From positions 1-64,000 of the forward strand of contig SUTV01000004.1 in the NCBI GenBank assembly GCA_015152515.1: a stretch of 64,000 nt of DNA. Direction: 5' to 3'. Position 1 is the first letter of the stretch. Every line of letters begins with the position of its first letter. A model generated the notes under the pieces. The model had not been told where the DNA came from. It ran no database searches and saw only the letters and a program-made list of their open reading frames with translations. Below, piece after piece: positions 1-64,000 of this stretch. This DNA is from Cyanobacteria bacterium SIG29 (GTDB lineage Bacteria > Cyanobacteriota > Vampirovibrionia > Gastranaerophilales > Gastranaerophilaceae). The translations under genes and the position numbers were made by a program.

Positions 1-50
1 CTCTGCTCACAACTCGCTGAACCCAAAACGGGGGTTCTGCGTCTTCCCCC
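1..50. other. GC-rich structured stretch at the window edge, unassigned
   Basis: This stretch is far richer in G+C than its surroundings and can form two mutually exclusive hairpins on the + strand. GAACCC can pair with GGGTTC, or the GGGGG run can pair with the CCCCC run about 11 bases further on. It could be the end of a structural RNA gene or a leader cut by the window edge. I could not match it to tRNA, tmRNA, SRP RNA or RNase P RNA by eye, so no name is given. Confidence 0.3.
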
Positions 51-61
51 AATAAATAAAG

Positions 62-93
62 ATAGTTTATGTCATAAGTCAAAACTATTTTTT
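62..93 (+). terminator. Possible weak intrinsic terminator
   Basis: The arms ATAGTTT and AAACTAT flank a 13-base loop and are followed by a run of T. The stem contains one G-C pair only, so this is a weak candidate. It would end a + strand transcript coming from the structured sequence at the left edge. Confidence 0.3.
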
Positions 94-95
94 AA

Positions 96-176
96 TGTCG
101 ATGGGGGGACTTGAACCCCCACAGCGTTAGCCACATGCACCTCAAGCATGCGTGTCTACCATTCCACCACATCGAC
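96..176 (-). tRNA. tRNA-Leu(GAG)
   Basis: On the minus strand the acceptor strand GTCGATG pairs with CATCGAC. The D-arm region reads GTGGAATGGTAGACACG, as in leucine tRNAs. The anticodon stem CATGC/GCATG encloses the loop TTGAGGT, giving anticodon GAG at 141-143. A long variable arm is present, as expected of a class II tRNA, and the T arm reads GGGGGTTCAAGTCCCCC. The 3' CCA is not encoded, so CCA must be added after transcription. Confidence 0.96.
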
Positions 177-236
177 AAGGTTTTTCTAATCTTAATAGAT
201 TTTGATTTTTTTTACAATATAAAATAAAATAAAAAT

Positions 237-845
237 ATGAATTATATTTGGTATTTTTTAATCGCAATTTCTATAATATTCGGCGCAATTAATGGCACCT
301 TAAATGAAGTTGCAAATGCTATTTTTTCCGGCACACAACTAGCAATTAAAATAATTCTAACCCTGCTTGGAATTATGACTTTTTGGCTTGGGATTATGAA
401 AATAGCAGAAAAATCAGGCATAGTTGAATGGCTATCAAAATTATTAACACCAATTGCAAAACTGATTTTCCCAGAATTACCTAAAAACAGTCCAATTATA
501 GGTGATGTTGCAATGAATTTTTCTGCAAACGCACTAGGTTTAGCAAATGCAGCAACACCAATTGGAATAAAAGCTATTGAAGGTATGCAAGAAATAAATA
601 AAGACAAATCAACCGCATCTGATTCTATGTGTACACTTCTAGCAATGAATACAGCTGGTTTCCAACTAATACCGGCAACAGTTATTGCTCTTTTAGCGGC
701 AAATGGGTGCGAAAGACCAACAGAAATTATAATTCCAACATTGATTGTTACCTCAACTGCATTTATATCTGCAATTATAATAGCAAAAATTTTCAAAAGA
801 ATTTTCCCACCTCAACAAGTTAGCGAGGTAGAAAATGCCGATTAA
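237..845 (+). CDS. spmA: Spore maturation protein A-like membrane protein
   Basis: The 202-residue protein has hydrophobic segments throughout and the NFSANALGLANAATPIG stretch of the SpmA / nucleoside-recognition Gate family, matching the usual length of about 195 residues. In Bacillus, SpmA and SpmB act together in spore cortex dehydration. Homologues occur widely in bacteria that do not sporulate, where the role is unknown, probably transport across the inner membrane. The stop overlaps the start of spmB by 11 bases, so the two are translated as a pair. No clear ribosome binding site precedes the ATG. Confidence 0.85.
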   Translation: MNYIWYFLIAISIIFGAINGTLNEVANAIFSGTQLAIKIILTLLGIMTFWLGIMKIAEKSGIVEWLSKLLTPIAKLIFPELPKNSPIIGDVAMNFSANALGLANAATPIGIKAIEGMQEINKDKSTASDSMCTLLAMNTAGFQLIPATVIALLAANGCERPTEIIIPTLIVTSTAFISAIIIAKIFKRIFPPQQVSEVENAD

Positions 846-1374
846 AGAAATTATTGATTTAATATCACTTTGGGCGCTACCAGCTATTATTCTAATAATT
901 TTAACAGTAGCAATTTTTAGAAAAGTTCCTATCTATGAAGCATTCATAGACGGTGCAAAAAATGGAGTAAAAGTTACAGGGAATATTATTCCCTACTTAG
1001 TAGCTATAATTGTTGCTATTTCAATGTTAAGAGCATCTGGCGCTATCGATTCATTAGCAACATTGTGTTGTGGTTTTTTAGAAAAAATCAATTTACCTGC
1101 AGATGTTCTTCCTCTTGCTTTTGTTCGTTCATTGTCAGGAAGCGCAGCTGTTGGCGTATTTTCAGACATTTTAGCGAACAATGATGTAAATTCTTACACA
1201 TCAAAACTATCAGCAATTATGCTTGGAAGTAGCGAAACCACGTTTTATGTACTAACTGTTTATTTTGGTGCCGTTGGAATAAAAAAATACCGATACGCAC
1301 TTTTAACAGGCTTATCTGCAGACCTTATTGGAATAATTATGGCAATTATTGTTGCAAGATTTTTCTTTGCTTAA
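835..1374 (+). CDS. spmB: Spore maturation protein B-like membrane protein
   Basis: At 179 residues it matches SpmB in length and content, with the motif RSLSGSAAVGVF and the segment LGSSETTFYVLTVYFGAVG seen in this family. Both lie in a Gate-type domain with several membrane helices. Its ATG lies inside the end of spmA, with an AGCGAGG-like site upstream, so the pair is an operon. It probably forms a hetero-complex with SpmA in the inner membrane. The surrounding genes suggest a non-sporulating host, so the name reflects family membership only. Confidence 0.85.
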   Translation: MPIKEIIDLISLWALPAIILIILTVAIFRKVPIYEAFIDGAKNGVKVTGNIIPYLVAIIVAISMLRASGAIDSLATLCCGFLEKINLPADVLPLAFVRSLSGSAAVGVFSDILANNDVNSYTSKLSAIMLGSSETTFYVLTVYFGAVGIKKYRYALLTGLSADLIGIIMAIIVARFFFA

Positions 1375-1385
1375 AACAACAAGGT

Positions 1386-2825
1386 TTAAAAATCGTTTAA
1401 TTGATTAATATACGATTTAACAACAAATGAATTTTTCGCAAAAACATTACCTACTTTGTCATAAAAGGCATCACTTTTTTGAACAGCTTTTAAATCGGCA
1501 GCTGTAAATATTTTAGATAATTCAAACAAATTACCATCACGCAAATCATTAGCAACTTTATAAAGTCTTTTTTCTTTTTCTTCATCAGTTTTTATTTCAC
1601 TACTGTTTGTATAACCAAGCCATTCATGATTTTTTATAATAGAATACAATTTTTCAGACTCTTCTTCTGAAAGATTAAATTTTTTAGCGATAAAAAATGC
1701 GTCAAAAGCACTTTCACGCGCATGTTGTTTATCTTTAATGGCTTCCGTTTTGTTACTATCATGCAACAAAGCAGATAATAACATTATTTTTTTATCACTT
1801 TCATCTAACTGTCTATACTCTGGCTGTTGAGCAATTTTTTGTACTACTTTTAAAGAATGTTTAAACACATCAAATTCATGAGTTCCATGCTGTTGCCTAT
1901 CTATTTGAGTTCTTAATTCAGGACATACAGATAAAATATGATTAATGTATTTTTCTAAATTTTTATTAGAACAAGAAACATAATTATCTTGAGAAAACTT
2001 AATTACATTAGAACGCAATTTTTCAACCACAGCTCTTGTTTTTGCTTCTTCAATATTAATCAATTTATTTTCATCATTTGAATTTGTAGGATAACCAACA
2101 ATAATATATTTATTTTGTTCTTTTGGATGAGATTTTAACTCAAACCCAAAATAATCAAATACTTTTTGCCTTTCCTTTTCTGTTAAATCTTTTACACTTG
2201 AAAAAACATCCTCGATGAAAGCATCTTTTGAATAATCTTGATGTATTTCAATAGCATTAAATTCTTCATCTGAAATATCAGCTAAAATTTCGGACAGTTC
2301 AAATAAAGTAGCATTAAATCTACTTATTTGATTTTGAGTCAATTCATTAGTATTAATACCAATCGAACTAATTAAACCTTTCATTAAAGAAGAATATTCA
2401 TCTTCATTTGTTGGAAAAAGTGGAAAATCTTTCTTTGCGACCTCACTTACAGAAAATAAATCAGAATTATATCTAACTAAAGAATGGAGTGTTGAACGTT
2501 TTTGCAAATAATCTAACTCATTAATATTATTAATGCCATATAAATCAACCAAATCTGAAATGATTTTATAATCAGAAGTAGAATAACTTAAAAGTTTTTC
2601 TTCCCCAATTTTGCTTGTTAATTTAGAAAAATCCTCTTGCGATAAATCTTTTTTCTCGCCAGCAAAACTAACAACAGCCCTGCCATAGCGTTGTAAAGCA
2701 TCAAGAGACGATACTTGAACTTGCTTATTTTCAATTACTTTTTTATTTTGCTTATTTACTTTAATCTTTGAGCTAACAGACTCATTAACATTTTTAAGTC
2801 CATTTAAAGAATTAATATAATCCAA
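1386..2825 (-). CDS. HD-domain protein, putative metal-dependent phosphohydrolase
   Basis: This 479-residue protein has an HD-type domain in its C-terminal third. A histidine in HEFDVFKHSL is followed by the HD pair in LLHDSNK and a later NHEWLGY, in the order found in HD phosphohydrolases. The first 300 residues match nothing I recognise, although VSFAGEKK near residue 53 resembles the short SFAG motif of other proteins in this window. The start is TTG at 2825 with a good GGAG site six bases upstream; there is no early in-frame ATG. Substrate is unknown. It ends 11 bases from the convergent spmB. Confidence 0.7.
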   Translation of the reverse strand: MDYINSLNGLKNVNESVSSKIKVNKQNKKVIENKQVQVSSLDALQRYGRAVVSFAGEKKDLSQEDFSKLTSKIGEEKLLSYSTSDYKIISDLVDLYGINNINELDYLQKRSTLHSLVRYNSDLFSVSEVAKKDFPLFPTNEDEYSSLMKGLISSIGINTNELTQNQISRFNATLFELSEILADISDEEFNAIEIHQDYSKDAFIEDVFSSVKDLTEKERQKVFDYFGFELKSHPKEQNKYIIVGYPTNSNDENKLINIEEAKTRAVVEKLRSNVIKFSQDNYVSCSNKNLEKYINHILSVCPELRTQIDRQQHGTHEFDVFKHSLKVVQKIAQQPEYRQLDESDKKIMLLSALLHDSNKTEAIKDKQHARESAFDAFFIAKKFNLSEEESEKLYSIIKNHEWLGYTNSSEIKTDEEKEKRLYKVANDLRDGNLFELSKIFTAADLKAVQKSDAFYDKVGNVFAKNSFVVKSYINQLNDF

Positions 2826-3032
2826 TTTTCACTCCAGAATTGTATATAAATGTTATCGACATTAATAAAAATTACTTTAATTTTATAGATTACTAGCAAA
2901 AAAATAAAACTTCTGATTTTAAAAAAATAAAAACTCCCTGTTAAAAATTGTATTTTTAACACTTATAATTGTGTTTTTATCCATTTTATATCTTTTTTAT
3001 TTCTATTTTATGACAAAAAACCTATTTTTAAG

Positions 3033-3164
3033 CAAAAAAAAGCCACTTCGTGAGTGGTCTATTTCTGCATCCTAATGGTCTCTTTTGTGTTTATTATTTA
3101 GGAGTTTATATGTGTTCGGGGTTGTAATATTTCGTTTAGTGTATTACTTACACTTAAATCTTAC
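3033..3164 (-). ncRNA. Candidate small RNA of about 130 nt
   Basis: A strong minus-strand promoter (see next entry) and an intrinsic terminator frame a stretch with no minus-strand reading frame of note. The terminator stem CCACT/AGTGG is followed on the minus strand by nine T. Two further hairpins lie inside: AGTGTA/TACACT near the 5' end and TCCTAA/TTAGGA in the middle. The middle one holds an ACTCCT sequence that could pair with ribosome binding sites. The RNA begins about 75 bases beyond the upstream radical SAM gene, so it could also be a processed tail of that mRNA. I do not recognise the family. Confidence 0.5.
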
Positions 3165-3170
3165 ATTATT

Positions 3171-3198
3171 ATTATGACACATATTAAAAAGATGTCAA
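3171..3198 (-). promoter_or_regulatory. Sigma-70 type promoter for the small RNA
   Basis: On the minus strand TTGACA (3193-3198) is followed after 16 bases by CATAAT (3171-3176). The -35 is perfect and the -10 has one mismatch. Overlapping TAATAA alternatives lie one or two bases downstream. Confidence 0.6.
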
Positions 3199-3239
3199 CC
3201 CCTTACTTTTTGCAATATTAAGTTTTTTTAAGTCGGATT

Positions 3240-4781
3240 TTAACAACCAGCTAAAAGTCTTTCGTATTCAGCTTTTAAGAACTTTTCATCCCGAGAATGT
3301 TCTATAAAATCCCACACTAAATCTTCAAAATTTTGTTCATTTAAAGCATATTTATCTGAACATGGTAATTTTTTTGCTTCAAAAAATTCTTTATAAACAG
3401 ATTTAAAAGCACCTAAACTGCCACCTTGCTTATAAACTTCAATTAAATATGGAGTTAATTTATCATCGCCCCTCGATAAAAGAGACTGGATATAATCCCA
3501 CTTTACACTACCAGTTCTTGCTTTAACACCAATTTTTGCAAATTGTTTTTTAATATATTCATTTTTCTTTTCAAGAGCTTTTGTATCTTCTCTTTTTGCA
3601 TATTGAAAAGGAGTATGAGCTTTTGGCACAAAAGTTGAAAAACTAGGAATTAAATTAAATGTTTTATATTTTTGTTTAATTTCCTTGCATAAATCAACAA
3701 ACGCATCTAAATCTTCATAAGTTTCTGTTGGAAGCCCTAATATTCCATACATTTTTAGACCAGAAAAACCATGCGCAACCATTTTATCAACAACACCTAA
3801 AATATCTTGTTTTGTTAATTGTTTATTTATAACTTTTCTTAATCTATCACTACCTGCTTCAATCGCAATTGTAGCAGTTCTTTGTCCACATTTACGCAAC
3901 ATTTCTAATGTCTTATCAGAAACATAATCTGCTCTTAAAGATGAAACTGTAACTTCTAACTCCATTCCAGAATCAACTTTATCAATAATGTATTGGCAAA
4001 TATCATCTATTCTTGGATGAGCACAAATCAAAGCACCTAACAAAGCAATTTTATTTGTATATTTTAAACCCAATTCAATTTTTTCAATTATTTCTTCATA
4101 AGAACAGAACCTAACTGGTCTATTAATAAAAGAAGTCAAACAAAAAGCGCAACTCTGTGAACATCCACGCTCCACCTCAATAATAAAAGTATTAGCAAAA
4201 AAACAATTCTCTGTAAGAATTGGAGTAGAAACACAAGACAACTTTTGAACAGTTGCTTTTTTAACTTTATTCTTTAGAGAAGGGACATAAACACCTTCAA
4301 TTTTAGTTAAAGCTTCAAGTTTTTCTCTCTTTGATAAATCATCATTTTTTATAACATCAAAAATTTGATTAATCATAGGTTCAGCGTCACCCACCATAAT
4401 AAAATCAAACATTTTTGCATATGGTTCAGGATTAGCTGTTAAAACAGGGCCGCCAGCAAATATTAAAGGAGTTCTTTCGTCTCTATCTTGCGCTAGAAAT
4501 GGTATGTTATATTTTTCTAAAATTGATAACATTCCAAGAAAATCAACTTCAAAAGAAAATGAAAATGAAATCAAATCTACATTTTCAGGTTTTATTTGCG
4601 TTTTTTCTGTATCAGTAAAAATTCTTTCTGCATATACACCTTCTATGCAATCAATCATTTTAAATACTGTCAAAAAGCCAAGTGATGACATTCCGAAATT
4701 ATAAACAGTAGGAAATGCACACCAAACATTTATTTTAGTTTCCTGAGTTTTATTTGTCTGATAAAGAAAAACTTCCCCCAT
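3240..4781 (-). CDS. B12-binding-type radical SAM protein
   Basis: The 513-residue protein has an N-terminal region of about 170 residues resembling the cobalamin-binding fold of the B12/radical SAM class (FAGGPVLTANPEP, MVGDAEPMINQIF). A radical SAM domain follows, with CSQSCAFC (CX3CX2C) holding the [4Fe-4S] cluster near residue 208. The C-terminal part (GLPTETYEDLDAFVDLC, then PFQYAKRED) fits the uncharacterised family of fused radical SAM proteins. Substrate is unknown. The ATG overlaps the stop of the upstream AI-2E-family gene as TAATG, so the two are translationally coupled. Confidence 0.85.
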   Translation of the reverse strand: MGEVFLYQTNKTQETKINVWCAFPTVYNFGMSSLGFLTVFKMIDCIEGVYAERIFTDTEKTQIKPENVDLISFSFSFEVDFLGMLSILEKYNIPFLAQDRDERTPLIFAGGPVLTANPEPYAKMFDFIMVGDAEPMINQIFDVIKNDDLSKREKLEALTKIEGVYVPSLKNKVKKATVQKLSCVSTPILTENCFFANTFIIEVERGCSQSCAFCLTSFINRPVRFCSYEEIIEKIELGLKYTNKIALLGALICAHPRIDDICQYIIDKVDSGMELEVTVSSLRADYVSDKTLEMLRKCGQRTATIAIEAGSDRLRKVINKQLTKQDILGVVDKMVAHGFSGLKMYGILGLPTETYEDLDAFVDLCKEIKQKYKTFNLIPSFSTFVPKAHTPFQYAKREDTKALEKKNEYIKKQFAKIGVKARTGSVKWDYIQSLLSRGDDKLTPYLIEVYKQGGSLGAFKSVYKEFFEAKKLPCSDKYALNEQNFEDLVWDFIEHSRDEKFLKAEYERLLAGC

Positions 4782-5827
4782 TATTTTTCCTCTTCTTTGG
4801 ATTTATGATTAATAGTCTTTAAATATAACTCATCAAACAATGTCAATAATAAAGCAGCAATTGCCGGAGATAAAATAACACCCCATACACCCAAGAATTG
4901 TGCGGCAATTAAAAAAGCAAAAATAATTATCAAAGGATGTAAGTCTAAAAATTTTCCAAAAACATATGGTCTAACAAAATTATTTGAAAACCATTGTGCT
5001 GCCAAATAAATAAGTGCTGTTAAAATAACAACTAACCATCCTTGTTGTGATGCACATAAAATACCCAATATAAATGCTACCGTTGGACCAACGATAGGAA
5101 TAATATCCAATAATCCAGCTATTAAACCTAATAACACAGCATAATCAACTTTCAACAACATTAATCCAATAGCTGTAAAAATAGCAACTGTTGTCATTGA
5201 TAAAATTTGAGCAATAACATATCCACCAACCTTTTTTTCAATGCTAACATATACATCTTTTGCTTTTAATTTAAATTTTGGTGGGAAAATTTTAATTACA
5301 GCATCACGCAATAAATTCTTTTCATACACTAAGTAAAACACAATAACACCCATTGTAATGAAGACAGTAATTGTTTCCATAATAGAAACTGTTATATTTA
5401 TTGATTTACCAACCAAACCTGACGCCATTTGCGAAGATGCATTTGTAACAGAGCTCATATCAACATAATCAAAAACAGGTTTACCCATAATAGTTTTTGC
5501 ACTCAAATATGCCATTGTGCTATCTACAAAGGCTGGCACTTTAGAAATTAATTGATGAATTTCTTGAATTGATATTGAAATTATTGGAATAAAGAATAAA
5601 AGTATAACTAAAATCGTACTTATAATAACTATTGTTGAAGCAAGCCCACGAGAAATATTTTTCACATTGCTCAATTTATCAACAGCCGGTGTTAAAGAAC
5701 AAGCTAAAACAAATGAAGCGAAAGCTAACAATGCAACATTTTTTATTTGACAGATAAAATATATTAAAAATATTGCCATTCCAACAAAAATAATAGTTTT
5801 CAAATTTTCATTTTTATTCCAAAACAT
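4781..5827 (-). CDS. AI-2E family transporter (UPF0118 permease)
   Basis: This 348-residue membrane protein has about eight hydrophobic segments. The signature PIVGPTVAFILGILCA sits after the central re-entrant region, together with LDLHPLIIIFAFLIAAQFLGVWG; both are typical of the PerM/YdiK/TqsA family. Members export small molecules or ions, and the substrate cannot be told from sequence. ATG follows AGGAG with six bases spacing. An extended -10 (TGTTATAAT on the minus strand) lies just upstream. It is coupled to the downstream radical SAM gene by a one-base overlap. Confidence 0.87.
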   Translation of the reverse strand: MFWNKNENLKTIIFVGMAIFLIYFICQIKNVALLAFASFVLACSLTPAVDKLSNVKNISRGLASTIVIISTILVILLFFIPIISISIQEIHQLISKVPAFVDSTMAYLSAKTIMGKPVFDYVDMSSVTNASSQMASGLVGKSINITVSIMETITVFITMGVIVFYLVYEKNLLRDAVIKIFPPKFKLKAKDVYVSIEKKVGGYVIAQILSMTTVAIFTAIGLMLLKVDYAVLLGLIAGLLDIIPIVGPTVAFILGILCASQQGWLVVILTALIYLAAQWFSNNFVRPYVFGKFLDLHPLIIIFAFLIAAQFLGVWGVILSPAIAALLLTLFDELYLKTINHKSKEEEK

Positions 5828-5851
5828 TTAATGCTCCTTTTATTTGCAACA

Positions 5852-5860
5852 ATTATAACA
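5852..5860 (-). promoter_or_regulatory. Extended -10 element upstream of the AI-2E permease gene
   Basis: The minus strand reads TGTTATAAT, a perfect extended -10, about 25 bases before the gene start. No good -35 is visible, which is common for extended -10 promoters. Confidence 0.4.
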
Positions 5861-5960
5861 TATTTTATTATTAACTTAATAAGCAAGTCAGATTATATCT
5901 AGAGTTTTATCTAAAAATAAACTTATAAAACAAACACCATAAACACCAATATAAAATGGT

Positions 5961-6647
5961 TTATTTTAACATTTTACTAGTACAACCGGCACCATTCATA
6001 TCTGAAGCTGAAGAAGTTGAACAATAAGTATCTTCTGGATAAGTTGTTCCTTTCGCACCCATCGGTTTTAAAGAACCATTATCCATAACCTGAAACATAA
6101 ATAAATCTTTGCCTAACCTATTTGGTTTTTTACCAAAACCATTAACATCAACAGAAATGTACAAAATCTTAGTAACATCATAATTTTCAAGCAAAACAAG
6201 GGTTCCATCTGTTAATACAAACTGCCCATCATCAAAAGGAGACATATAAATTTTAGATTTACCATTATATGTTAAATATTCAGTTTTATTTTTTTTATCA
6301 AACGCCCCATTGTCTTGATTTGGTACACAAGCTGTATTAACATCATCATTTCCCAAACCACAATCAGTCATAACATTAAAATATTTTATCAACTCTGGCT
6401 TTAAAGTATGTGTTCCTTCATAATCAACAGGAGAAAGAGGTATTCCATTTTCAATTTTATATTTATAAAGTACTTGTTGTAAGACTGAAGCATTTTTTTT
6501 CAAGGCTGATTTAATTGCAATATCATTTGTTGAATTATTAAGAGAAGGTATTGTCATAGCAGCCACAACACCAATTATAACCAATGTAATCAATACTTCT
6601 GCTAATGTAAAACCAAAATATTTATTTGTTTTTATCTTTTTATCCAA
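5961..6647 (-). CDS. Type IV pilin-like protein with prepilin leader
   Basis: The protein starts with a short basic leader and the prepilin cleavage motif G|FTLAEVL, including the conserved Glu at +5, followed by the hydrophobic helix ITLVIIGVVAAMTIPSL. The remaining 180 residues are a globular domain with four cysteines that may form disulfides. Cleavage by a PilD-type peptidase and assembly into a pilus or pseudopilus is expected. The start is TTG with an AGGT-like site; no ATG exists before the leader. The Cys-rich radical SAM gene lies just upstream, 78 bases away in the same direction. Confidence 0.85.
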   Translation of the reverse strand: MDKKIKTNKYFGFTLAEVLITLVIIGVVAAMTIPSLNNSTNDIAIKSALKKNASVLQQVLYKYKIENGIPLSPVDYEGTHTLKPELIKYFNVMTDCGLGNDDVNTACVPNQDNGAFDKKNKTEYLTYNGKSKIYMSPFDDGQFVLTDGTLVLLENYDVTKILYISVDVNGFGKKPNRLGKDLFMFQVMDNGSLKPMGAKGTTYPEDTYCSTSSASDMNGAGCTSKMLK

Positions 6648-6725
6648 TTTTGACCTGTATATAATAAACTACTTATAAAATGCCACCTTATACCTGTTTT
6701 AAAACATTCGCTTTTTGCTTTAAAC

Positions 6726-7697
6726 TTACTTTCTTTCTCTCAAAACCGCTAAAGCTTCACAATATATTTCAAGTTCTAAATTCAATTCTTTAGCACGTTT
6801 TTCAATATACGAAATTTTTTCATAAATATCTTGTGTAAATTCTGGCTGATGAGTATTATACCAATCTTGCTCAACACTTAAACTAACAGCTTTTACACCA
6901 TTTCTTATAACTTCATCAAACCATAAATCTATTTCTTCATAGCTATCATTAGTGTCAGGAATTAAAATAAATTTAACCATAACTAATTTTTTATCAACTG
7001 CCGCTTTTAGATATTTGCGGATATTTTCCCACACTTTTTTATAAGTTTTAACTTGTTTTATTTTTTCATATGTTTCTTCGCAACCCGAATCTGTCGAAAT
7101 AACAATACTCATAACACCAAGTTTTAAAGCTTTTTCAATAGCTTTAGAATACTTTATGGCAGATGTATTTATTCTTATATTTTTAGCGCCATTATTAACA
7201 AAAATATCTATAAGCTTATCAAAATCATCTAAAATAGTTGGTTCACCACCACCAAAACAAAGACAAGATTCATCAACCTTTTTGATAATACCTTTTTTAA
7301 ACATATCCTTAACTATTGGATATATTTTATATTCTTTAAATTTATTAAAAGCTTTTTTATCATTAGCAGTATAACAATATACGCAATTACAATTACATTT
7401 TGTCCAATGATTAAAGGTGAAGTGATTTACATAATTTTCTTCATCCCAATCTTTTTCAAATAGATAAATACAATCTTTGCAAGCGTCTAAATATTTACCT
7501 TCTTTATGCATTTGTTTAAGCTCTTCTTTTTTTGCAAAAAAAGCTTCCCAATCAAGATTTTTACCATGAAAATCTGAAAACATAGTTGTCTGGTATTCTG
7601 TTTCTCTACCTTGTAAATAGCCATAACAACATAAACGGATTTCATCCGTTCTAAATTCCATACCTCTATTTACCCACTGACAACTTTTATAACGCAT
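6726..7697 (-). CDS. Radical SAM protein with N-terminal Cys-rich region (paralogue of 53104-54138)
   Basis: The 323-residue protein carries the radical SAM motif CNCNCVYC (CX3CX2C) near residue 110 and GGGEPT after it. Before this domain lies a Cys-rich segment (SCQW, LCCYGYL, CKDCIYLFE) that looks like an auxiliary cluster or SPASM-like part placed at the N-terminus rather than the usual C-terminus. The gene at 53104-54138 has the same layout (FHGKNLDWE versus YHGEMIDWE), so they are paralogues. ATG follows GAGGT with good spacing. Substrate is unknown; the adjacent downstream gene encodes a pilin-like protein. Confidence 0.8.
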   Translation of the reverse strand: MRYKSCQWVNRGMEFRTDEIRLCCYGYLQGRETEYQTTMFSDFHGKNLDWEAFFAKKEELKQMHKEGKYLDACKDCIYLFEKDWDEENYVNHFTFNHWTKCNCNCVYCYTANDKKAFNKFKEYKIYPIVKDMFKKGIIKKVDESCLCFGGGEPTILDDFDKLIDIFVNNGAKNIRINTSAIKYSKAIEKALKLGVMSIVISTDSGCEETYEKIKQVKTYKKVWENIRKYLKAAVDKKLVMVKFILIPDTNDSYEEIDLWFDEVIRNGVKAVSLSVEQDWYNTHQPEFTQDIYEKISYIEKRAKELNLELEIYCEALAVLRERK

Positions 7698-7744
7698 AAA
7701 AATACCTCTTTAATTATTTTACATAATAGAGGGACTATAAGCAA

Positions 7745-7823
7745 CTGGATTACTTCGTCATTTTATTCCTCGTAATGACATAAAGCCGTCATTGCGAGTA
7801 AATTTATTTGCGTGGCAATCCAG
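7745..7823. repeat. Intergenic palindromic repeat of the GTCATTGCGAG type
   Basis: The element starts with CTGGATTAC and ends with GGCAATCCAG, which are near inverted copies. It contains two internal opposed copies of a GTCATT / AATGAC motif plus GTCATTGCGAG. This is the usual layout of small dispersed palindromic repeats in many bacterial genomes. It explains the spurious minus-strand ORF 7763-7984. It lies between divergent genes. Confidence 0.55.
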
Positions 7824-7877
7824 AAAGCAAGACATTTATAATGACAACTTTGCTCTAAATAAGTTATAATTAGGATT

Positions 7878-8267
7878 ATGAAAAAATTATATCTTTTTAT
7901 TTTATCATTTTTTATTACATTTTTTATGTTTAATATAACTTTTGCATCTGACAACAAAGTAAAAGATAAACTTAAAAAATACAAAGAAACAGAAACTATC
8001 TCATTAGATAATTATCTTTTAAAAATTAAAAATTCAAAAGATAGACAATCCCTTAAAATAAATAAATACGGAGATGTAACATACAAGAAGAAAGTAATAA
8101 TTACTTCAACTGGAGAAACTATTAACAATTTTAATTGTGGAGATTCATATCTTTTGCTAAAAATATACATAGTTGCCAGTGGTGCAAAACCACACAAGGG
8201 ATGTGATGAAAAAAATTATATAGAAAACGGAATATATGGTTTGGGTTGTTACATTGATAGAAAATAA
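7878..8267 (+). CDS. Small secreted protein of unknown function
   Basis: The 129-residue product starts with a clear signal peptide (MKKLYLFILSFFITFFMFN...FAS) with a likely cleavage after Ala-Ser near residue 24. The mature part is basic and rich in Lys and beta-prone residues, with three Cys in the last 60 residues. ATG follows TAGGATT. I recognise no domain. It would be exported to the periplasm or beyond. Confidence 0.6.
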   Translation: MKKLYLFILSFFITFFMFNITFASDNKVKDKLKKYKETETISLDNYLLKIKNSKDRQSLKINKYGDVTYKKKVIITSTGETINNFNCGDSYLLLKIYIVASGAKPHKGCDEKNYIENGIYGLGCYIDRK

Positions 8268-8283
8268 GAAATTTCAATAATGA

Positions 8284-9036
8284 CTATTCTTTATCATTAG
8301 TTAAAAATAGTTCCTTCTCTTTCTGTCTTCTTTTAACTAAACCATTTAAAACGACATATTCACCTGTAATTTTATTTTTTTGCTTTACATATTTATCAAA
8401 ATTAGCAGCAGCACCTTCATAATCACCACTATTCAGTTTTTTAAATACTCCAGAATTTTTAAATGCACCTTCACCAACATTATAAATAAAACTTGCAAGA
8501 GCAATTTTTTGATTACTTGTTAATGGTACTTCTACTTCTTTTAATGGTCTAATATGTGCTTCAAAATCTTTTCTATATAATTCTTCTGCCTTCTCTTTTG
8601 TTATTTTCATTCCTTCTGTAATTAATTTTCCATCAACAGTTCCTGTATGTCCATAACCAATAGTCCAAACATCATTTTTTGTCGGCTTGTAAGCATATTC
8701 ACTAAATTTTTCTTCCGATTGTATAAATTTTCGAGCCTTAGCTAATTCCTCATCAGAAAATTTAATATTATTACTTTTTATTAGTTCTATTTCTTTCGAT
8801 GTTTGTTGCTTATTTTGTTCAAAAAAATTTGATTTTTTATTTCCATAATATTTTTTCATACACTCATCATCAGAACCATACAAAGTATCTGCCCTTTCTT
8901 GCAGTTTATCTGTTTTACTATCACTTGTGCTATGCTAAGCCCCACAAGTTCTATCATACTCACGAACATTTGTACCATCTGCTCTTGTATAACCAGAAAC
9001 AGAATATGTTCCAGCACAATCATTTTCTTTTACCAT
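8284..9036 (-). pseudogene. GH24 phage-type lysozyme interrupted by an in-frame amber codon
   Basis: The ORF track shows only 8284-8883, but the same frame extends upstream to an ATG at 9036 with an ideal GGAG site six bases away. Codon 34 (8935-8937) is TAG. The N-terminal part (SGYTRADGTNVREYDRTCGA) is a motif known from secreted and phage-like proteins, and the frame stays coding after the TAG. The C-terminal part is an endolysin: SEEKFSEYAYKPTKNDVWTI then GYGHT, with the Glu and Thr of the GH24 active site, and GLVKRRQKEKELF at the end. It is either a pseudogene, a suppressed amber gene or a sequencing error. Confidence 0.7.
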
Positions 9037-9055
9037 TCCCTACTCCTTTATATTT

Positions 9056-9143
9056 ACATTATATTGTATAATATAATGTATTTTTATTGTTTATTACAAT
9101 ATGTTGTAAGATTATATTACGATATATTTACAATATGTTGTAA
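9056..9143. promoter_or_regulatory. Cluster of palindromes upstream of the lysozyme gene
   Basis: Two identical 16-bp palindromes TTACAATATGTTGTAA lie at 9094-9109 and 9128-9143, 34 bases apart, about three helical turns. A third perfect inverted repeat (arms ACATTATATT and AATATAATGT, loop GTAT) covers 9056-9079. Several TATAAT-like sequences lie between them. The layout suggests an operator region for the lysozyme gene, for a dimeric repressor. No cognate regulator is identifiable in the window. Confidence 0.5.
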
Positions 9144-9152
9144 TTAAATACA

Positions 9153-9181
9153 AAAAAAGACACCAAATTGGGTGTCTTTTT
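9153..9181 (-). terminator. Intrinsic terminator after prs (bidirectional)
   Basis: The stem GACACC/GGTGTC has a short A/T loop, an A run on the left and a T run on the right, so it can work in both directions. It lies 18 bases after the prs stop on the minus strand. Confidence 0.75.
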
Positions 9182-9198
9182 GCATATCTTTTATTTTT

Positions 9199-10209
9199 TT
9201 ATTTATCGTACTCTTTCTCAAAACCAAATAATGAACTTACTGATTCACCATCATGAATTCTTGAAATAGCTTCACCTAATAATGGAGCCACGCTTAATTG
9301 AGTAATTTTTTCAGGTAAGAAAGCTTTATTTAAAGGAATTGTATTTGTAACAACAACTTCTTTAATTGGAGCTTTTTCCAATCTTTCTAATGCTGGACCA
9401 GAGAATACTGGGTGAGTTGCGCAAACATAAATATCTTTAGCGCCTTCATCTTTAAGTAATCTAGCAGCGCCACAAATTGTACCAGCAGTATCGATAATAT
9501 CGTCAAACATAATACAAGTTTTATCTTTAATATCACCAATTACATTAACTGCTTCTGCTTCATTATGGCGATTTCTTCTCTTATCAATAATAGCCATTGG
9601 GCAATTCATTTGCTTCGCAAAATATCTTGAACGAGTAACACCGCCCATATCTGGTGATACAATTACTAAATCTTCTGTTGGAATATTTAAATGTTTAATA
9701 TAATCAACAATTACAGAAGTTGCATAAATATGATCAACTAGGATATTAAAGAAACCTTGAATTTGACCTGTATGTAAGTCCATTGCAAGAACTCTATCAG
9801 CACCAGCTGTTGTTAATAAGTCAGCAACTAATTTTGCTGTGATTGCTTCACGACCTGATGTTTTACGGTCTTGTCTAGCATAACCATAATAAGGAATTAC
9901 AGCAGTAATTGATTTTGCACTAGCACGTTTAAAAGCGTCAATAATGATTAATAATTCCATTAAATTTTCATTTACTGGATTACAAACTGGTTGAACGATA
10001 AATACATCATCGCCTCTGATACTTTCTTGTACTTGAACATAAACCTCACCATCAGCAAAGTTTTTAATTACCATAGGACCAACAGTTGTTCCCAAATATT
10101 GTGCAATTTCTTCTGCCAATTGCATATTAGAACGTCCTGCAAATAATTTGATATCGTGCGTTGGATTAATAGATTTCACACCTTGTGGAAACGCTAATTC
10201 TAATTCCAT
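9199..10209 (-). CDS. prs: Ribose-phosphate pyrophosphokinase
   Basis: The enzyme makes PRPP from ribose 5-phosphate and ATP, feeding purine, pyrimidine and histidine synthesis; purA, the his genes and the pyr operon are all in this window. The 336-residue protein shows FAGRSNMQLAEEIAQYLG, the flexible-loop region YYGYARQDRK, and the PRPP-binding signature CIMFDDIIDTAGTI. It has about 15 extra N-terminal residues compared with many homologues. The ATG overlaps the glmU stop (TAATG), with GGAGG inside glmU, so glmU and prs are coupled. Confidence 0.96.
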   Translation of the reverse strand: MELELAFPQGVKSINPTHDIKLFAGRSNMQLAEEIAQYLGTTVGPMVIKNFADGEVYVQVQESIRGDDVFIVQPVCNPVNENLMELLIIIDAFKRASAKSITAVIPYYGYARQDRKTSGREAITAKLVADLLTTAGADRVLAMDLHTGQIQGFFNILVDHIYATSVIVDYIKHLNIPTEDLVIVSPDMGGVTRSRYFAKQMNCPMAIIDKRRNRHNEAEAVNVIGDIKDKTCIMFDDIIDTAGTICGAARLLKDEGAKDIYVCATHPVFSGPALERLEKAPIKEVVVTNTIPLNKAFLPEKITQLSVAPLLGEAISRIHDGESVSSLFGFEKEYDK

Positions 10210-11522
10210 TATTTATTGCCTCCTGAATATTGTTCAATTTTATTTTTAACCCAATTTGAAAATACCTTAAGTGGTGAACGGGTTATAGCTAAAGAATATG
10301 CTTCTACATCTTTTGTAATAACACTACCAGCTGCAACTGAAGCCATTTCTTCAATTGTAACTGGTGCAACAATTACAGAGTTTGAACCTGTATTTGCACC
10401 ATCTTTAATAATTGTTTTTGATTTAACTTTTGTAATTGGATTGTAATTTGCAGTAATTGTACCTGCGCCAATATTAACTTTTGAACCAAGTTCTGCGTCA
10501 CCAATATAACTCAAATGAGAAACATTTGTGTTATCTTTAATTACTGATTTTTTAACTTCAACAAAGTTACCAATTCTTACATTATTTCCAATAGTTGCGC
10601 CATCTCTAATATGAGCAAATGGACCTATTTTACAGTTTTTGCCAATTGTATTTTTACCTGTAATATAAACATTTGGAAGAACTAAAGTATCCGCGCCAAT
10701 AGTAGTTTCAGGCGAAATAAATGTTGTATCAGGGTCAACAATTTGAACCCCTTCTTCCATTAAACGAATAACTGATTTCTTATTTAAAATTTTTGTAGCT
10801 TCAGATAGTTGAATCTTTGAATTAATACCAAAAATTTCTTCATTGTTTTCTAAAATATAAGATTGAACAACTAAATGTTTTTCAACCGCCCATTTAACAA
10901 TATCTGTTAAATAGTATTCCCCTTGGGCATTATTATTTTTTAAATTATTGAAAGATTCAGAAACTGTTTTCCAATTAATACAATAAATTCCTGCATTAAC
11001 TTCTTTAACTGCTTTTTGCTCGCTAGTCGCATCTTTTTCTTCAACAATAGCAACAAATTTATTATTTTTATCACGAACAATTCTGCCATAATTTTTTGGA
11101 TTATCAAAAATTGCAGACATAACTGTTAAATCAGCATGATTATTATCATGGAAATCAATAAAATTCTTTAATGTTTCAGCAGTAATTAATGGAGTATCAC
11201 CGCAAACAACAACAACGTAACCATCAAAATCTTTTAAAAATGGAGTTGCTTTATTAACCGCATCACCAGTTCCCAATTGAGGAGCTTGCAAAATACATTT
11301 TGCATTAGCGAAACTAGAAGATACAAAATTTTCTACTTTTTCAGCTTCATGCCCGACAATAACAAAATTTTCGTCAATATAACCAGTATTATTAACGGCA
11401 TCAATTACATAAGAGAGCAATGGTTTATTAAAAATCGTATGCAAAACCTTTGGAAGTTCTGACTTCATTCTTGTACCTTTACCTGCTGCAAGAACAATCG
11501 ATTTTACTTTTTTATCTAACAT
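10209..11522 (-). CDS. glmU: Bifunctional N-acetylglucosamine-1-phosphate uridyltransferase / glucosamine-1-phosphate acetyltransferase
   Basis: GlmU makes UDP-GlcNAc for peptidoglycan and other envelope polymers. The N-terminal pyrophosphorylase domain has LAAGKGTRMKSELPKVLH. The C-terminal domain shows left-handed beta-helix repeats (IGADTLVLPNVYI, IGKNCKIGPFAHI) and GAGTITANYN, the acetyltransferase site. Length is 437 residues from the ATG at 11522, close to the usual 450. The track starts three codons earlier at a TTG (11531); I prefer the ATG, though its GGAG is only three bases away. It is coupled with prs. Confidence 0.95.
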   Translation of the reverse strand: MLDKKVKSIVLAAGKGTRMKSELPKVLHTIFNKPLLSYVIDAVNNTGYIDENFVIVGHEAEKVENFVSSSFANAKCILQAPQLGTGDAVNKATPFLKDFDGYVVVVCGDTPLITAETLKNFIDFHDNNHADLTVMSAIFDNPKNYGRIVRDKNNKFVAIVEEKDATSEQKAVKEVNAGIYCINWKTVSESFNNLKNNNAQGEYYLTDIVKWAVEKHLVVQSYILENNEEIFGINSKIQLSEATKILNKKSVIRLMEEGVQIVDPDTTFISPETTIGADTLVLPNVYITGKNTIGKNCKIGPFAHIRDGATIGNNVRIGNFVEVKKSVIKDNTNVSHLSYIGDAELGSKVNIGAGTITANYNPITKVKSKTIIKDGANTGSNSVIVAPVTIEEMASVAAGSVITKDVEAYSLAITRSPLKVFSNWVKNKIEQYSGGNK

Positions 11523-11733
11523 ACTCTCCAAACTTTCTCTGACTCTATAATACTATTTTTACACTAAAATTAAAACATGGTATAAAGAATATTATTACAA
11601 TTTGATAAAAATTAATAAATAAATATTTTTGCTAGCTTGATGTAAAGAAATAATAAATATTCTTAAATATATAGCAATTTTTTTTATTATAGGCGTTAAA
11701 CTAAATATAAGGATTAAAAGTAAGGAAAAAAAT

Positions 11734-12147
11734 ATGAGCGTTCAAGGTGTTAATGAAAAACCAACCGTATCAAATATCTTATCATCAGCTATTTTAGGTG
11801 GTGCTGTTGCTGCAGGTGCAGAAAAATTATTATTACCTGTAGAAGCAAAAGCTGCATTAAGAAACACAAGATTTGGACAAGATGTATATATGAAAAAAGC
11901 TGCTAAAGCAGTACAAAAAACAATGAAAAATACAGGTAAAAAATTTGATGTTGGTGCCATTTTAGAAAACGCAAAAAACATGTATCCTGATTATCAAGCA
12001 ATTGCAAAAACAACAAAAAAATCATTAGGAAAAACTTTTGCTGGTGTTGCTGTTGCAGTAGCTGGTGCTAAACTTTTAGCAGAAGTTATTTTAAATAGAC
12101 AAGAGAAAAAAGCACAACAAGTTGCTCAACAAATTGAACAACAATAA
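11734..12147 (+). CDS. Small Ala-rich protein of unknown function
   Basis: The 137-residue product has two Gly/Ala-rich hydrophobic stretches (ILSSAILGGAVAAGAEKLL and FAGVAVAVAGAKLLAEVIL) separated by a basic helical region, and it ends with a Gln-rich helix. There is no signal peptide; the hydrophobic parts could be membrane hairpins or amphipathic helices. ATG follows AAGGAAAAAAAT. It has its own terminator 28 bases after the stop, so it is likely a single-gene unit. I recognise no family. Confidence 0.6.
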   Translation: MSVQGVNEKPTVSNILSSAILGGAVAAGAEKLLLPVEAKAALRNTRFGQDVYMKKAAKAVQKTMKNTGKKFDVGAILENAKNMYPDYQAIAKTTKKSLGKTFAGVAVAVAGAKLLAEVILNRQEKKAQQVAQQIEQQ

Positions 12148-12174
12148 TTAACATAACTAAAAGATTTTTAAAAA

Positions 12175-12199
12175 AGCGGAAAGTTATTTCCGCTTTTTT
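12175..12199 (+). terminator. Intrinsic terminator
   Basis: An eight-base stem AGCGGAAA/TTTCCGCT with loop GTTA is followed by a T run. It ends the small upstream gene before purA. A TATAAT just after it may be part of the purA promoter. Confidence 0.85.
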
Positions 12200-12246
12200 G
12201 CTATAATTTTTTAGTAAAAGCCATGTTTTAAGAAAGGGCATTTTTA

Positions 12247-13542
12247 ATGAAAAATACAGTTGTTGTTGGCGCGCAATGGGGCGATGAAGGAAAAGCCAAA
12301 ATTACAGATTTACTAGCTGAATATGCTGATGTAATCATCAGATATCAAGGCGGATGTAACGCAGGTCATACTGTTGTTGCGAATAATGAAACATATAAAT
12401 TTCACTTAATTCCATCTGGTGTACTTTATGGAAACAAATTTTGTTTTATCGCAGCAGGAACAGTAATTCACCCAGAAACATTCTTAAAAGAAACTCAAGA
12501 ATTAATTGAAAGAGGAGTAAGCTTATCAACATTAAAAGTAAGCCCTCTAGCATCAATTACTCTTCCATATCACATAGATATTGACGGAATAAGCGAACAA
12601 ACTTCTGGAAAAGATAAAATTGGTACTACAAAAAAAGGTATTGGACCTACATATTCAGATAAAATTGGAAGATACGGATTAAAAATTCAAGATTTATATG
12701 ACGAAGAACTTTTAAATGCAAGATTAGATGCAATTTTACCTTTAAAAAATAAAATGTTAGAAAAAGTTTTCAATTCAAAAACTTATTCAAAAGAAGAAAT
12801 GCTTAAATATTGCAAAAAATATGCTGAAATTTTCAGACCATATGTATGCAATGAATGGGTTAGTGAATTATCTAACGCACTAAAAGAAGATAAAAAAATC
12901 TTGTTTGAAGGTGCTCAAGGAATTATGCTTGATATTGATTATGGAACATACCCATATGTAACAAGTTCTAACCCAATTGGTGGTGGTGCTGCAACTGGTA
13001 GTGGTATTGGACCAACACATATTGAAAATGTTATCGGCGTAACAAAAGCTTATGTAACAAGAGTTGGTGAAGGACCATTCTTAACAGAATTACTTGATGA
13101 AACAGGTGAAAAAATCAGAACTATTGGTGGAGAATTTGGTACAACAACAGGTCGTCCAAGAAGATGTGGTTGGTTTGACGCTGTTTTATCAAGATACTGC
13201 GTACTTGTAGGTGGCTTAACTCAAATGGCAATCACTAAACTTGATGTATTTGATACTTTTGATGAATTAAAAGTTTGCGTTGCTTATAAAGATGTTCGTG
13301 ACGGAAAAATTTATAAAGATTATCCAACAAATATCAATATGCACAAATATTTAGAACCAGTTTATGAAACATACAAAGGTTGGAAAGAAGATATTTCTAA
13401 AGCAAAAACAATGGATGAATTACCTGCTAATGCAAAAGCTTATTTAAAGAAATTAGAAGAATTAGTTGGTATTCCAATTAAAATTGTAAGCGTTGGTCCA
13501 GATAGAGAACAAACTATTATATTAGACAACCCATTTATGTAA
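12247..13542 (+). CDS. purA: Adenylosuccinate synthetase
   Basis: PurA joins aspartate to IMP with GTP, the first step to AMP. The 431-residue protein has the GTP-binding QWGDEGKAKI near the N-terminus (usually QWGDEGKGKI, so Gly to Ala at one position), GGCNAGHTVV, IGTTKKGIGPTYSDK and the C-terminal GPDREQTI. ATG is preceded by AAAGGG. It sits between two terminators and is probably transcribed alone, from a TATAAT-containing promoter about 40 bases upstream. Confidence 0.96.
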   Translation: MKNTVVVGAQWGDEGKAKITDLLAEYADVIIRYQGGCNAGHTVVANNETYKFHLIPSGVLYGNKFCFIAAGTVIHPETFLKETQELIERGVSLSTLKVSPLASITLPYHIDIDGISEQTSGKDKIGTTKKGIGPTYSDKIGRYGLKIQDLYDEELLNARLDAILPLKNKMLEKVFNSKTYSKEEMLKYCKKYAEIFRPYVCNEWVSELSNALKEDKKILFEGAQGIMLDIDYGTYPYVTSSNPIGGGAATGSGIGPTHIENVIGVTKAYVTRVGEGPFLTELLDETGEKIRTIGGEFGTTTGRPRRCGWFDAVLSRYCVLVGGLTQMAITKLDVFDTFDELKVCVAYKDVRDGKIYKDYPTNINMHKYLEPVYETYKGWKEDISKAKTMDELPANAKAYLKKLEELVGIPIKIVSVGPDREQTIILDNPFM

Positions 13543-13570
13543 AAAATAAATGAAGTAACATTATGTTTTT

Positions 13571-13612
13571 AAAAATTCTCTTTGTTTTAATTAAAACAAA
13601 GAGAATTTTTTT
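13571..13612 (+). terminator. Intrinsic terminator after purA
   Basis: A long stem AATTCTCTTTGTTTT / AAAACAAAGAGAATT with loop AATT ends in a run of seven T, about 30 bases after the purA stop. Confidence 0.85.
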
Positions 13613-13760
13613 ATAAATATACGAAATAAAAAATGAACTTTTTATTTTTCATTTCGTTTTAAAGAACAGAAGGAATCAGAAGGGAAAACCTTATCTCTAT
13701 TCTAGAAACTACTTATTCAATAACAGAGAACTCTCAAGTGACCGAAAGGTCACTTTTTTA
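13613..13760 (+). other. Non-coding stretch with hairpins and a second terminator
   Basis: No reading frame is visible. An imperfect hairpin (ACGAAAT/ATTTCGT ends) spans about 13620-13657. A textbook terminator, GTGACC-GAAA-GGTCAC followed by six T, is at 13738-13759. A terminator this strong, 130 bases after the purA terminator, suggests either a small RNA in between or a backup site. I could not find a convincing promoter. Confidence 0.4.
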
Positions 13761-13800
13761 TTTATATTAAAATTCTATTAAAAATTATTAAAAAAACCTA

Positions 13801-13829
13801 TTGACTCTAAAATATGTTCTTGGTAATTT
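13801..13829 (+). promoter_or_regulatory. Promoter of tRNA-Lys
   Basis: TTGACT at 13801-13806 and TAATTT at 13824-13829 are separated by 17 bases and end 20 bases before the tRNA. Confidence 0.45.
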
Positions 13830-13849
13830 AATAGAGAAGTTAGACAAAC

Positions 13850-13925
13850 GCGTCTGTAGCTCAGCAGGTAGAGCACTCCCCTTTTAAGGGATAGGTCGCG
13901 CGTTCGAATCGCGCCAGACGCACCA
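13850..13925 (+). tRNA. tRNA-Lys(TTT)
   Basis: Acceptor GCGTCTG pairs with CAGACGC. The D arm GCTC/GAGC is followed by anticodon loop CTTTTAA with anticodon TTT, then T arm GCGCGTTCGAATCGCGC. Discriminator A and an encoded CCA follow, giving 76 bases. The 3' part from the anticodon loop on is repeated at 16827, where an integrative element has inserted; the copy here remains a whole tRNA. Confidence 0.97.
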
Positions 13926-13928
13926 TTT
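13881..13928 (+). repeat. attL: 48-bp tRNA-Lys 3' core
   Basis: The repeat runs from CTTTTAAGGG in the anticodon arm to CACCATTT just beyond the CCA. An identical copy is at 16827-16874. Confidence 0.9.
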
Positions 13929-13929
13929 A

Positions 13930-13958
13930 TTAAAGGGCATTCCAGCCCTTTTCTTTTT
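13930..13958 (+). terminator. Terminator for tRNA-Lys supplied by the element
   Basis: AAAGGGC and GCCCTTT form a stem with a six-base loop followed by a T-rich stretch, directly after attL and inside the element. It replaces the chromosomal terminator that now lies past attR. Confidence 0.7.
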
Positions 13959-13990
13959 GTCCATTTTTTGCCTGTTGTCCACTTTTTGTC
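13955..13990 (+). repeat. Left arm-type direct repeats (TTGTCCA)
   Basis: Three direct copies of TTGTCCAY occur here, the last two 11 bases apart. The same 11-base spacing and orientation occur inside the right end of the element. They are likely binding sites for the N-terminal arm-binding domain of the integrase. Confidence 0.5.
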
Positions 13991-14031
13991 CATTTGGAAA
14001 TTTTGACATTTTGATAAATATTAATAAATAA

Positions 14032-15054
14032 CTATTTGCTATAATCATTTAAAACTCTTATCGCCTCTATTTTTCTATCTTGATTTATATGGTTATATAC
14101 TTCTAGTGTAATTGAGATATTTGAATGCCTCATAATCTCTTTTACAACATCTATTTCAACACCTTTTTCTAACATTCTTGTACAAGCAGTATGCCTCAAA
14201 GAATGAAAATTAAAGTTTGTTATTTTAGCTTGCTTTAATACTTTTGTATATGTGTTTCTAATATTTATGTAAGGCTTATTTGTTAGTGGATTTACAAATA
14301 CATAGTCGCTAGTTTTTAAAGCATATAACTTATTTAGTTCTTCTGCTAAAGTATCACTGATAGGTAAGTATGATTTTTTGCGATTTTTCTGAACTAATAT
14401 AGTAATAAGACTATTATTCAAGTCAACATTTTGCCATTTTAAATTAAGAATCTCACTTTTTCTCATACCTGTATGCAAGGCACAAATTATAATAGGTTTA
14501 ATATATTCACAATCGTCTTTGCAAGCACTTAGTAGACGTTTTTCTTCGTCAATAGTTAATATCTTTTTTTCTGTATTTTCAACAAACATTGGTTTTACAG
14601 CACATTTTAAAGCAGGATTTTTTCTCATCCAACCATTATCAATTGCTATATTAAACATTCGTCTAAGTATACCTACTTCTTTGTTTATTGTTGCTGGCTT
14701 TTTACCATCGTTTTTTCTTTTAGTTCTGTATTTTTCAATAGCGAATGAATCAAAATTAGAAAGTAAGCAATTACCAAAGAAGTTTTTTAATCTTTTTATC
14801 ATACCTCTATCTTTTGCGTAATTTTTTCTGTTATTAACTGCATATTCTTCAAATTTGTCGCATAGTTGATGAAAGGTAAATTCTTTTTTATTTTGAAAAA
14901 AGTCAAATCTATCACATAGAACTTCTGTTCTTATGTTATTTTCAAACAATTCAGCCATTTTTTTATTATTTGCTTCTGGTATGGCAAGATGATAGCGTTT
15001 GCCACGCACTTGAAATTTACAATACCATCGTCCATTTTTATGTTTGTATAGCAC
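14032..15054 (-). CDS. Tyrosine recombinase / phage-type integrase
   Basis: The 340-residue protein has an N-terminal arm-binding part (NGRWYCKFQVRGKRYH), a SAM-like core-binding domain and the catalytic domain. The Arg of HTGMRKSEIL, HSLRHT, the MRHSNI histidine and the Tyr nucleophile in LEVYNHIN are all present, so it looks active. Its 3' end faces the tRNA, as in many tRNA-targeting islands. The start is GTG at 15054; an in-frame TAG two codons upstream rules out a longer protein, and no ribosome binding site is seen. This start abuts a truncated serine recombinase. Confidence 0.92.
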   Translation of the reverse strand: MLYKHKNGRWYCKFQVRGKRYHLAIPEANNKKMAELFENNIRTEVLCDRFDFFQNKKEFTFHQLCDKFEEYAVNNRKNYAKDRGMIKRLKNFFGNCLLSNFDSFAIEKYRTKRKNDGKKPATINKEVGILRRMFNIAIDNGWMRKNPALKCAVKPMFVENTEKKILTIDEEKRLLSACKDDCEYIKPIIICALHTGMRKSEILNLKWQNVDLNNSLITILVQKNRKKSYLPISDTLAEELNKLYALKTSDYVFVNPLTNKPYINIRNTYTKVLKQAKITNFNFHSLRHTACTRMLEKGVEIDVVKEIMRHSNISITLEVYNHINQDRKIEAIRVLNDYSK

Positions 15055-15422
15055 GTTCTATTACACAAATATTCGAGATTATAGATATAACAAAACAAAA
15101 AGGAATTAGGCTTTATGCTATAAAAGAAAATTTTAGTAATTCAGAGCAAAGTATTACATCAACGGTTACAAGTACAATTTTTGCACTTATAGCACAAATA
15201 GAACGTGAACTAATTAGCATTAGAACAAAAGAAGCACTACAAGCAAGAAAATTAGTTGGAATAAAGTTAGGTAGACCAAAAGGTAAAGGCAAATCAAAAT
15301 TAGATGAATATAAGTCAGATATTTTAAAATTAGTTGAGTTAAAAGTACCTAAAACAATAATAGCAAAACAATATAAGACTAGTATTCCTAATTTATATAA
15401 TTTTTTAAATGGTTGTACATAA
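15051..15422 (+). pseudogene. Serine recombinase fragment lacking the catalytic N-terminus
   Basis: The frame from about 15051 encodes ARSITQIFEIID, KQKGIRLYAIKE, IFALIAQIERELISIRTKEAL and GRPKGK, followed by a C-terminal helix-turn-helix. This matches resolvase/invertase proteins from the middle of the catalytic domain onward. The N-terminal third with the active Ser and first Arg is missing, replaced by the start of the divergent integrase. The first 27 residues of the track ORF (14970) are only the antisense of that integrase. The fragment could still bind DNA if expressed. Confidence 0.75.
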
Positions 15423-15425
15423 AAA

Positions 15426-15983
15426 ATGAATAAGAACATAATAAAAATAAATTCAACTAGTTTTGAAATCAATAAACTTATAACATCTACTCAACTATTT
15501 TCTAAACTTAAATTGTCATTATCAGCAAGACTTGTATTAAGATGTATTGTTGACTTTTGGAACTATAAAATGAGTTGTGCATATCCAACTCAATTAACAA
15601 TTGCAAAATGCACTGGCTTGACTGATGTTGCAGTCGGCAAAGCAGTAAAAGAATTAAATAATATAGGTCTTATAGAAAAACAAAAAAAGAACAAAAGAAT
15701 ATATTATTACTTTACCCTAAAATTATTAGGGTACTTAAATCTTACACCCAAGATTATTTATGTTAATACCCAAAAGAATTTATGTAATATACCCAATAGT
15801 TTTTATAACAATAATATATTAAAAGATAATGAAAATATTTTTTTGAATACTTCACAAAATTCTATTATTGAAGATGAGTTAATAAGCCCTAAACAAATGG
15901 CAGAAATAACAATTAAAAAATTTGCTAATAATCCTGTATTTTATACAAAGGTCGCAGAATTAAAAGAAAAGTTTGGCTTGTAG
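15426..15983 (+). CDS. Winged helix-turn-helix protein of the integrative element
   Basis: The 185-residue protein has one recognisable winged-helix domain at about residues 30-95 (LSARLVLRCIVDF, PTQLTIAKCTGLTDVAVGKA, LNNIGLIEKQKKNKRIYYY). This resembles the HTH domains of plasmid and phage replication or regulatory proteins. The C-terminal part is low-complexity, Asn-rich, ending in a short helix. It starts three bases after the recombinase fragment. It may regulate the element or act in its replication; nothing fixes which. Confidence 0.6.
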   Translation: MNKNIIKINSTSFEINKLITSTQLFSKLKLSLSARLVLRCIVDFWNYKMSCAYPTQLTIAKCTGLTDVAVGKAVKELNNIGLIEKQKKNKRIYYYFTLKLLGYLNLTPKIIYVNTQKNLCNIPNSFYNNNILKDNENIFLNTSQNSIIEDELISPKQMAEITIKKFANNPVFYTKVAELKEKFGL

Positions 15984-16004
15984 TTATAGTTACTATTTGC
16001 ATGT

Positions 16005-16087
16005 TTATTAACAATATTTTAGTATTGTAACATAGTACTATTGGACAACTTGAATAAGTAACCTAATCATGTTAAAATGGAGTAAGA
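16005..16087 (+). promoter_or_regulatory. Promoter / operator region of the toxin-antitoxin pair
   Basis: The inverted repeat ACAATA-TTTTAG-TATTGT at 16011-16028 is a plausible autoregulatory operator. Downstream, TTGAAT and TAAAAT are separated by 17 bases, but this -10 is too close to the ribosome binding site GGAG, so the true promoter may lie further upstream. The toxin ATG is five bases after the GGAG. Confidence 0.4.
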
Positions 16088-16441
16088 ATGGCTAACGAGC
16101 AAAAACAATTTATAGCTGAACTAACACCAGAAGCAGAAAAACAGCTTTTAGAGTTAGATACTAAATATAGAATAAGAATAGCTGAAGCTATAAGAACATT
16201 TGAGTACGTTGGTCTACATTATAAAAATATAAATGACCTTGGTAATGGGTTATTTGAGATAAAACCTAGTGATGTTCGTGCTTACTTTATGTATGATAAA
16301 ACTAGAAGAAGAATAATTATTGTTGGTTTTATTACTCTTAAAAAAACTCAAAAAGCACCAAAACAATATAAAGAACAGGCTATTAGGAATATAGAAAAAT
16401 ATCTCAATAATATGGAGTCAGAAACATGCAAAAAAAATTAA
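16088..16441 (+). CDS. RelE/HigB-superfamily toxin (Gp49-like)
   Basis: The 117-residue basic protein matches the Gp49-like/HigB family: DLGNGLFEIKPSDVRAYF, then RRIIIVGFITLKKTQKAPKQ, then an amphipathic C-terminal helix. Such toxins cleave mRNA at the ribosome. It precedes and overlaps its partner gene by 16 bases, the toxin-first order typical of higBA. Its location inside an integrative element suggests a role in maintaining the element. Confidence 0.8.
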   Translation: MANEQKQFIAELTPEAEKQLLELDTKYRIRIAEAIRTFEYVGLHYKNINDLGNGLFEIKPSDVRAYFMYDKTRRRIIIVGFITLKKTQKAPKQYKEQAIRNIEKYLNNMESETCKKN

Positions 16442-16686
16442 GAACATTAGATGAAATATTACAAGACCGTGAGTTTTTTACAGAAGAACAAGCAAAGCAA
16501 GTTGAAGAAAATGCATTGAAAGAGGCTCACAAATATTGGGGTGGTAAAAGAAAAGGTGCTGGCAGAAAAGCTAAAGGTTCAAATTCTTTAAATATAACTA
16601 TAAAAGTATCATCAGATGAACAAGAATTTTTAAAATATGCTCGTGCTAATAGTTTAAATTTAAAACAACTTATGCAAGGTTGCTAG
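16426..16686 (+). CDS. Putative antitoxin with KRKGAGRK motif
   Basis: The 86-residue protein has an acidic helical N-terminus, the basic linker GGKRKGAGRKAKG and a C-terminal stretch (NITIKVSSDEQEFLKYARAN) resembling a ribbon-helix-helix domain. HigB-like toxins normally pair with a HigA Xre-type antitoxin, so this partner is unusual. Function is inferred from overlap with the toxin gene and from size. Confidence 0.6.
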   Translation: MQKKLRTLDEILQDREFFTEEQAKQVEENALKEAHKYWGGKRKGAGRKAKGSNSLNITIKVSSDEQEFLKYARANSLNLKQLMQGC

Positions 16687-16698
16687 GTTGTTTTTTAG

Positions 16699-16720
16699 TT
16701 TTGTCCACTTTTTGTCCACT
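16699..16720 (+). repeat. Right arm-type tandem repeats (TTTTGTCCACT x2)
   Basis: Two perfect tandem copies of the 11-bp unit TTTTGTCCACT lie inside the right end. They match the left-end repeats in sequence, spacing and orientation. They are probable integrase arm sites. Confidence 0.55.
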
Positions 16721-16740
16721 TGCAAATAAATTTTTTTAAA

Positions 16741-16803
16741 TTGATTAAAATTGATAAATGTTTAAAACACTTGTGATTATTAGTTTTAATCAATTTTAAT
16801 CAA
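16741..16803. repeat. 15-bp inverted repeat near attR
   Basis: TTGATTAAAATTGAT at 16741-16755 is the exact inverse of ATCAATTTTAATCAA at 16789-16803, with a 33-base spacer. It could be a replication, excision-factor or transfer-related site of the element, or a weak transcription stop. Confidence 0.5.
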
Positions 16804-16826
16804 CCTTAAAAAACAAATTAAATCGT

Positions 16827-16874
16827 CTTTTAAGGGATAGGTCGCGCGTTCGAATCGCGCCAGACGCACCATTT
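16827..16874 (+). repeat. attR: 48-bp tRNA-Lys 3' core
   Basis: The sequence is identical to 13881-13928. Only the 3' part of the tRNA is present here, so this is the far end of the inserted element. Confidence 0.9.
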
Positions 16875-16875
16875 T

Positions 16876-16902
16876 AATAGAGGACAATAAGTCCTCTTTT
16901 TT
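16876..16902 (+). terminator. Original chromosomal terminator of tRNA-Lys
   Basis: AGAGGAC and GTCCTCT form a stem with loop AATAA followed by six T, directly after attR. Confidence 0.75.
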
Positions 16903-16905
16903 ATT

Positions 16906-17112
16906 GCGTAATTCTGTACGAGTTACAAAGCGAAACGACGCAACGCAGTGAGGAAGATTGAGCCTGTATGCGAAGCAAAGTGTAGCTGAAACTTGGTTAG
17001 CGAGTGCGAAGTGACGACAGGCGAAGCCGACAGGAACGACAGCAACGAGCGAAAAGAATTACAAGACAGCGTAATTCTGTACGAGTTACAAAGCGAAACG
17101 ACGCAACGCAGT
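16906..17112. repeat. GC-rich non-coding block with a duplicated 44-bp unit
   Basis: A 44-bp unit (GCGTAATTCTGTACGAGTTA...) occurs at 16906-16949 and again, identical, at 17069-17112. Between them the DNA is unusually rich in GCGAA and ACGAC-like motifs and much higher in G+C than the genome. No reading frame or RNA family was recognised. The remaining bases to 17170 hold nothing I can identify. Confidence 0.6.
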
Positions 17113-17175
17113 ATGTAGGTTGGGTTTTAACCAAACATAAACATAAAAAACAAAATAAATTCATTAAACAAGTAG

Positions 17176-17193
17176 GATAGACTTTAGTCTACC
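17176..17193. repeat. Palindromic repeat copy 1
   Basis: This is an imperfect copy of GGTAGACTTTAGTCTACC that overlaps the bioB stop codon (17184-17186), so it forms the very end of the gene. Confidence 0.65.
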
Positions 17194-18098
17194 GCCAACA
17201 ATTCTTTCCCTAATTTTTCAACAGTTTTAACATCATCTTTTGGGCTTTTACCGGTTGTTGTTAAATAATTACCTGTTAAAATTCCTTCAACACAAGTTTT
17301 TAAAGCTAATTCTTGGTTTTCATCTGATAATCTCATTCTGCCACCACAGAATCTCAAAACTGCTTTTGGATTTGCTATTTTAAATATAGCTAATGTTCTT
17401 AAAACATTTTCTTCATCTATTTTATCGTAATAATTTTCAAACGGCGTTTTTGGTATTGGCATTAGAATATTTATTGGAATAGACTCTGGCTGAATTTGTG
17501 CTAGTTCTAACGCCATTTCTATACGTTGTTCAACACTTTCACCCATTCCTAAGATTACACCGCAGCATAGTTCCATTCCATACTTTTTAACCAATTTGCA
17601 AGTATTTAAACGGTCTTGCCAAGAATGTGTAGTGCAAATTTCTGAGTAGTACGATTCAGATGTATTTATATTATGATGAACCCTTTTTAAACCATGTTCA
17701 GCAAGTTTTTTAGCTTGTTCTTCTGATAAAATTCCAACAGAAGCACAACTATTTATTCCATTCAATTTATTAAGTTCATCAACAAATTCTAGTATTTTAT
17801 CAAAATTTTCTTCATCAGGAGATTTACCGGATGTTACCACCGCAAAGCGAATTACACCATTTTCTTTAGCTTCAAGTGCTGCTTTTACAACTTCTTCTTT
17901 TGTAATTAACGGATACTCTTCAATATCAGTTCTATAGTGAGAACTTTGAGAACAATATTTGCAGTTTTGAGAGCATTTTCCACTGCGAGCATTTACTAAT
18001 GAACAAAACTCAACATTATTAGACATATATTGAGATGAAAGTTTTAAAAGTTCATCTAAATCCATATTATAAAGCTTTAGCAATTCTTCTTTGTTCAT
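17184..18098 (-). CDS. bioB: Biotin synthase
   Basis: BioB inserts sulfur into dethiobiotin to give biotin, using a radical SAM [4Fe-4S] and a sacrificial [2Fe-2S] cluster. The 304-residue protein has CSQNCKYCSQSS (CX3CX2C) at about residue 43, HHNINTSESYY, PIPKTPFENY, RFCGGRMRL with the cluster-ligating Arg, and GNYLTTTGKS near the end. It is shorter than E. coli BioB (346). No other bio gene is in the window. Its stop codon lies in a palindromic repeat, so the last residues may have been reshaped by that insertion. Confidence 0.93.
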   Translation of the reverse strand: MNKEELLKLYNMDLDELLKLSSQYMSNNVEFCSLVNARSGKCSQNCKYCSQSSHYRTDIEEYPLITKEEVVKAALEAKENGVIRFAVVTSGKSPDEENFDKILEFVDELNKLNGINSCASVGILSEEQAKKLAEHGLKRVHHNINTSESYYSEICTTHSWQDRLNTCKLVKKYGMELCCGVILGMGESVEQRIEMALELAQIQPESIPINILMPIPKTPFENYYDKIDEENVLRTLAIFKIANPKAVLRFCGGRMRLSDENQELALKTCVEGILTGNYLTTTGKSPKDDVKTVEKLGKELLAVD

Positions 18099-18150
18099 TG
18101 AAAATACTTTCTATAATTTTATTATTTAATTATATGCGAAAAATAAATAA

Positions 18151-18168
18151 GGTAGACTAAAGTCTACC
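18151..18168. repeat. Palindromic repeat copy 2
   Basis: This is a perfect 18-bp palindrome, GGTAGACTAAAGTCTACC, in the inverse orientation to copies 3 and 4 as judged by the flanking CCTAC. Confidence 0.75.
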
Positions 18169-18365
18169 CTACTTACTAATTCAGAATTGATAAAATTATT
18201 TAAATCTGTTATACTATAATTAGACACTTGACTAAGGCTTTGCCCAGATTCTTTTGAATCTTCTGACATTGAGGAACGGTCAAGTGTTCTTTTATTTTCA
18301 ACTTTTGATTTTAAATCATAAATTGAAAATTCTTCTATATTTACAATATCGGAATCAGCAGGTAG

Positions 18366-18383
18366 GGTAGACTTTAGTCTACC
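18366..18383. repeat. Palindromic repeat copy 3
   Basis: GGTAGACTTTAGTCTACC is preceded by CAGCAGGTAG, a left flank that is shared with copy 4. Confidence 0.75.
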
Positions 18384-18572
18384 ACAACTATCATCAATAG
18401 CTTGAAAATGCACATCATTGTTTACATTAGGGTTGAAAAGCTCTCTAATATCGTTTATACTGATAGTGGTACTGGTTGAGTCGAGTAATCCTTCGTTTGA
18501 AGAAACCTCAGTGATTCCCAGTACTTTTACTTTATGTCCTGCATAAGTATTTGATGTATTTTCAGCAGGTAG

Positions 18573-18590
18573 GGTAGACTTTAGTCTACC
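18573..18590. repeat. Palindromic repeat copy 4
   Basis: GGTAGACTTTAGTCTACC with the same left flank as copy 3 lies seven bases beyond the mnmA stop codon. It may also act as an RNA hairpin at the mRNA end. Confidence 0.75.
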
Positions 18591-18597
18591 AATACAA

Positions 18598-19686
18598 TTA
18601 AAATACGCTTTCTATAATCCCACCACCGAGTACGGTTTCATCATCATAAAATACTGCTGATTGTCCTGTTGCTATTGGTGATTGAAGTTCATCAAATTCA
18701 ACTGCTATTTTTTCACCCCAAGGTTTTATTGTTGCTGGCTTTGGCTCTTGAGCAGAGCGAATTTTAACCGTGCAAGCCAGTTCTTTTTCTAGCTTTAAAC
18801 TTACATTTGTTGCAATTAAACCTTTGTTTAAAGAATCTTCTTTAAATGCAACTACAACTTCATTTGTATCTTTTCTAAGTTCAACAACATATAAAGGCGC
18901 TTCGGCAGCTACGCCAATGCCTTTGCGTTGACCAATTGTATAATTCCAAAAACCTTGATGTTTACCAAGCACTTTACCATTTATATCAACAATATTCCCT
19001 TCTTTTGGTTCTTGGTTCAAAATATCGTTATAATCACCAACATAAAAATCTTGGCTATCTGCTTTATCAGCCACTTCAAAACCATTTTTGCGAGCAATAT
19101 CTCGTATTTCTTCTTTAGTATATGAACCCAATGGCATTAGAGTTTTAGATAGTTGTTCTTGAGTTAAACCATATAAAAAATATGATTGGTCTTTCTTTGG
19201 GTTTACACCACGACGCAAAAAGAACTTACCATTTTCTTCTTCAATTTTTGCGTAATGACCAGTCGCAAATTTGTCAAACTTTATTCCTGATTTTTCAGCC
19301 AACTCCCAAAATGCACCAAATTTAACATATTGATTACATCTTACACAAGGGTTTGGTGTTCTTCCTTGCATATATTCTTCTTTAAAATAGTTAATTACTA
19401 TCTGCTCATATTCTTTTGAACAATCAATAACATGGAATTCAATGCCCAATTTTTCTGCGACCTTGCGTGCCTGTTCTATATCTTTTTGTTTATCAGGACT
19501 CAAACAAGCACAATGCGTTAATGTTTTTTGTTCTTGAGAATCTAATTTTTCTTTAAGAATATCAAAAACACCACCTTGTCCCCAAAGTGACATTATTGCG
19601 CCAACTACTTCAAAGCCTTGCTCTTTCAATAAAAGTGCGGCAACAGAAGAATCAACACCACCTGACATTCCAATAAGAACTCGCAT
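18598..19686 (-). CDS. mnmA: tRNA-specific 2-thiouridylase
   Basis: MnmA makes the 2-thio group of s2U34 in tRNA-Lys, Glu and Gln. The 362-residue protein has the PP-loop MSGGVDSSVAA, TPNPCVRCN with the first catalytic Cys (114), ATGHYAKI, KDQSYFLYGL and GQRKGIGV. Where most MnmA proteins read DSQDICFI or DSTGICFI, this one has DSQDFYVGDY, so the second catalytic Cys is absent. An extra Cys pair (HCACLSP, near residue 60) is present. It probably belongs to the subfamily with altered sulfur chemistry. The stop is followed by a palindromic repeat. Confidence 0.93.
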   Translation of the reverse strand: MRVLIGMSGGVDSSVAALLLKEQGFEVVGAIMSLWGQGGVFDILKEKLDSQEQKTLTHCACLSPDKQKDIEQARKVAEKLGIEFHVIDCSKEYEQIVINYFKEEYMQGRTPNPCVRCNQYVKFGAFWELAEKSGIKFDKFATGHYAKIEEENGKFFLRRGVNPKKDQSYFLYGLTQEQLSKTLMPLGSYTKEEIRDIARKNGFEVADKADSQDFYVGDYNDILNQEPKEGNIVDINGKVLGKHQGFWNYTIGQRKGIGVAAEAPLYVVELRKDTNEVVVAFKEDSLNKGLIATNVSLKLEKELACTVKIRSAQEPKPATIKPWGEKIAVEFDELQSPIATGQSAVFYDDETVLGGGIIESVF

Positions 19687-19792
19687 AAATACCCTTTAAT
19701 ACTGTTAAATTACCTTAATTATATTACAAAATTGTTTGGATTGCAGATATGTTTTAATTATAATTAACGTGGAAAAAGAAAGGGCGAAAATT

Positions 19793-21019
19793 ATGATTAT
19801 TCCAAGTATCGACTTAATGGATGGGAAAGCCGTTCAATTAAGACAAGGCAAAGAAAAAGTTTTAGAAAGAGAAGATGTTTTAGAGTTAGCAAAATACTAC
19901 TCTCGTTTTGGTGAAATTAGCGTTATTGACTTAGACGCAGCTATGAACAAAGGAAACAACGAATCTCTTATTAAAGAAATCTGCAAAATCGCCCATTGCA
20001 GAGTTGGTGGTGGAATAAGAGATAAAGAAAAAGCAAAAAGAATTTTAGCAAACGGTGCAAAACAAATTATTATTGGTACTGCTGCTAATGAAGAATTCTT
20101 ATCTAAATTACCAAAAGATAAGGTTATTGTTGCAATAGACGCTAAAAAAGGCAAAGTTACCACAGAAGGCTGGACAAAAGAAGTTGAATCAACTCCAGCA
20201 GATTATGTTAAACGCTTTGACAATTTATGTGCAGGCTACCTTTACACTATCGTTGATAAAGAAGGCATGATGCAAGGCACTGATATTGAAGCAATTAAAG
20301 AAATTAGAAATTTAACAAAGAAAACTTTAATTGCTGCTGGCGGTATTTCAACTATTGATGAAATTAAAACTCTTATCAAAATGAACATTTCAACACAATT
20401 AGGAATGAGCATTTATACAGGCGCAATCAAACTTGAAGACGCTTACTTAGCTGTTATGGATTTTGATAAACAAAATGGTTTAATCCCAACTGTTGTTCAA
20501 GATATAGAAACAAAACAAGTTTTAATGCTAGCTTATTCAAACCAAGAATCTTTAAGAAAAACCTTATCTGAAGGTTTAGCTACATATTGGAGCCGTTCAA
20601 GAAACGAACTTTGGACAAAAGGTTTAACCTCTGGTCACACACAAGAACTTGTTAGTGCAAAATTTGACTGCGACCAAGATACATTATTATTCAAAGTAAA
20701 ACAAAATGGTGTAGCTTGCCACACAGGAAGATACTCTTGCTTTGAAGATAGAGATTTCTGTATAAACGAACTATACAAGCTATTACTTGATAGAAAAGAA
20801 AACTTACCAGAAGGTTCATATACAACTAAATTATTCAAAAATGAATTCTATTTAAAACGCAAAATTATGGAAGAAGCTTTTGAATCAGTTAACTATGAAC
20901 AAGGTGACGGCTTAGAATGGGAAGCTAGCGATTTGGCTTACCACATGCTTACATTTATGGCTATGCATAATGTAACACCTCAAGATATAGTAAATAACTT
21001 AGCTTCAAGAACAAAATAG
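19793..21019 (+). CDS. Fused HisA-HisI-HisE: three histidine biosynthesis steps
   Basis: From the ATG at 19793 (the track starts at an unlikely TTG) the product has 408 residues. Residues 1-230 are HisA, the ProFAR isomerase barrel ([26 protein letters not shown] with catalytic Asp). Residues 232-325 are HisI, PRAMP cyclohydrolase ([30 protein letters not shown]). Residues 330-408 are HisE, PRATP pyrophosphatase ([20 protein letters not shown]). HisIE fusions are common, but HisA joined to them is unusual. hisD follows after 60 bases. Confidence 0.92.
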
Positions 21020-21079
21020 CGTTTTTCCGTAGGGATACTTAAATAAGGAAAAACTAGATAAAGTATAAGGTAAACCAAT

Positions 21080-22321
21080 ATGAAAATTTGTAATTATAAC
21101 GAAATTGATGAAAGTTTCTTTTCAAAAATAGAATTTGAAAGCATTTCATCTGTATCAGAAATAATAAATGCTGTTAGATTAGAAGGCGATAGCGCTATAA
21201 AAAGATATGCAAAACAATTTGGTGATGGTGATATAGAAACAACAAAATTATCTATTAACGAAATAGAAGAAGCCATTAAAACTGTTGACAAAGAAACAAT
21301 TGAAACCATAAATTTTGCAATTAAAAATGTAAAAGAATTTGCAAAAGCACAATTAAATAGCGCAAAAGAACTCGAAATAAAAGTAAACGGTAACACACTA
21401 GGACATAAAATAATCCCACTAGATTCTGTTGGTTGTTATATTCCTGGTGGAAACTACCCATTACCAAGCAGTGCAATAATGACTGTTGTTCCAGCAAAAG
21501 TAGCAGGAGTAAAAAGAGTTGTTGCAATGTCTCCAAAAATAAAACCAGTTACAATTGCAGCCGCACATTTGGCTGGCGCAGATGAAATATATGCAATTGG
21601 TGGTGTTCAAGCTATTGGTGCAATGGCGTACGGTACAGAATCAATTAAAAAGGTAAACAAAATCGTTGGACCTGGAAATAAATTTGTAACAAGTGCTAAA
21701 AAACAAGTATTTGGCGAATGTGGTATAGACTTTTTAGCAGGACCATCAGAAGTTTTAATTATTGCAGATAACACTGCAAAACCTGAATTTGTAGCAGCTG
21801 ATATGTTAGCTCAATGCGAACATGATAAAGATGCTAGAGCCTTTTTGATTTGTTTCTCTCAAGAATTTGCACAAAAAGTTGATGAACAAGCTAAAAAATA
21901 CCTAGAAAGTTTAGAAACAAAAGAAATAGCTAAAATTTCTTATGAAAAATCTTGCGCTATTGTTGTTGAATACCTTGATGATGCAATTAAATTATCAAAC
22001 GAAAAAGCACCTGAGCACTTAGAATTATGCCTTGAAAATGCAGAAAATTTAATCAATAAATTCACAAATTATGGTTCTTTATTTATTGGTAATTATTCTG
22101 CTGAAGTATTTGGCGACTATGTTTCTGGCACAAATCACACACTACCAACAAACCAAGTTGCAAAATATTCAGGAGGTTTAAGTGTATTTGATTATATAAA
22201 AATTCAAACATACCAAATAATAAATGAAAAAGCCCTAAAACAAACCGTTCAAAATGCTTCTAAACTTGCAAAAGAAGAAGGCTTATTTGCACACAAACTT
22301 GCAGCTGATGTAAGAATGTAA
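21080..22321 (+). CDS. hisD: Histidinol dehydrogenase
   Basis: HisD oxidises histidinol to histidine in two NAD+-dependent steps. The 413-residue protein shows [55 protein letters not shown] and [19 protein letters not shown], with the conserved zinc-binding and catalytic His and Glu region (EKAPEHLEL). AAGGT precedes the ATG. It follows the hisA-I-E fusion and forms an operon with it; other his genes are elsewhere. Confidence 0.96.
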
Positions 22322-22407
22322 AGAAATAAAAATTTTTAAAAAGAACTAGCAAAAAAATTTTTTACGAGTTTTAGAGTATTGTAGTTTATTATTAGGAGGA
22401 TACATTT

Positions 22408-22812
22408 ATGCAAATTGCACCAGTTTCATTTGCTGGAAAAAAAGAAATTCAATCTATTGCGAGAAACGCAGGACAATTAAATACAGCACAAAAAGAATTA
22501 GTTAAAAATGCTTGTGCATTTCACGATTTAGAAGTTGATATTACTAGCGACGGCGAATTTTTAGCTGATCCAAAACAAGCAGAAGTAACATCAAGTAAAT
22601 TAATGGATTCACTTGATAAAGCAGGTGCTTCAAAATTCTCATACTTAATTGCTGTTGATGCTTTAAATGCACCAGTTGTAAGAGAAAATGTTTCACCAAT
22701 ATCAAGAAGTGACATTACTGCTAAAGCTCTTGAAATAGCTGAAAAATCAGACGAAGTTACAAAAAAAGATGTTATTTCAAATATAACAAAATTTTATACT
22801 TGGCGTTATTAA
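22408..22812 (+). CDS. Lineage-type small protein with PVSFAG motif
   Basis: The 134-residue protein starts MQIAPVSFAG, a motif shared with other small proteins in this window. The rest is mainly helical with no signal peptide or membrane segment, and I recognise no domain. GGAGG precedes the ATG with strong spacing, suggesting high expression. The bidirectional terminator at its end separates it from the convergent gene. Confidence 0.65.
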   Translation: MQIAPVSFAGKKEIQSIARNAGQLNTAQKELVKNACAFHDLEVDITSDGEFLADPKQAEVTSSKLMDSLDKAGASKFSYLIAVDALNAPVVRENVSPISRSDITAKALEIAEKSDEVTKKDVISNITKFYTWRY

Positions 22813-22813
22813 T

Positions 22814-22849
22814 AAAAAAAGAGGAAGTTTAAAACTTCCTCTTTTTTTA
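22814..22849. terminator. Bidirectional intrinsic terminator
   Basis: The stem AAGAGGAAGTTT/AAACTTCCTCTT is flanked by A and T runs, and serves both convergent genes. The minus-strand gene stop lies inside the T run. Confidence 0.85.
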
Positions 22850-23311
22850 TGCGCTAATTCTTTCTTGTAATAAATCTTCTATACTAGCTCTTGAATCTAT
22901 TCTTTCTTGTATATCAGATAATTGTTTTTCAATATTGAATTTAATTGCTCTTCTATTCTTATTATCAGAAATACCTTTTCTAATTTCTTCATAAACAATA
23001 TAAGAATTTAATTGCATATATGATTTAATATCTTTTGCTTTTTTGTTGATTTTTAAAAGGTTTTCGCTTTTACCTAATGTATATTTTAAAATTGAATCAA
23101 TGATGAATTTATTTTGTCTTAAAGATTGTCTTTCTGATTCATTAATCAAAGTATTTAATAACACCTTACAATGAGTTTCTATTGTATTAATCAAACTTTT
23201 TCTTTGAATCCATGGAATAGATTTTGATAAGTGAGCACAACGTTCATTAACTCTAGATTGTGCATATTTAACTAATAAATACTTTTTGATTGATTCTCTT
23301 AATTCATTCAT
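22847..23311 (-). CDS. Hypothetical basic helical protein
   Basis: The 154-residue protein is almost entirely helical and rich in Lys, Arg and Glu (KSIPWIQRKSLINTIETH, KFNIEKQLSDIQERIDSR). It has no Cys-rich, membrane or signal feature. ATG follows AAAGGAAA at a slightly long distance. Function is unknown; DNA or RNA binding is possible but not shown. Confidence 0.55.
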   Translation of the reverse strand: MNELRESIKKYLLVKYAQSRVNERCAHLSKSIPWIQRKSLINTIETHCKVLLNTLINESERQSLRQNKFIIDSILKYTLGKSENLLKINKKAKDIKSYMQLNSYIVYEEIRKGISDNKNRRAIKFNIEKQLSDIQERIDSRASIEDLLQERISA

Positions 23312-23383
23312 TGTCAGTGATTTCCTTTCTCAACTATATCTGTTTTATATCACAAATTATATATTTAGAACTACTCCATAAAG

Positions 23384-24316
23384 ATGATAAATCAGAGAAA
23401 AAGCAAAAAATTTTTTTATAAAACTTATATTAAAAAGCGAAATATGAATATGAAAATTAGTGCAATTAATTATTCTTATAACTTTATAAAACCAATTCAA
23501 TCAAAGAAAATTGGTTCATTTTCATATGAACAAGATACTATAAGTTTTTCATCTCGCCGTAAAAAAAAGAAAAATAAGACAAGAAATATTCTTGGATTCA
23601 TTGGAGCAGGAATAGTAACAATTGGAGGAATAGGTTTTTTAACACCAAGCAAGCCTGTTGATACAACTCCACCAATAGGCATATATGCAGACGCAGAAAC
23701 CCCAGAAGAAGAATTTCAACAAGAAGAAATTCAAATAAAACCTAGTGCCCAACAAATTATTGAAAACATGCCAGAAATCAAAGAACAATACGATAAAATC
23801 ACTAATAGTTTAAATCTTTATTCAGAACAATTAGGCGAAAATGCTCTTCCTTTAATAAAAAAGAGAATTGAACAAATTGGAAATAATAGAGTAGAGCTTT
23901 TAGATGTACTAAAAGTTTTATATATTGAATCAAACGGAAATATATATGACAAAGATGGTTCTATTTTAACCAGTAAATCAGGCGCTTTTGGTGCATTTCA
24001 AGTAACAAAAGACACTGAAGATTTTATAAACAATTACTTTAAAACAGATTTAGATGTAAAAAATCCATATGATAATTTAGATGCTTGCATATATAATTTA
24101 AGGTTTATACAAGCAAAAAGAAGCGAAGATATTGAAACTGGAATAGAACTTCCAACCGGAAATAATTTAAAACACGCAATTATGTGGAGCTACCATGATG
24201 GAGCATGGGCTGAAAGAATCACTAATTATGGTCAAGATTATCTTGTAAAATACGATAAATTAAGCCAAATTGATAAATTTCCACAAGTTGTTGATTTGAT
24301 ATTAAATGCTGACTAA
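23384..24316 (+). CDS. Membrane-anchored lytic transglycosylase-like protein
   Basis: The protein has a short N-terminal region with DTISFSSRRKKK, one membrane helix (ILGFIGAGIVTIGGIGFL, near residue 75) and an acidic linker. The C-terminal domain resembles the lysozyme-like/SLT fold: VLYIESNGNIYDKDGS with the possible catalytic Glu, GAFGAFQVTKDT and HAIMWSYHDG. It may cut peptidoglycan in the periplasm. Starts at 23384, 23444 or 23450 are all possible (MKISAINY fits lineage relatives best); none has a strong ribosome binding site. Confidence 0.6.
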   Translation: MINQRKSKKFFYKTYIKKRNMNMKISAINYSYNFIKPIQSKKIGSFSYEQDTISFSSRRKKKKNKTRNILGFIGAGIVTIGGIGFLTPSKPVDTTPPIGIYADAETPEEEFQQEEIQIKPSAQQIIENMPEIKEQYDKITNSLNLYSEQLGENALPLIKKRIEQIGNNRVELLDVLKVLYIESNGNIYDKDGSILTSKSGAFGAFQVTKDTEDFINNYFKTDLDVKNPYDNLDACIYNLRFIQAKRSEDIETGIELPTGNNLKHAIMWSYHDGAWAERITNYGQDYLVKYDKLSQIDKFPQVVDLILNAD

Positions 24317-24345
24317 GAATAAATTTTTCCTATATAATATGGTTT

Positions 24346-25038
24346 ATGAGCTCAAATTTCAATTTCTTGAAAAAAGTAAATAGCAATTTATATGAAATCA
24401 TCTCTGAAGCAGAAAAACTATACAGAGATGAATATTTTGAACAATGCATGATTCAAACAAGAAGATTTGGCGAACAAATTTGCAAAGAAATGCTTGAACA
24501 AAACAATAAAAAAACAGGCTCTTTTGATGAAATGTTGGCAACTTTAAAAGATAATTCTCACGGTCATGCTCAAGAAAAAGAATTTATTGATGATTTATAC
24601 TTTTTAAAAAAGAATGGAAACCAAAGCGCACATTCTGGCAAAATAAAAAAAGAAGCTATGAATGCACTAGAATGTTTAAAACGCTCTTTTGAAATTGCGA
24701 TTAATTATAGTGTTTATAATCAAGGCGCAAGCACAAATATTTTAAGATTAAATTATGATGTTGAACTTTTAATTACAGATAAAAAATCTAAAAAAAGCTT
24801 AAAAGATAAGTATGAAGAAGCAAAAAAACAAGCTGAAAAAGAAGAAAAACAAGTAAAACAAAAAGAAACTTCAAAACCAAAACAAAATTCAAACAAAACT
24901 TTGAATGCGGAAAAAAGAACAAAAAAAGAAAAACAACCATTAAAAATTCGTTTCTTTTGGAAAATGATTATTTTTCTTTCTTCTATTTCATTAATTGGCG
25001 TAATTGCATTAATTATCGCAATTAATCTTACACGTTAA
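24346..25038 (+). CDS. DUF4145-type protein with C-terminal membrane anchor
   Basis: Residues 10-130 resemble the DUF4145 helical domain (QTRRFGEQICKEMLEQN, FLKKNGNQSAHSG), also found at the N-terminus of some restriction-enzyme subunits and signalling proteins. A long Lys/Glu-rich charged linker follows (residues 150-205). A single C-terminal membrane helix (WKMIIFLSSISLIGVIALII) then anchors it with the domain in the cytoplasm. Function is unknown. It ends by overlapping the convergent rhodanese gene by four bases. Confidence 0.6.
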   Translation: MSSNFNFLKKVNSNLYEIISEAEKLYRDEYFEQCMIQTRRFGEQICKEMLEQNNKKTGSFDEMLATLKDNSHGHAQEKEFIDDLYFLKKNGNQSAHSGKIKKEAMNALECLKRSFEIAINYSVYNQGASTNILRLNYDVELLITDKKSKKSLKDKYEEAKKQAEKEEKQVKQKETSKPKQNSNKTLNAEKRTKKEKQPLKIRFFWKMIIFLSSISLIGVIALIIAINLTR

Positions 25039-25454
25039 TTTTCATCAGCATTTTTATAATCTGTTGTATCATTTTTAACTATATCAAAATCAAATTTTTT
25101 CCATTCTTTAAAACCACCACGAAGAACAACTGTTGGGAAATGATTATCAACAAACTTTAATGCAGAATTATAAGCTCTTGGGCATGAATCAGAATAAGTA
25201 TAAACTACTGTCACTTTTTCTTTATCTAGCATAACGGCATGGTCTTTTACATCTTTATATGGAATATGAATTGCATATGGTATATGACCTTCAATATAAT
25301 CATCATAATCTCTAACATCAACAATTCTAATAGTATCAACCTTATTAGAAATAACTTCATCTAAAGTATATGGACCTATTGTAAATGAAATAATATCTTC
25401 AAAATATTTTTTAGCACGAGATAAATCTTTTGTTGTAATGTGATTAGAAAACAT
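25035..25454 (-). CDS. Rhodanese-like domain protein
   Basis: This single rhodanese domain protein has RIVDVRDYDDYIEGHIPYAIHI, then TVVYTYSDSCPRAYNSALKF, and VVLRGGFKEWKKF. The usual active-site Cys directly after the VVVY strand is not there (VVYTY); a Cys comes four residues later in DSCPRAY. Sulfur-transfer activity is therefore uncertain. I start it at the ATG at 25454, which has AAAGGAG five bases upstream; the track start at 25469 lies before that site. Confidence 0.8.
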   Translation of the reverse strand: MFSNHITTKDLSRAKKYFEDIISFTIGPYTLDEVISNKVDTIRIVDVRDYDDYIEGHIPYAIHIPYKDVKDHAVMLDKEKVTVVYTYSDSCPRAYNSALKFVDNHFPTVVLRGGFKEWKKFDFDIVKNDTTDYKNADEN

Positions 25455-25567
25455 AATAACTCCTTTCATAAAAACAATTTATTACAAAATATAAAAGCTA
25501 TAATTCGCTTATAGAGTAGTTTTCTGAGCTAATTAATATTTTGTTTGTAAAAATATAAATCTTTTAA

Positions 25568-25596
25568 TTGACTTTAGATTAAATAAATCAGATAAT
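25568..25596 (+). promoter_or_regulatory. Promoter of the pyrimidine operon
   Basis: TTGACT (25568-25573) and GATAAT (25591-25596) are separated by exactly 17 bases. Transcription would start near 25603, just before the leader peptide. Confidence 0.7.
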
Positions 25597-25618
25597 ACTA
25601 GAAATAGGAATTAGGGTT

Positions 25619-25657
25619 ATGAAACATTTTTTAATAACAAGTGAATATAGATTTTAA
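25619..25657 (+). CDS. Leader peptide of the pyr operon (12 aa)
   Basis: ATG at 25619 opens a 12-codon frame, MKHFLITSEYRF, behind an AGGA/AGGG-type site and downstream of the promoter. The stop is directly at the base of a terminator-like hairpin before pyrK. A T-rich tract (CATTTTTTAATAAC) falls inside it. This is the layout of transcription-translation attenuators, such as E. coli pyrBI. It is not in the ORF track because it is so short. Confidence 0.5.
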   Translation: MKHFLITSEYRF

Positions 25658-25690
25658 AAAGAGAAAAGCATTCGTGTTTTTCTCTTTTTT
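25656..25690 (+). terminator. Attenuator-like hairpin before pyrK
   Basis: AAAAAGAGAAAA pairs with TTTTTCTCTTTTT around the loop GCATTCGTG, and a T run follows. The stem is mostly A-T, so it would be a partial terminator. It sits between the leader peptide stop and the pyrK ribosome binding site, as expected of an attenuator. Confidence 0.6.
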
Positions 25691-25704
25691 TATAAGGACA
25701 GGAA

Positions 25705-26457
25705 ATGAGCAAAAAGATATACAAAGCAAAAGTTAGCAAAATAGAAAGAGTAAGCAATAGCTCTCACTTTATCGAAATAGAGTGTCAAACACCAGTTACT
25801 GTTGAAGCTGGACAATTTATCTCTATTTATTGTGATGGTTTAACACTAAGAAGACCATTTAGCGTTTATTCAAACAATAATGGAAAAATTGGTGTTTTAT
25901 TCAAAGAAAGAGGAAAAGGAACTCAATATATTAAATCCCTAAAAGTTGGTGATTTTATTGATGTAGCTGGTCCATTTGGAAACACATTTAATATTAAAAA
26001 TAAAAAAGCATTACTTATAGGAGCAGGTATCGGATGTGCTCCTATTTCATATCTAAAAGGTAAACTTAACGAACAAGGAATTGAAAACTTCTTTGCTTGT
26101 GGATTTTTAAATAAAGGTGAAGTCCCAAGTGGAATGAACATAGATATGATATGTACTGATGATGGTTCTTTGGGCGAAAAAGGAAGCGTATTAAATTATA
26201 TTGGAGTTTTAATAAACGAATATAAACCAGAAATTATTTATGCTTGTGGACCTCACATTGTTTTAAAAACTATTGCTCAATTGGGTGAAACTTACGGAGT
26301 TGAAACCCAAGTTGCAATGGAAAAAGTTATGGCTTGCGGAATCGGTGTTTGTAGAGGTTGTGTTATAGACATTAAAAAAGATGGAAAAATTATTAATGCA
26401 ACTGTTTGCAAAGATGGTCCTGTATTTAAAGGCGAGGAGGTTGTATGGGAATCTTAA
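25705..26457 (+). CDS. pyrK: Dihydroorotate dehydrogenase B, electron transfer subunit
   Basis: PyrK passes electrons from PyrD through FAD and a [2Fe-2S] cluster to NAD+. The 250-residue protein has the FAD motif LRRPFSVYS, GAGIGCAPISYL for NAD binding and the cluster motif MACGIGVCRGCV with a last Cys in TVCKDGPVF. It is the first gene of the pyr operon, with AGGACAGGAA before the ATG, and overlaps pyrD by 13 bases. Confidence 0.95.
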   Translation: MSKKIYKAKVSKIERVSNSSHFIEIECQTPVTVEAGQFISIYCDGLTLRRPFSVYSNNNGKIGVLFKERGKGTQYIKSLKVGDFIDVAGPFGNTFNIKNKKALLIGAGIGCAPISYLKGKLNEQGIENFFACGFLNKGEVPSGMNIDMICTDDGSLGEKGSVLNYIGVLINEYKPEIIYACGPHIVLKTIAQLGETYGVETQVAMEKVMACGIGVCRGCVIDIKKDGKIINATVCKDGPVFKGEEVVWES

Positions 26458-27359
26458 ACATTAATCTTAATGGATTAGAACTAAAAAACCCAATTATGAC
26501 AGCTTCTGGCACTTATGGATATGCTAGCGAATACAACGATTTTATTGATGTATCAAAACTTGGTGCTGTTGTTACAAAAGCAATTTCACTTCACCCAAGA
26601 GCTGGCAATAAACACTTAAGAATAACTGAAACAAGAGCAGGCATGATAAATTCAATTGGACTAGAAAATGTTGGTATCGAAAAATTTATCGAAATCAAAT
26701 TACCTGAATTACAAAAAAACAATATTGATTTTGTTATGAATGTTGCTGGTTCTACTTTAGATGAATACATTCAAGTTGCAAAAATTTGTAATGACAACAA
26801 CATAAAAGCAATTGAATTAAATGTTTCTTGCCCTAATGTTAAAGCAGGCTGTTTAGAATTTGGAACTGATGAAAACTCATTATTTGAATTGGTTAGTAAA
26901 GTAAGAGCTGTTTATGATGGCTTTTTAATTGTAAAACTAACTCCAAATGTAACTTCAATTGAAAAATTAGGATTAGCCGCACAAAAAGCAGGAGCAAACG
27001 CAATTAGCGCAATTAACACTTTAAAAGGAACTTCTATAAAAATTGATTTTATTAAAGGTAAATTCCATAAAACAATAGTACAAGGTGGATATTCAGGCAT
27101 TGGTATAAAACCAGTTGCAGTTGGTGCAGTATCAAGATTAGCAAAAGCCATTAACATTCCAATTATTGGTATGGGCGGAATAGAAACATTAGATGATGTA
27201 CTAGAATTTTTTGCAGCAGGGGCAGAAGCGGTTCAAATAGGTACAGCTAATTTCACACACCCAGAAACAGCAGAAAAATTAATAAATGAATTAGAAGAAT
27301 TTATTACAAAGAACGGATTTAAAGACTTAAACGAATTAAAAAGAGAATTGAGGGCATAA
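26445..27359 (+). CDS. pyrD: Dihydroorotate dehydrogenase B, catalytic subunit
   Basis: It oxidises dihydroorotate to orotate with FMN. The class 1B features are the Cys base in ELNVSCPNVK and partnership with PyrK. Other motifs are GTYGYASEYNDF, GMINSIGLENVG, KLTPNV and GMGGIETLDDVLEF. Length is 304 residues, usual for the family. GAGGAGG lies inside the pyrK end, and its stop overlaps the pyrE ATG by one base. Confidence 0.96.
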   Translation: MGILNINLNGLELKNPIMTASGTYGYASEYNDFIDVSKLGAVVTKAISLHPRAGNKHLRITETRAGMINSIGLENVGIEKFIEIKLPELQKNNIDFVMNVAGSTLDEYIQVAKICNDNNIKAIELNVSCPNVKAGCLEFGTDENSLFELVSKVRAVYDGFLIVKLTPNVTSIEKLGLAAQKAGANAISAINTLKGTSIKIDFIKGKFHKTIVQGGYSGIGIKPVAVGAVSRLAKAINIPIIGMGGIETLDDVLEFFAAGAEAVQIGTANFTHPETAEKLINELEEFITKNGFKDLNELKRELRA

Positions 27360-27934
27360 TGACAAACGAAGTATTAAATTTATTAGAAAAAGCGCAAGGC
27401 GTATTGCACGGACACTTCTGTTTAACATCAGGATTACATTCAGATATTTATTTTCAATGTGCAAAACTATATCAATATCCAGAAATCACATCTGAACTTG
27501 GAAAAAGATTAGCAGAGCAATTAGCAGATTTAGAATTTGATACAATCGTGGCTCCAGCTATTGGTGCTGTAATCATTGGTTATGAAACAGCAAAAAATGC
27601 TAAAAAACGAAACCTTTTTGTAGAAAGAAAAGATGGCGAAATGCAATTAAGACGCGGTTATACTCTAAAAAAAGGTGAAAAAGTTGTAATTATTGAAGAT
27701 GTAATAACAACAGCAAGAACAATCAAAGAAACAATGGAAGCAATTAAAGAATTTGAACCTGAAGTTGTAGCTGTTGGTTGTATTGTTGATAGAACAAAAG
27801 GTCAAACACCATACAATATAAAATCATTACTTCAAATTGACCCAGTTGTTTATGAACCAGAAAATTGCCCACTATGCAAAGAAGGCATTGAATTAGTAAA
27901 ACCAGGAAGCAGAACAGAAAAGGCAAAAGTATAA
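27359..27934 (+). CDS. pyrE: Orotate phosphoribosyltransferase
   Basis: It joins orotate to PRPP to give OMP. The 191-residue protein has the PRPP signature VVIIEDVITTARTIKE and FVERKDGEMQLRRGY, with substrate Lys/Arg residues. TAATG overlaps join it to pyrD upstream and pyrB downstream, so it is translated in chain. Confidence 0.95.
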   Translation: MTNEVLNLLEKAQGVLHGHFCLTSGLHSDIYFQCAKLYQYPEITSELGKRLAEQLADLEFDTIVAPAIGAVIIGYETAKNAKKRNLFVERKDGEMQLRRGYTLKKGEKVVIIEDVITTARTIKETMEAIKEFEPEVVAVGCIVDRTKGQTPYNIKSLLQIDPVVYEPENCPLCKEGIELVKPGSRTEKAKV

Positions 27935-28842
27935 TGAAACACCTTATTGATATTGAAAATATTTCCAAAGAAGACATTTTAAATATCGTAAATCTTGCAA
28001 AAGAATTTAAAAATAAAACAAAAAAATCTGATGTTATAGGAAAAACAATAGCATTAATGTTTTATGAAAATTCAACAAGAACTCGTTGTAGTTTTGAAAT
28101 AGCTGGTCAAAATTTAGGAATGAACATCATTAATTTTGACGCAAATTCATCTTCTCTATCTAAAGGTGAAAGCTTAAAAGATACAATTGAAAACTTATAT
28201 TTTTTAGGCGTGAATGCTGTTGTAATCAGACATAATTTATCAGGCATAATCAATAATGTAATGAGATTAGTTAAATACCCAATCCACTTTATAAATGGTG
28301 GCGATGGCACACACGCACACCCATCTCAAGCATTGTTAGATTTTTACACAATGCTTGAAAAAATTGGAAGTGTTGAAGGTAAAAAAATAACAATAGTTGG
28401 AGATGTTACACATTCTAGAGTTGCAAAATCAAATATCAGGTTATTATCAAAATTTGGTGCTGATATTCACATTTGCGCACCTAGTTACTTACAACTTGAA
28501 AATACTCAAGCTTTTGATGTTACTTATCACGACAATGTAAAAGAAGCAATAAAAGACTCAAATGTTGTAATGGTTTTGAGAGTTCAAAATGAACGTCACG
28601 AAAAAGAAGGTTATCCTGATTCTTCAGAATACAAACGATTATATGAAATTGATACAAAATCACTAAAACAATATGCCTCAAAAGATGTTATCTTAATGCA
28701 TCCTGGACCAGCAAATAGAAATATAGAAGTATCATCAGAATTATTAGATAACCAACTAGGAAAAACCATACTTGAACAAGCGCAAAATGGCGTGTTTGTA
28801 AGAATGGCAATACTAAACACCTTGTTAAAAGGAGGAAACTAA
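27934..28842 (+). CDS. pyrB: Aspartate carbamoyltransferase catalytic subunit
   Basis: It condenses carbamoyl phosphate with aspartate. The carbamoyl-phosphate loop FYENSTRTRCSFE and HPSQALLDFYT are intact, as is MHPGPANRN. At 302 residues it is a standard catalytic chain. No pyrI regulatory subunit gene is present, so it is probably an unregulated trimer or a complex with dihydroorotase (pyrC is next). It overlaps both neighbours by one base. Confidence 0.96.
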   Translation: MKHLIDIENISKEDILNIVNLAKEFKNKTKKSDVIGKTIALMFYENSTRTRCSFEIAGQNLGMNIINFDANSSSLSKGESLKDTIENLYFLGVNAVVIRHNLSGIINNVMRLVKYPIHFINGGDGTHAHPSQALLDFYTMLEKIGSVEGKKITIVGDVTHSRVAKSNIRLLSKFGADIHICAPSYLQLENTQAFDVTYHDNVKEAIKDSNVVMVLRVQNERHEKEGYPDSSEYKRLYEIDTKSLKQYASKDVILMHPGPANRNIEVSSELLDNQLGKTILEQAQNGVFVRMAILNTLLKGGN

Positions 28843-30116
28843 TGCTTCTTAAAAATGCAAAAATCGTAAACCCTAAAACAAATTTTGAAGATATAGCAGA
28901 TATCAAAATTGAAAATGATACAATTACTAAAATAGAAAAAAATATTAACGCTCAACCTAATGAAGAAGTAATTGATTTAACAGGTAAAATTATTACTGCT
29001 GGATTAATTGATATGCATTGCCATTTGAGAGAACCTGGGTTTTGCACAAAAGAAACCATTAAAACAGGTATCGCATCTGCTATAAATGGTGGTTATACTG
29101 CAATTTGTCCTATGGCAAACACAAATCCACAAGTTGATAATGTTACTACACTAACCTACACAATTAATAGGGCAAAAGAAGAAAGCGAAATAGGCTTTCA
29201 TCCAATATGTGCAGTAACAAAAGGATTAGGAAACGAAAAATTAGTTAATGTATCTGAACTATTAGATAATGGTGCTATTGCTTTCTCTGATGATGGAAAA
29301 CCAGTTGAAAACATGCACCTTTTGAGCCAAGCGATTAAATATGTTAATTCACACAATTCAATTATAATTTCACACTCTGAAGATTCTTCTTTAGCAAATG
29401 ATGGTGTTATAAATGAAGGCAAAGTTTCAACAAGATTAGGATTAAAAGGTATTCCAAATATCACAGAATCACTAGCTGTTGCTAGAGAGCTTGAAGTTGT
29501 TAGACACACAAATGGCAAATACCACTTTGCACATATCTCAACAAAACGTTCAATTGAATTAATTAGACAAGCAAAAAAAGATGGGCTACAAGTAACAGCT
29601 GAAACAGCACCACACTACTTCAGTTTAACTGAAGATGATATGGTTGATTATGACGCAAAATATAAGGTAAACCCACCATTAAGAACAAAAGAAGATTTAG
29701 AAGCCGTTATACTTGGGTTGCAAGATGGCACACTTGATGTTATAGCAACAGACCACGCACCGCATACAGTAGCAGAAAAACAAATGCCAATTCAAAATGC
29801 GCCAATGGGTATTGCAGGATTTGAAACTGCACTAGGTATAACTCTAACTTATCTTGTTCACAAAGGTAAACTTACTTTAATGGAAGCACTTAGAAAACTA
29901 AATGCAAATCCAGCCAATATTTTGAATTTAAAAGAACAAGGTTCTATTGAAATAGGCAAAAAAGCAAATATGACTGTAATTGATTTAGATAAAGAATGGA
30001 CAGTTGATGCATCAAACTTTAAATCAAAATGCAGAATATCACCTTTTGATAAACAACAATTAAAAGGTAAAGCAATAATGACAATAATAAATGGAAAAAT
30101 AATTAATATAGGATAA
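28842..30116 (+). CDS. pyrC: Dihydroorotase (class I)
   Basis: It closes carbamoyl aspartate to dihydroorotate. The metal-binding HxH motif is in DMHCHLREPG. Later metal and catalytic residues are in SHSEDSSLA and ATDHAPHTVAEK. The length of 424 residues is that of class I enzymes, which often associate with the adjacent aspartate carbamoyltransferase. GGAGG precedes the ATG inside pyrB. Confidence 0.95.
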   Translation: MLLKNAKIVNPKTNFEDIADIKIENDTITKIEKNINAQPNEEVIDLTGKIITAGLIDMHCHLREPGFCTKETIKTGIASAINGGYTAICPMANTNPQVDNVTTLTYTINRAKEESEIGFHPICAVTKGLGNEKLVNVSELLDNGAIAFSDDGKPVENMHLLSQAIKYVNSHNSIIISHSEDSSLANDGVINEGKVSTRLGLKGIPNITESLAVARELEVVRHTNGKYHFAHISTKRSIELIRQAKKDGLQVTAETAPHYFSLTEDDMVDYDAKYKVNPPLRTKEDLEAVILGLQDGTLDVIATDHAPHTVAEKQMPIQNAPMGIAGFETALGITLTYLVHKGKLTLMEALRKLNANPANILNLKEQGSIEIGKKANMTVIDLDKEWTVDASNFKSKCRISPFDKQQLKGKAIMTIINGKIINIG

Positions 30117-30122
30117 ATAAAA

Positions 30123-31952
30123 ATGCAAATTAAACCCGAAATTAAAGAAAAAATAGTTTTAGCGCTTGATGTTGATACGCCAGAGCAAGCTAAAGAACTA
30201 ATAACCGAACTAAAAGATTATGTTGGTGTTTTTAAAGTTGGCTTGCAAATGTACACAGGCAACGGCTACGAAATTTTTAAATTTATGAAAGAACAAAACA
30301 TCAAATTTTTCTTTGATGTAAAGCTTCACGACATTCCAAACACAGTTGCAAAAGCTTCTGAAAATATTATTAGGAATGGAGCATCTTTCTTCAACATTCA
30401 TACAATGGGTGGTGAAGAAATGATGAGACAATCACAAGAAGCTGCAAGAAAAGTAGCACAAGAATTAGGTAGAGAAAACCCAACAATTTTAGGGGTAACT
30501 GTTCTTACAAGTATTGGCGAAGACTGTTTACAAAATGAACTTAAAGTTCCATACAAACCAAGCGAATACGCCATAAATTTAGCTCTAAGCGCAAAAAAAG
30601 CAGGGTTAGATGGTGTTGTAGCTAGCGTATGGGAAGCAAAAACAATCAAACAAGTTTGCGGAAAAGATTTTAAAGTACTTTGCCCAGGAATAAGACCAGA
30701 TTGGTCAAACAAAAATGACCAAAAAAGATTGGCGACACCAAGCGTAGCAATAAAAGAAGGTGCAGACTTTTTAGTTATCGGCAGAGCAGTTACTAGCGCT
30801 CCAGATAGACTAAAAGCTATCCAAATGATTTACGAAGAAATTGAAAACGCTATGCTTACTCAAAATAAATCTTACGCTGTTTCTAAAGGTAAATTAATTT
30901 TAGAAAATGGTATGATTTTTGAAGGCGAATCAGTTGGTGCTGATGGCACTTCTTTTGGGGAAATAGTATTTAATACTTCAATGGTTGGTTATCAAGAACT
31001 TTTGACTGACCCAACTTGCGCAGGTCAAACAATCGTTTTAACATATCCAGAAATTGGTAACTACGGTATAAATAAAGACGACTTTGAAAGTGGACGAGTT
31101 CACGCAAAAGGTTTAATTATTAAAAACTTATGCGAAAACGAATCACATTATAAAAGCAATGTTTCATTAGGTGACTATTTAAAACAAAACAACATTGTTG
31201 GTTTAAAAGGAATTGATACAAGACATTTAACCCAAATTATTAGAAATAATGGAACAATGAATTGTGCTATAACAACTGGAGATGTAACACCTGAATTAAA
31301 AGCACAAATTAGAAATTTTAAAATAGATAAAGATATTACTCAACAAGTTTCATCCTATAAAGTTGAAAGAATTATAGGAAACGGAGCGAAATTAGCAATT
31401 ATAGATTTAGGATTAAAGAAAAGTATTTTTGAAAGTTTTAAGGAACTTAATTGCGATATAACAATGTTTCCTGCAGATACAAAAGCAGAAGATATTTTAA
31501 ATGAAAATTTTGACGCTGTTTTAGTATCAAATGGACCATCTAATCCGATGGATGCAACAGTTACAATCGAAACCGTTAAAAATTTATTAGGAAAAATAAA
31601 ACTATTCGGTATTGGTTTAGGTCACCAAATTATAGCAATAGCACTTGGTGCCAAAATTTCTAAATTGCCATACGGACATAGAGGTTCTAACCACCCAATT
31701 ATTAATACACAAACAAAAGAAATCCTTGTTTGCGCACAAAACCACAGCTACATTGTTGATGAAACTTCACTTCCAATTGGTGTTGAAGCAAACTATATAA
31801 ACATCAATGATAATAGTATCGAAGGTTTAATTTGTGAAAAATATGACATTAAGACAGTTCAATTCCACCCAGAACTTAACACAGGAATTTATTCACAATG
31901 GATTGATGAAATTGAACAAAATAAAAAGAAAGAGATAAGCTATGCCAATTAA
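30123..31952 (+). CDS. Fused OMP decarboxylase and carbamoyl-phosphate synthase small subunit, glutaminase Cys missing
   Basis: Residues 1-240 are PyrF (LALDVDTPEQAK, FFDVKLHDIPNTV with catalytic Lys/Asp, PGIRPDW, IGRAVT), the last step to UMP. Residues 255-609 are CarA, the glutamine amidotransferase part of carbamoyl-phosphate synthase (LENGMIFEGESVG, VSNGPSNPMD). The frame is continuous. The nucleophile elbow reads FGIGLGHQ instead of GICLGHQ: codon 31614-31616 is GGT (Gly498), where Cys is needed. The triad His582 and Glu584 remain (FHPE). It therefore probably cannot hydrolyse glutamine, and the CarB partner would use free ammonia. It overlaps carB by 11 bases. Confidence 0.93.
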   Translation: MQIKPEIKEKIVLALDVDTPEQAKELITELKDYVGVFKVGLQMYTGNGYEIFKFMKEQNIKFFFDVKLHDIPNTVAKASENIIRNGASFFNIHTMGGEEMMRQSQEAARKVAQELGRENPTILGVTVLTSIGEDCLQNELKVPYKPSEYAINLALSAKKAGLDGVVASVWEAKTIKQVCGKDFKVLCPGIRPDWSNKNDQKRLATPSVAIKEGADFLVIGRAVTSAPDRLKAIQMIYEEIENAMLTQNKSYAVSKGKLILENGMIFEGESVGADGTSFGEIVFNTSMVGYQELLTDPTCAGQTIVLTYPEIGNYGINKDDFESGRVHAKGLIIKNLCENESHYKSNVSLGDYLKQNNIVGLKGIDTRHLTQIIRNNGTMNCAITTGDVTPELKAQIRNFKIDKDITQQVSSYKVERIIGNGAKLAIIDLGLKKSIFESFKELNCDITMFPADTKAEDILNENFDAVLVSNGPSNPMDATVTIETVKNLLGKIKLFGIGLGHQIIAIALGAKISKLPYGHRGSNHPIINTQTKEILVCAQNHSYIVDETSLPIGVEANYININDNSIEGLICEKYDIKTVQFHPELNTGIYSQWIDEIEQNKKKEISYAN

Positions 31953-34900
31953 TACAAACATTAAAAAAGTTCTTGTAATCGGTTCTGGTCCTATTGTTAT
32001 TGGACAAGCAGCAGAATTTGACTATGCAGGTGTTCAAGCTTGTAGAGCTTTAAAAGAAGAAAATCTTGAAGTTATTTTGGTAAACTCAAATCCAGCAACC
32101 ATTATGACAGATGAAAATATTGCAGATAAAATCTACATTGAACCTTTAACTGTTGAATCTTTAACCCACATAATAGAAAAAGAAAGACCTGATGGAGTTA
32201 TTGCAACATTAGGAGGTCAAACAGGGTTAAATCTAGCAGTTAGCCTATATGAAGCAGGTGTTTTAGAAAAATATAATGTTGAATTATTAGGCACAAAAAT
32301 AGACTCTATTAAAAAAGCAGAAGATAGAGAATTATTTAGAAACTTGATGCTTGAAATTGGTGAACCAATTCCAGAAAGCGATATTGTATCAAGCTTTGAA
32401 GAAGCACAAAAATTTGCGCAAAAGATAGGTTTTCCTATCATTGTAAGACCTGCATACACACTTGGTGGTACTGGTGGCGGTATAGCAAACAACTACAATG
32501 AATACGAAGATATTGTTCACACTGGTTTATCGCTAAGCCCAATTTCTCAAGTTTTAGTAGAAAAAAGTATTGCTGGTTATAAAGAAATTGAATATGAAGT
32601 AATTCGAGATGCGAACAATACAAGCATTGCTATTTGTAATATGGAAAATATCGACCCAATCGGTATTCATACAGGCGACAGCTTTGTAGTTGCACCAACA
32701 CAAACTCTTACAAGAAAAGAATGTCATATGATGAGAAGCTCTGCTTTAAAAATCATACAAGCATTAAAAATTGAAGGTGGATGTAACGTACAATTTGCTT
32801 TAGATACAGTTAGCAACCAATATTATGTAATTGAGGTAAACCCAAGAGTTAGCCGTTCCTCTGCTTTAGCTTCTAAAGCAACTGGTTACCCTATTGCAAA
32901 AATTACAACAAAAATTGCAATCGGCTACCACTTACATGAAATCAAAAACTCTATTACTAAGAAAACAGTTGCAGCAGTTGAACCAACAATTGACTATGTT
33001 GTAACAAAAATACCTAAATGGCCGTTTGATAAATTCAAACACGGCGATAGAATTTTAGGTACAAAAATGAAAGCTACAGGCGAAGTTATGGCAATTGGCA
33101 GAACTTTTGAAAGCTCATTCAAAAAAGCCGTAACTTCAATTGAATCAAAACACACAGGTATTTTAAGAGGAAGACATTTAGAATGTAGTGAAGAAGAACT
33201 AAAAGCATTACTTCACGTTCAAGATGATAGAAGAATTTTTAGAGTAGCTGAAGCCATCAATAGAGGTATAAGCGTAGATGAAATCAACAAAATTACTAAG
33301 ATTGATAAATGGTTTATCTATAAAATTAAAAATCTAGTTGATTTTGAAAATAAACTAAAAAATAACGATTTAACACCTGCAATTTATTTAGAAGCAAAAG
33401 AAAAAGGATTTTTAGATGAAGAAATTGCGAAACTTTCTCAAGTAACAATTTCTGAAATAGAAAAAATAAAGAAAACTAATTCAATAAGTGCTTCATTCAA
33501 AATTGTAGATACTTGTGCAGCTGAATTTAAAGCATACACACCATACTACTATTCAACATATAACGAAGTTGATGAAACAGATTCAAATGACAACTCTAAA
33601 AAAGTTTTAATTTTAGGTTCTGGTCCAATCAGAATTGGTCAAGGTATTGAATTTGACTATTGTTCTGTTCACGCAGCTTGGGAAGTTAGAAACCATAACT
33701 ACAAATCTTTAATAGTAAATTCTAACCCGGAAACACTATCAACAGATTTTGACGTAGCTGATAAATTATTCTTTGAACCAATGCACATTGAAAATATAAT
33801 GAACATTATTGAAAAAGAAAAGCCAGAAGGTGTTATGGTCCAATTTGGAGGACAAACAGCAATCAACCTAGCACCAAAATTAGAAGAAAAAGGAATTAAA
33901 ATTCTAGGTACTTCTCTTGAATCTATTAATATTGCAGAAGATAGAAAACTATTTGAACAACTATTGAGAGACTTAAATATTCCACAACCAAAAGGTTTTG
34001 CCGTAAGAAAACAATCTGAAGCATTAGAAGTTGCAAAAACTTTAGGCTACCCATTACTTGTAAGACCATCTTATGTAATCGGTGGACGTGGTATGCAAGT
34101 TGTTTATAACAAAGATGAATTAATCTCTTATATAGAAAGCGCACTAAAATTCTCTGACGAACACCCTATCTTAATCGACCAATATATAGAAGGTACAGAG
34201 TTAGAACTTGACGCTATTTCAGATGGTGAAAATGTATTAATTCCAGCAATTACAGAACACGTTGAAAGAGCAGGTATTCACTCAGGCGATTCTATTGCTC
34301 TTTACCCAACAAGAACAATTCCTCAAAATGTTATTGATAACTTAGTTGAATATACTAAAAAAATTGCAAAAGCCTTAAAAGTAAAAGGGTTAATGAATAT
34401 CCAATTTGTTTTAAAAGACAATATTGCTTATATTATCGAAGTTAATCCAAGAGCTTCAAGAACTGTTCCTATTTTAAGTAAAGTTACTGGTACCCCAATG
34501 GTAAAAATCGCCATTGACGCTATTATGGGTAAATCAATTATTGAACAAGGCTATAAAACAGGATTAATTGAGACAACAAACCTCGTTTGTGCAAAAGTGC
34601 CAATTTTCTCATTCCAAAAATTAAACAGAATTGACCCAGCCCTAGCTCCAGAAATGAAATCAACCGGCGAAGTTCTTGGTATCGATACAACATATGAAAA
34701 AGCTTTAGCAAAAGGTTTCTTGGCTGCAGGTTATAAACTTTCAACAGAAAGAGGAAATGTTCTAATATCAATTAACGACCACTACAAAAAAGACTCTGTT
34801 GAAATAGCAAAAACTCTTGTTGATTTAGGCTACAACCTAATTGCAACAACAGGTACACACAAGTTCTTAAAATTAAATAATATTGAATCTAAAGAAATTG

Positions 34901-35181
34901 AAAAATTCGATATTAAAAAAATCCAAAAAAATATGAAAAATAAAGAACTTTGCTTTATCATCAATACGCCAACAACAAATAATAATAATTCTGTAAGATA
35001 TGGTTCAGAAGATAGAGGCTTCTTAATTAGAACAATCGCTGAAATGTATTCTACACCTTGCTTCACAGTATTAGATACAGCAAAAGCATACCTAGAAGCA
35101 TTACAATGTTATATGAAAGATTCTAATCTAACTTATGACAGCATTGATAAATACAGAAACGCACAATTAACTTGCAAATAA
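31942..35181 (+). CDS. carB: Carbamoyl-phosphate synthase large subunit
   Basis: CarB makes carbamoyl phosphate from bicarbonate, two ATP and ammonia. The 1079-residue protein has the two homologous halves, each beginning with a Rossmann start (VIGSGPIVIGQAAEFDYAG; ILGSGPIRIGQGIEFDYCS) and containing an ATP-grasp domain (RPAYTLGGTGGG; RPSYVIGGRGMQ). A C-terminal allosteric domain follows. It looks complete. Its partner small subunit lacks the glutaminase Cys, which makes direct ammonia use likely. It is the last enzyme gene of the pyr operon. Confidence 0.97.
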   Translation: MPINTNIKKVLVIGSGPIVIGQAAEFDYAGVQACRALKEENLEVILVNSNPATIMTDENIADKIYIEPLTVESLTHIIEKERPDGVIATLGGQTGLNLAVSLYEAGVLEKYNVELLGTKIDSIKKAEDRELFRNLMLEIGEPIPESDIVSSFEEAQKFAQKIGFPIIVRPAYTLGGTGGGIANNYNEYEDIVHTGLSLSPISQVLVEKSIAGYKEIEYEVIRDANNTSIAICNMENIDPIGIHTGDSFVVAPTQTLTRKECHMMRSSALKIIQALKIEGGCNVQFALDTVSNQYYVIEVNPRVSRSSALASKATGYPIAKITTKIAIGYHLHEIKNSITKKTVAAVEPTIDYVVTKIPKWPFDKFKHGDRILGTKMKATGEVMAIGRTFESSFKKAVTSIESKHTGILRGRHLECSEEELKALLHVQDDRRIFRVAEAINRGISVDEINKITKIDKWFIYKIKNLVDFENKLKNNDLTPAIYLEAKEKGFLDEEIAKLSQVTISEIEKIKKTNSISASFKIVDTCAAEFKAYTPYYYSTYNEVDETDSNDNSKKVLILGSGPIRIGQGIEFDYCSVHAAWEVRNHNYKSLIVNSNPETLSTDFDVADKLFFEPMHIENIMNIIEKEKPEGVMVQFGGQTAINLAPKLEEKGIKILGTSLESINIAEDRKLFEQLLRDLNIPQPKGFAVRKQSEALEVAKTLGYPLLVRPSYVIGGRGMQVVYNKDELISYIESALKFSDEHPILIDQYIEGTELELDAISDGENVLIPAITEHVERAGIHSGDSIALYPTRTIPQNVIDNLVEYTKKIAKALKVKGLMNIQFVLKDNIAYIIEVNPRASRTVPILSKVTGTPMVKIAIDAIMGKSIIEQGYKTGLIETTNLVCAKVPIFSFQKLNRIDPALAPEMKSTGEVLGIDTTYEKALAKGFLAAGYKLSTERGNVLISINDHYKKDSVEIAKTLVDLGYNLIATTGTHKFLKLNNIESKEIEKFDIKKIQKNMKNKELCFIINTPTTNNNNSVRYGSEDRGFLIRTIAEMYSTPCFTVLDTAKAYLEALQCYMKDSNLTYDSIDKYRNAQLTCK

Positions 35182-35191
35182 GGATTGTAAA

Positions 35192-35332
35192 ATGGAAGAA
35201 AAAAAGAAAAAAACAAAGAAAAAGAAATTTACAATCGATGTAAAAAATATGGGCGTAAATATTGATAAAAACGAATACAGAGAAATCGTACTATCAAACT
35301 CCAACCACCCAGAAATATTTAAAAATTACTAA
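35192..35332 (+). CDS. 46-residue basic small protein after carB
   Basis: This frame is too short for the track. AAGGATTG precedes the ATG. The product MEEKKKKTKKKKFTIDVKNM... ends NHPEIFKNY and is strongly basic at the N-terminus. It begins ten bases after the carB stop and ends just before a terminator, so it is the last gene of the pyr transcript. Function is unknown. Confidence 0.55.
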   Translation: MEEKKKKTKKKKFTIDVKNMGVNIDKNEYREIVLSNSNHPEIFKNY

Positions 35333-35333
35333 T

Positions 35334-35363
35334 AAAAGAGGGAAGATTAACTTCCCTCTTTTT
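35334..35363 (+). terminator. Terminator of the pyr operon
   Basis: AAGAGGGAAG/CTTCCCTCTT with loop ATTAA and a T run comes directly after the small ORF stop. The A run on the other side allows use by the convergent gene. Confidence 0.85.
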
Positions 35364-35376
35364 GTTTATATATAAT

Positions 35377-35670
35377 CTAATCTAACCCTTCATTTTTAGG
35401 TATATAATCTCTAATTCTTCTATTTGCGGCTTTAAACTCATTTTCTATTTTTTTCATTTCTTTTTCGTTTGCTTCTACGATTTCATCATCATCACAGCCA
35501 GCACCACAACATTCATAATACAAATCAAAATATCGACTTGCTCTCATTGTATAATAATTATCATCTTTTATTTCTGATTTTTCTTTTGGAGTAGAAACTT
35601 CATTCCCTTTAAAATTTAAAGAACTACAATAATTTGAGAAATTAAAAGATGAAACACTTTTTACTAACAT
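35377..35670 (-). CDS. Small hypothetical protein with LNFKGNE motif
   Basis: The product of about 98 residues has SSFNFSNYCSSLNFKGNE near its start, reminiscent of the lineage SFxG-type motif. A Cys cluster follows (YYECCGAGCDDDE), then a charged helix (EANEKEMKKIENEFKAANRR). The Cys cluster may bind metal. I prefer the ATG at 35670, with GGTGG upstream, to the GTG at 35703 in the track. Confidence 0.5.
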   Translation of the reverse strand: MLVKSVSSFNFSNYCSSLNFKGNEVSTPKEKSEIKDDNYYTMRASRYFDLYYECCGAGCDDDEIVEANEKEMKKIENEFKAANRRIRDYIPKNEGLD

Positions 35671-35771
35671 CATAACCACCATTATATTTAGAACACAATA
35701 CACATTTAAAACTTGTAAAAAAATTTTTTTGCTAAATTTTTAACATTCAAGAAAAATTTTTTATTTATAAA

Positions 35772-35804
35772 AAATGTTGGGTCATATAATAAAACCCAAC
35801 ATTT
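35772..35804 (-). terminator. Terminator of the SNF transporter gene
   Basis: An 11-bp perfect stem AAATGTTGGGT/ACCCAACATTT has a T run following on the minus strand, just after the transporter stop. Confidence 0.75.
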
Positions 35805-35810
35805 CTAAAC

Positions 35811-37112
35811 TTATATTCCCGCTAATAAAACAAAAATAAGAACTAATGGAACAATAAATTTAAGCATTATATTAAACATATAACCAAAGAAAGTCTCGCC
35901 AAAATTTGTTTTCCACAAAGACTTTATACACCAACCAGCAATCAAACAAATTAATATTGTGTTAAATGGCAATAAAATATTTGAAGTTGCATAATCTAAA
36001 AAAGCAAAGATGGTTCTATCTAATATTTTAAAATCCTTTAATGGTCCAAATGCTAATGCTGCTGGAATAGAAAATATTGCAATAATAATTGCATTTATAA
36101 TTGTTGCTTTTTGTCTTGTTATTTTAAATTGATTCATAAATGATGAAACTGAAGTTTCCAGTATACTTATACCTGAAGTTATAGCAGAGAAAAAGAACAA
36201 TATAAAAAATATAGAACCAAACACTGGTGCAAATGGCAATTTAGCCAACATTTCTGGCAAAGAAATAAATACTAATGTTGCACCTGCTGTTGGTTTTACT
36301 CCAAAAGTAAATACTATTGGAAAAATCATAATTCCAGCTGTTATAGCAACTAAAGTATCAAAGAAAATCAAAGTATAAGCTGATTTAACAATGTTTGTAT
36401 TTTCTTTCATATAACTGCCATAAGTTATCATTGCTCCCATTCCAATACTTAAAGTAAACAATGCTTGACCTAACGCAGTTAGAATCATAGAAGTATCAAA
36501 CTCCGAAAAATCTGGCTTAAACATAAAAGCCAAACCTTCTTTAGTACCTGGTAAAGTTAAAGCATAAATTGCCATTACAATAAGCATTACAGCAAATATT
36601 GGCATCATAATATTATTAGCTTTTTCAATACCTTTATTAACCCCTCTATATGGGAAAACTGCAGTCATCAACAAGAATATTAATGACAAAATGCAAGGTA
36701 CAAAAACTTGTGAACTAAAACCTGAAAAATAATTTGTAAAATTATTTGGAATATTATTAGTCAAAAATATCCAAATATAATTTAATATCCATCCACCAAC
36801 TACAAAATAAAAACAAGGTATTAATATAACCGTTAAAACACATAGCCAGCCAAACCATTTAAACTTTTTGTTTATCTGTTCAAATGCGCTAACTGCATCG
36901 GTTCTATATGTTTTCCCAATCACAAGTTCACAACATAATGGAACCACCGAAAATAATACGATTAATGCCAAATAAGTTATTAAAAATAAAGCACCACCAT
37001 TTTCGCCCATAATATATGGGAAACGCCAAATATTTCCCACCCCAACAGCACTACCGATAGTTGCAATAATGAAGCTAATATGTGAACTCCATTGAGGTTT
37101 TTCTTTTTCCAT
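35811..37112 (-). CDS. Sodium-dependent (SNF/NSS family) transporter
   Basis: The 433-residue inner-membrane protein has about 11-12 membrane helices. Its first helix, IIATIGSAVGVGNIWRFPY, is the NSS signature that forms the Na+ and substrate site. It probably imports amino acids or similar compounds with Na+; the substrate is not predictable. Short bacterial members of this family are common. ATG follows AGGAA. It has its own terminator. Confidence 0.92.
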   Translation of the reverse strand: MEKEKPQWSSHISFIIATIGSAVGVGNIWRFPYIMGENGGALFLITYLALIVLFSVVPLCCELVIGKTYRTDAVSAFEQINKKFKWFGWLCVLTVILIPCFYFVVGGWILNYIWIFLTNNIPNNFTNYFSGFSSQVFVPCILSLIFLLMTAVFPYRGVNKGIEKANNIMMPIFAVMLIVMAIYALTLPGTKEGLAFMFKPDFSEFDTSMILTALGQALFTLSIGMGAMITYGSYMKENTNIVKSAYTLIFFDTLVAITAGIMIFPIVFTFGVKPTAGATLVFISLPEMLAKLPFAPVFGSIFFILFFFSAITSGISILETSVSSFMNQFKITRQKATIINAIIIAIFSIPAALAFGPLKDFKILDRTIFAFLDYATSNILLPFNTILICLIAGWCIKSLWKTNFGETFFGYMFNIMLKFIVPLVLIFVLLAGI

Positions 37113-37173
37113 AAATTCTTCCTAATTATTAACAAAAAAACGATAACACATTTTTCAGGTTTTGTTAAGATAC

Positions 37174-37205
37174 AAAAAAGAGGGAAGCTTTAACTTCCCT
37201 CTTTT
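37174..37205 (-). terminator. Terminator of thrS
   Basis: GAGGGAAG/CTTCCCTC with an A run that becomes a T run on the minus strand, directly after the thrS stop. Confidence 0.8.
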
Positions 37206-37209
37206 AATT

Positions 37210-38994
37210 CTATGCTAATGGTAAATCTTGAGTTTTTGTTTTGATTTTATTTAATGCTAAATCAATAAACTCATCAACTGTGTATTTACCAGCTTCACCA
37301 ATACCTCTGATTCTTACAGCTACTTTACCTTCTTCAATTTCTTTATCACCCATTACTAATACATAAGGGATTTTATTACCTTGAAGAGCTTCTCTTATTT
37401 TATAGCCCATACTTTCTGAGCGGTCATCAAGTTTTACTCTAATACCAGCAGCAAATAACTTATCATATACTTCTTTAGCATAATCACAGTGTCTATCTGC
37501 AATAGGAACAACACAAACTTGAGTTGGAGCTAACCACATTGGGAATGCGCCAGCAAAATGTTCAATTAAAATACCATGGAAACGTTCCATTGAACCAAAG
37601 ATTACTCTATGTAGCATAACAGGTGTTTTCATTTGACCATCTTTATCTTGATATTTAATATCAAATCTAGCTGGTAAATTGAAGTCTAATTGAATTGTTG
37701 CACATTGCCATGTTCTGCCAATAGCATCTTTAACCTTAAAGTCGATTTTTGGTCCGTAGAATGCGCCATCACCTTCATTAATTTCGTATTTCATTCCACG
37801 TTTATCCATAGCTTCTTTTAAGCCAGCTTCAGCCAAATCCCAGTTAGCTAATTCACCAACATAGCTTTCTGGTCTAGTTGATAATTCAACTTCAAAATCC
37901 ATTTTGAAAATAGCCATTGTATCAGCAACAAAATCAATAATAGCATTAATTTCATCAACTAATTGTTCTGGTGTACAGAAAATGTGAGCATCATCTTGAG
38001 TAAAGCCTTGAACACGAGTCAAACCAGCCAATGCACCTGATTTTTCTTTTCTATATACAGTACCCAATTCAGCCATTCTCAATGGAAGTGAACGATATGA
38101 ATATCTATTTGATTGATAAATCATAATGTGGAATGGGCAGTTCATTGGTTTTACAATAAATTGTTCATCTTCTTCATTTTCTTTTTGAATAAAGAACATA
38201 TTTTCTTTATAGTGATCAATATGACCAGAAAGTTCCCACAATTTAGATTTTGCAATTTGTGGAGTAGTTACAATAACATAACCTCTTTTTCTATGTTCAG
38301 TTCTCCAGTAATTTTCAATTTCTTCACGAACGATAGCTAAATTTGGATGCCATAAAACCAAACCACCACCAATTTCTTCTCTAACAGAGAACAAATCAAG
38401 TTGAGTACCAAGTTTTCTGTGGTCACGTTTTTGAGCTTCTTCTAAGAAGTTCAAATATTGTTCTAAATCTTCTTTATTCCAAAATGCTGTTGCATAAATT
38501 CTTTGAAGCATTTTGTTGTTTTCATTACCTCTCCAATAAGCACCAGCAACCTTTAATAATTTAATTGAATTACCTTTAATATAAGATGTATTTGGAACAT
38601 GAGGTCCACAACAAAAATCGTTAAACAAAACATTTCCATCTTTATCTTTTGTTAAATATAAAGTAGGATTATCATTTTTATGTTCTTCTAACAATTCTGC
38701 TTTATAAATTTCACCTTGAGCTTTAAATTCATCAATTTGAGCTTGAACATTTGGAATTTCATATTTTTCAAACGTTAGATTTTGTTTCAAAATATTTTTC
38801 ATTTCGGTTTCAATTTTTACCAAATCTTCATCTGTAAAAGAATGACCTTCTAAATCAAAATCGTAATAAAAACCATTATCAACAGCTGGTCCTATAGCCA
38901 ATTTTGCTGTTGGAAACAATTTTTGAACAGCTTGAGCCATAATATGAGAAGCTGAGTGTCTTAGAATATGTAAATTCTCATTGTTCTTTTCCAT
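37210..38994 (-). CDS. thrS: Threonyl-tRNA synthetase without TGS domain
   Basis: The 594-residue protein starts directly in the editing domain (ILRHSASHIMAQA, CCGPHVPNTSYIKG). The class II core follows with zinc ligands in MNCPFHIM, DDAHIF and LHRVIFGSMERF, and the anticodon-binding domain. The usual N-terminal TGS domain of about 60 residues is missing. The ATG at 38994 has a strong GAGGGG site, so the short form is real and not a mis-called start. The tail after the DUF4127 gene upstream leaves only 40 bases, so there is no T-box leader. Confidence 0.95.
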   Translation of the reverse strand: MEKNNENLHILRHSASHIMAQAVQKLFPTAKLAIGPAVDNGFYYDFDLEGHSFTDEDLVKIETEMKNILKQNLTFEKYEIPNVQAQIDEFKAQGEIYKAELLEEHKNDNPTLYLTKDKDGNVLFNDFCCGPHVPNTSYIKGNSIKLLKVAGAYWRGNENNKMLQRIYATAFWNKEDLEQYLNFLEEAQKRDHRKLGTQLDLFSVREEIGGGLVLWHPNLAIVREEIENYWRTEHRKRGYVIVTTPQIAKSKLWELSGHIDHYKENMFFIQKENEEDEQFIVKPMNCPFHIMIYQSNRYSYRSLPLRMAELGTVYRKEKSGALAGLTRVQGFTQDDAHIFCTPEQLVDEINAIIDFVADTMAIFKMDFEVELSTRPESYVGELANWDLAEAGLKEAMDKRGMKYEINEGDGAFYGPKIDFKVKDAIGRTWQCATIQLDFNLPARFDIKYQDKDGQMKTPVMLHRVIFGSMERFHGILIEHFAGAFPMWLAPTQVCVVPIADRHCDYAKEVYDKLFAAGIRVKLDDRSESMGYKIREALQGNKIPYVLVMGDKEIEEGKVAVRIRGIGEAGKYTVDEFIDLALNKIKTKTQDLPLA

Positions 38995-39034
38995 AATTTC
39001 CCCTCTTTGAGTGTCTATTTATAACTAATTTATA

Positions 39035-40486
39035 TCACTCACAAAATAATATATCAACAAAAGGAAGGTTAGCATAAACATTCTTTAAACTAACTTTTAT
39101 TTCAAAAAATCTATTCCAAGGGAAATTATATTCTGTTTTACAGTTTTTTATATTAAATTTATCAAAAATAATTTTCTCAAAATATGCCATTTCATTATAA
39201 ATAGCACCATTTTTTAAATTTTCAGAATTTTCTCTTATTTTTTTTCTAACATTAGCTTGATAAGCCCAATCATCTAAAAACCTAATAAGCTGAATATTTT
39301 TAAATATATTTTCATTTGGAATTCTAGCGCCAAAATATATCAAAGCACATGCTAATGCACTACCCAATGTATTTCCTGTAGTATTCCAAGCACTATATCC
39401 ATAAAATTCTTTTAAACTATCTTTTTGAAACAAAGCTTTAATAAAATTATTATCGGCACCATTAGCGTTAACAATATCTGCAATAAAATACGGTTTATTT
39501 GGCAAATTAAGTTCACCCTTAAATAATTCTACATCAACTCCCATAACAAGTTCACCTTGCTCATCTTTAAAATTATTAACAAGCAAGACCATATCACAAT
39601 TTTCAACATCACTAACTTTTGCGCCAGCTAATTCTATTTGTGATTTTACAGATAATTCAACTGATACATCTTCATACTTTGAAATTTTATTCACGCTATC
39701 TGAATTTATGTACAAAGGCGCAATTTTAATTTTCTTTTTTTCGTTCAATGCTCTAGACAACAATGTTAGTGGTATTTCATCAGCACCAGTTTTAACAAAA
39801 ACATTTTTAATATTAGAAGATAATAACGCTAACTCTTCTGCTTCTTTTACATTTAAACCATATTGAGCACAATCATCTTTTGAAAATACTAAGGTTTTAA
39901 AAATTCCTTGTTTAGCCAATTCTAAATAATATTTATTTATTTCAAAATTACGTTTTCTAGTTTTCAAATAATCATCTAAAATATCATCTGGAATTCTTGT
40001 AGCCGCGCAATTACAAGAAACCATATTATTTGCATCACATATTTTTTCCATTTTATGAAGATTATAAGAATATTCAAAAATTCTTTTACCATATTGAGTC
40101 CAATACTCTTTTTCTTCTTCATTAATATTATTGTTAGAAATCCTCATAATACTAGAAAAAGCATAAACCTGAGCATTCTTACTTTTAATAATTTCACATA
40201 ATCTATCAACACGATTTTTTATTAATTCAAAAGAGTCCTTACATCTTCTTGATGAGATTAAACCTCCATATGCAATTGTATCTAAAGAAAGAATCAAAAT
40301 ATCCACATTAGAAACATTTTCTAACCAACTAAAAATACCTTCAATATCTGCTTGTTTTGTCAAATCACCAAGCAACGAAATATCAGGCAAATATACTTCA
40401 TTTTTCTTATCCAAACAAGAAATTTGTTTAGGTAATTGATAACAAACAGGACGATTATCAATTGGTACAATTACAATATTCGGCAC
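39035..40486 (-). CDS. DUF4127 family protein
   Basis: The 483-residue protein has the family hallmarks VPIDNRPVCYQLP at the N-terminus and LSLDTIAYGGLISSR near residue 70, then ADEIPLTLLSRAL. It has no signal peptide. The family is widespread but I know of no firm function; its Asp-rich motifs suggest a hydrolase or binding role. The GTG start at 40486 overlaps the stop of the upstream WYL-type gene (TAGTG), with GGAGGG before it. This places it in a three-gene unit under two WYL regulators. Confidence 0.82.
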   Translation of the reverse strand: MPNIVIVPIDNRPVCYQLPKQISCLDKKNEVYLPDISLLGDLTKQADIEGIFSWLENVSNVDILILSLDTIAYGGLISSRRCKDSFELIKNRVDRLCEIIKSKNAQVYAFSSIMRISNNNINEEEKEYWTQYGKRIFEYSYNLHKMEKICDANNMVSCNCAATRIPDDILDDYLKTRKRNFEINKYYLELAKQGIFKTLVFSKDDCAQYGLNVKEAEELALLSSNIKNVFVKTGADEIPLTLLSRALNEKKKIKIAPLYINSDSVNKISKYEDVSVELSVKSQIELAGAKVSDVENCDMVLLVNNFKDEQGELVMGVDVELFKGELNLPNKPYFIADIVNANGADNNFIKALFQKDSLKEFYGYSAWNTTGNTLGSALACALIYFGARIPNENIFKNIQLIRFLDDWAYQANVRKKIRENSENLKNGAIYNEMAYFEKIIFDKFNIKNCKTEYNFPWNRFFEIKVSLKNVYANLPFVDILFCE

Positions 40487-41406
40487 TATTTACCCTCCAA
40501 ATTTTTAAGCATAGCTTTTGTCAAATCAAGCAACTCTTTTTTCATTTCCTTTGGACTAATCAACTTACAATTATCGCCATATTTTAACAATCTATGTAAT
40601 AAAATTTCTCTATCCTCTTCAGAATTTGAAACTGTAATTTTATTTGTTCCAAAATCAATAACTTTTTCAGAGGGTTTCAATTTATAAGAATTTGCAAGCC
40701 TTCCATACAATTCAAAAATAACTGAATTTAAGCAACTTGTACCTTGAGATTTTCTTGGCAGTTGAGATAAAGAAACTATTTTATCTATTGCAATTTTTTT
40801 GTTTCTAGCTGTGCTTGGACAATAACACAGAACAAAAATTCTTTCGTTTTTTTCAAGTAACTCTTTTAACTCAACTGTTAATTTTTCATTTTGACCATTA
40901 TTTTTCTTATAAATAATTTTAACTAATAATTGCGCCTCAATAAAATTAGAAATTGTATGAATTAACTTTTCCTTTACTTCATCATATTCAACTTTTACTT
41001 CTTTTTTGAATAATTCATCTATTTCTAAAAGAGAAAAAGGAGAATTAAAATATTTATTCATTTTAGAAATGGCAGATTTCAAATGTTTTTGAGTGCTTTT
41101 TTTTCTAAAAATCGCATTATCTTCTATAATTTTTGATAAAAGATTTTTTTCTTCATTTGTTACATCTACCTGATATAAAGCATTTTTCAATGCATAAATA
41201 TTCTTCACTTTTTCAAGCTCAAAGCCCATAATTTCAAGCGTATTAAAATATTTAATAAACGCTTCTAAAGTTGAAACATTATCAATTTTTCCATCAACCT
41301 TTAATTTTTCAATAAGCTCAATCTTTTTTAAATTTTCATTTAATAAAGCTTTGAGGACTTCCAATATTCTTAATCCAGTATCAAAATTTTTATCAGATTT
41401 TTTCAT
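40486..41406 (-). CDS. WYL-domain transcriptional regulator, second of a pair
   Basis: The 306-residue protein has an N-terminal winged-helix part (LRILEVLKALLNENLKKIELIEKL). The middle domain resembles WYL (VKIIYKKNNGQNEKLTVELKELLEKN), and the C-terminus (LLKYGDNCKLISPKEMKKELLDL) matches the WCX extension. Such proteins sense ligands, often nucleic-acid or nucleotide-like, and act as repressors or activators. It is paired with a paralogue just upstream (14-base overlap), like PafB-PafC. Confidence 0.72.
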   Translation of the reverse strand: MKKSDKNFDTGLRILEVLKALLNENLKKIELIEKLKVDGKIDNVSTLEAFIKYFNTLEIMGFELEKVKNIYALKNALYQVDVTNEEKNLLSKIIEDNAIFRKKSTQKHLKSAISKMNKYFNSPFSLLEIDELFKKEVKVEYDEVKEKLIHTISNFIEAQLLVKIIYKKNNGQNEKLTVELKELLEKNERIFVLCYCPSTARNKKIAIDKIVSLSQLPRKSQGTSCLNSVIFELYGRLANSYKLKPSEKVIDFGTNKITVSNSEEDREILLHRLLKYGDNCKLISPKEMKKELLDLTKAMLKNLEGK

Positions 41407-42343
41407 TTTGATACCTCTTCCTAATCGATTTTATTTTATTTATTATTTTTTCCCTAAAAGAATCTGGTGAAATTATTTTAAAATCTGCACCAAACAATAA
41501 AAGTCTTTGAATAAAGAAAAACTCATTATAAACTTGCGCTTTTACTTTAATTGAATCAGAATTTTTTTCAATAATTGTTTCATAATTTTCTTTTTTATAT
41601 GAAGCTAATGAATCACCAAATAATTCATACTCAACTTCATAAAAATCTTCATATTCAACTTCATTCGTCAAATAAATTGTTTTTATTTCTCTTATTCTTT
41701 CAACATTTAAAATACTATTTGCATTGTATTTATAGTTATAACAAGACAAATACATTTTTCCTTGAGAAGACGAAATTTCACCAACAACAATATCAATAAT
41801 TTCTTCACCTTGCTTTGGTGATAAATATTTAATTTGAACCTTCTTCCCATATAAATTAGGATTAGATAATTGTTTTAAAACATCTTTATCTACATTAGCA
41901 AAAAAGGCAGTAGAATTAACATAATCTATCTTATTTTCATCCATAGAAAGTTTAATTATTTTTTCAAAAAATGAATTTAAAATTAAAATTTTTTGCCAAG
42001 AAAGCTTTTCTGATGCATTTTTTCTTAAATTCAATAAAGAATTTAATTCATCATTAGAAAAATTCAAAACAAAAGGATGAGAATATAAAACATACTTATA
42101 ATTTGTTGATTTATTTAACCTTGAAATTTCACAACCAGCTTTTTTCAATGTATTAATTGTTAATCTTATCGTATCTTTTGATAAAGATTTTTTCGTATAT
42201 GGATTACATTTTAAAATTTCAATTAATTCTTCAGGACTTCTACTTTCTTCAATAAGAAGCTTTAAAACATACAAAGTCCGATAACCTGTTAAGCTTATCC
42301 AGATAGATTTTTTCTTCTCTTGTAATCTATTTTGACCATCCAT
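41393..42343 (-). CDS. WYL-domain transcriptional regulator, first of a pair
   Basis: The 316-residue protein has the same order as its neighbour: winged helix (GYRTLYVLKLLIEESRSPEEL), WYL-like domain (KVQIKYLSPKQGEEIID) and a C-terminal extension (LLLFGADFKIISPDSFREKI). It is the first gene of the WYL-WYL-DUF4127 unit. The ribosome binding site is weak. The two probably form a heterodimer that controls this unit or distant genes. Confidence 0.72.
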   Translation of the reverse strand: MDGQNRLQEKKKSIWISLTGYRTLYVLKLLIEESRSPEELIEILKCNPYTKKSLSKDTIRLTINTLKKAGCEISRLNKSTNYKYVLYSHPFVLNFSNDELNSLLNLRKNASEKLSWQKILILNSFFEKIIKLSMDENKIDYVNSTAFFANVDKDVLKQLSNPNLYGKKVQIKYLSPKQGEEIIDIVVGEISSSQGKMYLSCYNYKYNANSILNVERIREIKTIYLTNEVEYEDFYEVEYELFGDSLASYKKENYETIIEKNSDSIKVKAQVYNEFFFIQRLLLFGADFKIISPDSFREKIINKIKSIRKRYQNEKI

Positions 42344-42446
42344 AAAAACATCTTAATTTAAAAACAAAATTATGTATAAATACTTTACATTCTATTGTTA
42401 CCTAATATGAAGAACTGCTATGATTTAACAAACAGGAGTTTATATT

Positions 42447-42899
42447 ATGGTAAAAGAGTGGAACGAATATTTTTTAGAAATAGCAAAAACTTGTGCATCT
42501 CGCTCAAATTGTTTAAGAGCTCAAGTAGGTGCAGTTATTGTAGGTGAAGACAAAAAAATAAAAGCAACCGGTTATAATGGTACACCATCAAAAGTTATTT
42601 CTTGCTACGAACTTGGCAAATGCTACAGAATGGAAAACAACATTCCATCAGGCACAAGATATGAAACTTGCAGAAGCATCCACGCTGAACAAAACTCAAT
42701 TATTCAAGCTGGTCAAGATCGTTGTCAAAACGCTACTATGTATATTTATGGACATAATTTTATTTGTATTTTATGCAAAAGATTTATTGTTCAAGCAGGA
42801 ATAAAAGATGTTTATTTAAGAAAAGACGATAATTCTCCAATTGAACATGTTTTTGTAGAAGACATAAAAAAAGAATTATCAGAAGTTCATTATAATTAA
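42447..42899 (+). CDS. Deoxycytidylate deaminase
   Basis: dCMP deaminase converts dCMP to dUMP, a source of dTMP. The 150-residue protein has the zinc motifs SIHAEQNSI (His and catalytic Glu) and CILCKRF (two Cys), plus ATGYNGTPSKV and the Cys-rich CYELGKCYR loop typical of ComEB-type enzymes. AGGAG precedes the ATG. The lipoate ligase gene follows after five bases. Confidence 0.92.
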   Translation: MVKEWNEYFLEIAKTCASRSNCLRAQVGAVIVGEDKKIKATGYNGTPSKVISCYELGKCYRMENNIPSGTRYETCRSIHAEQNSIIQAGQDRCQNATMYIYGHNFICILCKRFIVQAGIKDVYLRKDDNSPIEHVFVEDIKKELSEVHYN

Positions 42900-42904
42900 A
42901 AATT

Positions 42905-43588
42905 ATGACTAAATTAATAGATTATAAAGAATACAATGGCTTTGATAATATGAGGATTGATTCTGAAATATTAGAAAAAGCCATAAAAACACAAGAAAAA
43001 GAACCCATTTTAAGATTCTATGGCTGGACACCAGCTTGCGTTTCGTTAGGAAGAAATCAATCTTCTGAACATATCAATGTAGAATTTTGCAAACAAAACA
43101 ATATTGATATTGTTCAAAGAGTAACTGGTGGTAGAGGTTTATTACACGATGATGAAGTTACATATTCTTTTGTTTGTCCAATTAATTTTTTAGATGGTGG
43201 TGAAAGCATAACAAAATCATACAAAGAAATTTCATCAGCAATTATAGAAGGGCTAAAAACACTTGGTATTGAAACTCAACTAGGATGTAAAAAACAAAGA
43301 AGTGCATCTTTTGACTATTGTATGTTATTATCAACCGGAGCTGACCTTTGTTTTGGTGATAAAAAATTAGTTGGTTCTGCCCAATACAGAACTCACGGCT
43401 ACATCTTACAGCACGGAGCCATAGTATTTAGCTATGATAAATATAAAATAGAAAACATCTTTAACGAAAAAACAGATGATAATTCTATCACCTGTATTAA
43501 CGATATTAATTGTAATTTAACAAGAAGAGATATTGTTGAAGCTGTAAAAAAAGGGTTTAATACTTATTTTACCAGCCCTTATCTCTAA
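42905..43588 (+). CDS. Lipoate/octanoate-protein ligase family protein
   Basis: The protein transfers lipoyl or octanoyl groups to carrier domains of 2-oxoacid dehydrogenases or GcvH. The 227 residues show RFYGWTPACVSLGRNQ, QRVTGGRGLLHDDEVTYSF, KKLVGSAQYRTHGYILQHG with the conserved Lys, and a Cys (FDYCML) at the position used by LipM-type octanoyltransferases. This Cys favours LipM over LplA. It may be co-transcribed with the dCMP deaminase. Its end overlaps the convergent gene by 20 bases. Confidence 0.82.
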   Translation: MTKLIDYKEYNGFDNMRIDSEILEKAIKTQEKEPILRFYGWTPACVSLGRNQSSEHINVEFCKQNNIDIVQRVTGGRGLLHDDEVTYSFVCPINFLDGGESITKSYKEISSAIIEGLKTLGIETQLGCKKQRSASFDYCMLLSTGADLCFGDKKLVGSAQYRTHGYILQHGAIVFSYDKYKIENIFNEKTDDNSITCINDINCNLTRRDIVEAVKKGFNTYFTSPYL

Positions 43589-43979
43589 GTTTTACTGTAT
43601 AAAAATCATTACTAACTCCTAGTAGTTTTAAGATTTTATTTTCTTCTTCTGCTGTTGCAGCTGTCAAGAAATATCTTTTTTTAGTTTCTCTAGGATTTAC
43701 ATAAAAATCAGCTTCTGTTAATAAAACTTTTTTTGAACCTTTTGGAAGTTTTGATTTATATAATTCATCTAATTTTTCACAAAAATTGGCTGCAGCATTG
43801 TGTACAGTACCATCTATTTTTTCTTCATGAACTAAAATATCTTCTTGCAAATCATAACCTTGTAATTTGTCATTATGACGAAAAGACATTTTTACCATAT
43901 AAGGAACAGGAACTTTTGGTTGTCCATCTTCAATTGTAAATGTCATTAGTGAGCCAAAAGATACTGGTGAAATTTTCAT
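43569..43979 (-). CDS. Lineage-type small protein with PVSFGS motif
   Basis: The 136-residue protein starts MKISPVSFGS, the motif shared with several proteins of this window. A mixed alpha/beta globular part follows, with PRETKKRYFLTAATAEEENK. It has no signal peptide or membrane helix. I recognise no family. Confidence 0.6.
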   Translation of the reverse strand: MKISPVSFGSLMTFTIEDGQPKVPVPYMVKMSFRHNDKLQGYDLQEDILVHEEKIDGTVHNAAANFCEKLDELYKSKLPKGSKKVLLTEADFYVNPRETKKRYFLTAATAEEENKILKLLGVSNDFYTVKLRDKGW

Positions 43980-44109
43980 TAATTAACCCTTTTTACATGC
44001 TACTTGCCAATTTAAAAACTCGTAAAAAAAAAACTTGCTATTTTTCTTGTTAAATTAAAAAAAAATCTGATACAATTATTAAAGAACATTTATTTTGTAG
44101 AGGTTGTTT

Positions 44110-45456
44110 ATGAAAAACATAAAAAAAACACAAGTAACATACCCTTTTCTAGAGAAACCAGTTTTAGTTTTTGAAAGAGAATGTGGTCATAAAATTGTTT
44201 TTGCATATAAAAAAGGTGGTTTAATAAATATTAGCAGTTGGGTTAAAACCGGCTCTATAAATGAAAATGATATTAATAACGGAATATCACACTTTCTTGA
44301 ACATCTTATGTTCAAAGGAACATCTAAACACAAAGCTGGCGAATTTGATAAAATCCTTGAATCTAGAGGTGCTATTGTAAACGCTGCTACTTGGAAAGAT
44401 TATACTTTTTATTATGTTACCATTCCTAAAGGTAGCGATGATAGAAACTTTAATGATACACTTAATCTTCACGCAGATATGATGTTAGACCCAATTGTAC
44501 CAGCAGAAGAAATCGGTGAACCATTTGATTTAAATAATCCAAACATAACAACAAAACGCGAAAGACACGTTGTTATTGAAGAAATAAAAATGAGAAAGGA
44601 CCAACCTTGGACAAAAGTCTATAACAACACAAACAGACATTTATACAAATCTCATCCATACAAAAGAGATGTTATTGGAAACGAACAAATAATTTCTACA
44701 GTAACAAGGGAAGAAGTTCTTAATTACTATAAAAAACACTATACTCCAAACAACATTACAACCATTATTGTTGGTGAACTTGAACCAGAAGTAATTTTGC
44801 CAATGGTATGTGAAGAATTTGATTTTAAAGGTAGAGAAAATTACCAAAATATTCAACATGAGATAGATTTCCAAAATGAAAACATAACATACATTGAAGA
44901 TTATTCCAAAATAAATACAGGTTTTTTAATGTTTGGTTATCTTGGCGCAAAAGCAATTGATATTAAAACCTCAACCATTTTAGAAATGATATGCTTAATT
45001 TTAGGACAAGGACAAAGTTCTAGACTTTATCAAACTTTAATTGAAAAAGTTGATGACCCGATATTCAACATTGTTTCAAGTGATTATTATCATTTTAAAG
45101 ATGGTGGAAATGTATTTATAAATGCAAATTTCAAACCAGAACAAAAAGAACAAGCAATTAATTTAATTAAAGAAGAATTAAATAAAATTTGTACAGAAGA
45201 AATTACAGACAGCGAACTTAAAAAAGCTAAAAAGAAATTAAAATCAAGCTTTGCTGAAAATTCTGAAACTGTTTCAGATATAGCAGAAACTATCGGTTTT
45301 TATATGACAGTATGTGAAAACCTTGAATGTGTTGAAGAATATACAAACATAATTGACACAATTACAAAAGAAGATATACAAACTGTTGCACAAAAATATA
45401 TCAATCCAAATAATGCAACAATCTCTGTATTATTACCAGAAGCATATAAAAACTAG
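44110..45456 (+). CDS. M16 family zinc peptidase
   Basis: This member of the pitrilysin/processing-peptidase family has the inverted zinc motif HFLEH in NGISHFLEHLMFKGT, with the third ligand Glu in VVIEEIKMRKD. The fold is two similar halves of about 220 residues. It is followed 12 bases later by a second M16 protein that lacks the motif, so the two likely form an active/inactive heterodimer. I start it at the ATG at 44110 (GAGG six bases before), not at the TTG two codons earlier. Confidence 0.92.
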   Translation: MKNIKKTQVTYPFLEKPVLVFERECGHKIVFAYKKGGLINISSWVKTGSINENDINNGISHFLEHLMFKGTSKHKAGEFDKILESRGAIVNAATWKDYTFYYVTIPKGSDDRNFNDTLNLHADMMLDPIVPAEEIGEPFDLNNPNITTKRERHVVIEEIKMRKDQPWTKVYNNTNRHLYKSHPYKRDVIGNEQIISTVTREEVLNYYKKHYTPNNITTIIVGELEPEVILPMVCEEFDFKGRENYQNIQHEIDFQNENITYIEDYSKINTGFLMFGYLGAKAIDIKTSTILEMICLILGQGQSSRLYQTLIEKVDDPIFNIVSSDYYHFKDGGNVFINANFKPEQKEQAINLIKEELNKICTEEITDSELKKAKKKLKSSFAENSETVSDIAETIGFYMTVCENLECVEEYTNIIDTITKEDIQTVAQKYINPNNATISVLLPEAYKN

Positions 45457-45467
45457 AGGACATAAAA

Positions 45468-46709
45468 ATGGAAAGATATATTTTAAATAACAATATAAAA
45501 ACAATAATAAAAAGAAACAATAACACACCTAGAGCAGCTATTGTTATTTTTTCTAAAACAAATAAAGATGAACCAAAAGCAGGGCTTTATTATTTAATTA
45601 CACAATTACTATATCAAGGCACAAAAACAAAAACAGCAGAAGAAATAGCAACCATATTAGATGAAAATGCTATTGATATTAATATTGAGAAAAAAGCAGA
45701 CTACATTAGATTTAAAATTCAATGTTTAAATGAAGATGTTGAATATGCACTTGAAATTTTCAAAGATATTATTGAAAATTCTACATTTGAATCTTTTGAA
45801 AAAGAAGCAACAAAAATAATAGGAGAATTTAATGCCGATTTAGATTCTGCTAAAGTTCAAGCTCAAGACAACTATTATAGAACTATTTTCAAAAACCACA
45901 ACTATGGAACTGGAAGAAAAGAAATTATTGAACAAATTGGTTCAATTACACAAGATGATATTTTAAAAGCTTGGGATGAAATTAAAAACTATACACAAAA
46001 AAATATAACAGTAATTAGTGATATTGAAACAAATAAAATTGCAGAACTATTAGAAAAATATTTATCTTGCTTCAATATGATAAATATGCAATATGAAAGA
46101 AAAAATATTGAAGAAATAACAGAAAATATAATTTCAGTTGTAGAAAAAGAAGATGCAAACCAAGCACAAATTTTTCAAGGATGGCAATTCCCATCAATAT
46201 ATTCAGAGGACTACGCTTCAATAATTTTATTAAATACAATTTTAGGTTCATCTGGCTTATCTTCAAGACTATTTTTAGAATTAAGAGAAAAACAAGGTCT
46301 AGCTTACACAGTTAGAAGCGTTTTTGAACCATATATATTATGTGGTAACTTCTTTGTTTATATTGCAACCGAACCGAAGAATATAAAAACTTCAATTGCT
46401 GGATTCGATAAAGAAATAAAAAAAATAATGACAGAAATAGTATCTGAAACGGAATTAGAAGATGCAAAAAATGCAGCTATTGGAAAAAGACAATTCTACC
46501 AAGAAACAAATTTACTTGAAGCTTCTATAAAAGGTTACTACGAATTTTTAGGACTTGATTACACATTTGAAGAAAAGCTAATTGAAAATATAAAATCAGT
46601 TACTAAAGAAAAATTAATTGAAACAGCTCAAAAATATTTTTCAAAACCAAATGCACTTTGTGTACTTGCACCAAAAAAATATTTAAAAGAAGCAAATTTA
46701 ATTTGTTAA
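45468..46709 (+). CDS. M16 family protein, non-catalytic partner
   Basis: The 413-residue protein has the M16 fold (LYYLITQLLYQGTKTKTAEE, LRSSGLSSRLFLEL-like region GSSGLSSRLFLELRE, GLAYTVRS), but at the zinc site it reads YLITQLLYQGT in place of HxxEH. It would be the substrate-binding, inactive half, as in mitochondrial MPP and bacterial pairs. GAGGA precedes the ATG, and it is coupled to the active subunit. Confidence 0.9.
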   Translation: MERYILNNNIKTIIKRNNNTPRAAIVIFSKTNKDEPKAGLYYLITQLLYQGTKTKTAEEIATILDENAIDINIEKKADYIRFKIQCLNEDVEYALEIFKDIIENSTFESFEKEATKIIGEFNADLDSAKVQAQDNYYRTIFKNHNYGTGRKEIIEQIGSITQDDILKAWDEIKNYTQKNITVISDIETNKIAELLEKYLSCFNMINMQYERKNIEEITENIISVVEKEDANQAQIFQGWQFPSIYSEDYASIILLNTILGSSGLSSRLFLELREKQGLAYTVRSVFEPYILCGNFFVYIATEPKNIKTSIAGFDKEIKKIMTEIVSETELEDAKNAAIGKRQFYQETNLLEASIKGYYEFLGLDYTFEEKLIENIKSVTKEKLIETAQKYFSKPNALCVLAPKKYLKEANLIC

Positions 46710-46744
46710 AACATAGCATATTATGGTAAAATCAACATAACGAT

Positions 46745-48343
46745 ATGAATAAATTAAACGCAGAAACAAAAAAAATCCATAAAGAGATTGATAAATTTAA
46801 AAAATCTGGCAATATTCAAAAAGCCATTGAAACTTGTCGTGGCGCAATTTCTATGGATGAAAATAACGCTGAACTTCATATTAAATTAGGTGATTTATAC
46901 ATTGAATGGCATCTTGATATTCATCAAAGTCAACAATATACAGATGAAGCTATTACAGAATATCAAAGAGCGCTAGAATCTTGTGTTGATTCTGCAGAAA
47001 TTTATTTCAAAATAGGTATGGCTTTCTATTATAAAAGAGAATTAGATAAAGCTATTAATTATTTTAAATTATCGCTAGAACATAACACAAAACTATCTGA
47101 AGCACACTTTATGATAGCAGAAATATTCATGAGAAAAGGTGATTTTCTTGAAGCAGTTGAATACGCAAATAGAGCAATTTCAATAGCACCATTAACATCT
47201 TCTCGCGCTTATTTCTTAATTTTTAACATAATGTCTTTGTCTTCAAAATCAAAATGGCACCAAAAATATTCAAAACTTATAGCTTCATTTTTAACATTAC
47301 CTTTTGATAAATATGCATTAAAAGCTGTAAGAAAACATATTTCATTCATAAAATTTTTACCTGTTTTAATTAAAACTTCTTTAATGATTTTCTTCAAAGG
47401 TTTTAATCAACAAGTATTAGATATATATAGAGAAACAATAGATAAAGCTCCTGGATTTGTTGAATTATACATAAATTTAGGTAGAGTTTATTATGAACTA
47501 AAAAAATATGATGATGCTATTTGTGAATATAAAATGGCTATTTGGCTAGATAGCTTAAATCTAAGAGCATATTACTATCTTTGCCAATTATATGAAGAAC
47601 AAAGAGACTTTGATAATGCCGTTGAAGTTTGTAAAAAATTAATAGAACTTCAACCACATGTTGCCGATTTCCATTGTAAAATAGCTCAATACTTATATTT
47701 AAAAGGTGAAATTGATGAAGCTGTTGAACATTATCAAACAGCAATAACCCTTAACCCAAATACTCAATGGACAAGCGTTGTTTCTCAAACTTTAGGTTTC
47801 ATCTTCCAAGAAAATGTAAAAAACTTAGATGCAGCAATTTCTGCATATCAAAACGCATATAACCTAAATCCAAACGATATTGATATTTACTTAAACTTAG
47901 GAAATGTTTTCTTTGAAAAAGGTTCATATGATAATGCTTTAATCGTTTATAAAAAAGCATTAGAAAATTCTCCATACAGTGCTAAATTACACTGTAACTT
48001 GGGATATTTATATTGGGGAAAAGGTGAAATTGAAGAAGCTGTAAAAGAATACGAAAAAGCAATAAAATATGATAACACATACGATATTGCATACAATAAT
48101 TTAGGCGTTATTTATTTAGATGATTTAGGTAGAATAAAAAAAGCTATTGAATTATTTAAATCAGCAACTCAATATAATCCAAATTATGCACTAGCACATT
48201 ATAATTTAGCACGCTCTATTGCTATTACAGGTGATAAAGTTGAAGCAGCTAAATTATACCAAATCGCAATGGATATAAACACTTACACTCAAGAGTTAGA
48301 CCCAGCTGATATCGAAGAAAAAATTCAAGATTTATTTACATAA
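46745..48343 (+). CDS. Tetratricopeptide repeat protein
   Basis: The 532-residue protein is built of about ten TPR units (for example AEIYFKIGMAFYYKRELDKA, AKLHCNLGYLYWGKGEIEEA and DIAYNNLGVIYLDDLGRIKK). A non-TPR insert lies around residues 160-215. There is no signal peptide, so it is probably a cytoplasmic scaffold. No clear ribosome binding site is seen. The thioesterase gene follows after 13 bases. Confidence 0.85.
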   Translation: MNKLNAETKKIHKEIDKFKKSGNIQKAIETCRGAISMDENNAELHIKLGDLYIEWHLDIHQSQQYTDEAITEYQRALESCVDSAEIYFKIGMAFYYKRELDKAINYFKLSLEHNTKLSEAHFMIAEIFMRKGDFLEAVEYANRAISIAPLTSSRAYFLIFNIMSLSSKSKWHQKYSKLIASFLTLPFDKYALKAVRKHISFIKFLPVLIKTSLMIFFKGFNQQVLDIYRETIDKAPGFVELYINLGRVYYELKKYDDAICEYKMAIWLDSLNLRAYYYLCQLYEEQRDFDNAVEVCKKLIELQPHVADFHCKIAQYLYLKGEIDEAVEHYQTAITLNPNTQWTSVVSQTLGFIFQENVKNLDAAISAYQNAYNLNPNDIDIYLNLGNVFFEKGSYDNALIVYKKALENSPYSAKLHCNLGYLYWGKGEIEEAVKEYEKAIKYDNTYDIAYNNLGVIYLDDLGRIKKAIELFKSATQYNPNYALAHYNLARSIAITGDKVEAAKLYQIAMDINTYTQELDPADIEEKIQDLFT

Positions 48344-48356
48344 CGGAGAACATTCA

Positions 48357-48773
48357 GTGGAATATACTCAAGAAATTAGAGTTCTATATAGCGATACAGA
48401 CGCATATGGTGTTGTTTGGCACGGTGCCTATACAAAATGGTTTGAAGCAGCTAGAGTTGGATTAGTAGAAGAACTTGGTTTTAAACTTGAAGAACTAGAA
48501 GCCAATAATATTTTATTCCCTGTTGTAGAAATGAATATTCGCTATAAATCTTCAGCAAAAATGAATGAAAGAATTATAATAAGAACTCAAATAGCTGAAC
48601 TTAAACCATTAAGCGTTAAATTTGAACATAAAGTTTATGAAAAAGAAACAAACACATTAAGAGTTATAGCACAAACCACTATTGTTGTTATTGATGCTAA
48701 AACAGGAAAAATGTATAGAAGAATGCCTGATGACCTATATGAAAAATTTATCAATGCTCAAAGTGTATATTAA
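48357..48773 (+). CDS. Acyl-CoA thioesterase, YbgC/4HBT hot-dog family
   Basis: The 138-residue hot-dog protein has the family motif YSDTDAYGVVWHGAYTKWFEAAR with the catalytic Asp, and VEMNIRYKSSAKMNERI. Such enzymes hydrolyse acyl-CoA or acyl-ACP thioesters in the cytoplasm; in proteobacteria YbgC sits with tol genes, but here it follows a TPR gene. The start is GTG with CGGAG upstream. Confidence 0.88.
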   Translation: MEYTQEIRVLYSDTDAYGVVWHGAYTKWFEAARVGLVEELGFKLEELEANNILFPVVEMNIRYKSSAKMNERIIIRTQIAELKPLSVKFEHKVYEKETNTLRVIAQTTIVVIDAKTGKMYRRMPDDLYEKFINAQSVY

Positions 48774-48854
48774 TCTTTAGGTCTATAAATTTAAATCTTT
48801 TGACTATATCCCTAATTTTCAACATTTTTTAAAATGGGGTAAAAGGGGATTATT

Positions 48855-49559
48855 GTGAGCATAAGCGAGAAATATTACACACTTGCTGAAGAACTCAGAA
48901 AGAACAATAAATACAAAGAATCTATCGAAAATTATTTACATTCAATTTTAATCGATAGAGAAAATCCTGATGCTTATTTGGGGCTAGCTCTTTCTTACAA
49001 AAATTTAAAAAAATACCAAAAAGCTATAGCAACATTAAAAAAAGCAGAAAAACTATCACCTCAAAACGCTAAAATCCAAAAAGAATTAGCTATGTGCAAT
49101 ATAATTGAAGGTGAATATTGTATTGGTATAAAACATTTAATCAATTCAATTAAAATGGAACCTGAAAATACTGATATACAAATGCAACTAGCATTGGTTC
49201 ATGAAATGATTGAAGAAGAAGATATGGCACTAATGATTTATCAAAAAATCATTGAAACAAACCCAGAATACATTAGAGCCTATATCCAAAAAGCAACATT
49301 ATATATGCACCTAGAAGACTACTTAAATAGTGCAAAAATGTTTAAACAAATTATAAAATTAAAACCTGATTACTTTAGAGCAAATTTAGCACTTGGCATT
49401 TGCTTAGAAAAATTAGGAAACCCAATTGCAGCAAGAAGATATTATAAAAAATATCTAAAAGTACCTTCAATTGATGATAATAAAAAAGAAATTTTTGAAA
49501 GAATTTCTGAACTAGCGAATGATTTAATGATTAATGACACAACTTTGAGAATTGTATAA
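48855..49559 (+). CDS. Tetratricopeptide repeat protein
   Basis: The 234-residue protein has about six TPR units (YYTLAEELRKNNKYKESIEN, PDAYLGLALSYKNLKKYQKA, FRANLALGICLEKLGNPIAA). There is no signal peptide. A GTG start with AGGGG upstream begins MSISEKYY. It is smaller than the preceding TPR protein and not a close repeat of it. Its partners are unknown; pfkB and csaB follow in the same direction. Confidence 0.8.
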   Translation: MSISEKYYTLAEELRKNNKYKESIENYLHSILIDRENPDAYLGLALSYKNLKKYQKAIATLKKAEKLSPQNAKIQKELAMCNIIEGEYCIGIKHLINSIKMEPENTDIQMQLALVHEMIEEEDMALMIYQKIIETNPEYIRAYIQKATLYMHLEDYLNSAKMFKQIIKLKPDYFRANLALGICLEKLGNPIAARRYYKKYLKVPSIDDNKKEIFERISELANDLMINDTTLRIV

Positions 49560-49595
49560 ATTTGTGCTAAAGTACAAAAAGAATAAGTTAGAATT

Positions 49596-50543
49596 ATGAA
49601 TGAAAAATTAGACATAATAACTATTGGCGAAAGCTTAATTGAACTATCTACTGATAAAAGCTTAACAGATGCTTCATCACTAGATAAATTTTATGGTGGA
49701 GATACTTTAACAACCGCAATTTCTGCCCTAAAATTAGGTTCAAAAGTTGGTTTTATTTCTAGAATAGGAATGGACTTTTTTAAAGACTACTTGCTTGAAA
49801 GTTGGCAAGAAGTTGGACTAGATATTTCACACGTTAAACCTGTTCAAGGCGTTAATGGAATATATATGATTGCGCTTGGACAAGATACAAATGAAAAACA
49901 ATCTTTGCTTTATAGAAAAAAAACAGCAGCAACCAATCTATCTATTGAAGATATTTCAGTAGAATACATTCAAAATTCTTCTATTCTATATTCAACAGGT
50001 TTAACTCAATCGTTATCTCTTTCGGCAAAAGAAGCTGTAAAAGAAGCATTTAGAATAGCAAAAGAAAACAATGTTGTAACTGCATATGACCCAAACTTCA
50101 AATCTCATATTTGGTCAGAAGATGAAGCAAAAGAAGCTTTTGAAGAACTTGATGAATACATTGATATCTTATTTATCAATGTTAGACACGACTCTAAACT
50201 AATAATAGAATCTTCTTCTATTGATAATATTATGAAATATCTTTGGGACAAGGGAATTTCAACAATTATTGTGAAATCTGCATTAGAAAAAAAATATTAT
50301 GTAGGTTATCAAGGAAAAATAGAAGATGTAAATTTCACAAACGAAGAAGTGATTGACGATACCGGAGCAGGTGATGCTTTTAATGGTGGTGTTCTACACG
50401 CTATTGCATCAGGAATGACTCCATTTAAAGCTGTTAAATTTGGTTCTATTGTTGCCGGATTACAAACTCAAGGAGTAGGCGCAATAAAATCTATACCAAA
50501 TCACGATGATGTTTACAAAATTTTCAAAGGGCAAAATGACTAA
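49596..50543 (+). CDS. PfkB family sugar kinase
   Basis: The 315-residue kinase has the N-terminal GESLIEL and FYGGDTLTTAISALKLG region and the PfkB signature DDTGAGDAFNGG with the catalytic Asp. FNVR-like INVRHDSKLI and YDPNFKSHIW resemble 2-keto-3-deoxygluconate kinases, but fructokinase or ribokinase activity cannot be excluded. It overlaps csaB by eight bases. Confidence 0.85.
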   Translation: MNEKLDIITIGESLIELSTDKSLTDASSLDKFYGGDTLTTAISALKLGSKVGFISRIGMDFFKDYLLESWQEVGLDISHVKPVQGVNGIYMIALGQDTNEKQSLLYRKKTAATNLSIEDISVEYIQNSSILYSTGLTQSLSLSAKEAVKEAFRIAKENNVVTAYDPNFKSHIWSEDEAKEAFEELDEYIDILFINVRHDSKLIIESSSIDNIMKYLWDKGISTIIVKSALEKKYYVGYQGKIEDVNFTNEEVIDDTGAGDAFNGGVLHAIASGMTPFKAVKFGSIVAGLQTQGVGAIKSIPNHDDVYKIFKGQND

Positions 50544-51519
50544 AAACATTTGCATATCTGGTTATTATGGTTTTGATAATTTTGGTGACGAAATTATCTT
50601 AAAAATTTTAGTTGAAAATATAAAAGACAATAATATTACAGTGTTTTCATCAAATCCTGATAAAACAAAAAAAGAACTAAATGTTAATAGCATCCACTCT
50701 TTTAATATTAAAGAAATAATTAAAAGCATTGCAAAATGTGATTATTTAATTTCTGGTGGTGGAAGCTTACTTCAAGATGTAACAAGCAAAAAAAGTTTGA
50801 TTTATTATCTTTGCATTATTGCACTAGCTCAATTTTTTAGAAAAAAGACAATAATATTCGCTCAAGGATTAGGTCCTATCAATAATAAAAATTTAGCAAA
50901 ACTAACCTCTTTTATTTTAAAAAGAATGAATTACATAACTGTAAGAGATAATAAAAGCATAGAATTATTAAAATCTTGGGGAATAAACGCAACAAAATGT
51001 TCTGACCCTGCTTGGAATTTAGAAACAACTCCTCAAAATAATGGCAAAATCGGAGTTCAACTACGAGATTTTCCAAGTTTAACAGAAGAATTTATATCCC
51101 AATTAGCAACAAATTTAAATTCTATTTATAAAGACAAAGAAATTTTAATTTATTCACTTCAAAATAAATTAGATTTAGAAGTATGTAATAAATTAAAATC
51201 GAAACTAAACAACGCAAAAGTTATAGAAAACACATCTAACGAAGCTTTAATTGAAGGTTTATCGAATTTAGATACATTAATCGCAATGAGATTTCATGCC
51301 TGCTTAATCGCCATTAAAAGTGGCGTAAAATTGCTTCCAATTAATTACGATATTAAAGTAGAGCAATTAGCAAAAGAATTTGATTTAAACTGCCTAAGTT
51401 TAGAATATTTAAGCCTAAATAAAGAAATTCTTGAAAAATTTTCTCAAGACAAAATTTATTATGATGAAGAAAAAATCAAAAATTTAAATTTTGATTTTAA
51501 AACATTACTTACTTTCTAG
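50536..51519 (+). CDS. csaB: Polysaccharide pyruvyl transferase
   Basis: CsaB adds ketal pyruvate to cell-wall polymers, which then hold SLH-domain proteins; in cyanobacteria-like cells such SLH proteins are outer-membrane porins. Motifs are ISGYYGFDNFGDEIIL, LISGGGSLLQDVTSKKSL, FAQGLGPI and AMRFHACLIAIKSG. The real start is the ATG at 50536 with AAAGGG before it, inside the end of the sugar kinase gene; the track starts ten codons earlier. Its 3' end overlaps the convergent sigma-factor gene by 11 bases. Confidence 0.87.
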   Translation: MTKNICISGYYGFDNFGDEIILKILVENIKDNNITVFSSNPDKTKKELNVNSIHSFNIKEIIKSIAKCDYLISGGGSLLQDVTSKKSLIYYLCIIALAQFFRKKTIIFAQGLGPINNKNLAKLTSFILKRMNYITVRDNKSIELLKSWGINATKCSDPAWNLETTPQNNGKIGVQLRDFPSLTEEFISQLATNLNSIYKDKEILIYSLQNKLDLEVCNKLKSKLNNAKVIENTSNEALIEGLSNLDTLIAMRFHACLIAIKSGVKLLPINYDIKVEQLAKEFDLNCLSLEYLSLNKEILEKFSQDKIYYDEEKIKNLNFDFKTLLTF

Positions 51520-52327
51520 CAACTGCTTCCATTTTATTAGAATTAAGAATATTTCTTAATTTCATAATTGCTTGTGCGTGTATTTGGCAAACTCTAGATT
51601 CAGAAACTTCAATATGTTCACCAATTTCTTTTAAAGTCATGTTCTCATGATAGTAAAGAACCATTACCATACGTTCACGTTCAGGTAATTTTTTAAGTGC
51701 AGCTTGAAGCTCATTTTTAACATCTTTTTCTTCTAATTTTTCTAATGGACTAACAGAATTTGTATCTTCAATAGTATCAATTAATTCAATACCTTCATCA
51801 CCAGAATACTTTTTATCATAAAGCGAACCAATAGAAGTATCTTCAGACAATAAAGAAACAACTTTTTCTTTGTCCATTCCCAAATAATCAGCGATTTCTT
51901 GATTGTTTGGCAATCTTCCAAGCTGTTGTTTAAGTGTTTCTGTTGCTAATTTAATATCTTTAATTTTTTTTCTTGTGCTTCTTGGCAACCAATCTTGAGA
52001 ACGAATTTTATCTATAATAGTGCCTCTAATTCTCATAATTGCATAAGTTTCGAAATGAGCACCTTTTTCTGGTGAGAATTTTTCAATAGCATCAATCAAA
52101 CCTTCTACACCAAAACTTGTAATATCTTCAATAGCAAAGTTAGGTGGCAAACTTAATTTAATTCTGCCAATTACATATTTTGTTAAATAAATATATTGAA
52201 CAATAATTTGATCTCTTAACTTTTTGTTTGTTTTATCCGCTAGATAAGCAACCCAAAGTGCTTCCAAATCCTCATCTGAAAGTCTTTTTATATTATTGTA
52301 TGAATTGTATTCTACGGTATCACTCAT
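51509..52327 (-). CDS. FliA-family RNA polymerase sigma factor
   Basis: The 272-residue protein has sigma regions 2 (IEDITSFGVEGLIDAIEKF, FETYAIMRIRGTIIDKIR with SQDWLPRSTRKK), 3 (LPNNQEIADYLGMDKEKV) and 4 (LPERERMVMVLYYHENMTLK, VSESRVCQIHAQAIMKLR). SQDWLPRS is the hallmark of the sigma-28/WhiG group, which drive motility, pili or developmental genes. ATG follows AGGT. No anti-sigma factor gene is adjacent. Confidence 0.92.
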   Translation of the reverse strand: MSDTVEYNSYNNIKRLSDEDLEALWVAYLADKTNKKLRDQIIVQYIYLTKYVIGRIKLSLPPNFAIEDITSFGVEGLIDAIEKFSPEKGAHFETYAIMRIRGTIIDKIRSQDWLPRSTRKKIKDIKLATETLKQQLGRLPNNQEIADYLGMDKEKVVSLLSEDTSIGSLYDKKYSGDEGIELIDTIEDTNSVSPLEKLEEKDVKNELQAALKKLPERERMVMVLYYHENMTLKEIGEHIEVSESRVCQIHAQAIMKLRNILNSNKMEAVARK

Positions 52328-52414
52328 TAATTTACCTAATAAAAAGATAAAACCTAACTATAACAATTGTATAGAGTTAAGCAAAATATCAAATCATACA
52401 CATATATGAATTAT

Positions 52415-52981
52415 TTATTCATTAATCAAAATAGGATGTAGTTTAATTTGTTTTTGCCAAAAAATAGACTCTTCTGCCTTAAGAATATATGTTTCTCCAA
52501 AAAGTTCTTTTTCATATGAACTTTGTTCTTTTTCTGAAACAAAATCAAATGTTGATAAAAGACGTTTCATCTTATTTTGCTTAATTAAAGAATAAGATAA
52601 ATTAATTTTAACTTCTTTCTCGGTAGTATTATACAAAGCTTTTTCAACAGCAACTTGAATCAACTTAGTAAAAATTTGTTCAAATGAGCTTGAGCAAGAT
52701 GAATCTACATTAATAATATATACGCTATCTTTATATACTTTTAAATCCATAGTACCAACTACCACATCATCTTCAAGACGCAAAGAATATTTCTCTAACA
52801 TATTTTTTGAAGAAAATTTTCTGAATAAATCCACATTAACGAATTTTCTAACAAAAAAACTTTTTTGTTGCAAAGAAAAACTTTCAATCTTTTCCCATTG
52901 TGGTAAGAGATACATATTATTTAATAAACTATCTAAGTCAACCTTAGGTTTATTACTTTTTTTTATAAGAGTATTTATCAT
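52415..52981 (-). CDS. Hypothetical protein, possibly acetyltransferase-like
   Basis: The 188-residue protein has a beta-rich middle (LRLEDDVVVGTMDLKVYKDS) and a helix (FEQIFTKLIQVAVEKALYNT) in an order weakly like the GNAT fold, but no acetyl-CoA motif is clear. It has no membrane or signal segment. A good promoter lies upstream, with an untranslated leader of about 60 bases. It precedes the sigma-factor gene by 87 bases and may share its transcript. Confidence 0.5.
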   Translation of the reverse strand: MINTLIKKSNKPKVDLDSLLNNMYLLPQWEKIESFSLQQKSFFVRKFVNVDLFRKFSSKNMLEKYSLRLEDDVVVGTMDLKVYKDSVYIINVDSSCSSSFEQIFTKLIQVAVEKALYNTTEKEVKINLSYSLIKQNKMKRLLSTFDFVSEKEQSSYEKELFGETYILKAEESIFWQKQIKLHPILINE

Positions 52982-53051
52982 ATTTAAATTATTAATTATT
53001 TTCTCTGATATAACTGTAGCCAGTTTTCTATACTTATTTAACAGTCATTAT

Positions 53052-53080
53052 ATTCTATATTTTAACTCAAAAGATGTCAA
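53052..53080 (-). promoter_or_regulatory. Promoter for the 188-residue protein gene
   Basis: On the minus strand TTGACA (53075-53080) and TAGAAT (53052-53057) are separated by 17 bases. A TATAAT follows slightly downstream. Confidence 0.6.
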
Positions 53081-53103
53081 TAAAAATATATTATGAACTT
53101 GTA

Positions 53104-54138
53104 TTAACAATATTTTTTATACATGACATTTTTCTCTTTTTGAGTATGATGTTTTAAAACCCAATTATATAAAATTTTGTTAGTTAAAAATTTAGATTTC
53201 TCAATAGTTCTATTTCTTAAAACATAAATTAAAAAACTATAAGTTAAAAGTCTCATATTATATTTATCTGCCATTAACTGAAAATAGTCATACAACAAGT
53301 AAATATGAGGCGAAACATATTTATTTTCATACTTTTGAGCATATTGAACTTCAATATCAACAGCAATATTTTTAACACCTATTTGGTTCATTATATTAAA
53401 GAATTTATCAATTTCTTTAAGATTATCATTATATCCAGGAACAATAACATATTTTATAATTACATTTTCGCTAGATTTTTGAACATATTTTCTAATATTT
53501 TCAAAGACTAAGTCAAAAGCATTTACTTGTTTGATTTTTTTATAAGTATTTTTTGTAGCACTATCAATAGATATAACAATTGAACCTTTATTTTCTTCAA
53601 GCGCTTTAGCAACTTTGTCACTATATTTTATAGCACTAGAATGAACCCTAATTTGTGTTCCATTTTCGATAAATAAATCAACAAGCTCTTCAAAATTTTG
53701 CATCATAGTTGGTTCGCCACCTTGCATAGTAGCCTCGCCACCAGATTTATAATAACCTTTTTCAATCAAATCTTTAATTATAGGATATGTATTATAATTA
53801 GTTGTTCCACAACTATAAAAATCAGAACAATATACACATTTAGCATTACAAACTCTAGAATGAGAAAAATGGAAATCTGATATTTTTCTTTCATTTTTAA
53901 ATTCATATTCTGAAAGATGATAACAGCCTTCGCAATCATAAATTGTTTTTTCTTTTTGACAAGCAACTCTTTTTTCTTTTATATCAAAAAGTTTTTCCCA
54001 ATCAATCATTTCACCATGATAATTTTTCAATAAAATTGGTAAACCGCGTCCATCATTGTGCATAATACAACAATCGGTAACCGTATCTAAATCAAAATTT
54101 ATACCTGATTCTAAAAAATTACATCCTATTGGATTCAT
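53104..54138 (-). CDS. Radical SAM protein with N-terminal Cys-rich region (paralogue of 6726-7697)
   Basis: The 344-residue protein has SRVCNAKCVYCSDF (CX3CX2C) near residue 108 and MQGGEPTMM. Ahead of it are GCNFLESG, DCCIMHNDG and DCEGCYHL, a Cys-rich region that probably holds an auxiliary Fe-S cluster. The body aligns with the protein at 6726-7697 (HSSAIKYSDKVAKAL versus NTSAIKYSKAIEKAL). I start it at the ATG at 54138, five bases after AGGAG. Substrate is unknown; no precursor-peptide gene is visible next to it. Confidence 0.8.
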   Translation of the reverse strand: MNPIGCNFLESGINFDLDTVTDCCIMHNDGRGLPILLKNYHGEMIDWEKLFDIKEKRVACQKEKTIYDCEGCYHLSEYEFKNERKISDFHFSHSRVCNAKCVYCSDFYSCGTTNYNTYPIIKDLIEKGYYKSGGEATMQGGEPTMMQNFEELVDLFIENGTQIRVHSSAIKYSDKVAKALEENKGSIVISIDSATKNTYKKIKQVNAFDLVFENIRKYVQKSSENVIIKYVIVPGYNDNLKEIDKFFNIMNQIGVKNIAVDIEVQYAQKYENKYVSPHIYLLYDYFQLMADKYNMRLLTYSFLIYVLRNRTIEKSKFLTNKILYNWVLKHHTQKEKNVMYKKYC

Positions 54139-54158
54139 GAACACTCCTGTTTTAAAAC

Positions 54159-54190
54159 AAAAAGGAACAACTAGAGTGTTGTCCCTTTTT
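54159..54190 (-). terminator. Terminator of rplU-rpmA
   Basis: The stem AAAAAGGGACAAC/GTTGTTCCTTTTT (minus strand, one G-T pair) lies 17 bases after the rpmA stop. Confidence 0.8.
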
Positions 54191-54206
54191 GTTAAATTAA
54201 ATGTTA

Positions 54207-54461
54207 TTATTGAGCGTAAACGCTAACTTGTTTTCTATCACGTCTATGTGGTTCAAATTTAACAACACCATCGATTAATGCAAATAATGTGTAATCTTTA
54301 CCCATACCTACATTGTTACCTGGGTGAATTTTTGTACCTTTTTGACGAACTATAATATTTCCAGTAGTAACTGCTTCACCACCGAATTTTTTCACGCCTA
54401 ATCGCTTACTTTCACTGTCACGACCGTTTTTACTCGATCCAACACCTTTCTTATGTGCCAT
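54207..54461 (-). CDS. rpmA: 50S ribosomal protein L27
   Basis: L27 reaches the peptidyl-transferase centre with its N-terminus. The 84-residue protein begins [20 protein letters not shown] directly, without the cleaved extension found in Firmicutes. [14 protein letters not shown] and GKDYTLFAL are typical. AAGGAG precedes the ATG. It forms an operon with rplU. Confidence 0.97.
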
Positions 54462-54488
54462 TGTTATATTCTCCTTAAATTATTATTT

Positions 54489-54824
54489 TTATTCTTCTGA
54501 AGTACTTTTAGCTGAAGTTCTGATTTTGTTAATCATAACTCTTGTAAAGCATTGTCTATGACCTTGTTTTCTTCTGTAGCCTTTTTTAGCTCTTTGTTTA
54601 TAAACAATAACTTTTTTATCTTTGTCGTGTTTTACAACAGTACCTTCAACGCTTGCATTTTTTACATATGGTTGGCCAACTTTAGATTTTTTGCCATTTA
54701 CAAGCATAATAATGTTTTCAAATACAACTTTAGAATCTGCTTCATTTTCTAATAATTCAATATCAACATAACGACCTTCAGTAACTTGATATTGTTTTCC
54801 GCCTGTTTCAATAATTGCGAACAT
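54489..54824 (-). CDS. rplU: 50S ribosomal protein L21
   Basis: The 111-residue protein starts [17 protein letters not shown] and has [21 protein letters not shown], the rRNA-binding end of L21. It has a short C-terminal extension compared with 103-residue homologues. AAAGGA precedes the ATG. rpmA follows after 27 bases. A structured leader lies upstream. Confidence 0.97.
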
Positions 54825-54843
54825 TTGTTATTCCTTTCACTTG

Positions 54844-54950
54844 AGGTAATCGTAGCTTACGCATTTATTAACGATTTACCTATCTACACACATGTACAAC
54901 ATAATTGTACACTATATAGAAAGTTTATCTTGCACAAAATTCATTGTCAA
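54844..54950 (-). promoter_or_regulatory. Promoter and structured leader of rplU-rpmA
   Basis: On the minus strand TTGACA (54945-54950) is followed after 17 bases by TAAACT. The leader of about 90 bases holds two hairpins: GTACAA/TTGTAC, and a longer one (GGTAA-TCGT/ACGA-TTACC ends) close to the rplU ribosome binding site. This may be an autoregulatory ribosomal protein leader; I cannot assign it to a described class. Confidence 0.45.
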
Positions 54951-55030
54951 CACCGGATAAATTCAATATTAAATAATTTTTAATATATTCTATATTTGCA
55001 AATATCTATAATTTATTAGACAATAAGAAT

Positions 55031-56311
55031 ATGAATATTACAGTAAACAAATCATTGCCGTTAAAAGGCTCAATAGAAATTCCAGCCGATAAATCTATTA
55101 CGCATAGAGCTTTTATGTTTGCTTCTCTTACAAAAGGGAAAGTGAAAGTAACAAACTATTCTAAAGGCGCTGATTGTTTATCTACCTTAAAAATAATAGA
55201 ACAACTTGGTTGCAAAATTGAAATTTTAAATGATAAAGAATTAATCATTGACGCAACAAACGCATTAAAAGAACCATCATCACCTCTTGATTGTGGAAAT
55301 TCAGGCACTACAACAAGATTAATGATGGGAATTTTAGCTAGTCAAAACTTCGATTCTGAACTATTTGGTGATGCTAGTCTTTCAAAAAGACCAATGAAAA
55401 GGGTTATCGCACCACTAGAAGAAATGGGCGCAAATTTTAATCATAATGATTTTAAACTACCATTAAAAATAAATGGTTCTGAATTAAATGGCATAGAATA
55501 TAATTCACCACTAGCTTCTGCTCAAGTTAAATCTTGCATTCTTTTAGCAGGACTTAATGCAAAAGGAACTACTAAATTCACAGAACCATATAAATCACGC
55601 AACCATACAGAACTTATGTTTGAATATATGGGAGCTGATATAAAAGTAGAAAACAACTCTGTAATAGTAAATAAGTCACAACTTAAACCTTGTGATATAA
55701 CTGTATGCGGAGATATTTCATCAGCAGCATTCTTTATGGTTGCTGCTTTAATTGTTCCAGATTCTGACATTATTATTAAAAATGTTGGAATAAATGAAAC
55801 AAGAGCTGGAATTATTGAAGTTCTAAAGGCGATGAATGGGAATATAAAACTATTAAATGAAAGAATAATTTCTGGAGAAAAAGTTGCAGACATCCAAGTT
55901 AAATATTCTCAATTAAAAGCAACAACAATTGAAGGAGCAATTATTCCAACTCTAATAGATGAAATTCCTGTTATCGCAGTTGCTGCAACACAAGCTAATG
56001 GCACAACAATAATTAAAAATGCACAAGATTTAAGAAATAAAGAAGCTGATAGAATTACAGCTGTTAAAGTAGAATTACAAAAACTAGGCGCTGATATAGA
56101 AGAAACCGCAGATGGTTTTATAATTAACGGAAAAAAAGATTTAATTGGAAACACAACAATTGAATGTTATCACGATCATAGAATAGCTATGAGCGCATAT
56201 GTAGCAGGACTAATATGTAAAAAACCCATTGAAATTAACGAATTCCAATGGGTTGATATATCTTTTCCAGAATTTTTAGATTTAATGAAAGCAATCTCTA
56301 CTTATAAGTAG
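55031..56311 (+). CDS. aroA: 3-phosphoshikimate 1-carboxyvinyltransferase (EPSP synthase)
   Basis: AroA makes EPSP in the shikimate pathway to aromatic amino acids. The 426-residue protein has PADKSITHRAFMFASL, LDCGNSGTTTRLMMG, LSKRPMKR, GDISSAAFFMVAA and DHRIAMS. The NSGTTTRL motif, with Thr where many have Ala or Gly, deserves note. The ribosome binding site is weak. The 3' end overlaps the convergent zinc-ribbon gene by 14 bases. Confidence 0.96.
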   Translation: MNITVNKSLPLKGSIEIPADKSITHRAFMFASLTKGKVKVTNYSKGADCLSTLKIIEQLGCKIEILNDKELIIDATNALKEPSSPLDCGNSGTTTRLMMGILASQNFDSELFGDASLSKRPMKRVIAPLEEMGANFNHNDFKLPLKINGSELNGIEYNSPLASAQVKSCILLAGLNAKGTTKFTEPYKSRNHTELMFEYMGADIKVENNSVIVNKSQLKPCDITVCGDISSAAFFMVAALIVPDSDIIIKNVGINETRAGIIEVLKAMNGNIKLLNERIISGEKVADIQVKYSQLKATTIEGAIIPTLIDEIPVIAVAATQANGTTIIKNAQDLRNKEADRITAVKVELQKLGADIEETADGFIINGKKDLIGNTTIECYHDHRIAMSAYVAGLICKKPIEINEFQWVDISFPEFLDLMKAISTYK

Positions 56312-57053
56312 GATATGATACTTTACTACCTTTCTTTCCATCAACTTTAAATGAAAGAATAATACGTTCTCCTTTATAATCAGGTGGTGGAACTTCTAGA
56401 TTTTTAATTTTTGATAATAGTAATAAAACTGAATTATCTAATGATTCATTTCTAGATTTTTGAATCATTTTTTGATTTTCAACAAGTCCATCTCTATTAA
56501 TAGTAAATTGAATTCTCGCTTCTCCAGAACCATCAACAACATTAGACGCCCATTGAGTAGAGAACTCTTCACCAATTTCTAATAAATATGCACGCATATT
56601 AGTAGAAATTGAACCAAAAGATGCATTCAATAATGGAATATTACTATTTGGATCACCTTTTCTATATGCTGATGGAAGAGTATTATCCCAATAAGCAGAA
56701 ACATCAGGCAACTTAACTTTTTTAACTGTAGCAGTTTGTTTAGCCTGTGCAGTTTTCTTTTGTGGGTATGGTGGACAACATAAAATAATCAAAGTAATTA
56801 TTAAAGAAACACCAACCGTAATAAGCGCCTTCTTTTTATCCTGTTCTTCTTCTGCTAATTCTTCAAGTTCTTCTTCTGTTAATTGTCTCTTAGGAGGTTT
56901 ACGACGTTTAGGAGGTTCGTAATATACTGGCTCTTCTTCATAATCCTCTTCATAAGATTCTTGTTCATATACTTCTTCAAATGAATCATTGCCACAATCA
57001 CAAAAATCAGGACAATCAACAAATTCAGCTTGACATTCAGTACATCTATACAT
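56298..57053 (-). CDS. Zinc-ribbon membrane protein with TonB-like C-terminal domain
   Basis: The 251-residue protein starts with a Cys cluster (CTECQAEFVDCPDFCDCG) that looks like a zinc ribbon. A very acidic and Pro-rich stretch and one membrane helix (ALITVGVSLIITLIILCC) follow. The C-terminal periplasmic domain of about 100 residues (GEARIQFTINRDGLVENQKM, KIKNLEVPPPDYKGE) resembles TonB/TolA C-terminal domains. The layout suggests a link from cytoplasm to the envelope. It is the last of a three-gene VWA-FHA set. Confidence 0.72.
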   Translation of the reverse strand: MYRCTECQAEFVDCPDFCDCGNDSFEEVYEQESYEEDYEEEPVYYEPPKRRKPPKRQLTEEELEELAEEEQDKKKALITVGVSLIITLIILCCPPYPQKKTAQAKQTATVKKVKLPDVSAYWDNTLPSAYRKGDPNSNIPLLNASFGSISTNMRAYLLEIGEEFSTQWASNVVDGSGEARIQFTINRDGLVENQKMIQKSRNESLDNSVLLLLSKIKNLEVPPPDYKGERIILSFKVDGKKGSKVSYPTYK

Positions 57054-57078
57054 TAATTATTTCCTTATAAACTGTTTA

Positions 57079-58758
57079 TTAGTAATCTTTATCTACTTTT
57101 TCAAGTAATTCTTCTCTTGTAATAATTTCAAATTTTGTGTTACCTAACATTGTTGTTTCAGCAATCAAGATAGCTGTTGGTACAGATGCAGCGATAAAGC
57201 TTAACATCATACCCATTACGTCACCACCCATTACGCCGATGAAGTAAGAAACGTTCATTGTAAGTTCGATTAACACAACTGCAATTGCAATTAAGAAGAA
57301 TTTTTTTGCTTCTTTTTTCAGGTTTTTGCTTGATTCTACACCGTGAAGAACAACACCATGTACAGAATAATCGCTAAATCCATCTTGTTTAATTACATTT
57401 GAAGCATACAATCTTTTTGTAGTAGCAAATGATGTAGCGAAACAATGGAATGCAAATACAATCATAAATGTTGCCAATACTAAGAAGATTGGAGAGAATT
57501 TAAAACCTGCAGATAATCTTATCCAAGCAGCTGCTTCAGGGAAACATTCTGCCAATGTTTGAGATACACCATAAGCCAAGAATGGAGCAGTCAATACACC
57601 TAAGAAATATTCAAATGCAGATTTTATTTGTAAATTGAAAATTTTATTGTTTATATCTTTTAATTTTTTTCTACCAATATTATTTACGAATAAAGAAATC
57701 CATTGTTGATAGTCTTTAACAACAGCTTGGAAATCTTCTCTACTTTCGTAGCCATCAAGTTCTTCGCCACTTTCTGCAATAATATTTTTTGTAAATCCTG
57801 AGAAAATACCCAAGAAAATACATAAGAATGAACACAATATTAACATTTGTGGAATTAATACTGGTAAATTATATCTATGAACAGCCAATTCTGCCAATGA
57901 GAATAGTACGATAACTGAGAACAAACCGCCAGAGCATATCATACATAATCTTTGAATTAATACTGAAGATTGAGAAACTTTTCTAGCATCTTTATCTTTA
58001 TTTTGTAATACTAAGAACTGACCTTGTTTTAATAAACAAGTGATGATGATAAAACAAACTGCAACCATAAATAAGATTTTTGATTGTAATGCTTTATCTG
58101 CAAAACCAAAAGCAATAATATCTTTTAATATATATGCCATTGTTAATGGAATAATACCAATAAATGCATTTAAACAGCTCAATAATAATTCATTTTGAGC
58201 AAGTTTTTGTCTTAAATAATTAGATTTATATGCAATTTCTTTAGTAATTAATGCACGTCTTCTTTCAATGTCAGATTTTTTTCTATCAATCTTAATTTTT
58301 GCTTGAACACCAGCACCACTACCATATAAAGTTTCTATATCATGTTCATTCAATTCTTCGTCTTGAATCATAGATATAGTCTTTTTATTTTCAGCCTTTT
58401 TAATTCTTTCAGCGTTCTTTCTGTTAGCAAGTTCTAATGAACCTGGAACAACTTTTGGATTTGTTCCTGCAGCAGTAATTTTAATACTAATAAATTCATC
58501 ACTATCAGCGAACATCAATTTACAAAGAGAACCTATTTGAAGAACAGCTCCAACTGGTTGACCTCTAAATAAAACTTTATCACTTTTTAAATTGTTAACG
58601 ATTTGCCATTTACCATTTTCCATTCTTTGCAAAGAAATCAACAATTCAAATCCTGGATCAAAGTGGAAATCACAATTACGACCATTACCAATATTAATAA
58701 CTGGTTTATCGTTAAATACTTTTTCTTTAACATTTTTTGATGAAATATAAATTGTCAT
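57079..58758 (-). CDS. FHA-like domain protein with about eight membrane helices
   Basis: Residues 1-95 resemble an FHA domain (VINIGNGRNCDFHF, LISLQRMENGKWQIVNN), although the usual Ser-x-x-His pair is not clear. Residues 190-540 hold about eight hydrophobic helices (for example ILFMVAVCFIIITCLL and LIPQMLILCSFLCIFLGIFSGF). Such a fusion suggests phosphopeptide or partner binding coupled to a membrane unit. AGGGG precedes the ATG, and it lies nine bases from the VWA gene. I recognise no named family. Confidence 0.62.
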   Translation of the reverse strand: MTIYISSKNVKEKVFNDKPVINIGNGRNCDFHFDPGFELLISLQRMENGKWQIVNNLKSDKVLFRGQPVGAVLQIGSLCKLMFADSDEFISIKITAAGTNPKVVPGSLELANRKNAERIKKAENKKTISMIQDEELNEHDIETLYGSGAGVQAKIKIDRKKSDIERRRALITKEIAYKSNYLRQKLAQNELLLSCLNAFIGIIPLTMAYILKDIIAFGFADKALQSKILFMVAVCFIIITCLLKQGQFLVLQNKDKDARKVSQSSVLIQRLCMICSGGLFSVIVLFSLAELAVHRYNLPVLIPQMLILCSFLCIFLGIFSGFTKNIIAESGEELDGYESREDFQAVVKDYQQWISLFVNNIGRKKLKDINNKIFNLQIKSAFEYFLGVLTAPFLAYGVSQTLAECFPEAAAWIRLSAGFKFSPIFLVLATFMIVFAFHCFATSFATTKRLYASNVIKQDGFSDYSVHGVVLHGVESSKNLKKEAKKFFLIAIAVVLIELTMNVSYFIGVMGGDVMGMMLSFIAASVPTAILIAETTMLGNTKFEIITREELLEKVDKDY

Positions 58759-58767
58759 TCGTTTCCC

Positions 58768-59436
58768 CTATCTTCCTACTGCTGAAGCGAATTTTCTTAA
58801 AGAGTTATCAACATTCTCTTCTGTAGCAATAATTAATCTTTTTTCACCCATTACTGGAACCAAAATTTGTCTGATTTCATCTAATTTTTGCGGATGTGCG
58901 TATAAGAATGAAATTGACAAATCAGGAATATATTCTAAAGTTTTTTTCAAGTTCTTAGGTAAAGTAGCCCAATTTATTTGCTTATCAATAGCACCTTCAT
59001 TTTCTAAATCACCCATAACAATAATTGCAGGAGTATAACCATCTGCCTTATATCTTAAAGCATCACCAACAGCTTTTTTTAGTGCCACTCCATATGCTGT
59101 ACCATATGCTTTGTTGTCGAATTCACTTCTTTTTTGCATTGCTGTTCTCATTGCAATAGTTTTATGTGGAGCACCATCATAAACTTCATAAGCATCTTCT
59201 GTAACAACATAAATTCTTGCGTGATCTTCGGAGTCTAATTTTTTACCTATTTTTAATATTGCTTGTTGTTGTTTCCACAATAATTCTCTATTTGAAGCGG
59301 AAATATCCAACAAGAATATAGCGCAAACTGGTTTAAAATCACTAAACTTAACTTTGCTCATCGCCACAACTACCATTTTCAATGAAAACACAATTAATGG
59401 CAATAAAATTCCTAAAACTAAAGCTTTTCTAAACAT
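58768..59436 (-). CDS. Membrane-anchored von Willebrand factor A-like protein
   Basis: From the ATG at 59436 the product has an N-terminal membrane helix (ALVLGILLPLIVFSLKMVVV) and a VWA domain. Its metal site motif DISAS is in AIFLLDISASN, with Thr in GTAYGVAL and Asp in IVMGDLEN, so the MIDAS looks complete. It would lie on one face of the inner membrane and bind a partner protein, likely the FHA protein encoded next. The track start (GTG 59463) is possible but lacks a good site. Confidence 0.72.
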   Translation of the reverse strand: MFRKALVLGILLPLIVFSLKMVVVAMSKVKFSDFKPVCAIFLLDISASNRELLWKQQQAILKIGKKLDSEDHARIYVVTEDAYEVYDGAPHKTIAMRTAMQKRSEFDNKAYGTAYGVALKKAVGDALRYKADGYTPAIIVMGDLENEGAIDKQINWATLPKNLKKTLEYIPDLSISFLYAHPQKLDEIRQILVPVMGEKRLIIATEENVDNSLRKFASAVGR

Positions 59437-59479
59437 ATTCTTCTCAAAACTACTACTTAACACTAGCAGTTTATCATAT

Positions 59480-60964
59480 TTAGTACCTTTTGTGCAAGTC
59501 GTTTATTTTTTTAAAACTCCAAAAATCTGGATGTAAAATTGCCAAAAATGGAATTAACTCTAAACGGCCTATAAACATATTAAAAATAGATATTAATTTT
59601 GATGCAAAATGTAAATCACTATAACTACCCATTGGTCCAACAATTGCGCCAAATGCAGGACCAATATTTCCCAGTGTGGCAATTGCTGCACTCACTCCAG
59701 TAATACTATCTTGTTCTATAAAAATCAAAGCAACGGCTGTAATAACAAATATTCCGTAATAAAAGAAAACAAAAGAAATCATCTGTTTTACAACATCTTC
59801 ATTAACAATCATTTTATTTATTTTAACTGGATAAACTCCGTTTGGATGATGAATTTTAGCAATTTGTCTTTTAATATATTTAAAAATAAAAACTAATCTT
59901 AAAAGTTTTACACCACCAGTTGCAGAGCCTATTGAAGCACCGGTGAACATTAATATAAATAATAATAATTTAGCTCGCAAATTCCATTCATTATAATCTA
60001 CTGACGCAAAGCCTGTTGTTGTTATAATAGTTAAAACTTGGAAAAAAGCTTCTCTTATAGATGTTGTAAAATCATATATATTATGAGTTGTTAATGTAAC
60101 TGCAATAAATAAAGTAAATAAAAATACAACAGAAAAATAAACCCTGAATTCATCATCTTTAAATATTTCTTTTATCTTTCTTTTGAAAAATACTTTGTAT
60201 TGAAGTGTAAAGTTGAAACCAGCAAAAAACATAAAAATAGCAATTGCCCAAACTATTTTTGTTGAATTATATGCAATTATGCTTGTTTGTTGAGGAGAAA
60301 AACCACCACCTGCAATTGTAGAAAAAGAATTACAAATTGCGTCAAATACTGGCATTTTTAAATTTATTAACACTATAATTTCTAACACTGTTAATACAAC
60401 ATAAACACCCCAAAGAGCCATTGCTGTTTGTCTTATTCTTGGTGTCAATTTATTTTCTTTTGTTCCAGAAACTTCTGTAAACAACATTTGTCTTCCTGCA
60501 ATAGAAAACTGTGGAAGTACCGCTGTAAACAATACCAATATACCCAAACCACCTATCCATTGACTAAATGAACGCCAAAAAAACATTGTTTGTGGATAAA
60601 TTGAAAAATCAGATAACACAGTAGCACCAGTAGCTGTTATCCCTGAAACACTTTCAAATAAGGCATCAATAGGTGATAATCCAAAATAAACAAAAGGAAT
60701 TGCACCTAACAAAAACATAAAAATCCAAGTTATTAAAACAATTGCAATTGCATCTGTTCTACTTAAATTATTAATATCCTCTTCACTATTACTTTTGCTT
60801 TTAAACAAAAAGCCAAAACAAAAAGAAATAATACTTGCTGCAACAAATGGAATACACACATGGTACTCACCCAAAATAATTGCACAAATACAAGGCACAA
60901 GAATAAATAAGGAAATATACCTCAATATCAAACTAACAGAATTTAAGACATAATATAAATTCAT
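59480..60964 (-). CDS. trkH: Trk-type potassium uptake protein, membrane subunit
   Basis: The 494-residue channel-like protein has the four selectivity-filter repeats of TrkH/KtrB: TATGATV, STIAGGGFS, TTTGFAS and TLGNIGPA. It imports K+ (with Na+ or H+) under control of the NAD-binding TrkA protein encoded two bases upstream. AAAGGG precedes the ATG inside the trkA end. The VWA gene follows 43 bases later in the same direction. Confidence 0.95.
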   Translation of the reverse strand: MNLYYVLNSVSLILRYISLFILVPCICAIILGEYHVCIPFVAASIISFCFGFLFKSKSNSEEDINNLSRTDAIAIVLITWIFMFLLGAIPFVYFGLSPIDALFESVSGITATGATVLSDFSIYPQTMFFWRSFSQWIGGLGILVLFTAVLPQFSIAGRQMLFTEVSGTKENKLTPRIRQTAMALWGVYVVLTVLEIIVLINLKMPVFDAICNSFSTIAGGGFSPQQTSIIAYNSTKIVWAIAIFMFFAGFNFTLQYKVFFKRKIKEIFKDDEFRVYFSVVFLFTLFIAVTLTTHNIYDFTTSIREAFFQVLTIITTTGFASVDYNEWNLRAKLLLFILMFTGASIGSATGGVKLLRLVFIFKYIKRQIAKIHHPNGVYPVKINKMIVNEDVVKQMISFVFFYYGIFVITAVALIFIEQDSITGVSAAIATLGNIGPAFGAIVGPMGSYSDLHFASKLISIFNMFIGRLELIPFLAILHPDFWSFKKINDLHKRY

Positions 60965-60966
60965 TC

Positions 60967-62310
60967 TTAAGCCCTTTTAAAATAATTTTTTATTGTTTCT
61001 GAATTTTCTTTTGTTGTAAAAATTATCAAATTATCAGATGGCATAACTTGAGTTGTACCTCTTGGAATAATTACTCTATTTCTTCTTTGGATTATTGCCA
61101 CAATAGCCTTGCAAGGCAATTTTAAGTTCATAAGAGTATCAACTTTAAATTCCATAGGAACAGTAACTTCTATTACAGCACCTTGTCCACGTTCAACCGT
61201 TGCAAGTATTTCTATATCTGTTTTTACCAAACGATTTTCTATTTCATCAATAGCTGCACCGTTTTCTGATATTGCAACATCTATGCCAACACGTTCAAAC
61301 AATTTTGCATTAGCATTTTTTGAAACCCTTGTAATAACCTTTGGCACGCCCAATTGTTTTGCCAACAAAGAACATAATAAATTCTTTTCATCATTATTGG
61401 TTACGCAAACAACTACATCAGCTTCGCCAATTCTTTCTTCTTCCAAAAGTTCAAAATTAGCACCATCACCATTAATAACAAGAGTATGTTTTAAACTTTC
61501 AGTTAGCTCAACACAACGCTTATAATCACATTCTATAATTTTGATTTTAACATTTGCTTTTTCCAAGTTTTGAGCCAACATTAAACCAACATTTCCACCA
61601 CCAATAATAGCAACGTGTTTAACATCCTCAACTTCTTGGAAAAATTTATTTGCAAGAATATCTAAAGAATATGACGAACCCATAAAAATGACTTTATCGT
61701 TTAGTAAAAGTTCTGTATCTCCATTTGGAATAAACAATTCATCTTCACGAGTTATACCAACAATCAATGTTTCTTCTGGAAAGCTACAATCCTTAATTTT
61801 TTTATTAATAAATTTTGTACCATCAACTATTCTATATTCTAATAATCTAGCTTTTCCATTTGCAAAATTTTCTACATCTATCGCATTTGGAACAGTAATA
61901 ATTCTAAAAATTTCCTGAGTCATAAGTTCTTCTGACCAAAGTACATAATCAATCATCAATTCTTTTTGATACTTTGAACCACGAACTAATGATAAAGAAT
62001 CAACATTATCACGTTTACTTACAAAACATACAGTCTTTGTCTCTGACATGTTTGTAACTGTCAAACAAGCAACTATATTAGCTTCATCATTATTTGTACA
62101 CGCAATAAAAACATCAACATCTTTTATACCAATGGATTCAAGAACACTAATATTAGAACCAGAGCCTCTTACATATTCTAAATCTAATTTTTCAAAAGAA
62201 TCACTACTATCATCTGGATCATCATCAATAATTATTATATCGTGGTCCTCGAAAAATTTCGTTGCTATCAAACAAGCAATTTCATTTGCACCATATATTA
62301 CAATTTTCAT
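60967..62310 (-). CDS. trkA: Trk system potassium uptake regulatory protein
   Basis: The 447-residue cytoplasmic protein has two Rossmann RCK-N domains and two RCK-C domains. The first glycine motif is degenerate (IYGANEIACLIA); the second is classic (AIIGGGNVGLMLAQNL). RCK-C regions are around residues 145-225 and 365-447. It binds NAD(H) and ATP/ADP and gates TrkH. AAGGGA precedes the ATG. It is co-transcribed with trkH. Confidence 0.95.
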   Translation of the reverse strand: MKIVIYGANEIACLIATKFFEDHDIIIIDDDPDDSSDSFEKLDLEYVRGSGSNISVLESIGIKDVDVFIACTNNDEANIVACLTVTNMSETKTVCFVSKRDNVDSLSLVRGSKYQKELMIDYVLWSEELMTQEIFRIITVPNAIDVENFANGKARLLEYRIVDGTKFINKKIKDCSFPEETLIVGITREDELFIPNGDTELLLNDKVIFMGSSYSLDILANKFFQEVEDVKHVAIIGGGNVGLMLAQNLEKANVKIKIIECDYKRCVELTESLKHTLVINGDGANFELLEEERIGEADVVVCVTNNDEKNLLCSLLAKQLGVPKVITRVSKNANAKLFERVGIDVAISENGAAIDEIENRLVKTDIEILATVERGQGAVIEVTVPMEFKVDTLMNLKLPCKAIVAIIQRRNRVIIPRGTTQVMPSDNLIIFTTKENSETIKNYFKRA

Positions 62311-62366
62311 AAAAATCCCTTTTCCTTTTCTCTTTTATAAACTAAAAAGGAACTTTTGTCCAATTA

Positions 62367-63725
62367 TTAAAGTTGAGATATTTTTTGAGTAATTTCTTTT
62401 TTTAATTCAGAATTATTTGTTGATTGAACAACTAAAAAAGCTTTTCCTAATAATTTTTTAGCTTTTGCAGAATTACCATAAGATAACATAATTTCTGCAG
62501 CACTAACATAATTTTTTGCCAAACTTTCATTATCACCAACACTAGAATATGAACCAGCAGATTTACCAAAATACTTTAATGCTCTTGCTTTTTCACCCAA
62601 TTTTTCACAATTATTACCATTTTTTGAAGAAATAAAACCCATTACTCTACCATCCTTTGTTTGCGTTGCAACAGTGTCTGACAAATCCATAAACATTAGC
62701 GCGTTGTTTTTATCATACTTTTCTGTATGAACTTGTGATAAATTAGATAACACTTTTGCCTGCAACTTTAAATTATCAGCTTCTCCAGCAAAAGAAACTG
62801 CAGCACAATAATGGTCAATAGCTGGTTCTAATTTCACATAATCATCATAAATCTTACCCATATACATATGTGATTTAGCCTTAATATTATTATTTTGTGT
62901 TTGTCTTGCGGCTCTATCATAATTATAAAGCGCATCTTCTATTCTATTAATGTCATCATAAAGCCTAGCTTCTTCAAAATGAATCATTGCACAAGCTTGG
63001 CTATCACCAATTTCATCAGCATAAGCTAAAACATTTTGAAAAGAAGATAAAGCTTGTTCTTTTTCATCAGCATAAGCATATTTTTTTGCTTCAAGAAACA
63101 TTCTTTTTAATTCAGGATCTTGTGGAATATAAACACCTGAATCAGTTTGAGAAATCGGCATTTCTTCAGATGGAATTGTTTCTTCAACAATTTCATCAAC
63201 TTCTTCAACTATTACATCCTCTTGAACTGGCTCTTCGACTTTAGGAGTCTTAGCTTTATAATCAATTTGCTGTAAGAATAAAGCATCAACCCAATTTTCT
63301 ACAACCTTAGAAGGTTTTTTCAGCGTTTTTGTTATGTAATCATCTAAAATTTGTGAGGCATTTTTTAAATTTGCTTGGATTATTTGCGGATTTGGATTTT
63401 CTTTTTGAGCTTGGCTTTCAATCAAAGATAAATAAGATGAAACTTCAGCATTTATTTCATCTGGTGTACCAATTGCTTTTGCAGTATTTCTAAAATCTAT
63501 TAAAACTTGTTCTATTCCAATATGGCGTTTAGTGTAGTCTATTGCTACTTTTTCACCATTTGGGAAATGAGAGCCATAATTTGGCTGTCTTCTTTCTTCT
63601 TGCAGATTATTGTCAGCATTTTTAGAGGATTGAGAACCTTGCTCTTCCTCTTTCTTTTTATGTATTTGTTTGTTTTGAATACCCAAATAAGATTTAGCAT
63701 AGGCTGGGTATATAGTGTTATACAA
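62367..63725 (-). CDS. TPR-containing hypothetical protein
   Basis: The 452-residue protein has a charged, low-complexity N-terminal third, a helical segment, an acidic Glu/Val-rich linker (EEPVQEDVIVEEVDEIVEET) and a C-terminal half of six or more TPR-like repeats (YADEKEQALSSFQNVLAYAD, RIEDALYNYDRAARQ). There is no signal peptide. The start is TTG at 63725 with GAGGCGG before it; no early ATG exists. It is the first gene of the minus-strand run into trkA and trkH. Confidence 0.65.
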   Translation of the reverse strand: MYNTIYPAYAKSYLGIQNKQIHKKKEEEQGSQSSKNADNNLQEERRQPNYGSHFPNGEKVAIDYTKRHIGIEQVLIDFRNTAKAIGTPDEINAEVSSYLSLIESQAQKENPNPQIIQANLKNASQILDDYITKTLKKPSKVVENWVDALFLQQIDYKAKTPKVEEPVQEDVIVEEVDEIVEETIPSEEMPISQTDSGVYIPQDPELKRMFLEAKKYAYADEKEQALSSFQNVLAYADEIGDSQACAMIHFEEARLYDDINRIEDALYNYDRAARQTQNNNIKAKSHMYMGKIYDDYVKLEPAIDHYCAAVSFAGEADNLKLQAKVLSNLSQVHTEKYDKNNALMFMDLSDTVATQTKDGRVMGFISSKNGNNCEKLGEKARALKYFGKSAGSYSSVGDNESLAKNYVSAAEIMLSYGNSAKAKKLLGKAFLVVQSTNNSELKKEITQKISQL

Positions 63726-63933
63726 TTGTACCGCCTCGCAATTACACGTGAATCCGCTGACACCTCTACATAACTAAGTATGTACTTTTTCTTCTAATTT
63801 TGAAATACGCTATTTAGTGTATTAATGTTTTTAAATACGAAAATCAATTTCTACTTGTGAACAAAATAATAAAAAGTTAAACCTGTCTTATGCTAAAAAA
63901 ATATTAAAAATGCATAAAATTTAAGGAAAAAAT

Positions 63934-63990
63934 ATGCAAAAGATACTATTTTTTATTCTAATTTGCTTCATGTTTCAACCAATGTCTTAA
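63934..63990 (+). CDS. Short signal-peptide-like ORF at the right edge, possibly truncated or broken
   Basis: ATG behind AAGGAAAAAAT opens an 18-codon frame, MQKILFFILICFMFQPMS, that looks like the signal peptide of an exported protein and then meets TAA. The window ends ten bases later. Either it is a tiny hydrophobic peptide or a larger gene interrupted just after its signal sequence. The 200 bases before it are AT-rich and non-coding. Confidence 0.35.
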   Translation: MQKILFFILICFMFQPMS

Positions 63991-64000
63991 GCAAGAGACT

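Follow-up and report, generated by a model that had tools for sequence, protein, structure and literature searches.

The window analysed here is a stretch of 64,000 nucleotides from Cyanobacteria bacterium SIG29 (contig SUTV01000004.1), a member of Candidatus Gastranaerophilales, an order assigned by NCBI to the Cyanobacteriota/Melainabacteria group. On its forward strand lies the complete seven-gene pyrimidine operon which the first-pass annotation had recognised, and profile matches agree with that assignment. The first gene, pyrK (25705–26457), has the dihydroorotate dehydrogenase electron transfer subunit as its best match, at a score below the curated cut-off, and is named with the help of the operon context. 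All other genes scored over their cut-offs, namely pyrD (26445–27359, NF005574), pyrE (27359–27934, TIGR01367), pyrB (27934–28842, TIGR00670), pyrC (28842–30116, TIGR00857), a pyrF-carA fusion (30123–31952, NF001273 and TIGR01368) and carB (31942–35181, TIGR01369). A rhodanese-like gene adjoins the operon; it is divergent in the genus (25035–25469 in the window) and has the same orientation as pyrK in family f7 (L151:8514–8906).

Upstream of pyrK and on the same strand a sigma-70-like promoter site (25568–25596) was found, consisting of TTGACT (25568–25573), a spacer of 17 nt and GATAAT (25591–25596), just as first annotated, though by itself the match does not exceed chance (2 sites as compared to 6.7 expected from shuffles). 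The annotated leader with a Shine-Dalgarno sequence of its own was also confirmed. The conserved AGGA (25606–25609) is located 9 nt before the ATG at 25619 of a reading frame of 12 codons, MKHFLITSEYRF, which closes with a TAA ending at 25657; an AGGG at 25613–25616 was rejected as the Shine-Dalgarno sequence because it is too near to the ATG. An intrinsic terminator (25656–25691) begins at the leader stop codon, as had been claimed, and proved to be not partial but a complete hairpin with a UUCG loop, as indicated by folding and by compensatory changes. Its purine-rich 5′ arm (25656–25670) and pyrimidine-rich 3′ arm (25675–25689) pair fully over 15 bp, including one G-U pair, and are followed by UU. 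The hairpin has a folding energy of −15 kcal/mol versus −4.6 kcal/mol for shuffled sequences (z = −4.9; 0 of 200 shuffles equally stable) and carries the signal, the fold of the entire leader region being unremarkable (z −1.6). A simple terminator scan of the window did not pick up this hairpin, possibly since the U-tract becomes part of the A-U-rich stem. From the end of the T run at 25691 there are 13 nt to the start of pyrK. As the closest upstream gene (25035–25469) is divergent from pyrK, the hairpin is not the terminator of that gene.

A comparison of the pyrK upstream region across related genomes had been proposed in the first-pass annotation and was carried out with the pyrK orthologs of the genus and of further genera within the family and the order. 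It showed leader frame and hairpin to be conserved across the order. The layout precedes a pyrK-first operon in 19 genera from three families, and in nearly all relatives a promoter-like site and an ATG are followed by a stop codon at the base of the hairpin, with pyrK coming after the U-tract. The leaders of family f7 (G233, G228) and family f6 (G232) read MKTYFKDTYKIFI and MNYLILKFNILS, with the stop codon at the hairpin base in both. A strict rule was then defined, which demands an ATG, 7–22 codons, and a stop codon at −12 to +10 relative to the hairpin base. A leader of this kind was present at 80 of the 96 pyrK loci, with 10.6 predicted from shuffled upstream sequence; since the relatives share ancestry these species counts are not independent, and the 19 genera are the better unit. 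The same rule was satisfied by 7 of 87 other terminators drawn from about 624 kb of genome stretches, and by 1 of 33 in the subset with intergenic upstream sequence. Further leaders were recognised under relaxed rules. Inspection of the 16 loci failing the strict rule revealed GTG starts, stop codons 16–21 nt inside the hairpin, run-through frames, and misassigned or over-trimmed hairpins. No hairpin was obtained at G026, G020, G038 (contig end) and G061 (imperfect stem); G072 fell under the T threshold in one scan, yet the layout is visible there on inspection. A promoter-like site (at least 9/12) is located upstream of the leader in 71 of the 80 loci, and a Shine-Dalgarno-like motif occurs in 70.

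The distance from the ATG to the hairpin is narrow (median 37, quartiles 36–40 nt), which might fit the need of a timing device. The gap between hairpin and pyrK, 13 nt in the window, goes down to 9–20 nt in many relatives, and the leader frame runs through the hairpin in only a few. Double changes which preserve pairing were found in eight of the nine consensus pairs of the hairpin; the changes are mostly from A-U to G-C, and purines remain on the 5′ side. Repeat arrays (GAAGCGAAGCGAATGA...GAGCAAAATTTAAGACG) are located between hairpin and pyrK in some members of the genus (L016, L019, L029, L031, L032, and L034), where they lengthen the gap to about 160–380 nt.

As judged from these sequences the act of translating the leader is conserved and the sequence of the peptide is not. 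The two other frames contain stop codons in 79 and 71 of the 80 leaders, and a shuffled leader stays open with a mean probability of 0.25. Differences within the genus are equal over codon positions 1, 2 and 3 (0.31/0.28/0.30). An open frame in combination with equal change at all codon positions indicates that translation up to the hairpin is kept and the peptide is not. No regulatory codon run conserved across species was found among the 80 leaders, the longest run of the same residue being 1–2 in 78 of them, and in a search for an antiterminator the 5′ arm had no excess pairing to the leader (mean z −0.02, 16 genera). Both results make amino-acid sensing and an antiterminator less likely. 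Lysine and phenylalanine are enriched in the leaders 1.4 and 1.9 fold over the shuffled expectation, and KIEY is common within the genus. The occurrence of KIEY(I) had prompted the idea of an arrest peptide, which was rejected as the motif is missing from other genera and there is no codon-position bias.

Several other explanations of the layout have to be weighed. That a short reading frame and a hairpin met by chance, or that the hairpin is the terminator of the upstream gene, was refuted by the conservation tests and retains hardly any probability: AT-rich DNA readily gives short reading frames and the promoter match does not exceed chance, but strict leaders were observed at 80 loci instead of 10.6, and the nearest upstream frame is divergent at 58 of these 80 loci, the window among them. 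The leader could also be a very small gene in its own right which ends at its own terminator; the operon would then be transcribed through constitutive readthrough or from another place. Ordinary genes of the order often have terminators near their stop codons, as such a gene would, but the frame is kept and the peptide is not, the few nucleotides between hairpin and pyrK offer little room for a promoter, the frame passes through the hairpin in some relatives, and the leader always precedes the pyr operon, all of which makes a gene of this kind very unlikely. Control of the PyrR or riboswitch type through an unrecognised RNA element is disfavoured and is regarded as highly improbable. A precedent would be provided by sister families of the same class: PyrR scored over the cut-off in eight genomes of families f9 and f12, and an RNA resembling the PyrR site (RF00515) is located directly before pyrB at L166, L168, L186 and L189 in PyrR-encoding genomes of these families, with scores which stay below the gathering threshold (38–43.5 versus 54 bits). 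However, PyrR did not reach the curated cut-off in any of 58 relatives, nor in G072 and G049, in a search which put 6 of 14 controls over the cut-off. Rfam gave no match in the window or in the loci of the order, where RF00515 in particular was absent at the gathering score, in agreement with the remark in the first-pass annotation that no PyrR binding loop was recognised. Moreover, only about 55 nt separate the likely transcription start from the hairpin, and the terminator is the sole conserved structure.

Most simply, Gastranaerophilales would rely on a leader-peptide attenuator in place of the PyrR of their sister families. With leader frame and hairpin conserved across the order, PyrR and its RNA site absent, and little room for a promoter before pyrK, an attenuator of this type is well supported, and on sequence grounds the leader region of the pyr operon can with high confidence be regarded as a leader-peptide transcription attenuator. 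Such an attenuator might sense a cue other than UTP, for example the rate of translation, an amino acid, or a ligand causing ribosome stalling on the nascent peptide. The excess of lysine and phenylalanine and the frequent KIEY of the genus would fit a cue of this kind, but codon runs and an alternative hairpin are missing, the peptide differs between genera without codon-position bias, and the genes under control make pyrimidines, so that a cue other than UTP appears unlikely.

A leader-peptide attenuator which senses UTP by a kinetic race, as proposed below, is considered the probable mechanism. The hairpin 3′ arm has a pyrimidine content of 0.90 and a U content of 0.72, and its longest pyrimidine run measures 14 nt (genus means); the respective values for ordinary terminators from this order are 0.67, 0.50 and 8.8 nt (Mann-Whitney test on genus means, p about 1e-9). 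Beyond the purine arm the polymerase thus encounters a run of pyrimidines, and it does so just where the 5′ arm would be covered by a ribosome standing at the stop codon. The pyrimidine-rich 3′ arm could stem from another cause, and the U content is 0.35 in the leader and on average 0.39 from the ATG to the tail, lower than the 0.49 of pyrL (PMC10135430). In pyrL low UTP makes the polymerase pause, and the ribosome is then able to block the hairpin (PMC10135430). When a stop codon was moved to 5 bp before a terminator in E. coli, termination fell from about 90% to less than 10% in a translation-dependent manner (PMC4824070). It is from the sequence of the 3′ arm, the pyr gene content and these E. 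coli precedents that we infer UTP to be the signal.

In the proposed mechanism transcription would start about 15–20 nt before the 12-codon leader, and the 5′ arm of the terminator would begin at the leader stop codon. At plentiful UTP the polymerase would be through leader, 3′ arm and tail too early for a ribosome to have loaded and translated the leader, so that the hairpin would form and end transcription. If UTP, and possibly also CTP, is scarce the polymerase would stall in the leader or in the 3′ arm; a ribosome which has arrived at the leader stop codon would then cover the purine-rich 5′ arm with its footprint, no hairpin could form, and the operon would be read. The pyr genes are thus probably switched on only when UTP is low. 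The sequence supports a conserved translated frame which stops at the base of the hairpin, a conserved terminator, and the lack of an antiterminator, of PyrR and of any sign of amino-acid sensing; UTP-dependent readthrough and the kinetic race are the parts of the model which we infer. More tentatively, the terminator itself might be the nucleotide sensor. Its pyrimidine-rich 3′ arm and tail would then be under selection and be crossed fast only at plentiful UTP (and CTP), in a race against the ribosome with the 12-codon leader as timer. Gastranaerophilales would employ this arrangement in the absence of PyrR, and it would work in cells where the polymerase normally outruns the ribosome.

Whether polymerase and ribosome are coupled in these bacteria bears on such a race. 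In 22 of 75 ordinary gene-end terminators of the order the first G-C pair is located at most 12 nt from the stop codon (in the window, e.g., at 22812, 35811, and 37210). Terminators close to stop codons have been read as a sign of runaway, uncoupled transcription in other bacteria (PMC7858274), and this may possibly hold for Gastranaerophilales as well. So many ordinary terminators near stop codons argue against tight coupling as the default, which should not be assumed. Uncoupled transcription is compatible with the model, termination then being the default and a slow polymerase the exception.

The first-pass annotation had likened the region to UTP-sensing attenuation at pyrBI of E. coli. 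This stood as far as the sequence tests indicate that translation matters, the peptide is irrelevant and no antiterminator exists, and the UTP signal would be a further likeness. Common to the pyrK leader and pyrL of E. coli and Salmonella are a translated leader and an intrinsic terminator before pyrimidine genes, and a U-rich transcript at which the polymerase would pause at low UTP may be shared as well. The analogy does not extend to the architecture. pyrL has about 44 codons versus 12 here and runs through the hairpin, whereas the present leader usually stops at its base (−12 to +10 at 80 loci) and is therefore not classed as a member of the pyrBI family. In addition, the pyrimidine run here forms part of the terminator itself, in its 3′ arm and tail, the leader would control the whole UMP operon, and the phylum is a different one; homology is not claimed. 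PyrR attenuation, known from Bacillus (RF00515) and present in the sister families, also employs a terminator before the genes to attenuate pyr operons, but in Gastranaerophilales neither the protein nor the binding-site RNA was found over the cut-offs. With attenuators of the trp and his type the pyrK leader shares a short reading frame upstream of a terminator, but not the regulatory codon runs or the competing antiterminator hairpin. The tR2 reporter (PMC4824070) likewise has its stop codon a few nucleotides from the hairpin and requires translation for the block, in a synthetic long gene in E. coli as compared to a natural leader of 12 codons here.

No earlier report of such a pyrK leader was found in the open-access literature searched, most subscription journals being outside this coverage. 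If true, the model would mean that ribosome-coupled attenuation in response to UTP also exists in a non-photosynthetic lineage which is sister to the cyanobacteria, and a single class would harbour two systems of pyr attenuation, one with PyrR and its RNA and one with a leader peptide. For a gut lineage which is largely uncultured, it would also provide a natural test of the distance between ribosome and polymerase; as a genetic switch it would be very small, with about 90 transcribed bases.

Some further observations concern pyrimidine metabolism in the order. The uracil salvage gene upp was examined and had no obvious leader of the pyrK type. Of 117 genomes sampled from the order, 84 lack a match to the window PyrB, many of these being 99% complete, which suggests that de novo pyrimidine synthesis has been lost in many genera. 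pyrF and carA form one frame of about 610–630 amino acids throughout the genus, but families f6 and f7 have them as two separate genes. CarA of the window has GIGLGHQ in place of the canonical GICLGHQ with the catalytic cysteine, and in the nearest relative of the window genome (G003, L200) GIGMGHQ and HPD for HPE are found. The cysteine is kept in 28 other members of the genus, and CarA without it may possibly mean that the carbamoyl-phosphate synthase of one small clade depends on ammonia.
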